From: Phytophthora sp. 'mugwort'
Lineage: Eukaryota > Oomycota > Peronosporomycetes > Peronosporales > Peronosporaceae
Length of the DNA stretch: 64,000 bases
NCBI GenBank assembly: GCA_033558025.1
Contig: JAUCEF010000003.1
Coordinates: 620,001-684,000 of the forward strand
Direction of reading: 5' to 3'
Under the pieces are notes generated by a model, which worked only from the letters and a program-made list of their open reading frames with translations, was not told the origin of the DNA and searched no databases. A program made the position numbers and the translations under genes. How positions within the stretch are numbered: position 1 is the first letter of the stretch; the number at the start of each line of letters is the position of its first letter. Of the stretch, positions 1-64,000 are shown piece by piece.

Positions 1-935
1 CCTGTGGCACCAGTAACGCAGCGCTGTTGTCGCTTCGCCCGAAGATGTCGCGCCGCGGCGAAAACTTTCGCAAACTTCTCGTCGAGTCGTTGGCGGTTAG
101 AACGTTCGCTAAGACTGTTAAATTATTCGCCGCCGGACGTCGCCGCAGCGTAAATGGAGAGGAAATGTCGGCGCCTAAGGTCGACGCACGGCCGCCAAGT
201 TGATGAGCATAACATGTCTTGCATTGGCCTTTTGTAGCCAGCAGCCTTTCTGCCTCTACCTTGACGTCTGTTGCAGTCTTGGCCGCATGTGGTGCGCATA
301 AGCGATGATGATTTCTCGACGACTTGCCGACGCGAGAACGAGAAGCGTTGGTCATATTTTATGGAGCTGGTCGGTAGCCTCTACTGTACAGCATGTACAC
401 CCGAACTCCCCCGTCGACATGTAACTGTGCCTTGGTGCGTCCCTAGCATCAGGTTGCACGATACAGTACATGTACAACCTGCCCAGCACCATGGTACAAC
501 TTGTACCATGATGCTGGGCAGGGATTGCTGTACAAAAGCCGTTATGCTTGTCAATATTGCCTGATAGATACCCAGATTATTTCTTACCTATTATAACATG
601 GCTGGAAAGCATGTCCCAAACGGTCAGGTTGGTTGCAAGACTTTTGTAGCTCGCTCAATGGCAACCGCTGGAGGCTCCAGTGGAGCAGCAAAGGCCAGGT
701 CAACAGTCCGTCTGCACTGGAAAGGCAAAGCTCGGGCTCGATCCTGCATCAGATAAACGTTGTCAGCTTTACAGCGTCCCGCTTAGTGAAACGAGGTCAT
801 TCAAGACAGCCAGATGTTGAAGCTAAGTGCTTGCAGACATCTTGGAGCAGTCAAATTGTGAGCTTATCTTCCATGTAGGTATTCGCGTGGCTAAATATGG
901 TAACGTCTCTAGTCTATTGTGTGTTAACGCTATCG
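1..935. other. intergenic, no gene recognised
   Basis: No reading frame here has a recognisable domain. The stretch around 380-530 is rich in GTACA/TGTAC words and holds one strong inverted repeat, listed separately. The remainder is downstream of the minus-strand START/FYVE gene that ends at 936. Confidence 0.5.
478..522. repeat. 22-bp inverted repeat with 1-nt centre
   Basis: Arms 478-499 and 501-522 pair over 22 bp with a single mismatch around a central C at 500. The arms begin CCTGCCCAGCA and meet at the palindromic GTACAA/TTGTAC. Transcribed, it would form a tight hairpin. It may be the core of a small palindromic repeat; no coding function is visible. Confidence 0.8.
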
Positions 936-2222
936 TTACGAGCTTTCGAGGCAGGCAGTGGCGACTTCCCACGCCGAGAGCTCGTTGGCTTCGATGACGC
1001 AGGACAGACAGAAGGTAAAGTTCTTCTGCATAATCTCCTTGGAAGCGTCCATTGTTAGCTTCTTCTGTACGCTGCACTTGGCACACGTGACGCGGCAACA
1101 AATCGGACACCTCGACGGCGTCTGCAGTAGAGTGCACAGATTGTTCTTCAGACACTTGTGGCACACGCCACAGTCCGTCGTCGGAGCGATACTCGACGCA
1201 TCGCTGCGACGACGGCGGGACATCAGCCAACTTAGCTTCTTGAGGTTCGAGCATTCCACGACACCGACGCACGACGCCACGTTCTGGCCCAGCGTTGCGA
1301 TACCATAGCTCTCCATCATTTCGCCACGGGGCTCAACAAACCCACGGCCGAACAACTCGACGCTGTCATCGTTCAACTGCCGGACAATGTAGCAGATTGA
1401 AGCATTAGCTCGGATAATGTTGTGGCTGTTGTCGAGAGGCGGGCATTCATCCAACTCGATAGAGTGAATGAGGTTGTAAAACACCCGTTCGCCGTCCGAG
1501 TCGAAGGCCATACCCATGGACTCGAGATATAGATAGTCTCGACGCGTCACGAAAGGTCCGAAGCCGGCTGTCGCCCACTTGATCACAATGGACCGGAACG
1601 GGTCCTCTTCGCTCGGCCCTTGCAGCGATGCCAGCAGTTTACGATCGTCAAACACGTCATTCTTGACGTACGAGTTGCGCACGAGCCACCTGTGTTTTGT
1701 ATTGGCGACGGCACCGAACGCCACGTCCTCGATCGTGCCGTCAATGGAGCCCGTAGCCACCACGAGCGGCACATGGGACGGCTTGATAGTGGCCATCACG
1801 CTGTCGTCGAGCAAAGAGAAGGACCCATCGTCGCTGCTGGAGCTGTGGGTTTTGGAACTGATCTCCTCTTCCTGGACCGGGTCGTCATCATCGTAGAACG
1901 GCAGCCGTCCGGATGCCGCGGCCTGTTCAATGGCGGTAACCGATAATAATCTCGGCCGACTCGGATCCTTCTCGTCGAGCGACTGGCTGTGGGGCTTGTG
2001 CTGTTTGCCGCGCCTGGAACGGAAGACGTGCACCTTCTCTTTGCTCTTGACGTGCTTCCACTGGTCGTGCGGCAGTTGCCGTCCGCCGGCGCAGAATGAC
2101 TCGTATGTCTGCAGCGTTTCGGCGACAATGCTGTCGGCCATGTCGGTCAGGACTTGCTGCTGCGCTGTGGACACGTGCACGCGCTCGGGCACGACGCCCG
2201 GTGTCAGGACGAACTTGGTCAT
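936..2222 (-). CDS. START-like domain protein with C-terminal FYVE-like zinc finger (paralogue 1)
   Basis: This is an uninterrupted 428-residue frame. ATG at 2220-2222 is chosen because the paralogues at 22905, 60534 and 62012 begin with the same kind of segment (MxxF-L-P...); the frame runs further upstream but without similarity. Residues ~15-60 are a helical segment (QQQVLTDMADSIV). About 65-330 is a START-like lipid-binding region with the family blocks 'KHVKSKEKVHVFR', 'DPFRSIVIKWA', 'RRDYLYLESMG' and 'GFVEPRGEM'. The C-terminus has four Cys pairs (CGVC, CPIC, CAKC, CLSC), a FYVE-like zinc ribbon lacking the canonical RRHHCR patch, so PI3P binding is doubtful. Oomycetes carry large families of this architecture. 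A lipid-binding, membrane-associated role is inferred, with no known specific function. No frameshift or stop is seen. Confidence 0.85.
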   Translation of the reverse strand: MTKFVLTPGVVPERVHVSTAQQQVLTDMADSIVAETLQTYESFCAGGRQLPHDQWKHVKSKEKVHVFRSRRGKQHKPHSQSLDEKDPSRPRLLSVTAIEQAAASGRLPFYDDDDPVQEEEISSKTHSSSSDDGSFSLLDDSVMATIKPSHVPLVVATGSIDGTIEDVAFGAVANTKHRWLVRNSYVKNDVFDDRKLLASLQGPSEEDPFRSIVIKWATAGFGPFVTRRDYLYLESMGMAFDSDGERVFYNLIHSIELDECPPLDNSHNIIRANASICYIVRQLNDDSVELFGRGFVEPRGEMMESYGIATLGQNVASCVGVVECSNLKKLSWLMSRRRRSDASSIAPTTDCGVCHKCLKNNLCTLLQTPSRCPICCRVTCAKCSVQKKLTMDASKEIMQKNFTFCLSCVIEANELSAWEVATACLESS

Positions 2223-2829
2223 TGATTTTGACTTTTGTGCTCCTGCTCCACCAGTCTCCGGTGCGAGACAAGTCTCATTCTGACGCGCCAGGGCCACGCG
2301 AGCATGTCCCGCTTCGGTGGGCGCGCACAGCTGCCGATGAGCTGATGAACCAGTTTGGCTTGGCCATTTTGGATACATAGGCACGGCTTGGGGCTGTCTC
2401 CGCTGGAAAAATTACAGTTCTCCTCGTCGCCGCGTTGTGGTTATTCTACATGTACATACCAGTCCGTTCCAAATCTATTGTCCGTTTTACAAAATTCTGC
2501 TCGCGATTCGTCAAAACTATCTCTAGACACATCTGATTGGTAGTAATAGAACCGCCTGGACACCACAGTATGAATGGTGTATAGAGCTCGCGACAAGTCG
2601 AACCATGGGAGCCAACAAAGCAATTGAGTGGCATTTCGTAGCTCATACTAGAGGTCATCAGTATTGATATCGCCCCGCCCCACCAAACCGCCCACCAAGT
2701 ACCCAAGCTCCAGCACGATACGCCGTCCCAGCACCCCCGAGCCTCGCCCGCCCACGAGCCAGCAACCTCTCTGACGTCCAGCGCCTGCGTGTTCTGGCTG
2801 CCCTTCTCCACGAAGTAACCGGCGGCATC
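2223..2829. other. intergenic, no gene recognised
   Basis: Nothing with domain-like character was found. This stretch holds the presumed 5' region of the minus-strand START/FYVE gene and the presumed left end of the decayed mariner-like element. No terminal inverted repeat was identified by eye. Confidence 0.4.
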
Positions 2830-4330
2830 GTGCCGCATGATGCGGTGAGGACTGTAGCCGTAGCGTTTGGGGTCCACGCCCGAACGGTCTCGCGCGTCTG
2901 GCGCCGAGTTCTCTCCTACTTCGAGCGCAACGGTGCGTTCGCATCGCCGTCGCGAATGCACCGCACTGGGCGTCGAAAAGTCGACAGGTCTCGGCAGCTG
3001 GGCGGCTGCGAGGTGTTGACCTTAACAGCGAAGCACCATCCGTTAGCTGACCAAGCCTGCTTCCTTTGTGACGGGGCACACAACACCTTGCGCACAGGAA
3101 GTGTGACTTCCGGAGAGTATACAAACTCTCAGTGAACGGCAGTTCACTAGTCCCTGGCCTGTGGGACTGTTACCAAAATTAGGTAGATTTAAGACTGAAT
3201 ATATTTATAAGTGACCCCTTTTCATGCATCTACATACTAACTATTAGTCACCTATAAAGTTCCCTAGATGTTATTCTATTGAGTGGCTCTGAGGTCTTTG
3301 TACCATATCTGTGGTACCTATCCATGACGTCATTACGTCGACGTCATAGTGATGTTTGGTATCATCACTTAGTGTACTTGGGTGCATTTGCTCTGAAGAG
3401 TGTCTTGGCACTCTTCATACTACCCCTTACATTCTTCTTCCAACTACGCTTTTCCAAGAGCTTCGCATTGGCAAGCTCCGCGTGGAGATTCTGTCGCCAA
3501 GGCGATGCTGACGGAGGACAGCAAGACGATAGGGTTGCCTTCAGCGTGGACCACGTAGATCCAACGACGTATCTCTTCAGCAACATGGCGGATGTAGTTC
3601 ACGTCGACGAAAAACTTTTCTACCTTAGCAAGGTCAAGTGCCGTTGCGTGTTGCTACCAGACGCGCCCAAGCCTGTTATCAGGCTGAGAAGCAAGCGGCA
3701 TATTTCGAAGGTGATGGTCTGGCGGCAGTAGCCCGGCCACGTCATGACCCCACAACGGGGGCGCTTTTCGATGGCAAACTCGGAACCTGGACTTTCTAAA
3801 GCAAGGCCGGCAAAACGCCACAGCTGCAACCGGCCGGCCGGCACCATGGTTCCCTATCCCGTTACGGTGAACAAGACTTAATACAGGGAGATGCTTATGG
3901 AGCACGTGCTACAGTCAATTCTAGCCAAGTTTCCTGGAGCCACAGATAGAAGGCGTATCACTGTGCAGCAAGAAAACGCATTACCCATATCCAGCCTGAT
4001 GATACTGAGTGGTGTCAGGCAGTAGCGACATCTGGATGCAATGTCCAGTTGCGGTTCCAGCCGCCCCATAACCCGACATGGACGTGTTGGACCTAGCTGT
4101 CTTTAACGCCCTCCAGTCGCGCCAGCAGAGCATGGCTGCCCAGACGCTGGACTTGTTGGTGTAGAACGTGAAGGTGGCCTTTGATGAGTTGCCACCAGGT
4201 AACCTGAACGCAGGTTCTTAACGCTACAGTGCGTTATGAATGATTATGTTGCTGCAGGCGGAGACAATACATTTTAAGATTCGGCACATGTCGAAGTCCA
4301 AGCTTGCCCGGGAGGGACGACTTCCCAGAG
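2830..4330 (+). pseudogene. mariner-like (Tc1/mariner superfamily) transposase, decayed
   Basis: The remnants are collinear with plant/oomycete mariner transposases. At 2830-2960 there is an N-terminal helix-turn-helix-like stretch (VAFGVHARTVSRVWRR). At ~3580-3620 is VVHVDEKLFYL, the first catalytic Asp block. At ~3890-3985 the second block reads QQENA where the family has QQDNA, so the second Asp is changed. At ~4050-4180 is QPPHNPDMDVLDLAVFNALQ, the D-x-L-D-L-xFF-like block. At ~4260-4320 is IRHMSKSKLAREGRLP, a conserved C-terminal block. Several frame changes and in-frame stops separate the blocks, so this is a dead copy. The family assignment is firm; the element ends are not determined. 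Confidence 0.8.
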
Positions 4331-5989
4331 TATTAAGTGCACTGATACCACCGCTTCTTTTCTACCCGCTCCTCAGCGATCTGATGTAGACGACCATACT
4401 GACGCTAGTACAAAACGACGACTATAGTTTTGGAACAAACAAAATAGTTGAACTTGACAATAGAACTGGAACGAACTGGTAGTTAGCAACAGGGGATGCC
4501 GAAAAATATATGACTGCCAGTTCAAAGCAAGACCTTAACGTCATAATTTACTGCTGGCCAAACCTAGCGTTCATGACTTAGCTGTCACTAACACAACTCT
4601 CGCCACAAAACGCTCGAATCCCCAGCTTCTACTTCTCAGACTTCGTCGACGCCTTTTATGAGATGGTAGAAGGCATCTACAGCTGTCCATGTGGCACAGT
4701 GCGTCGTCACGCCCCACGCAGCGTACATATCCTCTGCGGGACGTCGGACGGTTGACAATGTGATCTGATCTACCGTGCGCTATATGTGTTCTTAGAATGC
4801 AGTTTTCACAGAGCATTATTGATTTCCGACCGATACCAGTACAAATAACTTGTGGTTGCTTCTGGGTGTTGCGTATCATAATTTATTTACGAGATGCAAT
4901 TTTAATTAATGAAAAGGCCGTATTCGGCATCCCTGGTTAATAATATCATGGGATAACTCATGCTGTACCTGTACAGTACAGTATTGGTCTTCGACTTCTT
5001 TCCTGAGGGAGATTCAGAATGTGCGTAATTTCGACTTAATAGTACTAATTCAGAATAGTTTGGATGTTCCAAGTGGCGAGGCCGGCAAGATATCCTAAAC
5101 ATGAAGGAACCTAGATAGTAACAAACTATCTACGGTCCTTAGTTTATTAAAAGGTTATCGCTTGATTGATGAAGGCATTCGGCTCGGTAGATAAAACTAT
5201 CCTCACAATCCATTTGGAAGCTGCGGTATGAGTCTGCCTAAAGTATTTGATCGCGGCCAGGCATACAGACACAAGCGATCGGCAGCGAATTTGGCATTCT
5301 GACAGTGGTGATGTGGTGGATCCACGGCTTCAAGTCGAGCCGTCCGAATAACCTAAACAAAGATTTCCACGTTCTGCCAACCAAATTCCCAGATGAGAGA
5401 TCCCAGATCATGCCTCGATACAACGGCGAGCTGTGCAAACTCCTTGTAGGTATGGACAGCGTGACCGTGTAGGAGGCGCTGACAGCGCAGCGAGTGCAGG
5501 GATCGGTTGATCTATGAATATATATATATCACTTTGCAATCTATTTCGTACGACACGGATCCCCGGCCGCGAACGCCAGAGCGCAGATCAAAGCTATCTT
5601 TAGCACTCTCTGTACTAATTGCGAATAACGCCTGCTGTGAAAGCAACCCGCTGTACAGGCTGTCGGCCGTGAACGCCGACTCGAAGCTCGTTGTGCACGC
5701 CTACGTCGGCGTAAACATCGACACCCGGACCGACAGTGCAAGTCGACCCCACGTGCGCTATGGTAGGATTTACTATGGGCGACCAAGATGCGGCTCAAGC
5801 ACGCCAGCTTAACGAGACGACGGAATAAACATCTGGGGACGGCGGCGCTTCGCCTGCCCAAACCGCACCGACGACGGCGACATGCACGAACGACTCGTCG
5901 TCCGGCCAAGAAAATCGCCGTCGTCGCTCCGGTTCCCGCAGCCACGATGCTTGCGGCCCATTTTGCTATGCCTCGCCGGGACTACGGTT
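4331..5989. other. intergenic, nothing recognised
   Basis: The open frames here (for example around 4571-4879 and 5541-5945) have low-complexity or arginine-rich translations without recognisable domains. No RNA gene was seen. Confidence 0.4.
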
Positions 5990-6232
5990 GCAGCGGGGCT
6001 GCGTAGCGTAGTGCGCAGAGGAAGACGTACGACTCCCGAGTCTTAGCTGTGGTTCTTCCGACCCCTAAGGTCTCCGCAGAGGCTTAGGTCCCTCAAGTTA
6101 TACCACTAGAGACTCAAAGAATCAGTATTCCTGAACCTAGGACAATACTCTCTTTAATGCTAAAACTGAACTGTTATTTGTTGGTTATCTGCGGCAAAGC
6201 CGCCTGTGGCGTAAATGTATGACTCTAACTAT
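5990..6232 (-). mobile_element. 3' LTR of gypsy element A
   Basis: This matches in reverse complement the segment 14822-15064 and, more distantly, 10079-10316. Because the same ~240-bp unit lies at both the 5' and 3' ends of element B (plus strand), it is interpreted as the LTR. It ends with GCAGCGGGGC on the plus strand. The exact boundary on the internal side is uncertain by some tens of bases. Confidence 0.7.
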
Positions 6233-6797
6233 ATTTGCTTACCCCGCCACGTCGTGACTACGGTTTGAGCCTCGCGATCCCAGCGAAATGGCTCGCCGAG
6301 CAGCATCGGAATTGCTTAACACGTATGTGATTGACCGGCGGCGTAGCACCCGAAGAGATCGCCGCGCGAGAGTCTCTCAGAGAGACACTTGACACCTCAA
6401 GTGACTACTCAGCGCGAGTATCGTGAGCGCCTGCAAGTACAAGCTCGGCACGGCTCAGTTCCACCGATGCGGACTTATCCAGTCGTACTCCTATCAGGAG
6501 AGACGTCTTGGGAAGACGATGGACAGTTCCAAAGTTGGGTAGAAGGAGCTCGTAAGCTCTCTTCCATTGATACCCTTCGGGCTAGTTTCAGTGAAACTGA
6601 TGTTCGAGTCGAACGTCGACTCCGTTTCAGCAAACTCAAGGCGAAACGCCAATTACCCCCTGCCTACCGGCCTCGATCACATGGCTCTCTCGCACTCGGT
6701 GCTCCTGCTGTCACAGCTAGCGGCTCTCACGCTCGTGAGGCCGTTCCTCTTTAAGACCAGAGCGACAGCTCTGCTGCTGGCCTTGGCCCCCCAGCGG

Positions 6798-7382
6798 CTA
6801 TTGCCGGGAAGCGCTAGGCGAGCGACGCCTCGGTCGCTGGCCCTCGGGGCTCTGCTGATCGCGTCGATCGAACGCGTCCACGACGTCAGGGCAATCTTGT
6901 CGGAGGGGAACCTCGCACTCCCAAGCGTTCTGTGGGTGCGGATAACCCCTCCACTTCACAAGATATTGCGTACGACCCTGGCGACGACGCCGCGCCACTA
7001 AGCGCTCCACACGATAGTGGGAAACTCCCTGCTCATCGAGCAACGGCGGTGGAGGTCGATGACCGGCTGGATCCTCGCGCTGCGAGTCGCAGTGACCTAC
7101 TAGCGGTCCAAAACCGGGTGCAGGACCTTCAGGGTTCGCTGCAGTGGGCGACGAGTCACCGCGACCATCTGGCTGGCGAGATCGATGCCAACCGTCATCG
7201 GATCGACTGGTCCAGTCTCCTGCCTCGGTTACCACCGCCTGGATCTCCTGGAGCAGTCCTCTGCTCGTCGCTTCGAAGCGCTGGACCGTTCGCTTGCTGA
7301 CTATGTGGTCAGTTGGATCCCCTTGGGCGCCGTCAGCGTTTCGTCCAACCACCGGCCGTGGCGCCAAGGCCTCCTCGCTCAC
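6798..7382 (-). pseudogene. gypsy element A Pol C-terminus: chromodomain
   Basis: This open stretch of ~194 codons is the C-terminal part of a Ty3/gypsy polyprotein. Its last ~65 residues are a chromodomain: YRVERLVARRRRQG, then QYLVKWRGYPHPQNAWE, then a helical tail. Such domains at the end of gypsy integrases (chromoviruses) steer integration to particular chromatin. The translated frame is identical to that at 13670-14254. It has no start codon of its own and is continuous only with an interrupted integrase upstream, so it is a fragment rather than a gene. Confidence 0.85.
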
Positions 7383-7389
7383 CCGATAC

Positions 7390-8286
7390 GGCTTAAGGAA
7401 GTTTACTCAAATTCGGGGTGTGTACGCATCTTCTTCGGAAGATTGATGTGTACGCAAGGCCCTTCCTGGGCACGACCTTAAAAGTTCCAATGAAGCGCGG
7501 GCGCAACTTAGGCTTAAGACGACAGACACTGTATGTGTAGGTAGGTTCTTAGCGTTTAATAAAGCTTTGTCACCGACTTCAAACACCTCAATGTTGCTTC
7601 TGCCCTTTGCATCAGCCTGTTCCTTTTAAACATCCTGGCTTTCAGCCATCGCATCGCGTACTTGTCGTAAAACACTTAAACGCGTAGACACGAACGTGTC
7701 AACTTGCCTGCGGACGGCGGCTAGGCTGATAGCAGCTAGCCCATCGGCTATCCCTCCCACACTAAGCCCAGAACCACAGAGTAGTGGCGTCAGCGGGACG
7801 CGAGGTTATGTGAGGCCGTTCAAGTAGAACGGGGTGAAGCCTGTCGAGGCATGCACCGCATTGTTCAATGCAAACTCAACGAGTGGGATCATGGCGCTCC
7901 ATTGCTTGGGTCTGTCCGCACAGACACTCCGAAGCATGTCTTCGACGACATGATGCACGCGTTCCGTCTGACCATCAGTCTGCGGATGGTCCGCGTGGAC
8001 ATCTGGCAGACCATGCTGTCAAAAGACACGATCCATGAACAGCGTTACTGTTCCTTCTCCATCGATGGGGTCTGGCACCGACATTAAATGAGTTATCTTG
8101 CTCAATCGGTCGACAAAGACCACGATGTCGGTGTTGCCCGCCGCATCCCGCGGCAGGCTTCAAATGAGAGCCAACGGGCCATTCTCTGAGAGAGATGAGG
8201 CGACTGCGTCGCAGTGCGTAGCGACGCATGATCCGTGTAGATCACAAACGGCTTGGAGCCGAGCAGGTGGACCCTGAATTTGACGA
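7390..8286 (-). pseudogene. gypsy element A integrase with a stub of RNase H, deleted
   Basis: Read on the minus strand, the segment starts with the RNase H block (VHLLGSKPFVIYTDHASL, ~8225-8280). It jumps at ~8165 into the integrase core (DIVVFVDRLSKITHLM, ~8090-8140) and ends with PTVEFALN-like and GFTPFYLNG-like blocks at ~7820-7900. About 83 bp covering the second catalytic Asp block (SDRDPRF, kept in the other arm) are deleted near 8012. In-frame stops and frame changes are present. The RNase H-to-integrase junction is the same as in the other arm. Confidence 0.8.
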
Positions 8287-9060
8287 ACTTCCAAACGAGA
8301 CACGAAACACGTCACGAAATTCCAGCAGCATAGCTTCCAGGCGCGCGACGTTGTCCGGCTGTAGACCCGCTGCGACTGCTTCTGCCACTCGTGTAGCCAG
8401 AATCTCATCCACTATCACCGTGGCATTTGGTGGCGCCGCCTCGGGGGTTGCTGCTCGCCAATTATCATATGTGGCCAGTAACAAGCGGATGCGATTGGTG
8501 GTGTCCTGAGTCGTCACTGAGAGATCTTTCAGGTCCAATTCCTGCTGCGTGTCACACGCACGTGCCAGAATGGCATCAACCGAATAACCCAGCCGCTCCA
8601 TTACAGGTTTAGATAATACTATCGACATTTTCTCTGCTTCTTGTTCGAAAGTCCACGCTGGTGTCCGGCGCAAAAGGAGTGGTCCAGCAGTCGTTCGGAT
8701 CTGAATGGTGTCCAGACGCACCAGCTTTGTCACTTCAAAGAGGCTGCCGTCGAATGTAGTCAGCTTATGCGGCGTCGACGACTCATAACAGACTGTGATG
8801 CCTTGTTCCTGTAGTTTTCTTGACAAGTCCGCGACTGACCACATTAACATCTGCCCCTGGGTCTAGCAGCACATGAACTAGATCGATGGTGTTTTCGACG
8901 CGAGCAACACACACGCTCCCCACTTCTAGAGGTACTTCGGAGAGCTGGAGAACTCTGACTTGGTGAACTTGAGCAGACGGAAGGGTTGGATGCTGACCTG
9001 TCTCTCTTCTAGCCTTCTTCTCACGCCATTCGAGCAAAAACGTTTTCCCCTCGCCAGGGG
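8287..9060 (-). pseudogene. gypsy element A protease and PR-RT linker
   Basis: The minus strand encodes an aspartic-protease block, VHVLLDPGADVNVVSRG (~8850-8900; D-x-G-A family signature). A ~200-residue linker follows, ending in LEFRDVFR at ~8290, which in oomycete gypsy elements directly precedes reverse transcriptase. Here it runs instead into the RNase H fragment at 8286, so the reverse transcriptase is missing. A frame change separates the protease block from the linker. Confidence 0.75.
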
Positions 9061-9419
9061 CAACTCGTGGACAGTCTTTTATACGATAAGCTTCACGCCG
9101 CGTTTTAAGCAGGAGCGCCTTCGTCCCGGGGCCCGACCGCCTCGTTCTTGGACTTGCTTATTCGCATACGCGTTCGGTTCCGACTTCTTGCTGCCGTGCC
9201 GCTGGTTCCCATTGGGATGAGAGAGTTTGTCCGCCGGCGGCTCCCATCTCAGATATCCTTACAGCTCGTCAGAAGCCAAGTAATAAAAGCAAGTAATAAA
9301 ACGACGCTCTTTAGCAGCGGTTTGTTGGACTAACGCGCCATCTCGTTCTTCATCGTCTTCTTGAATGGTTCAGGGGCTAAGGCGTCGATAAGGTAGTGAA
9401 CGACCTTTTAGGCTCACCC
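9061..9419 (-). other. interior of gypsy element A between gag and protease
   Basis: This is continuous with the element on both sides. A CCHC knuckle could be expected here, but none was clearly identified. The frames are interrupted. Confidence 0.4.
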
Positions 9420-9990
9420 TCCATCATCCAGTGGATGTTTCATGTTCGAGAATCTAGTAGATCTCGTGAGCCAGTTTCGAAACTCGGGAATCCGCGTCGG
9501 CCAGCTCGACATCCATGCGCAGCTTATTCTTCTTCAACGTCTTGACCTTATCAAAACTGAGCTCCCCAGTGAGTCTTCCTTCCCAAAAGTAGTTAATCCA
9601 ATCAGTGTCAGTATTCTGTTGAGTGGCTTGCATATATCGAACATGGCGATCAGGCGGCGCCGCTCGTCCTCCACACATGCTCCAACTGCCATATGAAATG
9701 GTCGAAAAAAAGCCGCTTGAGGGCCGTAATTTGTCGACAGTAAGTCTTGCACTTCTTCATGAAGGCCTGCTTCTCCTGCGCCGTCGCGCCTCAAAAGATT
9801 GGCGGGGTTGGGAGGGTCGGCATGGTCTGTATGCGCTTGCTCCGCCCCGGCTCAGACGACTTATTATTGTCACCCTTCTCCTCCTCACTCACGTCCTCCA
9901 TATCCATCCACATCTGTGTCACCAGCGTTGTGGCGGGTTACACGAAGGTAACACGATTGTAGCCGTGCTACGTGTCATTTTGTAGTAAAT
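9420..9990 (-). pseudogene. gypsy element A gag, decayed
   Basis: The minus strand keeps blocks typical of oomycete gypsy Gag: TAQEKQAFMKKCKTYCRQI (~9730-9790), FFRPFHMAVGACVEDERRRL (~9640-9700) and GELSFDKVKTLKKNKLRMDV (~9510-9565), followed by a helical segment. The blocks lie in different frames. No LTR in minus orientation is seen upstream, so element A lacks its 5' end. Confidence 0.7.
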
Positions 9991-10078
9991 GGTACTTAGT
10001 ACCACTTGAATTAACGGGATCTCAGTACGTGGCCACAGGGCCACTCGATATGCTTTTGACAAGGTCTAACTATGGTAG

Positions 10079-10316
10079 ATAGTTAGAGTCATACATTTAC
10101 ACCACAGGCGGCTTTACCGCAGATAAGCGAATAAATAACACTTCATTTTAACATTAAAGAGAGTATCGTCCTAGATTTAGGAATACTGACGCTTTGAGTT
10201 CTAGTGGTATACTAGAGGGATCTAAGCCTCTGCGGAGACCTTAGGGGTTGGAGAATCACAGCTAAGACTCGGGGAGTCGTACGGCTTCCTCTGACGCACT
10301 ATGCTACGCTGGCCCG
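10079..10316 (+). mobile_element. 5' LTR of gypsy element B
   Basis: This is the same unit as 14822-15064 in the same orientation, but with roughly 25-30 differences by eye. It is followed immediately by a primer-binding-site-like stretch (CCTGGTAGCAGCCTAAG, 10322-10338). Its left boundary is set by loss of similarity before TAGTTAGAGTC. Confidence 0.75.
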
Positions 10317-10339
10317 CTGTACCTGGTAGCAGCCTAAGC

Positions 10340-10500
10340 TTCCTGTTAACCTGGGCGTGAAGTTTCTCGACTTCGATAGCGTGGAACGCTGTCTGGTCCT
10401 GGACCTGGATTCGAGGTACGACCTCATCCTGGGCATAGCATGACTGGAACGCCATGAGCCATGGATTGATTGGAGGTCGAGGACCTTACGCGCAACGCGC
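10340..10500 (+). pseudogene. gypsy element B protease fragment
   Basis: The frame reads VNLGVKFLDFDSVERCLVLDL followed by RYDLILGMA and, after a TGA, LERHEPWIDWRS. This is the second half of a gypsy aspartic protease of a type common in oomycetes. It starts ~25 bp after the 5' LTR, so gag and the active-site half of the protease are deleted. Confidence 0.75.
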
Positions 10501-10687
10501 TTTACTCCTGGTGGAGCTTTGGTCAGTCATGAACCCACCTCTGCTAGGAAGCACAAGCACTTTTGGCGCGGTCACTGGTCAATGTGCTGGACATCGGAGT
10601 ATCCGAACTTGTAGACACTGAAGATGTCGAGGACAAGAGTCCCGAGCAGAGCTCATGGGCTGTCACTGGAACGGCAGGAAACCCGCT

Positions 10688-10985
10688 GGGTGACACGGTG
10701 ACATGTGTCACGACAACGACACTCGTCATGATGACGGTGTGTCGTTACACGCCATGCGTGGCGTGGCCGGCAGTATACCACGGCATCAAGGCCGCGGGCC
10801 TCAGGATGCATGTGGGGCGGCAGGCAATCGGCTGGGTGACCGACGTCATGGTGACATTAGTCACGACGGTGGCACTCGTCACGACGACGAGTTGTCGCCA
10901 CACGCCATGCGTGGTGGGGCCGTCCGTATGCCGGGCCATCAAGGCCGAGAGCTCACTGATGGAGGTGGCGTGGCACGTAATTCAC
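10688..10985 (+). repeat. two ~148-bp tandem repeats in the PR-RT linker of element B
   Basis: Two diverged copies begin GGGTGACACGG (10688) and GGGTGACCGAC (10836). Each contains ACTCGTCA-GACG, CACGCCATGCGTGG and GGCATCAAGGCC-like words in the same order. The repeat lies inside an open frame of the polyprotein linker. Confidence 0.65.
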
Positions 10986-12880
10986 GGGGTGGAGACTGCG
11001 AGCATTGCAGCCCTGCGACGGTTGTTAGTCAAGCCATATCAGTCTCGGGCGAGACGCACACGGTGCAACCACCTGGAGACGCAGCTGATGTGACTGTTAG
11101 TACCCCTCCAAAGCAAACAGTCTCAGCGGGGAGAAGGCTACGACGCCAAGCGTCAGCCATGAGACGCATGGTGTCTGATGCGTCTAGCATGACGAGTGAA
11201 AACACTCCTGGTGAGAGCGAGCAGCTATATACACTCGTCAATGGAGTGACAGGGGAAGTCGATGGCGACATCAGTCTAGAGACTATGCTCACTGTGGACG
11301 CTCTGTTGGAGCTGGACGAGATGTTCATTGCTGAGTTCGGCGACGCCTTGAAGGCCGGCGAGTTAGCCGAGCTGATCTTTTTACGACCTGAGGAGGAGTT
11401 AAACTCGTCATCGCTTCTGGATAAAGCAGTCCTTGTGGACACCAAGAAGGCGTTGAATGCGCGGGCAGGATCCTCGATCCTCAAGGACCCCTCGGATCCG
11501 TACTACCCTTTGATGAAGGAGTATCAAGACCTGGTCTCGAAAGAACCTCCCAAGAGGCTACTTCCGGATCGAGGTGTACGTCATGAGATTGATGAGGTTG
11601 ACCTGATTCCTGGAACCAAATACTGCGTGGCAAGGCAGTGGCCTTTGCCACGAGAACAGTGTAAAGTCATTGACGCGTTCTTCCGTGATAAGCACGAGGC
11701 GGGTACGGTGCGCTAGAGCAAGTCTCCGCATCCAACGTCTCCGTCCTGTGTCAGAAAGCCGAATGGCAAGTGGCGAATCGTTCATGCTTTTAATAAGCTC
11801 AACGCGGCCACCATTCCGGCGCAAACCTCTATTCCTAGGAAGGACATTCTCCAGAACAACATGACGGGATGTACGGTGTACAGTGCCCTCGACTGGTCGA
11901 TAAATATTATCAATTGCTGATGCGAGCAAGCGAAATTCCACTTACGGCGGTCAGCACTTCGAGCGGTATGCTCTGGGAGTGGCTAATAATACCCCAAGGG
12001 CTGCCGAACGCGCCTGCGACGTTCAATCGTCTTGTGACGCAACTGTTCAGGCCCTACAGGGTGTATGCTCAGACATACTTCGACGATATATTCGTCCATA
12101 GTCGTGCGGAGCACGGAAAGACTGATGTGGAGAACCACATTGAGCACCTGCGAGCGGTGCTCGAGTGCATGTGCACACAAGTTGTATACCAACATTGACA
12201 AGTGTGTCTTTGGCGCTGAAGAGATCCCCTTTCTGGGATGCTTCATTGGGAAGCGAGGCCTTCGAGCGGATCCCGCTAAGGCCAAGGCCATTATAGACTG
12301 GCCGGTTCCAAAGAACCAGAAAGACTTAAGGAAGTGGCTTGGCCTGTCCAATTACTTGCACAAGTGCAGCAAGAACTATGCTGAGGTGGCAAGGTCACTG
12401 TCCAATCTCCTTAAGAAGGATGTGGACTGGTGTTGGGACATTAAGCGGCTTCTGAAGCCATTAAGGAGAGTCCCCTTCAGGCCCCGATCCTGGCCCTACC
12501 AGACCGCGATCGTCCTTTCAGTGTCGTCTGGAACGCGTTGGACTTTGCCATCGGCAGTGCTTCGTTGCATGCAGACGCTGAAGGGCGTGAAAGCGTGATC
12601 GCGTTTGAATCTCGCCAACTTAAGGCTGCTGAGAAGAACTATCTAGTTCATGACAAAGCGCTACTTGCGATGAAGTATGCGCTCGTCAAATTCAGGGTTC
12701 ACCTGCTTGGCTCCAAGCCGTTTGTGATCTACACGGATCATGCGTCGCTACGCACTGCGACGCAGTCGCCTCATCTCTCTCAGGGAATGGCCCGTTGGCT
12801 CTCATTTGAATCCTGCCGCGGGATGCGGCGGGCAACACCGACATCGTGGTCTTTGTCGACCGATTGAGCAAGATAACTCA
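10986..12880 (+). pseudogene. gypsy element B linker, reverse transcriptase and RNase H
   Basis: The linker runs to ~11700. Reverse transcriptase follows with KPNGKWRIVHAFNKLNAAT (~11758-11815), GLPNAPATFNRLV (~12000-12036) and the catalytic TYFDDIFVHS (~12075-12104). The connection and RNase H follow with FLGCFIGKRG (~12230), RKWLGLSNYLHK (~12330), ESRQLKAAEKNY (~12608) and VIYTDHASLR (~12724). There is a TAG after GTVR near 11713 and further stops and frame changes at ~11918, ~12195 and ~12596. RNase H breaks off at ~12810, joining straight to integrase. Catalytic motifs survive but the polyprotein is not translatable. Confidence 0.85.
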
Positions 12881-13660
12881 TTTAATGTCGGTGCCAGACC
12901 CCATCGATGGAGAAGGAACAGTAACGCTGTTCATGGATCGTGTCTTTTGACAGCATGGTCTGCCAGAGGCAATTGTCTCGGATCGAGATCCCCGTTTCAC
13001 AAGTAAGTTTTGGACGTCGGTCTTTAAGGTGCTCGGCACTCGACTCGACATGTCCACGCGGACCATCCGCAGACTGATGGTCAGACGGAACGCGTGCATC
13101 ATGTCGTCGAAGACATGCTTCGGAGTGTCTGTGCGGACAGACCCAAGCAATGGAGCGCCATGATCCCACTCGTTGAGTTTGCATTAAACAATGCGGTGCA
13201 TGCCTCGACAGGCTTCACCCCGTTCTACTTGAACGGCCTCACATAACCTCGCGTCCCGCTGACGCCACTACTCTGTGGTTCTGGGCTTAGTGTGGGAGGG
13301 ATAGCCGATGGGCTAGCTGCTATCAGCCTAGCCGCCGTCCGCAGGCAAGTTGACACGTTCGTGTCTACGCGTTTAAGTGTTTTACGACAAGTACGCGATG
13401 CGATGGCTGAAAGCCAGGATGTTTAAAAGGAACAGGCTGATGCAAAGGGCAGAAGCAACATTGAGGTGTTTGAAGTCGGTGACAAAGCTTTATTAAACGC
13501 TAAGAACCTACCTACACATACAGTGTCTGTCGTCTTAAGCCTAAGTTGCGCCCGCGCTTCATTGGAACTTTTAAGGTCGTGCCCAGGAAGGGCCTTGCGT
13601 ACACATCAATCTTCCGAAGAAGATGCGTACACACCCCGAATTTGAGTAAACTTCCTTAAG
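12881..13660 (+). pseudogene. gypsy element B integrase, decayed
   Basis: In changing frames the strand reads FVDRLSKITHLMSVPDPIDG (~12855-12910), HGLPEAIVSDRDPRFTSKFW (~12955-13015, second catalytic Asp), a disrupted HPQTDGQTERV-like block (~13070), VEFALNNAVHASTGFTPFYL (~13175-13235) and RPRFIGTF (~13550). A TGA at ~12948 and several indels disable it. This copy retains the 83 bp missing from the left arm. Confidence 0.8.
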
Positions 13661-13669
13661 CCGTATCGG

Positions 13670-14254
13670 GTGAGCGAGGAGGCCTTGGCGCCACGGCCGG
13701 TGGTTGGACGAAACGCTGACGGCGCCCAAGGGGATCCAACTGACCACATAGTCAGCAAGCGAACGGTCCAGCGCTTCGAAGCGACGAGCAGAGGACTGCT
13801 CCAGGAGATCCAGGCGGTGGTAACCGAGGCAGGAGACTGGACCAGTCGATCCGATGACGGTTGGCATCGATCTCGCCAGCCAGATGGTCGCGGTGACTCG
13901 TCGCCCACTGCAGCGAACCCTGAAGGTCCTGCACCCGGTTTTGGACCGCTAGTAGGTCACTGCGACTCGCAGCGCGAGGATCCAGCCGGTCATCGACCTC
14001 CACCGCCGTTGCTCGATGAGCAGGGAGTTTCCCACTATCGTGTGGAGCGCTTAGTGGCGCGGCGTCGTCGCCAGGGTCGTACGCAATATCTTGTGAAGTG
14101 GAGGGGTTATCCGCACCCACAGAACGCTTGGGAGTGCGAGGTTCCCCTCCGACAAGATTGCCCTGACGTCGTGGACGCGTTCGATCGACGCGATCAGCAG
14201 AGCCCCGAGGGCCAGCGACCGAGGCGTCGCTCGCCTAGCGCTTCCCGGCAATAG
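13670..14254 (+). pseudogene. gypsy element B Pol C-terminus: chromodomain
   Basis: The frame is identical in translation to 6798-7382 on the minus strand, with the same chromodomain (YLVKWRGYPHPQNAWE) at its end. It is cut off from the integrase by frame changes at 13600-13670. Confidence 0.85.
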
Positions 14255-14821
14255 CCGCTGGGGGGCCAAGGCCAGCAGCAGAGCTGTCGCTCTGGTCTTA
14301 AAGAGGAACGGCCTCACGAGCGTGAGAGCCGCTAGCTGTGACAGCAGGAGCACCGAGTGCGAGAGAGCCATGTGATCGAGGCCGTTAGGCAGGGGGTAAT
14401 TGGCGTTTCGCCTTGAGTTTGCTGAAACGGAGTCGACGTTCGACTCGAACATCAGTTTCACTGAAACTAGCCCGAAGGGTATCAATGGAAGAGAGCTTAC
14501 GAGCTCCTTCTACCCAACTTTGGAACTGTCCATCGTCTTCCCAAGACGTCTCTCCTGATAGGAGTACGACTGGATAAGTCCGCATCGGTGGAACTGAGCC
14601 GTGCCGAGCTTGTACTTGCAGGCGCTCACGATACTCGCGCTGAGTAGTCACTTGAGGTGTCAAGTGTCTCTCTGAGAGACTCTCGCGCGGCGATCTCTTC
14701 GGGTGCTACGCCGCCGGTCAATCACATACGTGTTAAGCAATTCCGATGCTGCTCGGCGAGCCATTTCGCTGGGATCGCGAGGCTCAAACCGTAGTCACGA
14801 CGTGGCGGGGTAAGCAAATAT

Positions 14822-15064
14822 AGTTAGAGTCATACATTTACGCCACAGGCGGCTTTGCCGCAGATAACCAACAAATAACAGTTCAGTTTTAGCATTAAAG
14901 AGAGTATTGTCCTAGGTTCAGGAATACTGATTCTTTGAGTCTCTAGTGGTATAACTTGAGGGACCTAAGCCTCTGCGGAGACCTTAGGGGTCGGAAGAAC
15001 CACAGCTAAGACTCGGGAGTCGTACGTCTTCCTCTGCGCACTACGCTACGCAGCCCCGCTGCAC
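14822..15064 (+). mobile_element. 3' LTR of gypsy element B
   Basis: About 243 bp, identical by eye to the left-arm LTR in reverse complement and clearly diverged from the 5' LTR at 10079-10316. It ends in CA. A G-rich stretch (GTGGCGGGG, ~14803-14811) just before it may be the polypurine tract. Confidence 0.7.
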
Positions 15065-16140
15065 GCGGTCAGCAGGGATAGGTACAAAGCCTTTGTACCT
15101 ATACCTGATGACCGCGCCTTCTTCTTGTTGCCGCCGTTCATGGCAGAGCACGGTGCTTCGAACTTGGCCTTGCGGTATACCATCGCAATACGAGCTTCCG
15201 TCGAAATTCGTAAGCCTCGCCCTTAGGTTGGGGAAGTACTTCCTAATGACTTGACGCGCATCGCTAGATCCTTCTGGCGCGTTCGAAGCGTTCAGTTTTC
15301 TCATGTGCAGTAAAGGATCCCCTGGCGGCATCGACAAATGATTGTTACGACTTGACAGCAACCGGTACAATACCGGTAAATATATCATTATGTTTGCACC
15401 GTAACTTTACGCGCTGAAACTGCGCCCAAAACGACGCAATACTATTGGCTAGTCTTATATAAGGTTGTCGTAATCAATGTTCTCTGAAATTTATTTTCAG
15501 TGTCTAACAAGGGATACCACTTGCCCCGCACGTTTCATATACTGTAAAACCTAAGATGGTGCCTCATCCCTCTAATAATGCGCCACCCCACCCAAAATAT
15601 AGCGCCTGAGTGCGGACATGGGATAGTGCCTCATCCCTCTAATAATACCCCACCTCTAGTTTTAATTATCAGAATTCTCAGATTTATCATATCGGAGCAC
15701 GCATAAATCAATGGTCATGGCCGAGTTGCCAACCTCAGTGGCACATGAGAACTGTGACCTCCTAGCCGAACATGACTCACCTTGACCATTCGAAAATACC
15801 CCATATAATGCCCCACGTATACTATAAGCAAATATACACAATAACCAGTTTTTGTTAATTTTCATATATTGTGAATTGCAGATGGAATGCCCTCTATTTT
15901 AGAGTCTCATTTACGAGTCGTAAAACAGAGTGCCAATCAAGAGATGGGGTCTATTTTAGACCTCAATAAATAAATCCAGTGACAAAATGTAACCGCCAAA
16001 ATGCTAACACAATTTCGTAGCATCCACTCAACAGCGCAGCCAACGGACCATGTACGCCGGCGGTCGTATCTTTCTCTAGAGGCGCTCTAACACTCTAGTG
16101 CGGTGCGCTATGAAGTGCAGTCGGAGGGGGGAAGAGGGAG
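15065..16140. other. no gene recognised; short repeats
   Basis: A minus-strand open frame ends inside the LTR (15041-15388) but has no recognisable domain. A 12-bp inverted repeat around ATAGGTACAAAG lies at ~15079-15103. TGCCTCATCCCTCTAATAAT occurs twice, at ~15558 and ~15630. The rest is AT-rich. Confidence 0.45.
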
Positions 16141-16144
16141 CAGT

Positions 16145-17450
16145 GAACTAGAAGCTCTGCGCTGATATTGCTGTGTTGCAGAAGGTGGCGACAGGTACGG
16201 CGGATCCCCTGCGCATTTTCTTACGGTGGGTCTTATTCTGATGCTTAGTTATATTTTGAGCAGGCTTATCTCGGGTTTGAGCAGGCTCTTGTACTGAAAA
16301 GAAAATGAGCTCGTTCCCGATGAGTGAACCTTTGAAGGCCGTTGTCACGTTCCACAGATGAAGCATTGACTTACGATCGCGCGGTGGGGAGCTTCGACGG
16401 ATCATATTTGTTGTTGGAGAAGACTTGATGTCTTTCGTGTCAAAGTAACTCGACTGTTTGGCGCACCGCGTTTTGCAAAACTGCGTCCCAACGACGAGCG
16501 GATATTCTTTAAGAAAGCAAGGGGGCATCTCAACAGCAATTCGATCCACTCACCGAGGAGAACTTTCGTGCTCTGCTTGAACATCGCTGGGCGCGCATAT
16601 CCAGCGGTGACAAAGCCAGGTGGGGGAACGATGTGGCGGGTAATTTCGAGTTTAAAGTTTTCGTCTACTGTCACCTGGGAGCTCAGGCAGCACCAGCAAT
16701 AGTAACCGTGCACCAGTTTGGTGGACAGCATCAATCAACTCGGGGTACCTATGGATTTTGCGTTGTCCATTACAACGATAGATTGGGGTAGTGGCCAGGG
16801 ATTTAGGAGGGGGATTACACTTTTCTCAAAAGCGGCATGAAAGCTATTGCGTGTAAACGTTCCCTCTGTAGTTTCCCATGCAGCGAACCCTTGGTGTAGG
16901 AGGAACACGCCATAATGGAGCGCCGTTTCACCCTACCAAAAGGCAGCTTCACTACGCACTTCGTCCCGCGTTTAGACCAACCGTCACCGACGATAGGCGT
17001 GACGACATCTTTGGAGGTCTCGTCAAGGAATAGAAGCTGCTGAGGGTAAGAGTAGATGACACTTAGCTTTCGACTTGTAGTTAGCGACCTATAAAACGCA
17101 GTGTTAATACACGCACGGAGTGTCGGTAACAATAATTTGCTTATCTCAGCCGGGATACACCCCCTAACCACCTTGGTAAGGCATTTCCTTGCCATGTAGA
17201 GGTCAAAGTGGAGTGCTCAGCAGATTGTAGATAGCGAGATATTCTTAACCGAGGGAAAGCTTATCACTAGAAAACCTTTGAGCTCTTCGAGATAAAATGT
17301 AGGATGCGCGTCGATGTACTCTACTACCCAGCAAGCCCAGTAGACGACCACCGAGCGCTCCGCTGAGGAGCCTTATCTTCGTCTACGACGCCCTTTAGTA
17401 GAAACAGCCGATATCGCATCTTGCGTCCTTGGTCGCGGGCCTAGTATGTC
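16145..17450 (-). pseudogene. IS630/Tc1-like DDE transposase, decayed
   Basis: On the minus strand: an N-terminal helix-rich remnant (HFISKSSKVF-like, ~17270-17300), then RKCLTKVVRG (~17160-17190), then SYPQQLLFLDETSKD (~17005-17050; first catalytic Asp) and WSKRGTKCVVKLPFGR (~16930-16985). SIVVMDNAK lies at ~16750-16780 (second Asp), and C-terminal remnants continue to 16145. This order is that of the DDE_3-type transposases common in fungal and oomycete genomes. Frame changes after ~16815 and stops disable it. Confidence 0.75.
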
Positions 17451-17576
17451 GCTGATGCATGACTGGTCGAGGCCGTCACGTGTAACAAAGACACAGCCCG
17501 CCAGCGGAAATCGATAGAGTACGTCATGGACCGAAGTAATTCTGATGACTGGGGTCTAGATTGTGAATGACTGCAA

Positions 17577-17604
17577 GGAATTGCCCCTATAAATGGGCAA
17601 TTCC
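17577..17604. repeat. 10-bp inverted repeat
   Basis: GGAATTGCCC (17577-17586) and GGGCAATTCC (17595-17604) flank an 8-bp spacer. It may mark the outer end of the DDE element downstream on the minus strand, but a matching terminus on the other side was not identified. Confidence 0.5.
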
Positions 17605-17927
17605 GTACTGCTGCTGCTAAAATTGAGCGTAACTATTGCGTCTGTTTTTTTTCTAGCTCTTAACTGCAAATTAGATTCATGCATTCGTAAGACGATCCTT
17701 GCGTTTTGAGAGGCGCCGTAAGACAGAGTGCTTTATGTTTTCCCGACAATGGGATTTGCAAACATCTTAATTTCATTATGTCGATGGCTACAACGTCCAT
17801 TGATTGTCAAACCTAAGACATTTTGTCGGACGGCAGTTAGCTTTCCTGGATTGGATAATAAAACCAGACTAGTTTCATAATCCAAGATTCTCCTGCCCTT
17901 TATATTGTGTACCCAACTACCATTAGA

Positions 17928-19400
17928 ATGCCGCGATACACGGCACCAGCTTCCACCCCCTCGCCAGCTGAAGTGACGGCTGCGGAGGCGGTTACAGTGG
18001 AGTCAAGAAGCAGCGGCAGACCAACCTCGACCTGCTATCGTAGCCCTGAGTGCCGCGAAAGTCCGCCAAGCTTGTACGACCTCGAGGACCCAGGATGCAT
18101 ACCGTAGTTATAGAAACGGTATTGCAGCATGGATTCGTTTAACTAAGGAGAGTTCGGAGCGTTATTTTGATTCTACTGGTGGCATAAACGTCAATGTCTT
18201 CACTCCTCACGAATTTGAGTCTTTTTTTTGCTCTACAAGATGGATGATAGCAAAAAGGCTTACCTTAAGCCTCGTAGCGCTTTGAAGGATATTTATCGGC
18301 AGAAGAAGATCGACCTCTCCTCCGCGTCCATGGATGACATGAAAACGTTTTTCGCTGGTCTCAAGCGTATAGAAGCTGATCGCAACCAAGAAGGCGGCGG
18401 TGAGGACAAAATGGCTGGAAAAACGGCATTGCCGTACTCTGTGTACGAGGAATTGTGCCGGCAACGCTGGTGCTGATTGACTGTGGATTTGTTCACCAGT
18501 TCCTGACTGTTCAATGGAATCTGATGTGCCGCTCACAGTCGGCTGAAACAATTCATACCGGTCACCTCAGCAATGGAGAGGACAGTATTGGCTTAATATT
18601 TCACAAAAGCAAAGCGAATCAGGACGGAAGAGCCCCCAAAGATTCCCGACACGTCTACGCGAACCCGTTTGCCCCGTGGTGCTGCTGCAGCACTGCGTTG
18701 GGAATTTACTGGGCTTGTTGTCCTCGCCAAGGTGTTGGTCCTCTTTTTCCAGGCTCCTTGCAGCGCAACCGATTCCGCAAAGCTCTTGATAAGGCATTGG
18801 GAAATGCAGATGGCGAAAAACACTGCGGGACTCATTCCGTGAGGAAGGGAGCAGCAACATTCGCGTGTAATGGAAGCACAGGCGGTCCATCCATAGTAAG
18901 TGTGTGTCTGCGTTGTGGATGGTCGCTTGGAGGCGTTCAAGACCGATATTTCCGCTATGAAGCGGCCGGAGATCAGTTGCTAGGGAGGGTGGGTGCTGGG
19001 CTGCCTCTAAACAGTGCAAATATTGATGCGCTACCGCCTCACTTCAGCAATAACGACGATCCTGTTGTTCGAGAAGTGTACAGCTCATGTTTCCAATGTT
19101 CGCAGCACAGAGCAGTATGTTTCCGATTCTGAAGCTCGGTTTGGCGTCGCTGATGTTCCACAGTGAATATCTAATGGCCACATTGCCAGCCATGCACTCC
19201 CTCACACGACGTCTCTTTTCAGACGGTAATTTAAGGCAACGTTTGGAGAGCACAGTTGGTGCAGGGTGATCATCGTGGATGAAAGCGACTGGCATTCCAC
19301 CTCAAGTGATACTAATTGGCCTACAGGAACAAATTCAAGCCACGGTTTGCGCTCTTCCTGACTCAGTGTGGTGTAGCGGGATCGGTCAAAAGATGCTTAA
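17928..19400 (+). pseudogene. Crypton tyrosine recombinase, part 1
   Basis: From ATG at 17928 the frames spell an oomycete Crypton recombinase in order. The N-terminal SAM-like region reads NGIAAWIRLTKESSERYF (~18105-18160) and GGINVNVFTPHEFESF (~18180-18225). Next come MDDSKKAYLKPRSALKDIYR (18240) and the catalytic-Arg block WNLMCRSQSAE (~18515). The HxxR block is GTHSVRKGAATFACNG (~18830-18876), with VCLRCGWSLGGVQDRYF (~18905-18955; presumptive Tyr nucleophile) and GLPLNSAN downstream. Frame changes occur at ~18010, ~18235, ~18465 and ~19125. Similarity stops at ~19390 and resumes at ~20805, across an insertion. Cryptons move as excised circles using only this recombinase; this copy is inactive. 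Confidence 0.85.
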
Positions 19401-20795
19401 GACCCGATCCGCTTACCAACTGCGCCCAGACACCGACTAACGGAGGGGGTTCCCCGATGATCCGTGATCAGATGGACTTGGTATCACCTTGTGTACCCGT
19501 CGGTGGGCTAGATCTGCTCTCTTGGGACTCCGAAGGATGCAGCGATGTAGAGTCTTGAACGTCCTGGCGGGACGTGGGGACGTGGAGCAGCGCAGAAGTC
19601 TTCGCTCTGTTGCCGTTATTGGTTCCGATCTTAGGTAGTCGATCTTCGATCGGGGGCCTGGACTTGATCTGAGGCCGAGGTTGCCGTGTGGCGTTGTTCC
19701 TTTCCTTTCCTTGAGTTGCTGCCGCTTCCTTTAGTGGGATCTTGCGAGTTGAGAGTCGAAGCGATCGTCGGCCAAGCATTGAATGCCGATCGATCGAGGT
19801 ACGCGCTTGAGCAGAAGTTCACTAGTGTGGGGGAGGGTCGGCCAATATCCGATCTGACCCTCTCACCTCGACTCTTGATCTGCTACCGTGGGCTAGTTGA
19901 TACTTGGGAGGGCCAATGTAGATCCTTCTAGCGGCACTTAAAAACGCCTAAGTAGTCCAATCTAAATTCGATTCTGATTGTTTCTCATCCTTTTCTGGTC
20001 CTATCTTCCCATCCTGAACCCTATCTCGTACCATCTGAATCTCCTGAACCTTGCCCTTCTTCAACCACTCAACGCGTACCGTCTTCACGATTGCACATCC
20101 CCGAGGATGATTGCTGATCGAATCTCGATCTGCCAGATCGCGGATGTCCGAACGTGTATGTCGATCTGCCAACATGGATCGACCCCGATCTGCCAGATCG
20201 CGTATGTCCGAGCATGTATGTTGATCTGAAAGATCGGAGCATATTTGCCGATCCGATCTACTCGATCTCAGACGACGGGGGGTAGCCCGATCTGTAGCCG
20301 CCGGATCAGCCTGATCCTCTGAACCTTGAACACCAGATGGGCCCGATCTGCCAACCTTGATCGCCGGATCGGTCGGCTCGATCCTGACTGCAAGACTGAC
20401 CCGACCCGCCTGATCTCGGGCGGCGAGGTGTAGGCCGATCGGTGGTTGCCCGATCTGCCAACCCGCGGACCCCAGATCCGCACGATCGGGTCGGACCGAG
20501 GTCAAATGGGGTTAGATCCACTCTTAACGATTCCTTCACCGCTCGCCCGTCCTGATCTTTTACATCCCCCTCGATCCGGGTTCGAATATCACTCGATCCT
20601 CGATCGGTCGGGTGATCACAGTATAACAGATCTGACCCTGGTTTCCTTTCTCGCCATCGAAGCATCCCCTTGCACCCCAGATTATGTCAAACGTTGCCCC
20701 GCCTTTAGCTCGTATCTCGATCCGGCTCGATCGCCTTTCTCACCGATCTGGTCATTCCCTTAGGGATGTGATATTCTTGATTGACGCTTCTCCAC
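19400..20795 (-). mobile_element. GATC-rich insertion in the Crypton, possibly an LTR/gag fragment
   Basis: The segment interrupts the recombinase between a block ending ~19390 and one starting ~20805. Read on the minus strand, ~20795-19900 is non-coding and LTR-like. It is followed by GGTAGCAGATCAAGAG (~19872-19887), resembling the primer-binding-site region of the gypsy element at 10326. Then comes an open frame rich in Arg, Gln and Ser (19779-19468) that could be the start of a gag. No target duplication or LTR terminus was fixed, so the identity is an inference; a non-autonomous retroelement is an alternative. Confidence 0.4.
20101..20760. repeat. GATC-dense tract
   Basis: Counting by eye gives about 34 GATC tetramers in 660 bp, where 2-3 are expected by chance. 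Many sit in the longer words CGATCTGCC and GGATCG. The phrase CGATCTGCCAGATCGCG(G/T)ATGTCCGA occurs twice (~20125 and ~20187), so part of the density comes from short tandem duplication. Confidence 0.85.
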
Positions 20796-20804
20796 ACTAG
20801 CACT

Positions 20805-21393
20805 TCGCTTCGTAAAATTGCTGGAGGAGAATAAAAAGCCATCCGTGGAGTTGGTATCACGCAACAGCAACTTGAGGCAACTTTACGTCGTGTAGTTGGA
20901 GAGCGCAGCATATCGAGTGGTATCACTACTACCAGGGCACAAACGGGCGAGGTACAACACGGTAATGTGCATGTTTGGCCAATCGACGACAAACTGCATA
21001 CACTGCCGAGTCCTTTGACTTTTCAAGTACAGACGTGTTACCTGCGTGGCACCTCTGGTGGTTTGGTAACGTCAGTGAGGGGCTGCCTCCGTTTAAATAC
21101 ATGGGCACGCGTGATCTGTCCACAAAAAAAAAAAAACGTAAAACCTATTCTAAATGGCAAGTCATGACGCAGCACATCTCAGATCAACTGAGTGGACCAC
21201 AGGGTATCCTTCACCTACCAGTATGACGGAACATCAGGCTGCCACATTCTGCATCATCGGTATCAACGGCATTCAGCTTGGAACCAGCCGACGCTCTCGC
21301 CGATCGACACAGATCAAAGTCACCACAATATTGAGGCTAGTCAGAGAAGTGGAGCTCGTACAGAATGTTACTGCTTGCTTTTTTGTGGTCTAG
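20805..21393 (+). pseudogene. Crypton, part 2 (C-terminal DNA-binding region)
   Basis: The frames continue the recombinase protein with AIRGVGITQQQLEATLRR (~20842-20895), VHVWPIDDKLHTLP (~20968) and VLPAWHLWWFGNVSEGLPPF (~21037-21095). Then come RKTYSKWQVM (~21140) and a basic tail ending at TAG 21391-21393. The W-x2-WW-G block followed by a basic stretch is the GCR1-like C-terminal domain found in Crypton proteins. A run of 14 A near 21122 may have caused one of the frame changes. Confidence 0.8.
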
Positions 21394-21436
21394 ATGCACG
21401 CAGGTTAGCATATAGACCACAAAAAAGCAAGCAGTA
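21369..21436. repeat. perfect 24-bp hairpin after the Crypton stop
   Basis: Arms 21369-21392 and 21413-21436 are perfect reverse complements (TACTGCTTGCTTTTTTGTGG...) around a 20-bp loop. The hairpin spans the stop codon of the Crypton frame at 21391-21393. It may be a transcript 3'-end structure or part of the element terminus. Confidence 0.85.
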
Positions 21437-22904
21437 TTAATGAAAGCTTACATCGTGTCCTGAAAAATCTTCGTTCCTCTGACAGTCCAGCTGATGCTCA
21501 CCAAGCCTTAAGGACCTCGCTGAACCCGGGGACTAGCGACTTGAAGGTCCCGCACGATGGCCGGTCGCCGTGCCCCGCATGCCGTCCATTCTGGTATGGG
21601 GCATGATGCCCGCAATATGCCTGCTGGGGCTCCCGACGTCTGGTTCTCTCCGCCGCTCGAAGCAATGCCCTTTTTCACCTTTGCGCAGTGCACTCGACAT
21701 GGCCTGCATCTGAGTCGTAATATTGCCAATGAAATCGCTTCTATAGGTTTGTCGTAGAACTCTCTTACGAAAGTTCGACGTGATTTGATTACTCCGTTGT
21801 GTCAAAATATCTTTAATGCATAATATATTTTCCTCGAATAATTTATATCTCTAGACTTTTTAAATCACCCAGGATAATGTTGACCCTGTCGGCGACGGGC
21901 CCATCTTCGCGTAGCATGCGACCGAAAGTAATTTTCGTGTGACACTGGCTCGGCTCTTCCGATGCGTGTGCTTGATGAGCTCAACATTCAACATGGGTGG
22001 ATCAGACGCGAATGGTGTCGGGCATAAAATCGGTGGTAAAAATATGGAGTCCCGTCGCCGACACCACCTCTTAACTTAGTGATCTTTTGTGTCATGGGCA
22101 GCAACTCGTTCATACGTTCTTCGTCCCCGCAGCTCCCACCCGTTGTCTAATGATGGGGGCCGGCTCAGGCACATGCTGTGTCTTCGAATGTCTGTCATTG
22201 GCCACTTTGCAGGCTTGACTCGGGTTAAATGCATCGGTCGATCCCCCACAGTTGCGGCAGCAGCGCTCGATTGCGCCGTACTACATGTACTGCCACGACT
22301 TGGTTTCGATGCTGCGTTTTTGGTGTTGTTTACGCTTGAAGGCAACTTGTCTGCAAGCAGCAAAGCTCGCCCGTAATCCTGTTGTACAACGTCTGGCGCA
22401 GACGGTCTGCCATAGCTTTCATTGACATCTTTGGAATCGTGCACTCGCCCAGCGCCGGGTGCGTAGCCCTGAGTGCGACTCAATAGCTTCAACGATGAAA
22501 CTACTAATACGTACATGTACTGTAGTACTTTACTCTACCCGACTGCACTTGGCACCCAAGTTAGGTGATGTCAACTTCGTGGGATCGAACATTTTTCAGT
22601 TTTTTCACAACTATGGCCTTTTTTTAGCCGTCTTAATGGGGCCATTGAGTGTACTGATTTGGTGAGCTCGAGCGCACACTGCTTCTTCACGAGCCACCTC
22701 TCTTCAGTCGATGGGATCGACATAGAGACACCATGTCACTGTGACATTGTGAGTTAGGTATCGGATATATCACCATTTCTTAGCGATCTGTTGGCGTGAC
22801 AGCGTACGAGACGCTTGGGACGGGGACATCATACGAAGAGTTTGCTGCTCACGTTTTGGGTGGAATTCGTTTGGTACGCCAAGTAGTTGGTCGAATCTTC
22901 GATT
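21437..22904. other. no gene recognised
   Basis: Frames such as 22076-22516 on the minus strand are open but Ser/Arg-rich with no recognisable domain. Runs of T near 22590-22625 and AT-rich sequence at 21790-21860 were noted. This is the 3' side of the START/FYVE gene that ends at 22905. Confidence 0.4.
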
Positions 22905-24206
22905 TCACGGCTGCGAGGTCTGCATGACTGTCGTGGCGAGTTCCCATGCTGATAGCTCCTTGGCTTCAAGGACACACGACAGGCAGAACGTCAAGTTTTT
23001 TTGTGTGATCTCCTTCGTCGCATCGATGGTGAGCTTCTTCTGAACCTTGCACTTGTTGCACGTAACGCACCGGCAAATCGTACATCCAGACGGCGATTGA
23101 AGGAGACCGAGCTTCTTCAACGACTTGTGGCAAACGCCACACTCCGTCCCGGGTAAAACGCCCGCTGCATCGCTCCGTCGCCGCGCACTGATGAGCCAGC
23201 TCAGCTTTTTCAGGTTGGAACACTCCACGTAGCCAGAGCAGGAGGACACGTTGTGGGCTAGCATCAGAATGCCATAGCTCTGTATCATGTCACCGCGAGG
23301 GTCGACGAAGCCACGGCATAACATCTCTACGCTGTCCTCGTTGAGCTGTCGTGCGATGTAGCACGCCGACATTTGCACACGGATGATATTGTGGCGTTTG
23401 TCCAGCGGAGGACAGTCGTCCAGCTCCACTGAGTGGATGAGATTGTAAAAGATTTTCTCGCCGTCCGAGTCGAACGCCAGGCCCATGGACTCTACGTACA
23501 GAAAATCTCTTCGTGTCGTGAAGGGTCCGAAACATCCCGTTGCCCACTTGATGGTCACAGATCGGAAGGGGTCTTCTTCACTGGGCAGTTGCAATGTCGC
23601 CAGCACCTTACGATCGTCGAACACGTCGTTGTGGACGTAAGAGTTGCGGACGACCCAGGAATGTCTCGTGTTGGCAAACCCGCCGAATGCCACGTCTTCC
23701 ACGGTACCGTCGATGACCCCTGTGGCGATGACGAGCGGGACGTGTGGTGGCTTCGACTTGGCTAGCACGCAGTCATTGACTAACGAGAAGGACCCGTCGT
23801 CACTAGAGGAGCTGTGCGTGTTGGTACTGACCTTCTCCTCAAGTACCGTAGGTTCTTCGTCGTCGTAGACGTACGGTCGGCCGGAGTTCTCGCGTTCATG
23901 ACGCTCCATGGCGGAGAGCGATAATAATCTTGGTCGACTCGGGCCTTTTTCATCCTGGGACAGAGCTCGGGGCTTCATGGTCCCCTTGGCGTGTCGTGAC
24001 CGATAGACGTGCACCTTCTCCTTGGACTTGACGTGTTTCCACTGGTCGTGGGGCAGTTGTCGGCCACTAGCGACGAACGTCTCGTTTGCCTGTAAGGTCT
24101 CTGCTATGATGGCGTCGGCCATGTCGGTGAGGATCCTCTGCTGCGTCTTGGACAAATAGACACGCTCGGGTACAGCGCCTGGTGGAGTTAAGAAGCTTTT
24201 AAGCAT
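22905..24206 (-). CDS. START-like domain protein with C-terminal FYVE-like zinc finger (paralogue 2)
   Basis: This is an intact 433-residue frame from ATG at 24204-24206. It is closest by eye to paralogue 1 at 936-2222, sharing long blocks: QLPHDQWKHVKSKEKVHV, RRDFLYVESMGLAFDSDGE, the acidic-Ser patch SSSSDDGSFSL and GFVDPRGDM. The START-like region is at ~60-330. The C-terminal zinc finger has Cys pairs CGVC, CTIC, CNKC and CLSC. As in paralogue 1, the RRHHCR patch of true FYVE domains is absent. No signal peptide or membrane segment is evident. Paralogues 1 and 2 form one subgroup; those at 60.5 and 62.0 kb form another (MKF-(V/T)-(I/L)-P-E start, longer tail). Confidence 0.87.
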   Translation of the reverse strand: MLKSFLTPPGAVPERVYLSKTQQRILTDMADAIIAETLQANETFVASGRQLPHDQWKHVKSKEKVHVYRSRHAKGTMKPRALSQDEKGPSRPRLLSLSAMERHERENSGRPYVYDDEEPTVLEEKVSTNTHSSSSDDGSFSLVNDCVLAKSKPPHVPLVIATGVIDGTVEDVAFGGFANTRHSWVVRNSYVHNDVFDDRKVLATLQLPSEEDPFRSVTIKWATGCFGPFTTRRDFLYVESMGLAFDSDGEKIFYNLIHSVELDDCPPLDKRHNIIRVQMSACYIARQLNEDSVEMLCRGFVDPRGDMIQSYGILMLAHNVSSCSGYVECSNLKKLSWLISARRRSDAAGVLPGTECGVCHKSLKKLGLLQSPSGCTICRCVTCNKCKVQKKLTIDATKEITQKNLTFCLSCVLEAKELSAWELATTVMQTSQP

Positions 24207-24902
24207 GATTCCTATTCTGAGAGCTCTTTAGCCAGTCAAACAAACCGACGTCACGGGGACGGAGCAAGTCTGAAAATGGCGGGGTCCGAACGAAGCCGCT
24301 TGTGAACAGCTGAGAGATGAGGTGACGGAGGAGCTTGACCTATCGGATATTGTCGGCGGAAGATGCTACGCCCACGGTTTTCATCTTCAATTGCATGGAA
24401 CAGGAGCGCGTCTTTGCTACCCATATGTCGGTCAACTTGACAGCATTGAGGGGAATCGCAAAGAGAGGGAGGGGCATATTATAACATCCAGCAATGGCAC
24501 GACATTTGACCGTCGCCGCTTCAAATTGGCCGTGACGATACAGTATTTCGAGCATTTCCAGTGTAAGTATATATCCTAAGTCTTCATTCGTGGTAGACAG
24601 TGGAGCTCCTCGTTCACGCTGTATTTGTGGTGCCTGGATGCAGGGTAGCATCTGCTAACCATAGAGCGGCCGGCTGATATGCAGCGATGGCTGTGGGCGG
24701 CGCTGCTTCGAGGCTTCGAGCCATCGACGAGAGAGCGAAAGACGACGCTTACTGCAGTGGCGAGGTTCAATTGGGCCGTCTGCCGGCGACGACGAGTTCA
24801 ACTTGACACGCCGAAGAGCTTCACGGCACGCCACTGAGGTCAGCTCGAGTCAAGTCGCCGCCGCACGGTTTTTAATGAGTCAGGTCCCGTCTGGGGTGGG
24901 AA
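24207..24902. other. intergenic, no gene recognised
   Basis: Upstream region of the minus-strand START/FYVE gene. The open frames here have no domain-like translation. Confidence 0.35.
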
Positions 24903-25260
24903 ATGCCGTCTTCACCAAGCAGAATCGACGTGGACTTGGTAAGCAAACGTTATCACGAAAGGCTCGTGTCGATACAGTCGTTCCAATTGTACTGTAAATT
25001 TGACGCAGGCAAACGTTAGAGAGCCCGAGCGCGCTTCCTCATCGGTACGGGCTCTGTCCTCGACGCCTGCCCACAGTGTCAACGTGAAGCCGAGGTACAC
25101 TTTTGACCTCGGGCATTACAGGTTGCGTCGACTTGCTACGGGCCATGAAGACATTCGACGCACAATGTCTATGCTGCGACTTGACCTTCAACGACTCGGC
25201 ATGATGCAGCAGCAAGGCGATACCGAGACCATTGTCGAGACGAGGCGTCGGTTGCTGTAG
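24903..25260 (+). CDS. small two-exon hypothetical protein
   Basis: A spliced model joins exon 1 (24903-24938, ATG, 12 codons) to exon 2 (25009-25260, stop TAG). The 70-bp intron 24939-25008 starts GTAAGC and ends ACGCAG, and the junction is in phase 0. The first ATG after an in-frame TGA is used. The predicted protein has ~95 residues: a Ser/Arg-rich first half, then a basic, probably helical segment (HEDIRRTMSMLRLDLQRLG) and a C-terminal helix (ETIVETRRRLL). The family is not recognised. It could be the last two exons of a longer gene or a chance open frame. Confidence 0.4.
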
Positions 25261-26427
25261 GGGCAGGCGCGTCCTTCAAGTGTATGCCGCTTGGTCCAAC
25301 CTTTCGCTAGTGCATCCGTCTGCCATCTGCTCGATGCCACCGCTTCAACTGCCACCCTACTGTTTCGCGATACACCAGAAGTACAGTCATGGGCGGTCGT
25401 GACGTCACGCGAGTGGAGCATTCGCTGTCAGCACACCGAGGTGGCCGATGCCTCTTTCGTTAAATACATTAAAATATAATATATTTTATAAAGTACTGTG
25501 AGCAGCGTAAAGACCGGATGACGACCTCCCACTGGATACTGCTGTATTATTTATCGACAGCAAGCCCGCGACTGAACCGAAAGGGGCCTTTGTGCCAGAA
25601 CCTGATCAGGCGTCGATGGCACGGAGCAGGTAAGAGCGACCGACGACCGCAGCGTTCGCCTCGACAACAACATTCTGAGACCAGATCTGTTATAGCTAGC
25701 AAGCCCATTCTGAGTAGATGCTTGCAACAAGGTTAATTGGTTTGAAGAGTCACGAAGCTACGACGTGCGCACAGGCCTCAAGTTTGCTAGAACAGATAAA
25801 CTCTAGCAGGTCATCATTGCAATGCATTTCCTGCTTCATCTGGCAGTTCAAAATTGGTGTTTTACACAAAATATCAAAGATCGCAGGTGCTAGGGCCCAC
25901 GTTCGTAACAGCGATAACATGCCTACAGACTGCTCAGCTCGGTGGTAGTAGTATGTCATTGAACATTGCGCCGGCAGTTTTTTTTCTTACCGTAATTTAC
26001 CAACGAGAGGAGGTTTAGAGCTTCCTGAACACCACTTGTTGAAAGCAACGACGCGACCGCTGAATAGCATCTGGTGCGAAGGAGGTCTCCTTCACACCTC
26101 CGAGCACCGCACAGAGCAATATTGGGATTTAATGCCAAGATAATTCATTATAAAGAAAAAATCATTACGCCGGCATATTATGTTTTGAGGACCTACTCTT
26201 GACACCGAACTCTATGCGACCAGCACTCAAGTTGTACTACCAGCACTTTTAAAATCCCCAAGCGCTGTGCTATCCCTGCCACCACTCAATCAGCCTCCTC
26301 AATCCTGCCAATCGCTCGCCAGCACGGCAAAAGGAAATCCACGCACTCAGCCAAATATTGTCCAATCCATAGACTTTATTTAGCTACTTTTATTCAATAG
26401 AAGCAGAAGATCTGATCTCAGCTCATT
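25261..26427. other. no gene recognised
   Basis: Nothing with a recognisable domain. The final ~200 bp are the presumed 5' end of the MULE element that follows; terminal repeats were not identified by eye. Confidence 0.4.
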
Positions 26428-28187
26428 TTGCCCAACCATTCCCCCTTTCATCCAACCAAGCTACCTACCGCCGCCATGCCTCGCTGCCTTCCCTGGGTCA
26501 ACCTCGCTATCCCCCCCCCCCGCTCGGACGCCGATATGCTACTGGAAACGTTCAAGAGCTTCAAGATTACCAAGAGTGACGAGGGCAAATGCTGCATTTG
26601 CACGGTTGCAGCGCCCCAACTGATGCGTACGCAGCTCCAACGATATAGCTGTGATGCATGCCGGGCAATGACGCCTGGCGCAGCTTGCCCTTGGCGAGGG
26701 CGTGTAAGGACATGCAGCATGCTGAATGTGGCAAATGTCGACGAGCTGCACGCTCACATTTCTCCACTTCACTCATCGCCGAAGCCGAAGCTGACTTCGC
26801 CGATGAAGGACGTGGCTCGCGACTGGGCGGCACAGGGTCTTCGCCGGCTGAGGGCGTGGTACGGGCTTATGCGGCGCTTCAACCTGGACAAAGCTGCTAT
26901 GCCGCCTTTGGCAACGGTCCAGCGCTTCGTCCACAGCTATGTGGTTGTCACGCTGGGGGCAGCGACCTGCTTAGCGCCATCCACCTCAAGCTCCGAGCGG
27001 CTGGCTACACGGGGCAGGAAGAGGAGTCGTCTGCGTTCACGTTTTCGTGGCGCAATGACGCCGAAGGGAGACCCATTATCGGTAATGGTACCGACCAAGA
27101 TCCGTTCGTCGTCGGCATGACTACGAAGAAGCGGTACACCGAGCTGCTTTCGAGTTTGAGCCGTGTGTATCGTCTGGTGACCGGCAAGAATATGTGCATG
27201 CAGTTCACCATGGGAGACACCGATTTGGCGCAGTGGAACACACTGCATGACGTCTTCGGCATGAACAGCGCGTTTCGCTTTCTGATGTGCTTTTTTCATG
27301 TTGCGAAAAAGTGTATGAGAACACGCTGCTTGGAGTCAAACGTAGCTGCAATGGTAATGGGTCATCTACACGAGCTGCATTTTACGAGCAGCGAGCATGG
27401 GTTCCATGCGAAGCTTACATAGGTGAAGGCAAAGTGGGGCAACTGGGTGCAGCTCGTTCAATTTACGGCTTACTTCGAGAAAGTCTTGCTAAATGAGAGG
27501 GTATGGCGCTGGCAATGCTTCCACACGGCCGGTGGATTTGCCACCACCAACAGCCCATGTGAGACGTTCAACGCGGCGATCAAGCGGGACGTCACCATTC
27601 GCCGGCGACTGATAGTTGGCGCACTGGTTGACCAGTTGCTCATCCTCTGTGGTGGTGAGAGTTCGGGGGCGAAGCCGTTTGTTACAGCGACTACGTTCTC
27701 AGACCGTCTAGCCCGGTGCGCTCGGTCTCTGGCACGTGAAGGCCTTCTGTACTAGTAGGTCTTCCAGCGCGGCAGCATCGCGTCGCTCCTTGTGGACGCG
27801 CCGTTGCAGAGCACGAGCAACACCATCCGTGTCATGGCACAGCCGGTCGCTCTCGTGTTTGATGTTCTGGACCGCCGCTCACACGAGAACCTCCCCGTCA
27901 CCGTGCAGCTTAACTTTGAGACGGCCAGAATGGAGCGGCCAGGCATGCCGACTTGCGGATGGGAGGTGGATACCCAATCTCGGTCTTGCCCTTGCTGCTT
28001 CAACATGAAGCATGGCTCCTGCGTCCATCTTCTTTTTTGCGTTGCCGTTTGCGCCGTTGGCAGTCTCGATGCCACTGGCAGGGAGACTCTATTCTACCGA
28101 GGAACAAACAAGAGCAAGCGGGCGCAAGCACGCACTCAGCCGGCGGGTCGCCTGAGGATCAATGGCCAAGCGCTACAGATGGAATAA
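26428..28187 (+). pseudogene. MULE-type transposase with SWIM zinc finger, decayed
   Basis: Several open pieces follow one another. The N-terminal part carries a Cys-rich patch (GKCCICTVAAP... SCDACRA, ~26580-26670). The DDE region follows at ~26960-27420, with QDPFVVGMTTKKRYTELL, QFTMGDTDLAQWNTLHDVFG (catalytic Asp block) and FRFLMCFFHVAKKC. The C-terminal region includes TTNSPCETFNAAIKRDVT (~27545-27598; conserved NxxE-like block) and a SWIM-type finger, SCPCCFNMKHGSCVHLLF (~27985-28038, CxCxnCxH). Breaks include a frame change at ~26940, a TAG at 27421 and two stops at ~27755. A C-run at 26512 may be another lesion. Confidence 0.8.
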
Positions 28188-28339
28188 ACACCAGTCACTA
28201 AGATTAGAGAAGTGATAACAACTAGCGAGAATCAAAACTATCTCCGTTATCCTTTTTACCGTTTCCGCTTGAAACGGTGCTAATGCACCGCAATCTTGGC
28301 CATCACGTCTGGCGTCTCGCTGTACATCAGGTCTCCCCG

Positions 28340-28560
28340 AGGGCTAGCTCCACAGACTCTTAGGCCAGCACGGGCAGCACAAGTTTCATCGGCTCCTGGC
28401 CCTGTACGAGACCCACGGGCAGCACAAGCTCTGCGCGCACCATGCCCTTGTGATCCAGCACAGGCTTCTGGTCCAGCACGGGCTTCACGGGCTCCTGGTC
28501 CAGCACGGCCTTCAGGTCCAGCAAGGGCTCATGGCCCACCAGGGGCTCCAGCGCAGAAAA
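28340..28560 (+). repeat. imperfect short tandem repeats (CCAGCACGGGCTTC-like)
   Basis: Units of about 15-24 bp resembling GGTCCAGCACGGGCTTCACGG are repeated with variation. Translated, they give Ala/Gly/Pro-rich low complexity. No gene is called. Confidence 0.6.
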
Positions 28561-28925
28561 TTCAAACCCACCTCCGCGTTGGGCATGGCCGCTCCGGCGT
28601 GGCCACCAAATGCGATCTGCGAGAGAGAAGGGGGGGTATTATCAAAGTGACTACCGGGAATTCTACCGGATAGTTATGTTTCGACATGAGCAGACGAGTC
28701 TGTTCTGCTCACTGTGTCACAGACAGGTCCATCCCCGTCTCGGTAAAGTGCTGGTAGACCCTTGCAGTGTTGTGTCCCTTTCCTATCAGTGTTTATGGTA
28801 TTTGCTCTTATTTTTTGCAAAGAGTAGTATCCCTCGCCGTCATCACATCTTAATTTCCGTTTAGGTACGATAGCGAATTCTCTCCATCTTCTTCCTCATT
28901 CCGGAATCTGCCGCCTTGAGGAAAT

Positions 28926-30311
28926 ATTGTCAAGCTCTTCTGTGCGATCGTTGGTGTGGCGGGAGCCGCTTTTCCTGTGGACATCGACGCGGGACAGTCG
29001 GTGGGAGACTTGAAGAAGGCGATCAAGGAGCAGAAGAAGAACAAGTTCGACAAGGTTGATGCCGACGACCTGCAGCTCTTCCTGGCGAAGACGGACCAGG
29101 GCGCGTGGCTGAAGACGAAGGATCTGCTCCGGATGCGAAAGGGGGAAAACCCAATGAAGTTGAGAATCGCTACATGAAAGAGGAATTGGATGATCCGACG
29201 GACAAGATCTGCTCGAAGTTTCCCAGCACAATCCCCGACGGAACGGTTCACGTGCTGGTGGTGGTTCCGGAACAAGAACACGCACAAACAGGTTTGTGGC
29301 TTGTGACTGGATCCGTTGATAACGCGTTGGACACGAGAGGGATTCGCTGCAAACTGCACTGGCTGGCGACATTACGCATTGGATACTACTATCCTGTGCG
29401 CCGCATTGGCAACAAGAATGTCGCGTTTTGGTATGAAGACAAGAAGTTATGTCTTCATGTTTTGTTCAAAACAGGTACGTGTTTTTATATATCGTCGCTG
29501 CATCGTAATGTTGCTTTCGTGGCGAGCTAACTCTGTTTCGTTTACAGAAGATGCTGTTTTGCTGTTCGAAACTGACTTAAGGATTGGACTGTAAACGCTG
29601 GGCTCTCCGTTAACTAACCAAGTAGTTGAGACGCGTGTTGCAGCAGTTATCGGTGTGTCTACTGATCTTCATCGCGTATTCTACGGCGACTATGTTCCAG
29701 AAGATTCGGAATCTTCGCAAAACACAATCTCATCCTTATTGTTGACTACAAGCGCTTCGAATCTGGACTTCTCGACTGACGAATTTCGTTTTCAGCGGAT
29801 TGAACACGAGACGTTCTTCCTACCGTACGGCAAGGCAGAAAGCTGTCATTTGGTGTCGAGAATCAAAGCAGAGACCACAAACGAGAATTCGCCAAGTACG
29901 ATCGAGACCCAAACAATAGGCTTGTGCTTTCCCGCGATATGCATGGTTGGTTCGACGGTATGAGCATTATGGTTCCCATCGTCAACATGCTCCCCGGATC
30001 TGTGGAAGAGAATCAATCAATTAGCAACAGGCACAAGGTACGTAGTGTGCGCTTAGTTCTGTTGTGTGTGCAAGTATACTGACGCTTGCGTGCAGGCCGA
30101 GGTCTTCGTGAAGGTTATAGATGCGCAGTGCACAGATCGCGTGTTCAATCGGTTGAAAGAAGGATCAACCGTGACCAACGATCCGCTCATGATGAAGACG
30201 TATGGTCACGTGGAGGATCCAGAAACATTTTGTTTGTATATGAGGTGGAAGCACGAAGACAATGCGGAGCGCTGGAGAAGTTTTTTTGATATGACTCCGG
30301 CAGTCGATTGA
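28926..30311 (+). pseudogene. Crinkler (CRN) effector with HNH-type C-terminal domain, inactivated
   Basis: CRN proteins are oomycete effectors with a conserved N-terminal translocation region and diverse toxic or nuclease-like C-termini. Here the first block, [12 protein letters not shown], is followed by [15 protein letters not shown] and the hallmark LFLAK (in [13 protein letters not shown]). The C-terminus carries YDRDPNNRLVLSRDMHGWFDG, an HNH_2-like nuclease motif, then KVIDAQCTDRVFNRLK and RSFFDMTPAVD before TGA 30309-30311. Two introns with canonical borders fit: 29475-29547 and 30038-30095. Lesions: the expected start codon at 28926 is ATT, a frame change lies in the G/A run near 29143, a TAA sits at ~29592, and another frame change lies at ~29870. 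It is described as found and not reconstructed. Confidence 0.88.
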
Positions 30312-30399
30312 GTGGAATAATGTGGTTCTTAGTTAAATACTTCGAAGCAGTATTTTATTTCTTTCATCTTGATAAATAAAAAGTTAGTAATATAGTAAG

Positions 30400-30570
30400 A
30401 TGGCGTATTCACGTGAACAATACCTCGCTAACAAAGAGCGCATTAAAGCAGCATAGAAGCGGTATCAGCGCACACGCGACGCTCGCTTGTCGTATCAAAA
30501 AGTTTACGACGACAAGCATAGAAACCAGATTCTATCTCGCAAGCGTAAGCCCAAAACCGAATTTATTTAA
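30400..30570 (+). pseudogene. small basic protein of the Polinton
   Basis: ATG at 30400 opens a frame reading MAYSREQYLANKERIKAA, a TAG, then more Lys/Arg/Tyr-rich sequence to TAA 30568-30570. Basic N-x-E-x-I/K repeats of this type accompany virus-encoded nucleases and small DNA-binding proteins. The family was not identified. Confidence 0.45.
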
Positions 30571-30679
30571 GGCAAAGTCGAACCTAACAACGAAACCGAT
30601 CTTAATTAATTAATTATCGTTTTCTCAGATGAAAAGTCAAACCCAATATAACCGATGACTGAGGACTGATAACACGCTT

Positions 30680-31050
30680 AAAATTTTGACCGAAGCACTC
30701 GGAGACCTTTCCCAATACCATTCATCCGGGTGGTTTTGGCACTCGACAGAGGATAATGGGAAGTGGATGCCGATGGGTAAGACCCAAATATCCATGCCCA
30801 GCTTATCGACCGAGTGTAAATCCGAGATGCTACTGCAATACCTCAATCAAGCGGCACTTCCTTATTATCAATAAGAGCGAGAACCATCACTTCGTTGGCT
30901 CTGAATGTGTTAAGCTATTTGGTGGCCACTACAAAGTATGTCTCGGATGCCAACGTCGGTACCAAGGTAGTTATAAGTATTGCAAGAAATGTCGAGACCG
31001 TGGTCTAACATCATTTAGTGATGAGAAGCTGGGATTTGGAAAATATTAAA
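30680..31050 (+). pseudogene. small protein with C-terminal Cys-pair (zinc-ribbon-like)
   Basis: Two open pieces in different frames. The first is acidic and Trp-containing (GWFWHSTEDNGKWMP). The second ends with CLGCQRRYQGSYKYCKKC, two CxxC pairs suggesting a zinc ribbon, then KLGFGKY and TAA. No start codon is certain. Function unknown. Confidence 0.4.
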
Positions 31051-31403
31051 ATAGAAAGCCTATGTCACTATTAGGAGTGGATGACGGCTACATCCATTTC
31101 CTGTTTAAGTGCGACACCGTATCTGAAGACTCTAAACAGGATTAGCTCGCAATCTACTACCACAAACAGTTATTGGTATACCGGTAAGCATCACGACAAA
31201 TCCATCCAAATGGATTAAAGAATAACGCTGTTGGATATTATAACTGGCACAAACCTCCAACAAGCCATATGCCAAATATTTGAATTAATTAAATTCAGAT
31301 TTTTTTATATATTGGTATGATATAAAGTCGAACCTGATACAAGTTCCAATAATTATAAAGTCATATCTAAGAAGAAGAATATAACCAAGGGTATATAGGC
31401 AAT
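31051..31403 (+). other. short decayed ORF and AT-rich spacer
   Basis: ATG near 31062 opens a frame (MSLLGVDDGYIHFLFKCD) with a TAG near 31143 and a further stop near 31193. The rest is AT-rich and may hold the polymerase promoter. Nothing else was recognised. Confidence 0.35.
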
Positions 31404-34400
31404 ATGTTTGCATACGAACTCGAAGGATTAAAGAGATTAAATATCCAAGCTATCAAATGGGGTAGCAGCTACCGTGTTAACGTCGTGGTAGAACCGGTAA
31501 GATGGTTTATGTTAGCAACATTTCGCGCCCAATCAACCAGAGATTGGTAGCTAAGCAGTACAATGTTTCAATTGAAACCTTTGAGAAGCACTTGTCGCCT
31601 GACTACAAGGCTGATCCTAAGTACCGTTTTACAATGGTAATCACATGGAATCACACCTATATGAGGGTGTTGACTTTTCTGTTTTCTACGACAAGCTCGA
31701 GAACGTTCTTCCGACTCAGGCGAGCGGGATTAAGGTAAATATTGCTCTCGGGTACGAACTTGTAAGTAAGACCGATCCTGATGACACTCTCTACTTCTAT
31801 CCGAATTTTGCTAATAAGTATGTATTGAATAAGCCTGTCGCTGTCAATAGCAAGGCTGATATTCGAAAGAAGGTAATTTCGGAAATCCGGTCTATGGAGT
31901 TGGCTGACAAACTGAACTACCCCAGCTCTGGGTATATGCTCAAGGCGGTCACTGCATTCAAGATTATCATCTACCATCGCGACCATGCTCGCGGGGATAC
32001 CGAAGCTGTTAGCCCTAAGGTTATTCGCGAAAACAAGCAAAACAAAAGTAATCAACTTCCCTAAGACCAACAACAACTGCGCCTTCCACTGCATCGCCTG
32101 GCACACATTCCAGAGCGCTAAGAAGGATCCTCACATAATTCAGGCTCCGGTGAAGGAGGCATTCAAGCGGTACTGCTCTTTCAAGGGGGTTAAATATACG
32201 TTAAGCCTGATTAGAAGCTTCAAGCCTATTGACCTACTACAGCTCGATGAGGTTGAGGACTGCTTCCAACTTAGTATTAACGTATATAGCATGGATGTAG
32301 CTTCTGGAAATGTAGAATGCATTTGTAGATCGGAGAAGGAGTATGAAGCTAAGATATTCTATCGCACGAGAATCACGCTCTTTACATCTAGAACATCGAT
32401 ATGCTTCAGGCTAATATCAATGTCCTAAGTGTGAAATGGTTTTCGTCAGCGCTGAAAAGCTTAAAAAATCCACAAGAAGAATCAGTGTGAGCATGCGAAT
32501 ATTGAGAGCTTCCCCGCTGAGCCACTATCTACAAACAGCTCAGAACACGATACGATCACTGCTTACGAAGTATTCCATCAAGGATGCTGACCAGTACATC
32601 GACCACTTCATCGTATATGGCTTTGAGGCCATTCTTATGCCTGCCGCTACTCAACACGGGGACAATACTGTCTTCACGAACGAGCACATTCCGGTGTCTG
32701 TATCAGTAACTGATAGCTTATCCGAGAAGGTGCGTTGCTTTGTAAATGACGATCCAAAGGTGTTGCCTACGGATATGCTCAAATACATCGGTGATGTATC
32801 GGTGAAGATCCAGCAGTACAATGTCAATAAGTACAAGTCCGTTCTACAGAAAATCATCAATGCTCACGGTCTGACAGGTATCGAAATTCCAGGAGTCAAT
32901 CTTGGCAAGACCTACGAGATGTCTGATGTGGAGAGTTGGATTGGAGAAGGAAAGTATGGTAGTTTCTTTGATTTTCACAGCAACCTTGGCTTTGGTAAGC
33001 AAAATTCCGATTATGGAAAACTTGAACAGCAAACAGCAGCTTGATCATGTACCAGTATTCGGCTTTATTTCTGGTCGATACGATATCAACTTGATTAAGA
33101 GCGACTTGTTTGCCGTCATTGGTACTGACCACAACAAATCTGTCATCAAGAACCCCAGCTACATGTGCATTGCTACATCGGACATGAAAATGCTCGATAT
33201 TAGCAACTATGTACCAGCCGGTACCAGCTACGATAAGTATCTTACGGCATATCTCGGTGGATTCAAATGCGATGACAAAATTAGATGTGTCTGTGGTCTT
33301 GGCAAGGGTCTTTTCCCGTACGAGTACATCACTGCGTTCAATGTGCTAAACCAGACTACTATCCCACTTAAGCAGTTTTTGACGGCAAGCTCCGTGGAAC
33401 AAGCATCACCGGTGATGACTACGAACGAGTGATGTTCGTGTGGGATTACTACGACATGAAATCCATCAAGGACCTGCTGATCTGGTACAACAATCTCGAC
33501 GTAGTCCCCTTCATCAAAGCTATCAAGGCTCAGCGAGAACTTTTCAAGCGTTTCGATCATATATGTTCGCGGATGGTGTATCCCTACCTGGACTTCCCGA
33601 GAAGGTCATGTATCAGACCTGCTTCAATAATCTCCAATATCCGGATAAGAAAACTGCTAACGCATTCCAATTTCCAGCTAACCGCTTGGGTGGATACAAG
33701 AGTCAGGATGCTAAGGCAAAGCGAGAATTTGGAATGACAATTGGGCACTTGGATACATTGCTGCAAAACCAAAAGTATCTGTGTGGTCTATGCTACTTCC
33801 AGCTGACCGCTGATATCGCTTCAGCAGATCGTATCAACAAAAATCTTGGCCACATCGACGGACCATCTTGATCAGCTGCGTAAAAAGGTGCAACACCGCT
33901 CGTAAGGACATGTCTCTTAAGGGATTTCTGTATAAAAATTGCTTGAGTTCAACTCGGACAGACTGGTCTACTCGATCGGCAAGGAGGAGAAGGATATCTA
34001 CTCTAAGATGAAGGCCAACATTGCTAGAGGTCCATCTATTATCTTCAATCGCTACGCTACGCGTAATGAAACGAAGATTCGCGGTGGTAAGGTCTGTAAG
34101 AAAATTATCGGATACGACGCTAACGCTCTATACCTATGGGCTCTTGATAATGAGATGCCATGCGGTCGATTGACTACAGTTGAAGCTTATGATGGTATTA
34201 TCGATGACATAAAGGCAGACAAGGTATTCGTTTTTCTCGAGTGTGATACTCGTATTCCAGACCATCTAAGGACTACTTTAGTGAGATGACCACCCTTTTC
34301 AAGAATGTACTAATCGATTGTACAGACGATCATTGGTAAGCACATGTTCGATATACAACCAGTCCCGCACATCAAATCGTTCTAAGCCTGTTCGCAATTT

Positions 34401-35488
34401 AATTGGTAGCTACTTTGGTGAAAAGATTCTCATCTACACCCTTTTGCTCAAGCGGTATCTTTCTCACAGTATAGAGATCACCAATACCGACTGCTTTATC
34501 AAGGCCAGCTCTCACAAGGCTTTTAATACTTTTATGGAGGCTGTCTCAAACGCTCGACGAGAAGGTGATGTTGATAAGTCTAAGGCGATGATTGCCGAGA
34601 TGATGAAACTTGTAGGCAACAGTGCTTTCCGTCAATCTGGAATACATGAGCAAGCACAAAGAGGTTAAGTATGAGTCGAGGGACAAAGCTAGTAAGAGCA
34701 AGATTGAACACTTTACGTTCCATGGCCTCAAGGAGGACATGGGCAAGCACAAAAAGGTCAAGTACAAGTCGAGCAAAGACAAAGAAATTAAGAGCAAGAT
34801 TGAACACTTTACGTTCCATGGCCTCGAGGAGCTTAATGACGCCTGTGAAATCACCATGAAGAAACGGCGACTCAATAACAAGAACCCCATTCATTTGTCG
34901 ATTGCCATCTTTCAGCTCGCCAAGCTACGCATGATTTAGTTATACTATGACTGCATCGATTTCTACATTGACCGCTCTGACTTCTAGTATCAGGAAATGG
35001 ACACTGATTCGGCTTATATCGCTTTCAGCTGTAAAAAACCGTTTCAGGACTGTATTAAGCCTGAGTTGCGTGAGCACTTCCAGGAGCACAAATACAAGTG
35101 GTCCCCACGCGACTACAACACCGAGATGGCTAAGTTTGATCGTCGTACCCCTGGTCTATTCAAGGATGAATGGTCAGGTGATGCTATGGTCTCACTATCG
35201 AGTAAGAACTATATTTGCTATCTACCTGACGAATCTTACTAGGTCAAAGTTTCAGCAAAGGGTCTGCAGCAGGGTCGTGGTCGGAATGAACATGTCCTTA
35301 ACCCTGACGGATTTGAGACTATTGTACGGGACCGCATCACACTTCAGGGTACTAACAAGGGTTTTAGACTATCGAAAGAAACCAAGTATATCATCACCTA
35401 TACTCAAACAAAGAATGCCCTTTCATATTGCTACGATAAGCGACAGGTACTGTCGGACGGCATTTCTACGATTCCACTTAATATCTAA
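31404..35488 (+). pseudogene. protein-primed-type DNA polymerase B of the Polinton, decayed
   Basis: About 1,360 codons from ATG 31404 to TAA 35486-35488 in several frames. Order of parts: an N-terminal region with KTNNNCAFHCIAWHTF (~32065-32115) and a C2H2-like finger (CPKCEMVF, ~32420-32490). The exonuclease region follows with VYGFEAILMP (32613-32642; the catalytic Asp position is Gly) and FGFISGRYDINLIK (~33058-33100). A Cys/HNH-like insert comes next (YLCGLCYFQL... ADRINKNLGHIDG ... LISCV, ~33775-33890). Polymerase motif A is YDANALYLWAL (~34113), motif B KLVGNSAF (~34605) and motif C DTDSAY (35000-35017), with KGLQQGRG and TYTQTKNALSYCYDKR to the end. At least six frame changes plus TAG stops (for example near 34938 and 35240) disable it. 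It would replicate the element from a protein primer. Confidence 0.9.
34648..34833 (+). repeat. ~93-bp tandem duplication inside the polymerase
   Basis: Two adjacent copies run from AGCAAGCACAAAGAGGTTAAG (~34648) and GGCAAGCACAAAAAGGTCAAG (~34741), each ending in CACTTTACGTTCCATGGCCTC. They encode the repeated stretch SKIEHFTFHGL between motifs B and C. The copies differ at several positions, so the duplication is not recent. Confidence 0.8.
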
Positions 35489-35557
35489 GGGAGGTATATT
35501 AAGCTGATGCTCAAACTTCTAAGTCTGACCATTTGTTTTGCTGTAAAATATAGGATC

Positions 35558-36625
35558 ATGTCTTTTCAAGATCTACTATCAAAACTCTACTATGACCCCA
35601 AAACCCGGTTTTATTGGGGCCCAAGCTCTGTATCAGAAGGCGAAGGAGTTAGATCCTAAGATAACTCTCAAAATCGTAAAGGATTGTACGCGAGTCAGAC
35701 CGATATCCAAAGTATTCAGGAGCAGAAGAAGCGATTCGATGGCTTCAAAATTGCTTCACATAACCCCAACTCATGGCAAATGGATCTTGCATTTTGAGAG
35801 AAACGACCAATTTTGACTGCTATCAACATCAACTCAAGGTTGGGCTACGCAAAGCCCTTGTCAAACAAGACTGCCCCAACTGTTTTAGCGGCGCTTAAAG
35901 CGTTTGTTCGTCTCCACAAAGTTAATATCCTACAAGTGATAATGGTAGTGAGTTCATGAACTCACAGGCTCAAGAATTCTTCAAATCCAAGAAAATTGAG
36001 CACTACAACAGCCCGGTGATCACGGTACTATGGGAAAAATCGAGCGATTCAATAGAACGTTAAAGCAGAGACTAACTAAAATGTCTCCCAAGAGGATTAT
36101 GCAAAAGCTTATCGCCGATGTTATCGAAAACTACAATAGCACGTGTAATCGCTCGATTGGTATGACCACAAATGAGGCAAAAGGCAAAGTAATGGATGCG
36201 GATCTGAGTCATAATCAGGTGGAAACCGATAGAATTGAGAAGGAGTTTGAGGTCGGATCAAGCGTATTATACGGTCTCAAGAAGCAGACATTTGATAAAG
36301 AAGATGATCGATGGAGCAAAGCAGTCTATAAAATCGTTGGGATTGATGGCTTCCGAGTCCAAATCTGTTCAAAAAATGGTCATACCCTCTACAAGGCAAA
36401 ACGATCTTAAAATGTTAAAACAGAGACTACATATGCTACTATTAATCGAGGCGATATTCTTGAGGCGGAGAAGATCTTGGATCACAAGAAGATACGGTCT
36501 GGGAAGTACAAATAAGGTGGCTTGGTAATGAGCCTGACTCCTGGAAGCCACAAGATAATCTGCGCTTGATTAACAGGAATAGGAGATCAACTCTTGAAAA
36601 AGAGTATTGGAAGTCAAAGAGCTGA
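35558..36625 (+). pseudogene. retrovirus-like integrase with chromodomain (Polinton), decayed
   Basis: Starts at ATG 35558. Blocks: an N-terminal KLYYDPKTRFYWG-like segment, then KRFDGFKIASHNPNSWQMDLAF (~35735-35800; first Asp) and LGYAKPLSNKTAPTVLAALK (~35838-35900). SDNGSEFMNSQAQEFFKSK (~35937-35993) carries the second Asp, and GKIERFNRTLKQRL (~36031) the Glu, completing D,D-35-E. A C-terminal chromodomain follows: EAEKILDHKKIRSGKYK then RWLGNEPDSWKPQDNLRLI (~36450-36575). Frame changes at ~35610, ~35800, ~35930, ~36020 and ~36510 and a TAA at 36512-36514 disable it. Polinton integrases insert the element; the chromodomain is thought to bias target choice. Confidence 0.88.
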
Positions 36626-36820
36626 TGCTCAGACCTGCCAAAGCTGAGGGTCAGCGATCCTTGCGCCCCGGCGCTAAACAAAATGAGCCATAATTAGCTT
36701 GAAAATAATTTAGATGGAAACATCCTCCGTAAGCTTTGGCCCACATATAATAATTTTACTATTTAATAAGATTTGGAAAAAAATATCAGGTCATTATACA
36801 TAGACACTCATCTCGTAATA
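36626..36820. other. short spacer
   Basis: AT-rich, no gene recognised. Confidence 0.4.
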
Positions 36821-36934
36821 ATGTGCCCAAGTTGTGTAGAGAAAGAACGCGAGCTTGTGAAGCTTCGACGCAAGCTTATTCTTGATTCGACTTACTTCTT
36901 GGATTATCCAAGAAGTAAGTCGAATCAAGAATGA
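36821..36934 (+). pseudogene. small CxxC protein disrupted by a palindrome
   Basis: ATG 36821 starts MCPSCVEKERELVKLRRKL, a CxxC pair followed by a basic helix. The frame then enters the 55-bp palindrome at 36878-36932 and ends at TGA 36932-36934. After the palindrome another frame continues with a helix-like KNELLNLDA. This suggests the palindrome was inserted or generated within a small coiled-coil gene. Confidence 0.4.
36878..36932. repeat. perfect 27-bp inverted repeat with 1-nt centre
   Basis: Arms 36878-36904 (ATTCTTGATTCGACTTACTT...) and 36906-36932 are exact reverse complements separated by T at 36905. No mismatch was found on manual comparison. Confidence 0.92.
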
Positions 36935-37181
36935 GTTGTTGAACCTTGATGCAACTGCGAATTCCCCAAAACGGTAGTCAATCAAAACTATAAGCATGAA
37001 TTAGAAGCAATCTTTTGCGTCCCGTTCTATTGTGTCAAATACCGATATTTGGATCTTCTAAATGAGCGAAACCGCATCTGTCATACATATTTACTTTTCT
37101 GTCATGACTCAGTTCTGCCGAGCTACTGGTAGAGAATTTATGACTACTCCTTTTTTATGATTCGCAACCTATAGGATCAAT
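36935..37181. other. spacer inside the Polinton
   Basis: Interrupted frames only; nothing recognised. Confidence 0.35.
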
Positions 37182-37408
37182 ATGTTTCCAAATTTCGCAT
37201 CCCTCGCTCAGAGAGAGCAAAAACGGCAGGAGCTTCTTGAAAGAGCTAAGCGTTGCGTTCTCAAGCTAAAGCCAAGCGTGAAATGTACGAAGGCGCTTCG
37301 TGGGCAAGTGATATCGCGAATACTATTACTACAGTTGCAAAGGAACCAACTGACTCAACTCAGACTAACTCGACAATCGAGTCGTCTGAGCCCTTAAAGA
37401 ACGTCTGA
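37182..37408 (+). pseudogene. small hypothetical Polinton protein
   Basis: ATG 37182 opens MFPNFASLAQREQKRQELLE. After a one-base frame change near 37245 the sequence continues with REMYEGASWASDIANTITT and a Thr/Ser-rich tail to TGA 37406-37408. Length would be ~75 residues. Family not recognised. Confidence 0.45.
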
Positions 37409-37551
37409 ACGATGAATCCTCCCAGCCAAACCCTGAGTGATCACCTCCAACGATGGTAGATGCAGAAACTACTGCTAAGCCAAACACTATTTGATGCTGA
37501 ACACAAGCAAAGCCTTCGGTTGTCGAAGTTGGAATAAACAACATTCCCAAT

Positions 37552-39303
37552 ATGATTGATGCCGCTTCAGTATGGCAACGTATTGGATCAAAACGAAAAA
37601 GAGTCAATGCTTCGGAAGGCGATGTTGCAGATCGCACCAAGCAGAGACTTGAGAATAGCTTTCTCTTTGATAATTCAACTTCCACAGCGAACAATCAGCC
37701 TGATAGCAACCTCAAAATGTTCTGGACTATAAATAAAAATAAGGAACTGCTTGAATCCAATAGATTACGAAAGAAAATTGTTCCGATCCTTAAAGAAACA
37801 TCCAAATCATCTCCTCGCGATGAAATGGTTATGTATGGATCGATGGTAATTCAATTAGCGTCTTTGATAAGGATAGTAATCGACCAAAGCCGGCTATCAC
37901 TAAGAAGGTCAATTGGCAACTTGCGTTCCAATCATTTGTGAATATGACCAGAGCCAAAGGACTTAAGTTAGTTTTGATCGGTAAGGAAGCCAATGAAATT
38001 GTAGCAATTAAAAAAAAAATTACCCCGGGTGATGGGGAAGAACAACACGGAGTAAGGAGTGGAGTTGATGAAGATATGGATCAAAAGCTATCCAACGCAG
38101 ACAATGATGCTAAAAGGATCTTAACTGATTACTACACACAGCTTCATTCTAAGAGTATAAAAATCTCTTTCAGACTAAAACATGTGGTTGATAGAAAAGA
38201 TGGAGTTAAACCTCATCCATCATATTATTTTGGTGAGCCATCTGGCTCTAGCCCACTAAACATTAGAAATGTAGAACACAAGCAAGTATCTGGTGAAGCT
38301 TGGAAGGAGCTGGTCGGGAGTATCAGATGGATGGATACATTTATATCGCGCTTGATGGATTTGAGGATCTGGATAAATATCTCAGGAATGTTGAGTATCC
38401 ATTTCCATTAATGATGAAAAAGCAGCTAAACGGGTTGAGGAGAAGAAACTGAATCAGCTAAGGCACAAACATCCGATGAAAAATCTTGAAATATTGAATG
38501 ATGCGATCCTAAATTCTGCTCATGATATCAGACGACAGAGTATTGAGCCACATGATCATGATGCTAATTTGCAAAAGCTTCATGATGACTCTGAGGCAGC
38601 TTTTCAGGCGTATGGTGAGGCTCAGAAGCAACATGAACAAGCTAAAGAAGCTGTGAGGGGATCCAACTCTTAATCAGCAAGATCAGCCCTTAAAGCAGCG
38701 ACATCAGCTATGAAGGCTACAAAGGCTGTATTTCAAGCGAAGGCTACGAAATATTCTGACGCAAGAATGGCAACTGGTAGTGGCTTGAAGGGTCATGGTC
38801 TAAGAGGTGCGGGCGTAGCACCACGTGAAGGTGTTGTTCGTCGTAGTCGTACCTACAATCTCAACGAAATCCAGGGTTTAGCTACACCAAGTGCTTATGT
38901 CTATCGTCAGCTTGGAAGCAAGTACATCCGGATTCCAGATCTTGATGCTAAGCCACACGTGATTGTACAACCCAATCGAGGTAAATGCGGATCTAAACGT
39001 CAGATCAGTGATAGTCTCCAAGCCATGGTCAGAACCCTTGTCTATAAGAACCATATCGATCAAGCCGCTTACGATAAGCTCAGTATCCATGATAAAAAGC
39101 TGTTCAAAGAGATCCTTGCGATCACTCACCTCCAGTACAATTTCCATGATAAGCTAACGGACCCACTTGAGACTCTTCATGCTGAGTATGATAAGCTGAA
39201 AGGAGAGATGGAGTTAGGAAACGACAATCCGAGCATTATGAAGCAGCTCAAGCTGAGAGAGTGTATCTCTCACAGTAGATATGTACAGCAATCGGATGAT
39301 TGA
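37552..39303 (+). pseudogene. large coiled-coil minor protein of the Polinton, decayed
   Basis: ATG 37552. Frames change at ~37850 and ~38330. Read through, the pieces would give roughly 580 codons to TGA at 39301-39303. The middle contains NDEKAAKRVEEKKLNQ and a Gln/Ala/Glu-rich coiled coil (AYGEAQKQHEQAKEAV). A single in-frame TAA (38671-38673) separates it from the C-terminal part, which is in the same frame. That part has a Gly-rich stretch (GSGLKGHGLRGAG) and a tail with LKGEMELGNDNPSIMKQLK. A 'GNDNP' tail of this sort occurs in virion-associated proteins of Polintons and relatives as I recall them; a structural role is inferred. Confidence 0.55.
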
Positions 39304-39409
39304 TGATAAAGAGTTCAAATAAATTATCACCCGACCACTATAAACTATGAAGATCCACACTACTCTAATTATTTGGTGGGCTATTATAATATTCGGGGTA
39401 ATATAAACA

Positions 39410-39640
39410 ATGTTCTTCTTCAACTCCCGCATTATTTCAAGTTCAGGTGGTAGCTATGGTGATAACGCTGATCTCAACGCCGCCGAGCTTAAAGCCATTA
39501 TGAAGAATATGATCATTCATAATCGTTTCCAGAAGACAGAGGCAGCTGTATGGGCCACTGACCTCGACAAATCTATCAAGAAGGTGGATGCATCGACCCA
39601 AACAGAGGGTGGCCGTATATATATGGGCCTATCAACCTAA
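39410..39640 (+). CDS. small hypothetical Polinton protein, intact frame
   Basis: A 76-residue uninterrupted frame from ATG 39410. It starts MFFFNSRIISSSGGSYGD, followed by a helical segment (ELKAIMKNMIIHNRFQKTEA) and a Ser/Thr-rich end. The N-terminus could be hydrophobic enough to associate with membrane or capsid. No family recognised. It is one of the few uninterrupted frames in the element, though at this length that may be chance. Confidence 0.45.
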   Translation: MFFFNSRIISSSGGSYGDNADLNAAELKAIMKNMIIHNRFQKTEAAVWATDLDKSIKKVDASTQTEGGRIYMGLST

Positions 39641-39663
39641 GAAAAAAGACGGTAGAGACGTTG

Positions 39664-39903
39664 CTATCTAAGCAATGCCATTTCGCACGAGTTTGTTTCG
39701 CTATCCTCGATAACTGTTGATTTTTTGTCGCTAATATTAACCTCATGTATGGCAGACTCCCCATCGGGATTTTGGGTGGGTAGGAATACACTATTGCCAA
39801 GAACAATAATTTTGTCGGCCTGTATCATGGTCGATCCCACAATCTGGTGTGGTTCGTCAGAAGTTAAATTAGGTTTGAGCTCTTTACTTGGTTCGCAACC
39901 CAT
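39664..39903 (-). CDS. small hypothetical Polinton protein, intact frame
   Basis: A 79-residue frame from ATG 39901-39903 to TAG. It is acidic and polar (KELKPNLTSDEPHQIVG, EVNISDKKSTVIEDSET). It starts 10 bp after the stop of the gene at 39913-40181 on the same strand. No family recognised. Confidence 0.4.
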   Translation of the reverse strand: MGCEPSKELKPNLTSDEPHQIVGSTMIQADKIIVLGNSVFLPTQNPDGESAIHEVNISDKKSTVIEDSETNSCEMALLR

Positions 39904-39912
39904 CGTATATCA

Positions 39913-40181
39913 TTACCAAAGATATTTCTTAGAAAACCAGTCGGCGGTGTATTTGTTATCATCATCAATTGTACCATGACGTTTGTAGTATAGATCTCTT
40001 CGCTTCTTATCCTTCTGGCCATACTCGCGATATGCTTTAGTTTCGTACGATCTCGATAGTGTTCTTAAGGCTCACCACTCCGCTTAATAGCACCAACAGA
40101 TACAATTCTACCATCTGCAAACACGGCATCATAATTCTTACCTTTGTTAGTTGAAACGCGGAACGTATAAGCTGTACTCAT
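39913..40181 (-). pseudogene. small virus-type protein (DUF5754-like), frameshifted
   Basis: ATG 40179-40181 opens MSTAYTFRVSTNKGKNYDAV, then a frame change near 40065. The second part reads KAYREYGQKDKKRRDLYYKR followed by TADWFSKKYLW and TAA. A short beta-strand-like N-terminus, then a Lys/Arg-rich segment and a 'TA(D/G)(F/W)(F/Y)S' tail, is the pattern of small proteins shared by large DNA viruses and Polinton-like viruses. The DUF5754 assignment is from memory and needs a profile search. Confidence 0.5.
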
Positions 40182-40189
40182 GTTTATAC

Positions 40190-41784
40190 TTACTCGGAAA
40201 TAATTGATCGTAGTTCATCTATTTGCCTATTGAGATCCTCAATCTCACTCATGAGGTGTTGAATCATTTTCATGTTATAAGCGGCATTTCTCGAATAATC
40301 AACGTTGAGCCGCGTTTTAGCCGGTTCAAGCGCTGGGTCGTCTCCCCTCTTGGATATCATCGCGATAAAAGATATTGATTAGATCAGTTAGGTGAGCCGA
40401 TACGAGGTATTGCGCGATTAGACCCACCTCCTGTCCTTGACGATTCTCTGACTCGTTTCACTCGTATAACTTGATCTCGCATTGATCATCGAGCCGTTTT
40501 ACTCGATCAATGGAACATGATTGATGTTCCGCTTCAATCGTCGGTCGCTGGTCCTCGCCATCGCGGTACAAGCGATGTATCCTCCGAATATAGCCGCTAC
40601 AGAATATGTGATCGTACCAAGAGAGGATTCTGTAGCTTCGCTATCTGTTCTGAGGTGATACACTGTCGTCCCTCCTGCTCCGAATACAAAATTGTTGCTT
40701 CCCGGGACGTGCAAAGTAGCGAATGGTGTTGTCGTCCTATCCCGAGGCGACTTGTAGTCGTTAGGATCATCGCCGTCGCGTTATTGATTCCATATCTGAG
40801 GTCGTTGTTTGTGATATTTCCGATCCATGTCGCGTTGCTACTTGTGACATTAGTACCATTATGGACCTCTATTTGAAACTGGACGGGAGTAAGATTCGGT
40901 TCAGAAAAGGTAAGCATTCGAGTGTAAGAAACGTCCAGATAGTCAGATCCCGAACCAGTGGTCGAAAATACTCATTCGTAGGCGTAAAAGTAATACCGAG
41001 CTGTATGAGTGATCCTACTGACGTGATGTTGGCTTGATTGCCATAAGCCAGGAATCCATTTATTACTCCTCCACACGTGATATTTCTGTTGTTGATACAT
41101 TTGCTGTCGATATTGAACCAATACCACTAATGTCCCCTGTTGAACCAAGTACTAATGCCTTGCTATACCCTGCTGATCCAGCAACAACTCCTGATAACGT
41201 GTTTAGCTCACTCGCTGATGCTGTAATTCCCACCCCTCGTAGCTGAAGGGTAGTATGATTGATATTAAGAGTTGTTGCATTCATCATTTGCGTTCCTGTT
41301 TTGGATATTGTATCACAAGTCAGAGTTGGCGTTGCCATTGCGGTAGATCCAGTTATCGTACCCGAGCAAGTGAGGTTGCGAATGCCATTGAAGTCTTTTG
41401 TTGAGTTCAAAAGCACTGCTTGAAATATGCCAGCGGATCCCTGGATAATATTGATGTACATTGAATGATCGAAATTAACGCCTCCAAACTTCAGATTTGT
41501 CGTGTCGATTCCGGTTCCTCCAGTATTTAAGGTCAGACTGCTGCAGCTAAGCGTTCCGACAGCACTGATATTACCGCCTGTTCCAGGAACCAGCGCAACC
41601 CCAGAAGTTGCAATTCGTTGTGTAATTCCTGTCAGATAAGTTAAACGATAAGCATTCTTACTCAGATACGGGGTTTCCGCATATCGTAAGTCAGATAGGC
41701 ACTGGCGTTCAACGTCAGATAGAATGCAGGGTTATAAATAGGAGAGGTAAATATTGGCTGAGGGTATGAGAAACCAGAAGACAT
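40190..41784 (-). pseudogene. fibre-like protein with S74-type intramolecular chaperone tail
   Basis: ATG 41782-41784 opens MSSGFSYPQPIFTSPIYNPA. After frame changes the protein is Thr/Ser/Gly-rich with repeated short beta-type units (LNTLSGVVAGSAGYSKALVL, LVLGSTGDISGIGSI, SGTITGSTAMATPTL). The C-terminal part contains ARTSDRRLKRNINHV, then LYEWNESENRQGQEVGLIAQ and a helical end (MIQHLMSEIEDLNRQIDELR) to TAA. 'SDxRLKxxI' and 'G-(L/F)-I/V-AQ' mark the Peptidase_S74 endosialidase chaperone, which trimerises phage and algal-virus fibres and is then cleaved off. At least four frame changes and an in-frame stop are present. Confidence 0.75.
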
Positions 41785-41837
41785 CGTTGTTGTTTTTTTA
41801 CTCGAGCTATATAGATCGAGTGATTAAAGGCACGATT

Positions 41838-42514
41838 ATGAATGCTATTCCTGACTTCGGTGGTTCGCTACCGAAACAATACAAGTCAGCTGCTATGGGT
41901 GATATCCCAGCGCGTGACATTAAAAAGTTATAAAAAATGGTTATCCTTGGTCCCTCGCTCAGTGATAATAATAACCTCTGTATGTTCATCCTCAAGAACT
42001 CTCCTCACGTATTTGCTCATCTAACTATTATTGCCCGAATCCCCATCAAGAACTGTACGAGTATTTGTGCGATACGTTGGAAGACTTCATTATCTTCGCT
42101 GACCCAGATTCACCTCCAAGTGTTGATCAAGTACGTCATACACCATTAAACAAACCTGAGCTTGTTATCATAGATGACTACAGCAACGATAAGCTACTTC
42201 AGAAGAATATCTTCTCACATTACTTCACCAGGGGTCGCCACTTCAAATTGAGTACCTTATTCCTAAAACAAAGCTACTTTGTCGCCGATAAGATGATTCG
42301 CTTGAATTCAGAGTATGTAGCGATCCTAAAGGCTAATTCGAAGCGTGATTTGCAGATGGTTGGGAAGGACTTCAACATCAAGGGCGTTGATGATCGATCA
42401 ATCGTCTATTACTACAATAAAGCCACTGAGCGCAAAGGACAAATGTTGTTCATAGATTCCGTTAAAGGTCAAATCAGATACAATTTTGATAGACCAATCG
42501 CGATTGAAGACTAA
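41838..42514 (+). pseudogene. genome-packaging ATPase (FtsK/HerA type), decayed
   Basis: ATG 41838, MNAIPDFGGSLPKQYKSAAM, then an in-frame TAA (~41931) and in the same frame MVILGPSLSDNNNLCMFIL. The Walker A loop should read GPSxSGK, but Gly-Lys is replaced by Asp-Asn. After a frame change near 42045 the protein continues with LEDFIIFADPDSPPSVDQV, KPELVIIDDY (Walker B, ~42148-42175), FTRGRHFKLSTLFLKQSYF (sensor-like block, ~42228-42285) and a C-terminus at TAA 42512-42514. Polinton and NCLDV relatives use this ATPase to fill capsids. Confidence 0.85.
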
Positions 42515-42562
42515 CTCCAATTTATCGATCAGAAATATGGTTAGAATCATATAATAACCAAT

Positions 42563-43461
42563 ATGGCGAGCTTTTTGAAACTCGATAGTAATAATCTCGT
42601 TCAGGATGGATACAATTCAACTTGGAAATACTCATTCCCTGGTTCGGCTGCTGACTTCCGCGATGTAGTTTGCGGTGTTCAACGCATTAGCATGTACAAC
42701 GCCGAATACAATATCGATGCAGCTCAGTTCTGGAACAACAGTTTCAAAATCGAAGTACCTACGGGTGCTACAACGAGCATTGTAAGTGTTAACCTCGCGG
42801 ATGGTATTTACACGTACTTTGATACCAATCGATTTATTCAGACTGCTCTCGTCAATGCTGGAGCGTATTTGATCAATCCATCTGGGGAAAATGTATTCTA
42901 AATCCAATTATCAGAGATTAGCGTATATTATGCTGCTCAGTTTGATTTCAGTGCTACTCCAACCACTCTACCTACCGCTGGTGGTACCTGGCCAAGACCT
43001 GCTACTGGTTATACTCGACAGGAGGTTCTGGTCTACCTACGACTACACGTGTCCCTCGTCTAATTATCGACAACGATGCCTTTGGAAATGTAGTTGGACT
43101 GACTGCTGCAACATATCCATCTGCGCCTGCAACAGTTGCAAGTGCTCAGCAGTCAAACATCATTCCACAGATTCATCCTACTTCGTCCTACATCGTACGA
43201 TGGGATCTAATAACGAATGGATACGTCGCAAGTGGTGATATTCTGAGTGCATTCGATCGAGGTGATGCATCTGTTGGACAGTTGATCTTTTACAAGCCGA
43301 GTCAATATGCCTGGATGAACTGTCATAACGGTTCTCGCTCGACGATTACGATCAGTATCTACAACCAGAATGATCAGAAGGTTAAGTTTCGTGATACTTC
43401 AGTATCGATCATGCTTCTATTGAGGCCAAAAATGAGTTGCTTGATACTTATAATGATCTGA
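42563..43461 (+). pseudogene. minor capsid (penton-type) protein
   Basis: ATG 42563. The N-terminal 112 codons are intact: MASFLKLDSNNLVQDGYNST, with SMYNAEYNIDAAQFWNNSFK and IYTYFDTNRFIQTAL. After frame changes at ~42897 and ~43020 the C-terminal half continues with LIIDNDAFGNVVGLTAATYP, QPQIHPTSSYI-like and FYKPSQYAWM, ending in VSIMLLLRPK. The N-terminal 'S-(T/F)-K-Y-x-FPG' and the 'PTGATT' loop are features of the penton-type single-jelly-roll proteins of Polintons and adintoviruses. It would occupy the capsid vertices. Confidence 0.75.
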
Positions 43462-43997
43462 CTAACCAGTCTTGATTTTTTTTGTTCGATCATGTCGTGG
43501 ATTTTCATGGCCTTTACTCCATCGACCACCACATTCACATTCGAATGATTCCGCCTTCTTAGCTTTAATAGTCTCCTTGTTGGTTTCGCGGTACGTTTTG
43601 GTTCGCTGCGCGATTAAGTCTTTGTTTGCTGCTGCATATGTCTTAACCTTGGCACACCTATTTTCACGATCAAAGGCCGCTTTATCGGTAAGCTTTTTGA
43701 TTGCAAATGGTAAGTTCTTATTACAAGTTTTCAGTTTCTTGATCCAAAGCGTCTCATATGCCTCCAGATGAACAGGATCGATGACATCATATTCCTTAAT
43801 AAGAAAGCATCTAAATTGATAAACGCCGTGATCTCTCATAAACGGATAAATTACTGCAGCGCATGATCCTTTATGATTAAGCCATTTATTAAATACTGAT
43901 TTAGTTGTTGCCATCGATACTTGGCTTAATTGAACGAGTTTCCAACGCAGCAAAGGTCAGACTGGATATGTTGAATACGATAAATGTAGTCGATCAT
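43462..43997 (-). pseudogene. GIY-YIG-type endonuclease with C-terminal zinc finger
   Basis: ATG 43995-43997 starts MIDYIYRIQHI, the GIY-like strand, with CCVGNS close to the YVGS half of the motif. A frame change near 43940 leads into the open frame 43953-43462: TTKSVFNKWLNHKGSC, then YQFRCFLIKEYDVID and HLEAYETLWIKKLKTCN (conserved Glu helix). A Lys-rich N-K-(E/D) repeat follows, ending in CECGGRWSKGHENPRHDRTK. GIY-YIG plus basic repeat plus terminal finger is common in virus-encoded homing-type nucleases. Confidence 0.65.
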
Positions 43998-44046
43998 GGT
44001 GAGTGTATATATTATACAACTTTATCTATCAGAATAAGGTGGATGG

Positions 44047-44773
44047 TTATAATTGAAATGATCCAGCTACCATAGGCTTTTTCCTCATCGCACGGATCTT
44101 AGCCATGTGTGCCTTCGCTTCTGGAGATCCCTTAGCGAATTTCTTACCTCTCGGTTTGGGAAACACCTACTCCATATCGACACCGGACTTCGCCTCGAAT
44201 TGACTTGATCAAACTATCGTGTTCATGCTTAGTAGCCTTGCTCAGTAGGTACTTCTCACCACCATCAACTGCATCGCTTAGTACTCCTTTTCGCTTAGCG
44301 TAAGACAGAGCACGTTTGGCACCTTTCTTAACATCAGTCATAGTCAGACGACCTCCCTCCTTATCGCTGTCAGAGTCATAAACACCTATACCAGTCATGG
44401 AACGAATAGCGGCTCGCGCTGGAATAGCACCCTGATGAGCTCCGAGAGCGGTTGCGAGGGCTGGTACAGCGAACTCGGCAGCGCGAGACAGTAGTCCTGA
44501 ATCCTTAGCGAAATTAAACGCAGATTTGATACCTCCCCAGACCTTAGACCAAATCGATCCGCCTTGGGCTCGTTTATATCCCTCCTTGACCTCGTGTCGG
44601 GTGATGTCAAGACACACACCGCGACCTGCTTTTGCGTGCCTGGATAGCCTTCTCATAAGAAGCTGGACGAAGATGAATAACAGAGCCACTACCTTTAAGC
44701 TGCTTAGCTGGATGAAAGCTTTGGTGAGCTTCCGGGGTGGTACGTCGCTTGGAATATTTAGTTCGCGATACAT
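44047..44773 (-). pseudogene. core/pVI-like minor virion protein
   Basis: ATG 44771-44773, MYRELNIPSDVPPRKLTKAF. Two compensating frame changes lie around 44640-44720. Then GGSIWSKVWGGIKSAFNFAK, an Ala-rich amphipathic region (AAEFAVPALATALGAHQGAI), MTGIGV and a basic C-terminus after a frame change at ~44155 (RGKKFAKGSPEAKAHMAKIR, then RAMRKKP) to TAA. An amphipathic helix followed by a basic 'GSPEAKxxMAxLR' tail is typical of the small core proteins of Polinton-like viruses, likely binding DNA or membrane. Confidence 0.6.
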
Positions 44774-44797
44774 GTTGCTATATAACTTGAAACATAT

Positions 44798-45181
44798 TTA
44801 TCCAAGAATAGTCAAATTCAAATCTTTAAATCGATTTAATAGATTCATCTTATTGTTTTCTTTGCAATATAACCAAAGCATACACCATATTCTACAGTAA
44901 TCACCATACGTTCCTTAGAATCGCTTGGGATTGTATTTCCCGATCCCATACTTTGTTGGCGCTGCCTCACCCATTGAATCAAAGTACTCACCGTAATGAA
45001 CACACGTCCAGTGTCCTACATCAAGTTTAGGTGGTCTAAGTAGAATCAGATATGTACCTTTCTTCGGGAGTGGCTTTGTTATTTCACTCGACTCATAGAT
45101 ATCATCCCGATGCACATTAATTCGGTTTGCAAGTTGAATGAGATCATGATCGCTGGTGATTGGTTTAATGAGGTGAGACAT
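44798..45181 (-). pseudogene. adenovirus-type cysteine protease (capsid maturation), frameshifted
   Basis: ATG 45179-45181, MSHLIKPITSDHDLIQLANR. The catalytic His lies in DVGHWTCVHY (~45010), followed by EYFDSMGEAAPTKYG (catalytic acid). After a frame change near 44925 the strand reads YGDYCRIWCMLWLYCKENNK with the nucleophile Cys, then MNLLNRFKDLNLTIL and TAA. His-Asp/Glu-Cys in this order and the ~125-residue length fit the Ulp1/adenain-like proteases that mature Polinton and adintovirus capsids. All three catalytic residues survive, but in two frames. Confidence 0.82.
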
Positions 45182-45229
45182 AATATTTAATTTCCCCAAA
45201 AGTATACTAGAAACCATATAGATTCAACG

Positions 45230-46985
45230 ATGAGTGAAACTCAACTATCCGACCAGTATTTGTACCAGAGCTCCCTTAAAAGCGACCCGAAGATCAAGGT
45301 ATCTTTTCAAACGCGTCCACTTCGTTATCGATCTTAAGCAGGGGTTTTACCAGAATGGTGTTATTACGATCGATGCTACTGCTCAGCTGAACGGCTCCGA
45401 AGGCTTTGCTTGTCTCCGCGATGCATACATCATGCTCCCATACAAGGTATCAATGAAGAACGGTGCTACTGCTCAGGCTGCTGCCGTTAATCGTTTCTGT
45501 GCTACGCTGAAGTGTGACAACTGGAATGTTATTGATTCGATGTCGCTGGAGCTTAATGGCAAGACCATTGTTTCTATGGCCGATAACAAGCTGTTTTGGA
45601 ACAATGTCCGCGCTCAGACTGGCTACAGTCCTCAGTACGTCGAGAAGCATGATGCGGAGTCGTTCCTATTCCATGATGCTGCTCAGTCGGTGCTCTACAG
45701 CTCTGCTACCAGCTCAACGACTGGAGATGGCTATACGAACAACTACCGCTTTCACAGCTTCGTTTGCTACTACCGGACCCTCAGGTGGCGCATCCATCCC
45801 TAACGATGGTCTTGTGAAGCGTCTCTTGTCAAATACTCCTAACGCTGATTTTTCTGACTTTCCTACGTCGTGGCCTTCGGTAAGTGGAGCTGCTGCCTCT
45901 ACTACCATTGTTAACCAAACCGCCCGTGGTGCTTTCGTTGCTAGAGCTGCTACTGCTAACACGAGCATGGGTACGTGGAACTACATGCTCAAGATTAAGC
46001 TAACCGACCTCCATCCGATCTTCAAGGAGCTCGACCGCATGGCCAATCCTCAAATCCGCCTACGCTTCAGAATCAATCAGGATACTTCTACTATTGCTGT
46101 AGATGCTTCGAAAGGTATGTCGCTAACCAGTACTACTCTTGCGAGCGGTAATACTTGCCCCGTAGTGATTGCTGCTTCTTCCATCGGTAATCCCATGGCC
46201 GGCGTACTTGCTGCTTCTGCTGGATTCAGCATCTCGTGGGGTGCTGTAGTTAATGCCCTCGAACCTACGATTGATGGTACTTACATGCCTTTCACTACGG
46301 CTCGACTATATGTACCCTTTGTTCATCTCGAAAACCCTCAGGCTATTATCTCTAAGCCTGCCAAGAAGGTTCGATATAATGACTGCTGTGCTCAGTGGTT
46401 CTACCAGCGCGCTGGTACTGGAAAGAAATCGACTCATCATAATGCTGCGTTTGACCTCCAGCTATCTGCCTCCGTCAAGAATGCTAAGTACGTTAGTCTT
46501 CTTCCTTTTGCTGAGCAGACTGGTAATTTCGCTTCGGCTGCTGTCCAGGAATTCCGGAGTCCATTTGATTCGCCTCCTTGGACTCTCCACCCTGGTTCAT
46601 CGATTCGCAACTAAGTTCGCATTGGTTCGAGCCAAGTATTTGATATCAGTCATGGTTACGATTTCCAACACTTCCGCAACGAACTGGCTAAGATCTCTTC
46701 TATTAACGGTGATCTTACTCTTGAGCTGGTGAATGGTCTTCTTACTATCAGACGTGGTCGCTAACTAACCGCGTTCTTATCGCTGATGTTAATCGCCGAA
46801 CTGAGTGTGATGTCCCTCAAGCTATTCAAGTTCAGGGTGTGAATGCTGGCTGCCAGGGTACTAACATGCTTGTATTGGTTGTAAATGAGCAAGAGCTCTC
46901 CTACGATCGTCTAACGGGTGAGGTCTTGGAAATCTCAACGCATAGGTTGTCAATACCATTTATGCGACAAAAAAAATTTTTTTGA
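45230..46985 (+). pseudogene. major capsid protein (double jelly-roll), frameshifted
   Basis: ATG 45230 (MSETQLSDQYLYQSSLKSDP). After an early frame change at ~45300 the frame is open to ~45760: HFVIDLKQGFYQNGVITIDA, CLRDAYIMLPYKVSM, VIDSMSLELNGKTI. A second long open frame reaches 46614: GAFVARAATANTSMGTWNYM, LHPIFKELDRMANPQIRLRF and FTTARLYVPFVHLENPQ. A third piece reads RVLIADVNRRTECDVPQAIQ and GCQGTNMLVLVVNEQELSYD. The length (~580 codons) and the 'DLHPxFxELD' and 'GCQGTNxLVL' blocks match Polinton/adintovirus capsid proteins. Confidence 0.85.
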
Positions 46986-46989
46986 TCTC

Positions 46990-47291
46990 TTAGCTAAGTT
47001 CCTTGAGTAGCTTGGGGGACTTATCAATTACAAACTGACTCTTGCGTAGCCAATCGATGTAGTTACTGTCCATGCTACTGATCTGTTTGAGCGTCTTTCC
47101 CTTGTATTTACCCAGCTCATCAAGTAAGAGTTATCACTATTAAGAAACTTCGTAAGTAGAAATGTTTTAATATCATCACTGATGTTGAGGCTGGGTTGGT
47201 TGTACATCCATCGACAATAGCCAGCGTCGGAAGCATATACCTCCTCAATGGGCTTGTTCTTGTTTTTTCCAAAAGTGAGTTCGAACGACAT
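46990..47291 (-). pseudogene. ExoX-C-like small protein with two repeats, frameshifted
   Basis: ATG 47289-47291. The first unit reads MSFELTFGKNKNKPIEEVYA, then YCRWMYNQP. After a frame change at ~47125 the second reads GKYKGKTLKQISSMDSNYID, then WLRKS. The repeated 'FGK(Y/N)KxKxxEE(V/I)...Y(L/C)xW(L/M)' pattern is the C-terminal DNA-binding domain of exonuclease X-like proteins, often found as a stand-alone protein in DNA viruses. It ends convergently with the capsid gene. Confidence 0.6.
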
Positions 47292-47352
47292 GTTATTAGT
47301 TGGTGTGTATATATACATAGCCACTTAAATTATGAGAAAAAATAAATTAAAG

Positions 47353-47690
47353 GGATGTAAAAAAACTGCCGATGTAATGTTCTATTACATTTACCAAGTA
47401 CAGTTTGAATGTTGTCGTGCGAGCGGATCCGAAACTACCCTAAGATCCAAAGAACGCGTCCTCTCGCTCTCAGCTGGTCGAGAGGTTGCATCGTCGAAAT
47501 CAATTGATGTGCGTTCTCAGTGGTCGAGCGGTTCTAAACAACCCTAAGGTTCAAAGGACGTGTTTTTAGCTCTTAGGTGGTCGAGAGGTTGCGTCGTTAA
47601 AGTAGCACTTGGCTCGAAAGAATGCTCAGGGATTGTTCTCGCTTGTAAATTACGGAAAGTAAAAAAAACTGCCGGTGTAATGTTTGATGA
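47353..47690. repeat. subterminal repeats beside the Polinton
   Basis: A ~107-bp unit occurs about twice (from GAGCGGATCC at ~47419 and GAGCGGTTCT at ~47526). Each carries (A)ACTACCCTAAG/CAACCCTAAGG and TGGTCGAGAGGTTGC(A/G)TCGT. Outside them AAAAAACTGCC(G)(A/G)TGTAATGTT occurs at ~47360 and ~47663, about 303 bp apart. They may belong to the end of the element. Confidence 0.65.
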
Positions 47691-47785
47691 CATACAACTG
47701 GTGGTCGGTACTGGACGCAGTCCCCGGCCGCATTTGGATCATCCCTTCTTCCTAGTTAAAGAGCTCTCAATCTATTCCAAGCTCA

Positions 47786-48230
47786 TGAAGTTCACACTAC
47801 CGGACGGAGTGTTCCCGCCCGTGAGGCTTCGAAGGCGCGTTAGTTGAAAAGGCTGACACGGTGATGAGCGAGACCTTCGCGGCGAAAGAAGCTTTTCTGG
47901 CTCAAGGTGCTGCGTTTAGAGATTGTAAATGACGACTAGTTCGTGTGAAGGAGGACTGCACGTGTATTGCAAACGACCGATGAGTGGAGCTACGAGGGCG
48001 CCAAGTGGAGGATCGTCGTCGCAGGATAGGAAGAAAACGGCGTCGAGCTTGTCGGAAGCGGCTGGGGACTGGTCCTGAAGTGGCGACGCGTCGTATGTAG
48101 TGGCGGAAGGCAGTATTCAGGAGTCTATGAGGGGGCCGAGTGTGTCGCTTATGGTGCTGCACGATACAGTGGATAGAACTCTGGACGACGCGATGTTTGG
48201 CGCTGAGATGGTTCGGAGCAATATCCGAAA
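47786..48230 (+). pseudogene. START/FYVE paralogue fragment, N-terminal part
   Basis: ATG at 47786 starts MKFTLPDGVFPPV, matching the starts of the genes at 60534 and 62012. After a frame change it continues with KADTVMSETFAAKEAFLAQG, then a remnant of the VRVKD block and finally PSVSLMVLHDTVDRTLDDAMFG. Similarity stops near 48230 where a hAT fragment begins. Stops and indels are frequent. Confidence 0.75.
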
Positions 48231-48234
48231 TTGA

Positions 48235-48600
48235 TCGCAATTTGATCTTAGAAATATTAGCAAGTTACGAGGAGTGAGAAACATCCTCATAATTTTTTTT
48301 TTCAGAGGAGCCCGCAAAAAGGGTCTGGTTACCTCCAAACCTTCACAGGCTTTGACCGTATTGGAGGCATTATCAGTCAATACGCTAGCCACAACAGCCC
48401 CCGTGAATTGCTGGATCTTGTCGATGACGCGGCTGAGCTCTTTTGCGACGTAATCAGCTGTATGCTGTGTCGTACCAGATGCTAGTGACGACCAAAATAT
48501 TGATGGCATCCCCGGCACAACTACCATAATGTTTGTGATGCTTGCTGGTCGCCGAGGAGTCCGTGAGACGCTGGCGATCTTTGCGGGGTTGATGGAATCT
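48235..48600 (-). pseudogene. hAT-type transposase fragment (DUF659-like)
   Basis: On the minus strand: MPSIFWSSLASGTTQHTADYV, then ELSRVIDKIQQFTG and VVASVLTDNASNTVKA. This is the pattern of the DUF659 region that precedes the catalytic core in many hAT elements (T.D...N...A). No ends or remaining domains were found. Confidence 0.55.
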
Positions 48601-48689
48601 TAGGCGCGCGCTCAGCGCTAAATTGGACTTCAACTGCGTACTTTAAAAGGGTTCCAATTCAGGGGGAACCCTTCATTCAGCAACCGGTA

Positions 48690-49850
48690 TTTGGGGGAAC
48701 TTCCGAGGAGTTCAGAGCAGGGCTTCCGTTTCCGCAATCAAGACTCAGTAGGGGCAAATAGTTTGATTTGCCTTCGCCATCTCCGAATAAGGGCGTATTG
48801 AGCGGCCTCCACAGAAGATTTGCGCACGGGCCCTTATGGGCGGGCTTGCTGATTATGAATTGGTACCATCCGACGAGACAGAGTTCTTGTCGATTCTGCT
48901 GTTTGCGTCGGATACTGCTCGAAGCAGTTTGAGATCCAGCGACCAAACAAATTGATGGATAGTTGGTTCGCCTCACCCGTAAGCAGTGCTGTCGCTCCTC
49001 CTATTCTGATGGAGTGTGTGGAGTAATTGCCTTCTGGGACTTGGACTCTTCTCGTTGCCCCCTTAAGTGCCTTAACTACATCTGCCGAGCTGAATTGCCG
49101 CATTGGTAGTCACTGCTATTCCGGTTTTCTTCCCGCGTGTCGACAATGTGCTTAATTCCAGCAATTGGGCAGATAACAGGGTCTCCTGGTGCGTGCATCG
49201 TACGCCATGCACCTCGTCCGTACTGGTCGTTTTCGCGCCTTCCAGACCTATAGTGACTGATGTTGCTATCGATCGGCTTGTGGGTCTTCCATGGGCGTCG
49301 GAGAAGAACACATTCTCGCATTTCAAACAGTAGAAATGGCGTGCGGTCCTCTAGTATTCCGACCGCCGCAGCAAGAAGAAAATGCCGATTAGGACGCTAC
49401 CCCACATGAGTTTGTGTTGTGGCTGCTGTAAGTCGAGGCGACGATGCGGTAGTCGTAAAAGCGCGGCCGTGATCGGCTGAAGCTTGTGGACTGGCGGTGA
49501 GAAGCGCTTGATGCCTTGTAGTAAGATCGTAAAGTCGGGAGTGGCAAACAAGTCAATGCCCATGTACCGACGGTGGTACCACCGGATGCTCGCGTGTATT
49601 AGCTTGATCGTGCTGAAGGTGTTTCCGCGTCGAGTTCGGTTCCACCCGTGCCTCCAGCAGTAGGCTGCGAAGCAACCGAGCTTTCTGTTGCTTGACCGTC
49701 CGGGTCGGGTAAGCCACGGTGACCACCCAAGTCGCTGTGCGAATTCGGTCCATTCATGCCAATAGATGTTGTACTTTCCGGTGGTGGTGTCTGCAATAGC
49801 TCGGCCACGGAGAAACGCTCCCATGCGTTCCAAAGATTGTCGAATGGTGG
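48690..49850 (-). pseudogene. DIRS tyrosine recombinase
   Basis: Parts on the minus strand: MERMGAFLRGRAIADTTTGK followed by YNIYWHEWTEF (SAM-like N-terminus), then KLMWGSVLIGIFFLLRRSEY (first catalytic Arg, ~49350-49400) and MKCENVFFSDAHGRP. After frame changes come YSTHSIRIGGATALL (HxxR, ~48980-49030) and LFGRWISNCFEQYP (Arg/Tyr end, ~48915-48960). The catalytic residues are present but the frame is broken at ~49350 and ~49090. Confidence 0.75.
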
Positions 49851-51500
49851 TCGAATGCTGACCTGCGTCCAGGAATGTGGTAAGTTAGTCCATGTATTCT
49901 ACAACGGGTAGTCCGCACTCCATGCCCTTGAGCCAGCAACCGCCATTATGTTCGGCTCCCCTGCAATGCGTTGTGCTGAACATGTAAACGAGTAGCGAAA
50001 TTCTGTCAGTGAGATTAGTTGATTGTACATCCGCGCTGTCGGATGGTGGCTGGATCATTTTGAGAGCCATTACACGGCACTGGTGTTGTCGATCCACATG
50101 CAAACATGTTTACGATCGCGTCCTGTCGAGGTCCATTGACTGTCCCCAATGGACAGCTGCTAGGACGGCACTCATAAGCTCTCTCACGTTGATATAGTTG
50201 AATTTCTTCGATGTTGCAAAGCTGTCTTGTACTTCGCGGCTGAATTGAAGTCGGATGATCTGGTGGAGTCGTAACTCTAAGGCACATATTCCTGTATCGG
50301 AGACATCCATCAGGACGTGACGCGACGGAGGTTCAAGCCGAGCGAAATGTTCAACTGGGATCGCGTCAAAACGCAGTTCGCAAGATAATACTGCGCGGAA
50401 CCACATCAAATCGTGTTTGTTGCGAAATGTTGACACGAATGCTTGAGCATTTTGGTAAAATGCTCGCGCTGCAGGAAAGCAGGTTACGACATACCGAAGA
50501 TTGCCGATCAGCTTACTAATTCGTGATAGTGTCCATGATACCATGGTTAAAACGTCATCGATGCGGGTCCAAGCCTTGTTGATTTTGTCTGGGGGGACGG
50601 TAACCGTACCGTCTTCTGTATCCCACAACAGATCGAGAGATTTGGTATGAGTTGACCACCGTGTAAATTTGTCTTCGTTCAGTGTTCGTGGTCCTAAGAC
50701 TGTTGACATTGCCTTGCGAAGAGCGATATTGGCTTCCGTGCACCTCGATCCTGTGTCGACTTCTACGCACGTGTGATCGTCGCACCATACATTTCCTACG
50801 AGCGGCCTGATGTCAAGAGGTGAGGAACATGCGTGAGGCTGCTGGTTCTCGTACAAATAGTTGATGATCGTGCCAGCTACCGAGTAGAACGCCGGTGATC
50901 CACACCAGCTGAACCCGCCCCGACAAGTCGATCACCACGTAGTTGTCAAACTTGAAGACGAACCAGTTAACGTGGTCAGCGCTAACGAGAATGTGTCGGA
51001 AAGCTCGACACATCTCCTAACATCATGAGCAAAGAGTGGCCAGGGAATCGGACCCGGAGCTCCCGGATTCGCCGAGCTATGTCCCTTGGTGAATTGTAAG
51101 AGATCTCTCGATTGGCTCGATCGGTGAAGTCATTAACTGCATCCCCCGATAGGTATGAGTAGTCGCTAATTGCGCGAATGTCCTGGGATGCTCCTCATTT
51201 TTCGACAACGCCAATTGGGCTGATGAAAATATTGTTCCAGACGTTGAAGATCTGATTCGACGACTAAGTAGCGTCCGTTCTCGTGACCTTTGATGATATG
51301 ATGTCGTACGCTCTGCAGGTGGTCATTGATGGATTGATGGTTGCGAGGCCGGTTGGTCTGGATCGCTGGTCGTTGGGATGTCCGTTGGGGCTTTACGCCT
51401 TCCCGGACGATCCGGTTCCATTGTTCTCTGGCTGCATATTTGTGAGTGTCTGATGGTAGGGCGAGTTCGCAGAGGTCCTTCTTGGGTCTAGTTCGTAGTT
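49851..51500 (-). pseudogene. DIRS reverse transcriptase and RNase H
   Basis: On the minus strand: REQWNRIVREGVKPQR (~51390-51440), RELRVRFPG (~51050), HILVSADHVNWFVFKFDN (~50950-51005) and FSWCGSPAFYSVAGTI (~50870-50925). The catalytic VWCDDHTCVEVD (~50760-50795) and ISKLIGNLRYVVTCFPAARA (~50460-50520) follow. RNase H follows with HVLMDVSDTGICALEL (~50275-50320) and NVRELMSAVLAAVHWG (~50150-50195). The frame 50856-50110 is intact for 248 codons, then stops at the expected HVD block. Confidence 0.8.
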
Positions 51501-51825
51501 GTCTTCTCCGCGGTAGATCGCACGAACTGTGCTATCGACATCGCTGACCGCCGGGCATACTGCGAGCCGGCGCGGATTCGGTTTTTATATATATATTTAT
51601 AAAGACGAGCGAGTGGTCTGAGGGCTGCTTCTGGAATCGTGATTTGGTATCTGGATGCGATTGCTTGATACTTCTGCCGACAAGCTCCCGTTATGAGTCG
51701 ACTGACTGCCAGTTGAGACTGAGTAAAGGTTTGATGGACCTGTTGCCGCTGTTTACAGAATAATATGTATTCTGTAGATGGATGAATCTCGTTTGATTAT
51801 TCGTTAGGAGCCTGTACGCCTGACG

Positions 51826-52670
51826 CTAACTGTGCTGTGTCTGATAATGGTTGCACATCAGCGTGTCGGTGTTGCGAGGTATGTGTATCCGCCGCAGCGA
51901 TGCTCGATCCTGGAATTGATGCATGACGTCAGAGATCTTGGAAGTCAGGTGCGAGGTCAAGGAAATTCTTATCGATCCAGGTTTTAGCATCGGCCGGCAG
52001 AGCCAACGGCTTGAAATGGGCTCTATTTGGGTCGAAGCATTGACCAGGGGCTGGACCATTGCATCCCTTATTGGAGAGATACCGCATGCACATTGATTTG
52101 GTAACTTGCTTCGGTAGTAGCGCGAGAAGGTCCTTGGGTACAAACGGTGTATCGCCACACGTTGTTCACGGTGTTGGTGTGACTTGGTCGCTTGTTGGGG
52201 GCGGCTAATTGCAGTCGCTACCAGTGTTGCCACTCGGCGGTCCGGCTGTGACTGGTATAGTTCCATTAGGTGACCATCATTTCTCGCAAATCCACGCCCG
52301 ATGAGCGCGGCAGTCTGGATGTCGGATGCGATGATCTCGCTCCGAAATTTCCCCAGTTTTGAATTGACTTAAAAGACCACCATGTTGCAGGTCGCGGTGT
52401 CGGGTCGCGTGAAAGCGGCGTACTGCTCGATGAAGTCGGCTCCTGTCTTGATGAAGTTATAGACAGTGGAGTTGTAAAAGCCCTTCGCGAAGTGGAGCGG
52501 CATGTCGAAGGCATCGACAATCTCGCCGAAATTGGATGGCGGCGTATCAGGCTGAAGAGAGTTTGATCGCTCGAGTGGGTCATGTTGACGACCCCAGCAG
52601 CGTTATGCATCTCGACTTCTCGAAGAATCGGCGAAAGTGCATCATGCGAGGCCTCTGATACCAAAGTTGG
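51826..52670 (-). pseudogene. DIRS gag
   Basis: In several frames the minus strand reads FDMPLHFAKGFYNSTVYNFI and GADFIEQYAAFTRPDTATCN (~52390-52510), IGRGFARNDGHLMELYQSQP (~52245-52305) and a C-terminal Cys/His remnant (CMRYLSNKGCNG-like, ~52050-52110). This is the usual gag of oomycete DIRS elements, with stops between the parts. Confidence 0.6.
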
Positions 52671-52791
52671 AGTCGAATACGCCGCGAAAACAGGAGGAGT
52701 GGCGAGAAACTTGGTTCAGCGGCCCTGTTGCGCAGATTCGAGTACAGATTGATTAATCTTACCTGTAAGTGATGGATGCGCGACGGCGTCG

Positions 52792-52879
52792 TGTACTTGT
52801 TGCTCGATCTGGGATGGCCGAACGGCCTGGGGCGGCCTGGGACGGCCGAACGGCCGTCCCAGATCGAGCAACAAGTACA
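52792..52879. repeat. 36-bp near-perfect GC-rich inverted repeat
   Basis: Arms 52792-52827 and 52844-52879 (TGTACTTGTTGCTCGATCTGG...GGCC) pair with three mismatches around a 16-bp G/C-rich loop. The inner arm ends are themselves palindromic (GGCCGAACGGCC). It lies upstream of the DIRS gag. Confidence 0.88.
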
Positions 52880-53050
52880 GTGTCGAAAAAAGTCAAATCA
52901 ACATCGTTAGTAGTACAACAATGGTTAGAACCAGCGATCCGTGGAGTTTTCGAGGTTTCCATGTCTATACGTGCAGGGGTTTTGAAGACGTCGACAGGGT
53001 TGTTTCCGCGCACAGTCAGCTCACAGGATACGATGTGTTGACGTCTCACA

Positions 53051-54111
53051 TAGACAATTTCGAGAGTGTCCGGTCGGATCGGGGGGACGCACTTGATGGG
53101 TTCGAGGAGAACGGTTAGCAGTGTCGAGGTAACACTAGCTGGTATACCCGATCTGCTTTTTCTGCACGCGACGATGACTTAATTTTGTTTATCGAGTAGT
53201 TCCAATGCATTAAGGGCATTGACGCTCACAGACTCTCCGGTGCGTAAAGCGTAGTTGAGTCGCTCGTCAGCGATTACTGTCGAGGTGCTGATGAATCCAA
53301 TATGGAGTGTTTGAACCTCATGTGCACATGGAGCTTGGCCACTCCGTTTCTCATGGTGTAATTTGTTACCAGCCCATAAGCCCACTGGTCGCTCGTGTTG
53401 CCTGCTGGTTGTACTGCGATCGGGTGTCCGACGTAGGATCCTGGCACTTGGGCGCTGACTGAGCTGGATTGACTATACGATGGCGCAGTATAGCAACCTA
53501 GACTTCGAATTCCGTGGTGTCTTCGCTAGTATCAGGGCCAGCTTTGCGGACCACCGCGGAGTTGCCTTGAATCTGGACTATGGACAGGTAAGTAAAGCCT
53601 TCCTGTGTCGGAACGTAAGAGGACATACGAACATGAGAGCATCAGGGTTTAGACCGTGACTTGACATTGCGGCAGTGACTGGAGGGTAGCTTGAGACTGC
53701 TGGAGAGGCTGCTTTATCGATCTGAAGAAAAGTATCCATCTGAAAAAAAACTTGAGAATGAACCTACACGAGCGTGTGCGGGCTGCTCCCTCGTCGGCGG
53801 TTACGTCTAGGTGGCCCGTCCTCGGGTTCTGGTCCAAGCTAACAGTACTAGTGATTTTGACACTTCTATCGTCTGACAGAAAACCCGAACATCCTCCGAA
53901 AGTTTCTCATTATGACATTTTGTTACTCATCTAAAGCCTTCGCGTAGAATAAATGATGGCATCGATAAACAATTTCGATCCATAGATAATGGCATCACCC
54001 CAGAGCAGACGATAAATAAGAGCCTATTGAGAAGGATTGAAACTTGAAGTAAAGAGATATCGTGTTACCGTTTATCGCGTGGCCTCATCGACGGTGCTTG
54101 CAGTCCAATTC
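53051..54111. other. mostly unassigned
   Basis: A minus-strand open stretch (~53460-53179) is possibly a further part of the DIRS 5' region. A possible first exon on the plus strand at 53480 is listed separately. Nothing else was recognised. Confidence 0.35.
53480..53587 (+). CDS. possible first exon of an unknown gene
   Basis: ATG 53480 opens 36 codons (MAQYSNLDFEFRGVFASIRA...) running exactly to a consensus 5' splice site, CAG|GTAAGT, at 53588. Possible acceptors downstream (~53655 or ~53675) lead quickly to stops, so no full model was built. It could be a remnant of a gene disrupted by the neighbouring elements. Confidence 0.25.
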
Positions 54112-55830
54112 TTACCATTCTGACGCAAGTAAAAGCACCACTTCCAGTGTGATCAGATGAAAAATATGCCGTTCTTGGTCGTACGTCGTCCTGGCGACGC
54201 TAAAGATGCGCTCGACAAGATTAGACGTCGGCGGGATACTGCTGCGCATGTGGTACCTTTGGTCAACCACAGCCAAGCGACGACGCTTTTGAAGTTGCTC
54301 CACGAACGACCCCTCTTCGTCGTTCTCGTCATCACCAGCTCTTGTAACACCCAACCTTTGCTAAACATCTTGATCCGAGCAACAAAAAAGGTGAAGCACT
54401 GTCTTCTCTAGACGTGTGAGGCGGCTGGTGTTTCCCCCAAGAACGTGTACACAGCCTGATTCAAAGTCAGGGCTGTGCACGATATCTGCACGAGTTTCTG
54501 AATGGGACATACAATAATCAAAATGTTAATTTAATAATGACACCGTTAATAAAAGCACTGATAGAGGACAACTTACCAAGAGATCTCGCGTAGTATGGCT
54601 TCACGGCAATTAAACTGTCAAATCACACACGGACCTCCAACAAGCTCACATGTTCACCTTGGAGAGCCTTGGACACTGATTCCACCTTCCTCAAATCATT
54701 CAGTAGTGCGAGAAGGCGCTTGCTGGTGGCCGGCGCCGGAAGGACGTCTATGAGGGCGTCGTCTGCAGAGGCGAGATGTTTTCGGGAGCTCAAAATAGCG
54801 TTTGACCATCCCGAACGTTGAACTCCACCGAGTGGCCTGTCGGATAACCGGTCGGAGAGTTATTTCAACCTACAAATATGCCCACAACATAGTCATAAAT
54901 TACCACATTAGCACATTTCGCCACAAATAATTATCCATAAACCAACAATAATTACCTGAGCTTGGCCGACTGGTTCAGCGTCCGCAGCCGCACCATCAGG
55001 ACTTGGACTGCAGACAGATCTACCTCGTGCTGCGCCATCTCCACTTGCAGTGCTCTGTTCAGTCGGTGGCTTGCGCACCCCATGAGGGGGACGCCAATGA
55101 GTGTAGCCAGTAGCCGGATCACCGAGCAATTATCACCCGCCACATACAGACAATCGCTTAGTTGCTTACCGTAATCGCGTGGCAGCATCTCAGCCAGAAA
55201 CTCGAAGTGCCCGCGAGCCGAGAGGTCTTGTTCGGGCTCGTTTAGAAGGGGTGCCATGCAGAGCAACGGGGCTTGGTCACGCGGACCTCGTAACAGGCGA
55301 AGACAACGATGAAGTGCTCCGAAGCGTGACTCCACCCGTCGAAGATGTGGCCAAAGCGCTCTGGCATTTCGGCGGTGATGTAGCGCTCCACAATCCGTGT
55401 AAGGCTTTCCATGGATTGGATTATCGTCTTGACAAAAATTGGGTCCAAATTCGAGCATCTAGATCAAAGTAAGGACACAAAAACTTTAGTCCGACTATAA
55501 AACAGCAACACCAGCGGATTGAACTTACCGTCTTGCATCTGGGTTATCGCAGAAGTGAAGTGGCAAGTTGTTTTTGATGATCCAGGCCATCCACCCGTAC
55601 ACATTCAACGCGGAGCGTCAAACGTAGTTGAGCTTGGCGCCAGTCTCTGCCGTCGATGCAGACAGCATCACAGCTTCGTAGTCCGGGTGCTCGCAGCGCA
55701 CGTGCTGCATGAGGTTCGAATAGCCGTTCCAACGGGTTTGCTTCCGAACCGTGCCGCAACGGCATCGGAAATACTCCGGTATGGCCTCGTCGACGTCGTC
55801 ACGGCACGGACGGAAGTAGAACCCGGTCAT
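54112..55830 (-). pseudogene. hAT transposase with BED finger and two introns, decayed
   Basis: The minus strand opens with YFRCRCGTVRKQTRWNGYSN and LMQHVRCEHPDYE (BED-type finger, ~55690-55770). Intron 55459-55528 (GTAAGT...CTAG) follows. Then come ERFGHIFDGWSHASEHFIVV (~55300-55360), YVAGDNCSVIRLLATLIGVP (catalytic region, ~55090-55150) and LRTLNQSAKLR, intron 54870-54955 (GTAATT...TGTAG) and TRWSSTFGMVKRYF (~54790-54835). The C-terminal dimerisation domain reads YHMRSSIPPTSNLVERIFSV (~54200-54265). A frame change near 55260 and stops at ~54720 inactivate it. Confidence 0.82.
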
Positions 55831-56157
55831 CTGAGCTGGTGTGAACGTGGCGTGGCGGGATCCTGGTGCGAGAACTATGGTAGCTTGGGGGGGGAGGATG
55901 CGTTGGGCTTGGAGAAAATTGAAGTGTGAGAGCTTGTGAGCGCTGGATTAAGCTGTGGCGGTGAGCTGTTGGTAGCAGTGAACGTTGGTGGCTGGTTGGA
56001 TGGCAGGAGACGATAATGATAAAGAGATCTATATAAATTTTGGCAGATGCTTGTCTTTTCAAATAAATTATCAATAACGTACGGGGAAACGCTGGGATGA
56101 ATTTGTTTATGCTTTATTGGAAATTATTGAAACCGCCATGTAATAATCGGGAGCCCT

Positions 56158-57722
56158 GGCTCCCCCCCCCAAGGACAGCTCCGTTTCAGCAACGGTGAAA
56201 TTTCGAAATGAAATTTCAAAAAGAAAACGAAGTGTTGTATTACTATTATCCGTGACGCTAATGAGCTGTTCTAAGCTACACATCAGTTGAGCCGTAGACG
56301 CCTTCCGAGGAAAGTATCAAGATCGCCACATGTACTCGTCTAAGTAGCCGTTCAACACTTCCTTCTGCATGCCTCTCGTTGACTTAATGTGGCGTTTTAT
56401 ATGAATTTCCTACAAACATTCGATCGTGTTCGTGTGCGTGTCGATCTGGGGGTCGACGTAATGCTTGGAGTGGTTGACGTATGCGTGTAGTTCATGTCGA
56501 CCAGAGAGAGGTGGTTGGCGAGCGTCCTGATACGCACGCCGCGTTTTGTCTTCCACTCAGTGACATAGGTAGCGTACATGTCCGAGTGAATGGTAGTTCT
56601 ACACATAACACCACACTGATCAGTGTACATCAGGGATAATATAAAGAAAACATAGCAATAGAACTCCCCCCGCCTGATAAACTGTCTAATGACAGGAAAT
56701 AGCTCTTCTGAGTTCGATCGTCATCAACATTCGCCCGAACCACTGCCCGGTTGAGCGATCCACCCCTACCAAAGAGTCAATAGTCTAGGTACAGGCGTCC
56801 GCGTTGGTACTTGCTCTTCTTTTTCAGACTAGTTTCGTCAATTTCCACGATGTTTCCCACACCACCTATCTAACAGTACAGTAAAAACCGGATGAGGAGC
56901 ACGTCAATAAAGCTAATCGAATAAGAGCATACCTAAAGCGATTCCAAGAAGCTGTCGCGAGCAGTGAGAACGAGCGATCTGTACCAGTCACCCACTTTAG
57001 TCTCTGTCACGTCCGCTATCCAGCAGCGTGGGCTTGAGGAGCACGCATGCACCAGGCATAGAGAAGCCGTGCTGCTTGCGCGAGCGACAGTTTCATACCA
57101 GCAAACCATGTATTAGTCAAAATGCTAATGCTTACCTCTCTACCGTCATCATGGCGCTTTTTGCGGCAGCAGCGCCAGTCCTTGGTCTTGCCGGAGACCC
57201 GCAGTCGCATGGGCTGCTGGCAACCCGGGCAGAACCTCGAGCTCTCTAGCAGCCCTGCCTGCTACCACCGCCGCACCGCCCTCAACTCGTCGCTCATTGC
57301 CTCGACTATGGAGGTGAATGAAAAGTGCAGCAGGTTATGCATAGAGTAGTGGTGACTTGTGCCGTTAGATTATGGTGGAGAGGTAGGTTCGGATAGCTGT
57401 CTCGGGGGTATGCTGTATTACTGGGACTGGGCTTGTAGAGGATCTGTAAAGAGCTGACAACGGAGCCCTGACAACGAGTGGCTGACTGAGCGTCTGGCAG
57501 GGCTGCAAACGGGGGCATAACATCAGTCACATACTAAATCTATATCAAACTTTTCTTATTGAAAGTATGTATGGCGCCCAAAACGGGGGCATAACCCTGC
57601 TGGCCACCTCGTTGACCCCAATTCAAATTTGGCAGAAAAATATGTGTCAACTCGCCAACTATGAAAATTTCATTTTGAAATTTCATCATTGCTGAAAACG
57701 GTGTTGTCGTTGGAAAGAGCCA
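56158..57722 (-). mobile_element. Merlin (IS1595/ISXO2-like) DNA transposon with terminal inverted repeats
   Basis: The left end 56158-56218 (GGCTCC..., CCGTTTCAGCAACGGTGAAATTTCGAAATG...) matches the reverse complement of 57661-57722 (ATGAAAATTTCATTTTGAAATTTCATCATTGCTGAAAACGG...GAGCC) over ~60 bp with gaps. A transposase remnant lies between. The target duplication was not fixed. Confidence 0.75.
56280..57250 (-). pseudogene. Merlin/ISXO2-like transposase, decayed
   Basis: On the minus strand: CPGCQQPMRLRVSGKTKDWR and NTWFAGMKLSLAQAARLLYA (~57075-57230, N-terminal zinc and helix region). Intron 56870-56932 (GTATGC...TGTTAG) follows, then GNIVEIDETSLKKKSKYQRG (~56800-56865, first Asp of the DDE-like triad). 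A TGA near 56782, IHSDMYATYVTEW (~56550-56590), and VDPQIDTHTNTIECL (~56410-56460; family T-(Q/N)-(T/N)-IE block) come after. Stops and frame changes show it is dead. Confidence 0.75.
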
Positions 57723-57809
57723 AGCGATCAATTTCTCGCGCAGTCGCGCCATTCGGGACATGGTACTCGGCTCAGCCACTGCCAGTCGTGAAATAAAAGA
57801 TTTACCACG

Positions 57810-58070
57810 TTGGCGCGGCTGGTAGTGGCTTCAGGTGCTGCGTCTGCGGGAAAAGGCTCTTGTCAGATCTGCCGGCGCGTGGTGTGTGCAAAATGTAGTA
57901 GAGTGAAGCAGAGGACACTGAACGTATCGCACACAGGTGCGGTGAAACAGTGTGCCTGTTACTGTTTGGTCGGCCTGCTCGAAGCGAAGGAGTCGACCTG
58001 GGAAATGGCACAAGATGGGTTTGAATCCTCACCAGTGTCTTCACCCACCTCTGGATTCCGCTTGTCGGTA
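57810..58070 (+). pseudogene. START/FYVE paralogue fragment, zinc-finger part
   Basis: The plus strand reads CQICRRVVCAKCSRVKQRTL, then HTGAVKQCACYCLVGLLEAK and WEMAQDGFESS, very close to the C-terminus of the gene at 62012 (CQICRRVVCSKC, WEMALTGIETSS). The first Cys pair is missing and one Cys of the last pair is displaced, so the finger cannot fold normally. There is no start codon. This is probably the other end of the fragment at 47786. Confidence 0.78.
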
Positions 58071-60533
58071 GGGGCACAACACTCTCAACCAAGCTCTGGG
58101 CATCAGCAGAGACGAAGTAGAAATCCACGCACAGATCAGCACTTTCAAACGAACTCCGGGGACCGAAAAAACACGCATTCAGTCCGGTGCCGGACAAAGA
58201 TACATGTAACAAGCTTCGTCGCCATATCCGAACGGCAATGTAATATCGCGAGCCCGCTATTCGGAAAGGCTCAGAACATGAGGTTTTATACGTTAGCTGA
58301 AATCGTCGACGCGTTGGGTTTTCAGTCTGCGTTGATCAAGAAGCTCTCTTCCATGACATCATCGGTGTACTCAGGCTGTCACGGAACTATCTCCACGATT
58401 AAACATGCCACGCCGACTGGAGCTATGAATAAAAAAAAAATACATCCAACACGTGATAGGTTAATGGTCGAAATTATAGAATTGAACCTTCTGATAAAAT
58501 AATCTCCACGCAGGAATCCCAGGGTCCGATAAGATTTCGGATATATAGTTACCCCCAAATAGATGACATGTTTGTCCAATATTTAATATAAGAACTCGAA
58601 CCTGTGGTTTCTACCGTAAAACTTCGGAACGTCCTTGTCGTTGCACAGTGTTTTTACGTGTAAGCTTAACGCAAGTTTGGGCTTTCCGGTAAAACGAGCT
58701 CATTATTTAGAACGTTCCGGATTGAGAAAGGGCATCATTGCGCGCCAACGACGCCTTCATGGCGGCCCCGCACAGCTTAGTCTTGTCAATGAGTCACTCC
58801 TCCACGCACCCGCGGGCGCTGGTCTATTACTTTAAATGCTTCGTCGGCCAGGTTGTACTTGTATGTGTATTACATATCGTAGAGTGGGGCTCGTCGCGAT
58901 GAGCTTTAGGGTGAGAGTTTGGTAATGGTCTACACTGTCTCAAAGAAAATGGCTCCGATGTATCACAGGAAACGGACCTATTTTTCCAAAGTATACGAAC
59001 TGCAATCTTGCGTCTGATGCCAAATGTGTGCGAAACGACGTCCCCATAGGTCTATACTATTTGGCATACTTTATGTACACGTATTAACTCTAAATTTGGA
59101 ACGTTCTATGTGCTTGTTTGCTGGAGAGCCCCAATTTTGTAAAGACATCCGTTCGCGGGGCGGCTGCGGTAATCTGCTTCAAAACAAAAAAAGTCTGCTG
59201 AGTTACATGGATAACGTTTATTCACGGTCGCATGGACGAAGTCCGTGAATGTCTCCACTTGGTATTTGTATCTACCTCTGGTCGCATATGCACAAGTAAA
59301 TGTATGATATGCTATACACGTAGTGTTGCTGAGCTACAAGCCTTTAGAAAATAATTCGAGTGAACGATCTTCCTATCCGGATACCGGTCATTCAAAAACT
59401 CCTTTGGCCGAGTCACCGAAAGGCAACAAGCACAGCACTGCAATGCTTCTCCAGTTTGCGATTCACGCAGGCTCTTTAGGGAAAAACGGGGTTCAACCAT
59501 TTCTTTCACAAGTGCACATGGGTGAATTCCTGCCAACATGATAAATAAAATCTTCGATTATTACCCTAATGCGTGACAGAACATTAGTTTCTTCGTTTCA
59601 ACGAACAAAGCGTCTAACTAAAATTGAATGGCAGAGCATATTGACGCAATCAGGGAGATGGATGTCACATGCTTTACCAAATCGCCTTGCAATAAACGGC
59701 TCGCAGCCGCTTGTGTCAGCCCGTCTTTTTTTGCCTCTCTTGCCAGGGGGACAATTCTTGGTCCTAAAGTTACAGACAACGACGGAGAAATCCAGCATAT
59801 GTAATTTCGATCATGCTTTGTGCTTTAAAGATCCTTTTTGACGAATCAAATCTAGTGCCGGATTTGTTTTGTCCGGACCAGTGATCTGACATTCAGCTGT
59901 GCCGGATTTTCTCCGTTGTTGTCCGTAACACGGCATGCTCCACTAAATTGTTGAGTGACTACTGTGCCCGACTGAATTAGGAGGATGTGTGAAAACAACA
60001 TAAAACGATCAACAGAGGAGAGCGGTTGCGAGCGCGCCCGTGAAGCAGGGCCGCGTGGTATTTGCGGAGGCAAGCCCAGCATCGAGCTTTCCAGCGAGCC
60101 GAAGACTGTACAGGGCCGAAGTTAGAATCGTGTCCTCGCAGGAGCGCCGGGACTGCCTTTGCCAAACAAAACCCAAGACCGCGACGACATCGGTCCTCGG
60201 TAGGGCTAGGGTAAAAGATGGACATGGGAGACGTTCGATCAAACGGTAAGTTTAAACTAAAAGTGTGACGCGGCGAGTCGGGTGCAGCAACACGTGCCTA
60301 AATTGTTTCGGTTTAAACGTATAAACGGCACACAACTAATTCGCCCACAATATAATATGGATAATCGCAGACACACGAATACCTGTACCTATGCGCTGAG
60401 ACACAAAAGTGCTTTGGATGGGGGTCGTTTCAACGTTCTTCCATGGACGAGATGACACGGAATGATTTGAAGTGTCTGGAGGTTTGGATGGACGACAATT
60501 TAAACAACATATTTTCGCGTTTAAGAGGAGGCG
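58071..60533. other. intergenic, nothing recognised
   Basis: The frame after the zinc-finger fragment stays open to 58502 but loses similarity to the family. Other frames to 60533 have no domains. The last ~100 bp are the 5' region of the START/FYVE gene at 60534. Confidence 0.4.
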
Positions 60534-61820
60534 ATGAAGTTCGTCATACCCGAGAAAGCGTTCCCACCTCTCAGTTTGTCCGACGAACAGCAAAATGTGT
60601 TGACCGAAGAGGCGGAGACCGTTTTGCGTGAGACGCTTGCAGAGAATGAAAAATTTATTGCTAAAGGAGCTACGTTCCGAGATCCAAGTTGGAGATTGGT
60701 GCGCACGAAAGAAGGCGTAAGTGTGTATCGTCAACGGCGGTCGGCTGGGAGCTCCAGCGTGCCAGGAGATGCGCGACTACCATCGTCGCCCCACAGCCAG
60801 AATTCTTCGTGGTCCTTCAAGCGTCGAGATCGTGCAGGTAGTAACAAGCACTGGGAGACGAGTACCGAAGGAGAGGCATCGGCATCTTATGAGGTTAATA
60901 CACTCCAAGAGACAATGAGACGTCCAGGTGTGTCCCTGATGGCTCTCCATGGGACTGTTGTCGGAAGACTGGACAACTATATGTTCGGATCATTTGCATC
61001 CACGGATCAAGCTTGGATGTATCGAAGCTCGCACATTAACGAACGCTTGGACGATGCTCGTATTCTCGCGACTATCCGAGGCCCGACACGCAAAGACCCC
61101 TTCCGTTTCCTTGGCCTCAAGTGGTTTGCTAAGGAAACCCCGGCTGTTCTATCTGGCGTTCTCCAACAGCGAGATTTCCTCATCATGGAAGCGACAGGAC
61201 TCATGTGTGACACTAAGGGTAAGAGGGTTGGGTACTACCTCATGCACTCCGTTTCACTGCCTGAGGTCCCGGAACTGTCAAATATGGGTATCATTCGTGG
61301 GGAGATGAGTCTATGTTTCATTATCCGGCAGAATGGCCCCAAAAAGGTCGAAATGTTCGGCCGTGGTTTTAGTGACCCCCGTGGCGGAATGTTGGACCGC
61401 GTGTCGATTAGAATCACGTCGGAGGCAATGATCTGTGCTGCTAACGTCGTTGACTATGCCTACACCAAGAAGCTCACGTGGCTAATGAAACACAAGCGCG
61501 CTACTGGACGCGACTCTGATTTCCCTCGACCCACTCGTTGTGAGGCGTGTGACAAGGGCTTAACCAAGTTCTCGCTTTCTGGCGTGGGTGCGTGTCAGGT
61601 CTGCAGTCTCGTGGTCTGTAGCAGATGCAGCGCCGTCAGGAAAATGACCGTGGACGTGTCTAGCACGGGGTCAGTCAAGCAGTGTGCGCTGCGATTCTGT
61701 ATGAGCTGTCTGCTCGAAGCAAAGGAGAAGTCCGTGTGGGAAATGGCGCTGAGTGGCGTTGGATCTTCATCGGAGTGCTCCTCTACTTCTGGCTCAGCTC
61801 GAGCTGCACCTTATCTTTAG
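60534..61820 (+). CDS. START-like domain protein with C-terminal FYVE-like zinc finger (paralogue 3)
   Basis: An intact 428-residue frame from ATG 60534. It starts MKFVIPEKAFPPLSLSDEQQ, a helical lead, then WRLVRTKEGVSVYRQRR and the START-like region (~80-330) with GTVVGRLDNYMFGSFASTDQ, KDPFRFLGLKWFAKETP, QRDFLIMEATGL and GRGFSDPRGGM. The C-terminal finger has CEAC, CQVC, CSRC and CMSC pairs in the order of the family, then WEMALSGVGSSSECSS. It is intron-less like its paralogues. It lies tail to tail with paralogue 4, with 191 bp between stops. Lipid binding and zinc binding are inferred from the family. Confidence 0.9.
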   Translation: MKFVIPEKAFPPLSLSDEQQNVLTEEAETVLRETLAENEKFIAKGATFRDPSWRLVRTKEGVSVYRQRRSAGSSSVPGDARLPSSPHSQNSSWSFKRRDRAGSNKHWETSTEGEASASYEVNTLQETMRRPGVSLMALHGTVVGRLDNYMFGSFASTDQAWMYRSSHINERLDDARILATIRGPTRKDPFRFLGLKWFAKETPAVLSGVLQQRDFLIMEATGLMCDTKGKRVGYYLMHSVSLPEVPELSNMGIIRGEMSLCFIIRQNGPKKVEMFGRGFSDPRGGMLDRVSIRITSEAMICAANVVDYAYTKKLTWLMKHKRATGRDSDFPRPTRCEACDKGLTKFSLSGVGACQVCSLVVCSRCSAVRKMTVDVSSTGSVKQCALRFCMSCLLEAKEKSVWEMALSGVGSSSECSSTSGSARAAPYL

Positions 61821-62011
61821 TAGTATTCATTAGCTGTTAGCTCGTACTTCTATTAGTTACAATGGACGAAACAATGAGCTAGATCCTGACTAGCCCACAG
61901 AAAAAAATAAAATAATGCTTGAATAGGAAAATCTTTTCATCCATTTAATGCAACAACAAAACAAAAGTGATATGTCAAGACTACTTCGTACTTTATCTCC
62001 TATCTGTGTGG
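61821..62011. other. shared 3' intergenic of two convergent genes
   Basis: 191 bp, AT-rich, with AATAAAATAATG at ~61907 that may serve as a polyadenylation region for the plus-strand gene. No hairpin was seen. Confidence 0.4.
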
Positions 62012-63319
62012 TTATGATCTAGCTGAACCAGAAGCCGACGAAGCCTCTGATGAGGTTTCTATCCCAGTCAAGGCCATTTCCCAAACACATTGCTCCTTTG
62101 CTTCATGTAGACAATCCAGACAGAAGCGAAGCGCACACTGTTTTACCGCGCCGGTGGCCGACACGTCCACGGTCATTTTCTTGACCACACTGCATTTACT
62201 GCAGACCACGCGACGGCAGATCTGGCAGCTCGCACCTGTTCCTGTGCTCAAAAGAGAAAATTTGGCGAAGCTCTTGCTGCAAATCCCACAGCATTTGGGT
62301 CGAGGTTGTCCCGAATTACGCCGAGCCTGGCGCTCTGTTGATGCACTTTGGCCGCCCTTGTGCTTCATGAGCCACGTTAACTTCTTGATGTACGCATAGT
62401 CGACAACGCTGGCAGCACAGATAAGTGACTCGGCGGTGATCGAAACGGCCACCCGATCAATGATTTTTCCTCGAGGATCGCTGAAACTGCGGCAGTACTT
62501 CTCGACTTTACTATTTCCTCGTGCTCGGTCGATGAAACAAAGACTGAGATCTCCACGAAGAAGACCCAGTTCTGTCAGCTCCGGGACCATTCGAGGCAGT
62601 TTGATAGAATGCATGAGATAGTAGCCAACCTTTTCGCCCTTGGAGTCAAGTGTAAGCCCCGTAGCTTCGAGGATGAGGTAATCTCGCTGTTGTACGAAAC
62701 CTGATAGCACAGCAGGACATTCCTTGACAAACCATTTCACGCCCAAGAAGCGGAAAGGGTCTTCCTTTGTCGGTCCTACAATGGTCGCCAGCACGCGGGC
62801 ATCGTCAAGGCGGTCGTTGATATGTGAGCTGCGCCACATCCAGGATTGGTTAGTGGCGGCGAACGTCCCAAACATTGCATCGTCCAAATTCCCGTCCAAA
62901 GTTCCATGAAGAAGCATCTGAAATCCGGCCGGACGCCGCATTTCCTTCCCCGAAGCTGATGCTGACACGGATGCTTCCTCGTCTGTATCCGCGTCACCAT
63001 AGCTGCTTCCCCCTGTCGGGTCTGTCGCGTGAGACTCGCTCAAGATGACGGGCGAGAAGGAACTCGTGAAGCGTGGCCTCCGGAGCTTCCTAGAGCTCTT
63101 CTGTCTTGCTTGTTGGTGGTGATATACGTTCAAACCATCTTTGACGCGAACCAATTTCCATCTCGGATCCTTTTTGAGCGTTGACCCCTCAGCTAAGAAG
63201 GCTTCGTTAGCTGCAAGAGTATCGCGCACAACCGTCTCAGCTTCCTCGATTAATTCTTTTTGCTGTTCGTTTGATAGGATCAACTCTGGAAACGCATTTT
63301 CAGGCAGGGTGAACTTCAT
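62012..63319 (-). CDS. START-like domain protein with C-terminal FYVE-like zinc finger (paralogue 4)
   Basis: Intact, 435 residues from ATG 63317-63319; a GTG two codons upstream is in frame but not used, since the family starts MKF. N-terminus MKFTLPENAFPELILSNEQQ. The START-like region includes LDGNLDDAMFGTFAATNQSW, KEDPFRFLGVKWFVKECP, QRDYLILEATGLTLDSKGE and CRSFSDPRGKI. The finger has CCGIC, CQIC, CSKC and CLDC, with the linker ARRNSGQPRPK. It is the closest by eye to the split pseudogene at 47.8/57.8 kb. No frame lesion was seen. Confidence 0.9.
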   Translation of the reverse strand: MKFTLPENAFPELILSNEQQKELIEEAETVVRDTLAANEAFLAEGSTLKKDPRWKLVRVKDGLNVYHHQQARQKSSRKLRRPRFTSSFSPVILSESHATDPTGGSSYGDADTDEEASVSASASGKEMRRPAGFQMLLHGTLDGNLDDAMFGTFAATNQSWMWRSSHINDRLDDARVLATIVGPTKEDPFRFLGVKWFVKECPAVLSGFVQQRDYLILEATGLTLDSKGEKVGYYLMHSIKLPRMVPELTELGLLRGDLSLCFIDRARGNSKVEKYCRSFSDPRGKIIDRVAVSITAESLICAASVVDYAYIKKLTWLMKHKGGQSASTERQARRNSGQPRPKCCGICSKSFAKFSLLSTGTGASCQICRRVVCSKCSVVKKMTVDVSATGAVKQCALRFCLDCLHEAKEQCVWEMALTGIETSSEASSASGSARS

Positions 63320-64000
63320 ATTCACCTGTTTTTCGGAAGTCCAAAACGGTTGTGAGTGTCAAAACAGTGTACACTGGTCGGAGGGACGGTAACGTGTTTC
63401 GACCCTGCGCTGTGCAATTTGCAGGAGTGCGGATTCTCTCATGGCCCAGCCCGGTACATAGCGAAGGACTCAGTTGCCAGCTCGAAACAAAGAGCCGTTA
63501 GCAAGCCCACCAGACGATTAATGGTGGCCACCCAAGACTTCTGAAGAACCAGTTGATGTCGAATCAACTGGTTTGGCGGATGGAAGTTACAGTTTTAGGG
63601 GCGCCCCCATCAGCAGATCCTCACAGCGACACAGGTTATTGTGTCTTCACTTCTTTCGCGCCGCAAATATAATCACCATGGCTACTAATACCGATCGGTA
63701 CGGTAAAGCTCACTCGTGCGAGGCAGCAAAAGACATAAATTCTGACGGCGATCGAACGAGATTCACCGAACGGTCGATCGGAGATGTTAGTTTGTAATAG
63801 TTCTACCTTCCACCTGTAAGTTCAATCGCTCGTCAGGCCGCGCGAAGTATTCGGTGTTATTCGGTGTTCTGGTACGAACTGTGTACATGTCGCAGACGAT
63901 TGATTACAGACGCTCCTTACGGAGGGAGTATTAATACATGTCCCTCGGTAACATCTAGACGAGAAATATTGTGCCTTTCCAGGTGTAACTTTTTTGGAGC
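63320..64000. other. intergenic, no gene recognised
   Basis: This is the upstream region of the minus-strand gene. It contains an 11-bp inverted repeat AACCAGTTGAT (63547-63557) / ATCAACTGGTT (63563-63573) and a short direct repeat TATTCGGTGTT at ~63848-63870. No open frame with a domain was found. Confidence 0.45.

What the first reader, a model, noticed from the sequence alone, without database searches (positions are those of the whole stretch)
30400..47291. Polinton/Maverick virus-like element with an almost complete structural and replication gene set in an oomycete
Directly visible are PolB motifs (DTDS, YDANALYL), integrase D,D-35-E plus chromodomain, MCP, penton-type protein, packaging ATPase, adenain-like protease, core protein, fibre and accessory nucleases. 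PolB, integrase, protease, ATPase and two capsids are the known Polinton hallmark. Its gene order, the fibre and the accessory genes may mark an oomycete-specific lineage. It is inactivated, but intact relatives may exist elsewhere in the same genome.
Basis: partly seen in the sequence, partly recalled or inferred. Interest (0 to 1): 0.88.

Follow-up and report, generated by a model that had tools for sequence, protein, structure and literature searches.

The report
Decayed Polinton-type provirus in Phytophthora-like oomycete
This is a broken copy of a known kind of virus that inserts itself into oomycete chromosomes; the same genome holds about a hundred related places and some better-preserved copies, so the find is real but belongs to a family already described.

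Summary
A low-GC block at about 30351-47699 (17.35 kb, slightly larger than reported) is a decayed Polinton-type element: family B DNA polymerase, rve integrase with D-35-E and chromodomain, packaging ATPase, double jelly-roll major capsid protein, penton, candidate cysteine protease, fibre, GIY-YIG-like ORF and ExoX-like protein. Nine gene regions aligned to relatives carry 11 in-frame stops and 32 frameshifts. Capsid-gene matches lie at 107 places on 17 contigs of the same genome. At least 17 other copies on 11 contigs keep the same order of five markers, so it is not an assembly chimera. Capsid and ATPase genes diverged between sub-lineages under purifying selection (dN/dS 0.02-0.12), while near-identical copies look neutral: a replicating lineage that decayed after integration. 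Predicted folds match Sputnik and Mavirus capsid proteins. Oomycete elements of this make-up (Gossevirus/GKS1 group) were published in 2021 and 2023. S74 fibres, vOTU domains and nuclease insertions in such polymerases are in print too. The copy is therefore a new member of a known kind. Left open: no terminal inverted repeats were found, the left end varies, and modules look mosaic.

The parts
30351..47699 (+). whole Polinton-type element (decayed copy)
   Evidence: shared left boundary at 30351-30357 and right boundary at 47684-47699 in other genomic copies; GC step
30400..31049 (+). first gene, function unknown, weak zinc-ribbon-like stretch; its ATG is present in the 6 other left ends compared
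   Evidence: Zn_ribbon_11 E 0.056 only, below cut-off
31502..35485 (+). family B DNA polymerase pseudogene (in relatives: vOTU-like N-terminal region by eye, C2H2, exonuclease, EndoVII/HNH insertion, polymerase); 4 stops, 15 frameshifts
   Evidence: 80.9% identity over 1277 aligned residues to P. cactorum P0121; domain evidence from relatives
34644..34831 (+). internal tandem duplication inside PolB, 2 copies of about 96 nt
35573..36622 (+). rve integrase (D,D-35-E) with C-terminal chromodomain; 2 stops, 5 frameshifts
36875..36935 (.). 30-nt palindrome between integrase and next gene
   Evidence: inverted matches in two other copies
37161..39640 (+). two or more broken genes of unknown function; block 37638-38754 resembles a different set of copies than the neighbouring blocks do
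40377..41784 (-). fibre pseudogene: conserved N-terminal tip, divergent shaft, C-terminal region aligned to an S74-bearing relative; 1 stop, 4 frameshifts in the part aligned
41838..42511 (+). packaging ATPase (Pox_A32 type); 1 stop, 1 frameshift
42563..43431 (+). penton (minor capsid) protein; 1 stop, 1 frameshift
43462..43956 (-). GIY-YIG-like ORF (catalytic N-part not covered by the match)
   Evidence: 30% identity over 114 columns, E 4e-14, to an L010 ORF that hits GIY-YIG at 2.2e-8
   Evidence: no family hit
44804..45223 (-). candidate cysteine protease; 1 stop
   Evidence: 72.1% to an L014 ORF with a GHW...D...Q...CGP pattern read by eye; no family hit
45230..46940 (+). double jelly-roll major capsid protein; 1 stop, 3 frameshifts
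46996..47318 (-). protein with ExoX-like C-terminal domain; 1 frameshift
47343..47699 (.). right-end region with internal direct repeats and a conserved terminus

Best explanation
A decayed endogenous copy of a Polinton-type DNA virus of oomycetes (the published Gossevirus/GKS1 group). Inferred mode of action of the working virus: the rve integrase inserted a linear double-stranded genome into the host chromosome, with the chromodomain perhaps guiding site choice; its own PolB (with a vOTU-like N-terminal region and an inserted EndoVII/HNH domain) copied it; capsid, penton, protease and ATPase built and filled icosahedral particles; and a fibre with a self-chaperoning S74 tail bound the host surface. 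Shown here: the gene set, predicted folds of the two capsid proteins on intact relatives, colinear copies, past purifying selection, present disablement. Inferred: particles, infection, the integration reaction and the function of each protein.
Against: No terminal inverted repeat or target-site duplication was found for this copy, nor an inverted repeat between the ends of the other copies compared, although TIRs are usual for Polintons. Membership in the Gossevirus MCP cluster was not tested with the published profile. IMG/VR scans with MCP and PolB confirmed no relative, the phage collection had no MCP match. The MCP model has moderate confidence (mean pLDDT 70.7). PolB gave no PDB sequence hit of use.
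Confidence: 0.93

Rival explanations
1. A capsid-bearing transposon that moves only inside cells (self-synthesising transposon), never as an infectious particle; the capsid genes are kept for an intracellular step.
For: rve integrase and PolB present; many copies per genome; no relative confirmed in IMG/VR.
Against: MCP and ATPase are under strong purifying selection between lineages. A fibre with a conserved tip, divergent shaft and S74 domain is hard to explain without host-cell attachment. Viral genomes with Gossevirus MCPs were recovered from lake metagenomes (PMC7805220, passages).
Confidence: 0.2
2. A virophage-like satellite that needs a giant virus to replicate and may defend the host against it.
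For: MCP and penton models match Sputnik and Mavirus best by Foldseek. The published group shares gene clusters with virophages (PMC7805220).
Against: It has its own PolB, integrase and fibre; no helper virus was looked for here; fold similarity does not show dependence.
Confidence: 0.2
3. Assembly chimera of unrelated pieces.
For: The genes are heavily broken and some blocks have different nearest relatives.
Against: The same order recurs in at least 17 other places on 11 contigs; both edges recur in other copies.
Confidence: 0.01

Closest known systems
Gossevirus (GKS1) group elements in oomycetes (Bellas & Sommaruga 2021, PMC7805220; Bellas et al. 2023, PMC10120064; passages seen)
   Same: Oomycete host, many copies, insertions generally 15-30 kb, pPolB plus rve integrase in some (4 of the oomycete elements in the 2021 paper), double jelly-roll MCP, mCP, ATPase, and a cysteine protease in many members; GC step at some insertions.
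   Different: No TIR found here; this copy is broken in each of the nine gene regions aligned; the published MCP cluster profile was not available for a direct test.
Animal Polinton/Maverick and adintoviruses
   Same: PolB with integrase, ATPase, two capsid proteins, protease (recalled; an adintovirus protein is also a fold match).
   Different: No animal protein among the 120 homologues listed per search; carries a phage-like S74 fibre gene (its presence in animal elements was not checked).
Mavirus and Sputnik virophages
   Same: Predicted folds of MCP and penton.
   Different: About 7-11% identity over the aligned parts; dependence on a giant virus is unknown.
PLVs with S74 fibres (PMC12220804, passages)
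   Same: C-terminal Peptidase_S74 on a long fibre protein.
   Different: Pfam showed no laminin, collagen or BppL module in the L075 fibre (589-residue stretch, E up to 0.1).

Membership tests
Polinton-type element (pPolB, RVE, MCP, mCP, ATPase) | family B DNA polymerase of the protein-primed kind | tested here: met
   Relative P0155 hits DNA_pol_B_2 at 6.4e-9 and genome places reach the cut-off, though L004 PolB and P0132 gave no such hmmscan hit; motifs DFE, YDANALYL, K..GN...G, DTDS aligned in 22 sequences; window copy aligns over the whole length. Protein priming itself not testable.
Polinton-type element (pPolB, RVE, MCP, mCP, ATPase) | retroviral-type (rve) integrase | tested here: met
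   rve 3.7e-10 in L004, rve_3 1.5e-5 in the window piece, D-35-E counted by eye output
Polinton-type element (pPolB, RVE, MCP, mCP, ATPase) | double jelly-roll major capsid protein | tested here: met
   model of relative P0009; Sputnik, Mavirus, PBCV-1, PRD1, adenovirus matches; window gene 87.5% identical to L012
Polinton-type element (pPolB, RVE, MCP, mCP, ATPase) | penton / minor capsid protein | tested here: met
   model of P0241, pLDDT 92.5; Mavirus penton and adenovirus penton base
Polinton-type element (pPolB, RVE, MCP, mCP, ATPase) | A32-like packaging ATPase | tested here: met
   Pox_A32 1.4e-8 in L044, 1.2e-4 in the window piece
Polinton-type element (pPolB, RVE, MCP, mCP, ATPase) | maturation cysteine protease | tested here: inconclusive
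   conserved ORF with an adenain-like residue pattern read by eye; no Pfam, PHROGs or PDB sequence hit
Polinton-type element (pPolB, RVE, MCP, mCP, ATPase) | terminal inverted repeats and target-site duplication | tested here: inconclusive
   none found in the window or between left and right ends of other copies; left terminus of the family not fixed
Gossevirus (GKS1) group | MCP of protein cluster PC_0014 | tested here: inconclusive
   indirect only: P. infestans T30-4 proteins such as PITG_18493 are homologues (80% identity), and the 2021 paper assigns the P. infestans Polinton MCP to this cluster
Gossevirus (GKS1) group | stramenopile host | tested here: inconclusive
virophage (satellite of a giant virus) | dependence on a giant virus | not testable with these tools

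The most novel reading that the evidence does not exclude
The roughly one hundred copies in this genome are a recombining population rather than independent relics: the fibre shaft, the block at 37638-38754 and the left terminus are exchanged between sub-lineages, the family inserts or persists without terminal inverted repeats, and at least one lineage was still replicating as a virus recently (open frames, purifying selection).
Probability: 0.25. Interest if true: 0.5.

Novelty: new member of a known kind. Interest (0 to 1): 0.25.

Why it matters
It adds a well-delimited example, on large contigs, of how far these viruses have filled an oomycete genome, with evidence that they evolved as working viruses and then decayed. 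If the lack of terminal inverted repeats and the module exchange hold up, they would bear on how such elements integrate and how their host range evolves. The existence of the group itself is already in print.

Tried and rejected
Pfam and PHROGs on raw window pieces identify only some genes; relatives were needed. Sequence searches of the PDB gave nothing useful: MCP profile 12 hits at E up to 1, the best being recombinant haemoglobin chains at 9.5e-4 and ribosomal S18, taken as chance; PolB sequence 0 hits; PolB profile 3 zinc-finger hits at 0.24 or worse; protease 0. IMG/VR scans with one MCP, the MCP alignment and the PolB alignment: 1, 18 and 45 pattern matches, 0 confirmed. The phage collection had no MCP match. 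Rfam: 0 matches in the window at gathering score. No tRNA. Ten flanking ORFs gave only one sub-threshold Pfam match (C1_1), so the flanking genes were not identified.

Terminal inverted repeats: 8 left-end and 10 right-end stretches were compared on both strands (7 and 7). For one right-end stretch (L093) no conserved terminus was seen, so the window and four other copies have both ends compared. Matches at E up to 1 are 16-28 bp. One of 18 bp is inverted and within a single copy (L079/L085) but lies outside both boundaries; it was taken as chance. The idea that left-flank sequence is the missing repeat was tested by genome search: type A at 6 places, type B with 12 matches. Where a place could be tied to an element it lay on the left side in the same orientation, never at a right end; about half of the type B places could not be tied. 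So those flanks are extra left sequence of some sub-lineages, and the true left terminus remains open.

Assembly chimera: rejected (see rivals). New oomycete-specific lineage: rejected as novelty because of PMC7805220 and PMC10120064. The S74 fibre as a novelty: rejected because PMC12220804 reports it across PLVs (passages). The vOTU region and the nuclease insertion in PolB as novelties: rejected because PMC11071308 reports vOTU domains and inserted homing endonucleases for such polymerases (passages); the vOTU region here is read by eye only.

Literature searches: (open-licence library only). Seven papers were opened, all as found passages, none read whole: PMC10120064, PMC8204020, PMC7805220, PMC12220804, PMC3671162, PMC11071308, PMC12721341. 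The other papers were seen in listings only.

Full report
What is there. The window lies at C3:620001-684000 of an unnamed 86.26 Mb, 154-contig genome. GC is 0.40-0.47 from 30 to 48 kb against about 0.49 and 0.51 just outside. DNA of the edges matches other copies sharply from 30351-30357 on the left to 47684-47699 on the right, so the element spans about 17.35 kb.

Genes. The order from left to right is: unknown first gene (ATG at 30400), PolB (31502-35485), rve integrase with chromodomain (35573-36622), at least two unknown genes, fibre (minus strand, 40377-41784), ATPase (41838-42511), penton (42563-43431), GIY-YIG-like ORF (minus), conserved 'core' ORF (minus), candidate cysteine protease (minus), MCP (45230-46940) and an ExoX-like protein (minus). 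Nine regions were aligned to relatives with frameshifts allowed, for counting only. Stops/frameshifts: PolB 4/15, integrase 2/5, fibre 1/4 (relative's residues 163-576 of 589 only), ATPase 1/1, penton 1/1, core 0/2 (two overlapping comparisons, counted once), protease 1/0, MCP 1/3, ExoX 0/1; sum 11/32. The exonuclease I motif DFE, present in 22 of 22 relatives aligned, reads GFE in the window ORF 32415-33044. The copy is not functional as it stands.

Copies. Matches are not copies: the 127 MCP matches fall at 107 places more than 2.5 kb apart on 17 contigs, the window's own included. At least 17 other copies, on contigs C2, C4, C5, C7, C8, C9, C11, C12, C13, C14 and C18, have left end, PolB, fibre on the opposite strand, ATPase and MCP in this order, with MCP 14.1-17.0 kb from the left end, against 15.2 kb in the window (picked by eye, order checked). 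The C13 copy has an inverted inner block. This rules out a chimera.

Evolution. Nei-Gojobori estimates (9 MCP frames chosen for long open reading plus one window stretch, 7 ATPase frames plus one window stretch) give omega 0.07-0.12 for MCP and 0.02-0.09 for ATPase when dS is 0.25 or more. Eleven MCP pairs with dS under 0.02 give 0.61-1.85, from few changes and mostly from one cluster; the one close ATPase pair (dS 0.037) gives 0.25. The choice of long open frames biases towards young copies. The reading is replication under selection, then near-neutral drift after integration. Loci of the C12 cluster are 97.9-100% identical over 3.2-3.9 kb, some units at a 26.4 kb period, which looks like segmental duplication, not fresh insertion; assembly duplication is not excluded.

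Fibre and mosaicism. Against L075 the window fibre is 94% identical over residues 1-34, 32.5% over 35-267, and 52-77% over 336-533. Between two other copies, ATPase dN is 0.021 (L043 and L055) while their fibres are 51.6% identical (L075, the same copy as L043, and L055). The genome search with the window fibre piece finds residues 15-71 at roughly 50-65% in many of 147 matches and later parts at roughly 29-55%, apart from about ten places with longer and better matches. Window 37638-38754 matches copies on C12, C5, C2, C8 (440 kb), C13 and others at about 70-75%. The sisters that match the neighbouring blocks best (C18:3.23 Mb, C3:3.27 Mb, C8:0.39 Mb) show no DNA match there beyond a short 68% piece on C3, although the C18 and C3 copies have 1.4-1.7 kb in that position (40 of 245 candidates scored). 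This suggests module exchange or replacement; no formal recombination test was run.

Ends. No inverted repeat joins the two ends of this copy or of the four others with both ends in hand. Two sub-lineages carry different extra left sequence, which was never seen at a right end. The family may lack TIRs, or the true left terminus lies further out. In the 2021 paper, TIRs were detected in seven of the integrated elements (one fungal and ten oomycete), three with duplications of 5-7 bp.

What is known. PMC7805220 (passages) describes the Gossevirus group in oomycetes and Chrysophyceae, with four integrated oomycete elements having both pPolB and RVE, and assigns the missing MCP of the P. infestans Polinton to it. 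PMC10120064 (passages) reports up to 299 MCP copies in one oomycete genome. PMC12220804 (passages) reports S74 fibres across PLVs; PMC11071308 (passages) the vOTU domain and homing-endonuclease insertions in pPolBs. So the find is a new, decayed member of a known kind.

Verdict. Observation confirmed, interpretation supported apart from its hint of novelty, interest low to moderate. The open points are the ends and the mosaic fibre.

Noticed in passing
G000:C12:1.38-2.76 Mb: Cluster of related elements, some in units repeated at about 26.42 kb (MCP matches at 2344083, 2370503, 2396918, 2423338); four ATPase loci of that period (L044, L047, L048, L049) are 99.97-100% identical. Recent segmental duplication or assembly duplication.
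   Followed up: partly
window 36875-36935: Near-perfect 30-nt palindrome with a 1-nt loop after the integrase; inverted matches also at C11:2214259 and C18:3235913, so it seems kept in two other copies.
   Followed up: partly
window 34644-34831: About 96 nt tandemly duplicated inside the PolB pseudogene.
   Followed up: no
window 47343-47693: Direct repeats inside the right end (48-nt and 29-nt units); shifted self-like matches in other right ends suggest similar internal repeats there.
   Followed up: partly
proteins P0133, P0140, P0150, P0235: Some P. sojae and P. lilii PolB gene models carry PF20147, which one of them names a Crinkler effector N-terminal domain; could be gene-model fusion with a neighbour or real proximity.
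   Followed up: no
window 28351-28548: Six copies of a 27-nt repeat at spacings that are multiples of 9 nt, perhaps a repetitive coding stretch of a host gene.
   Followed up: no
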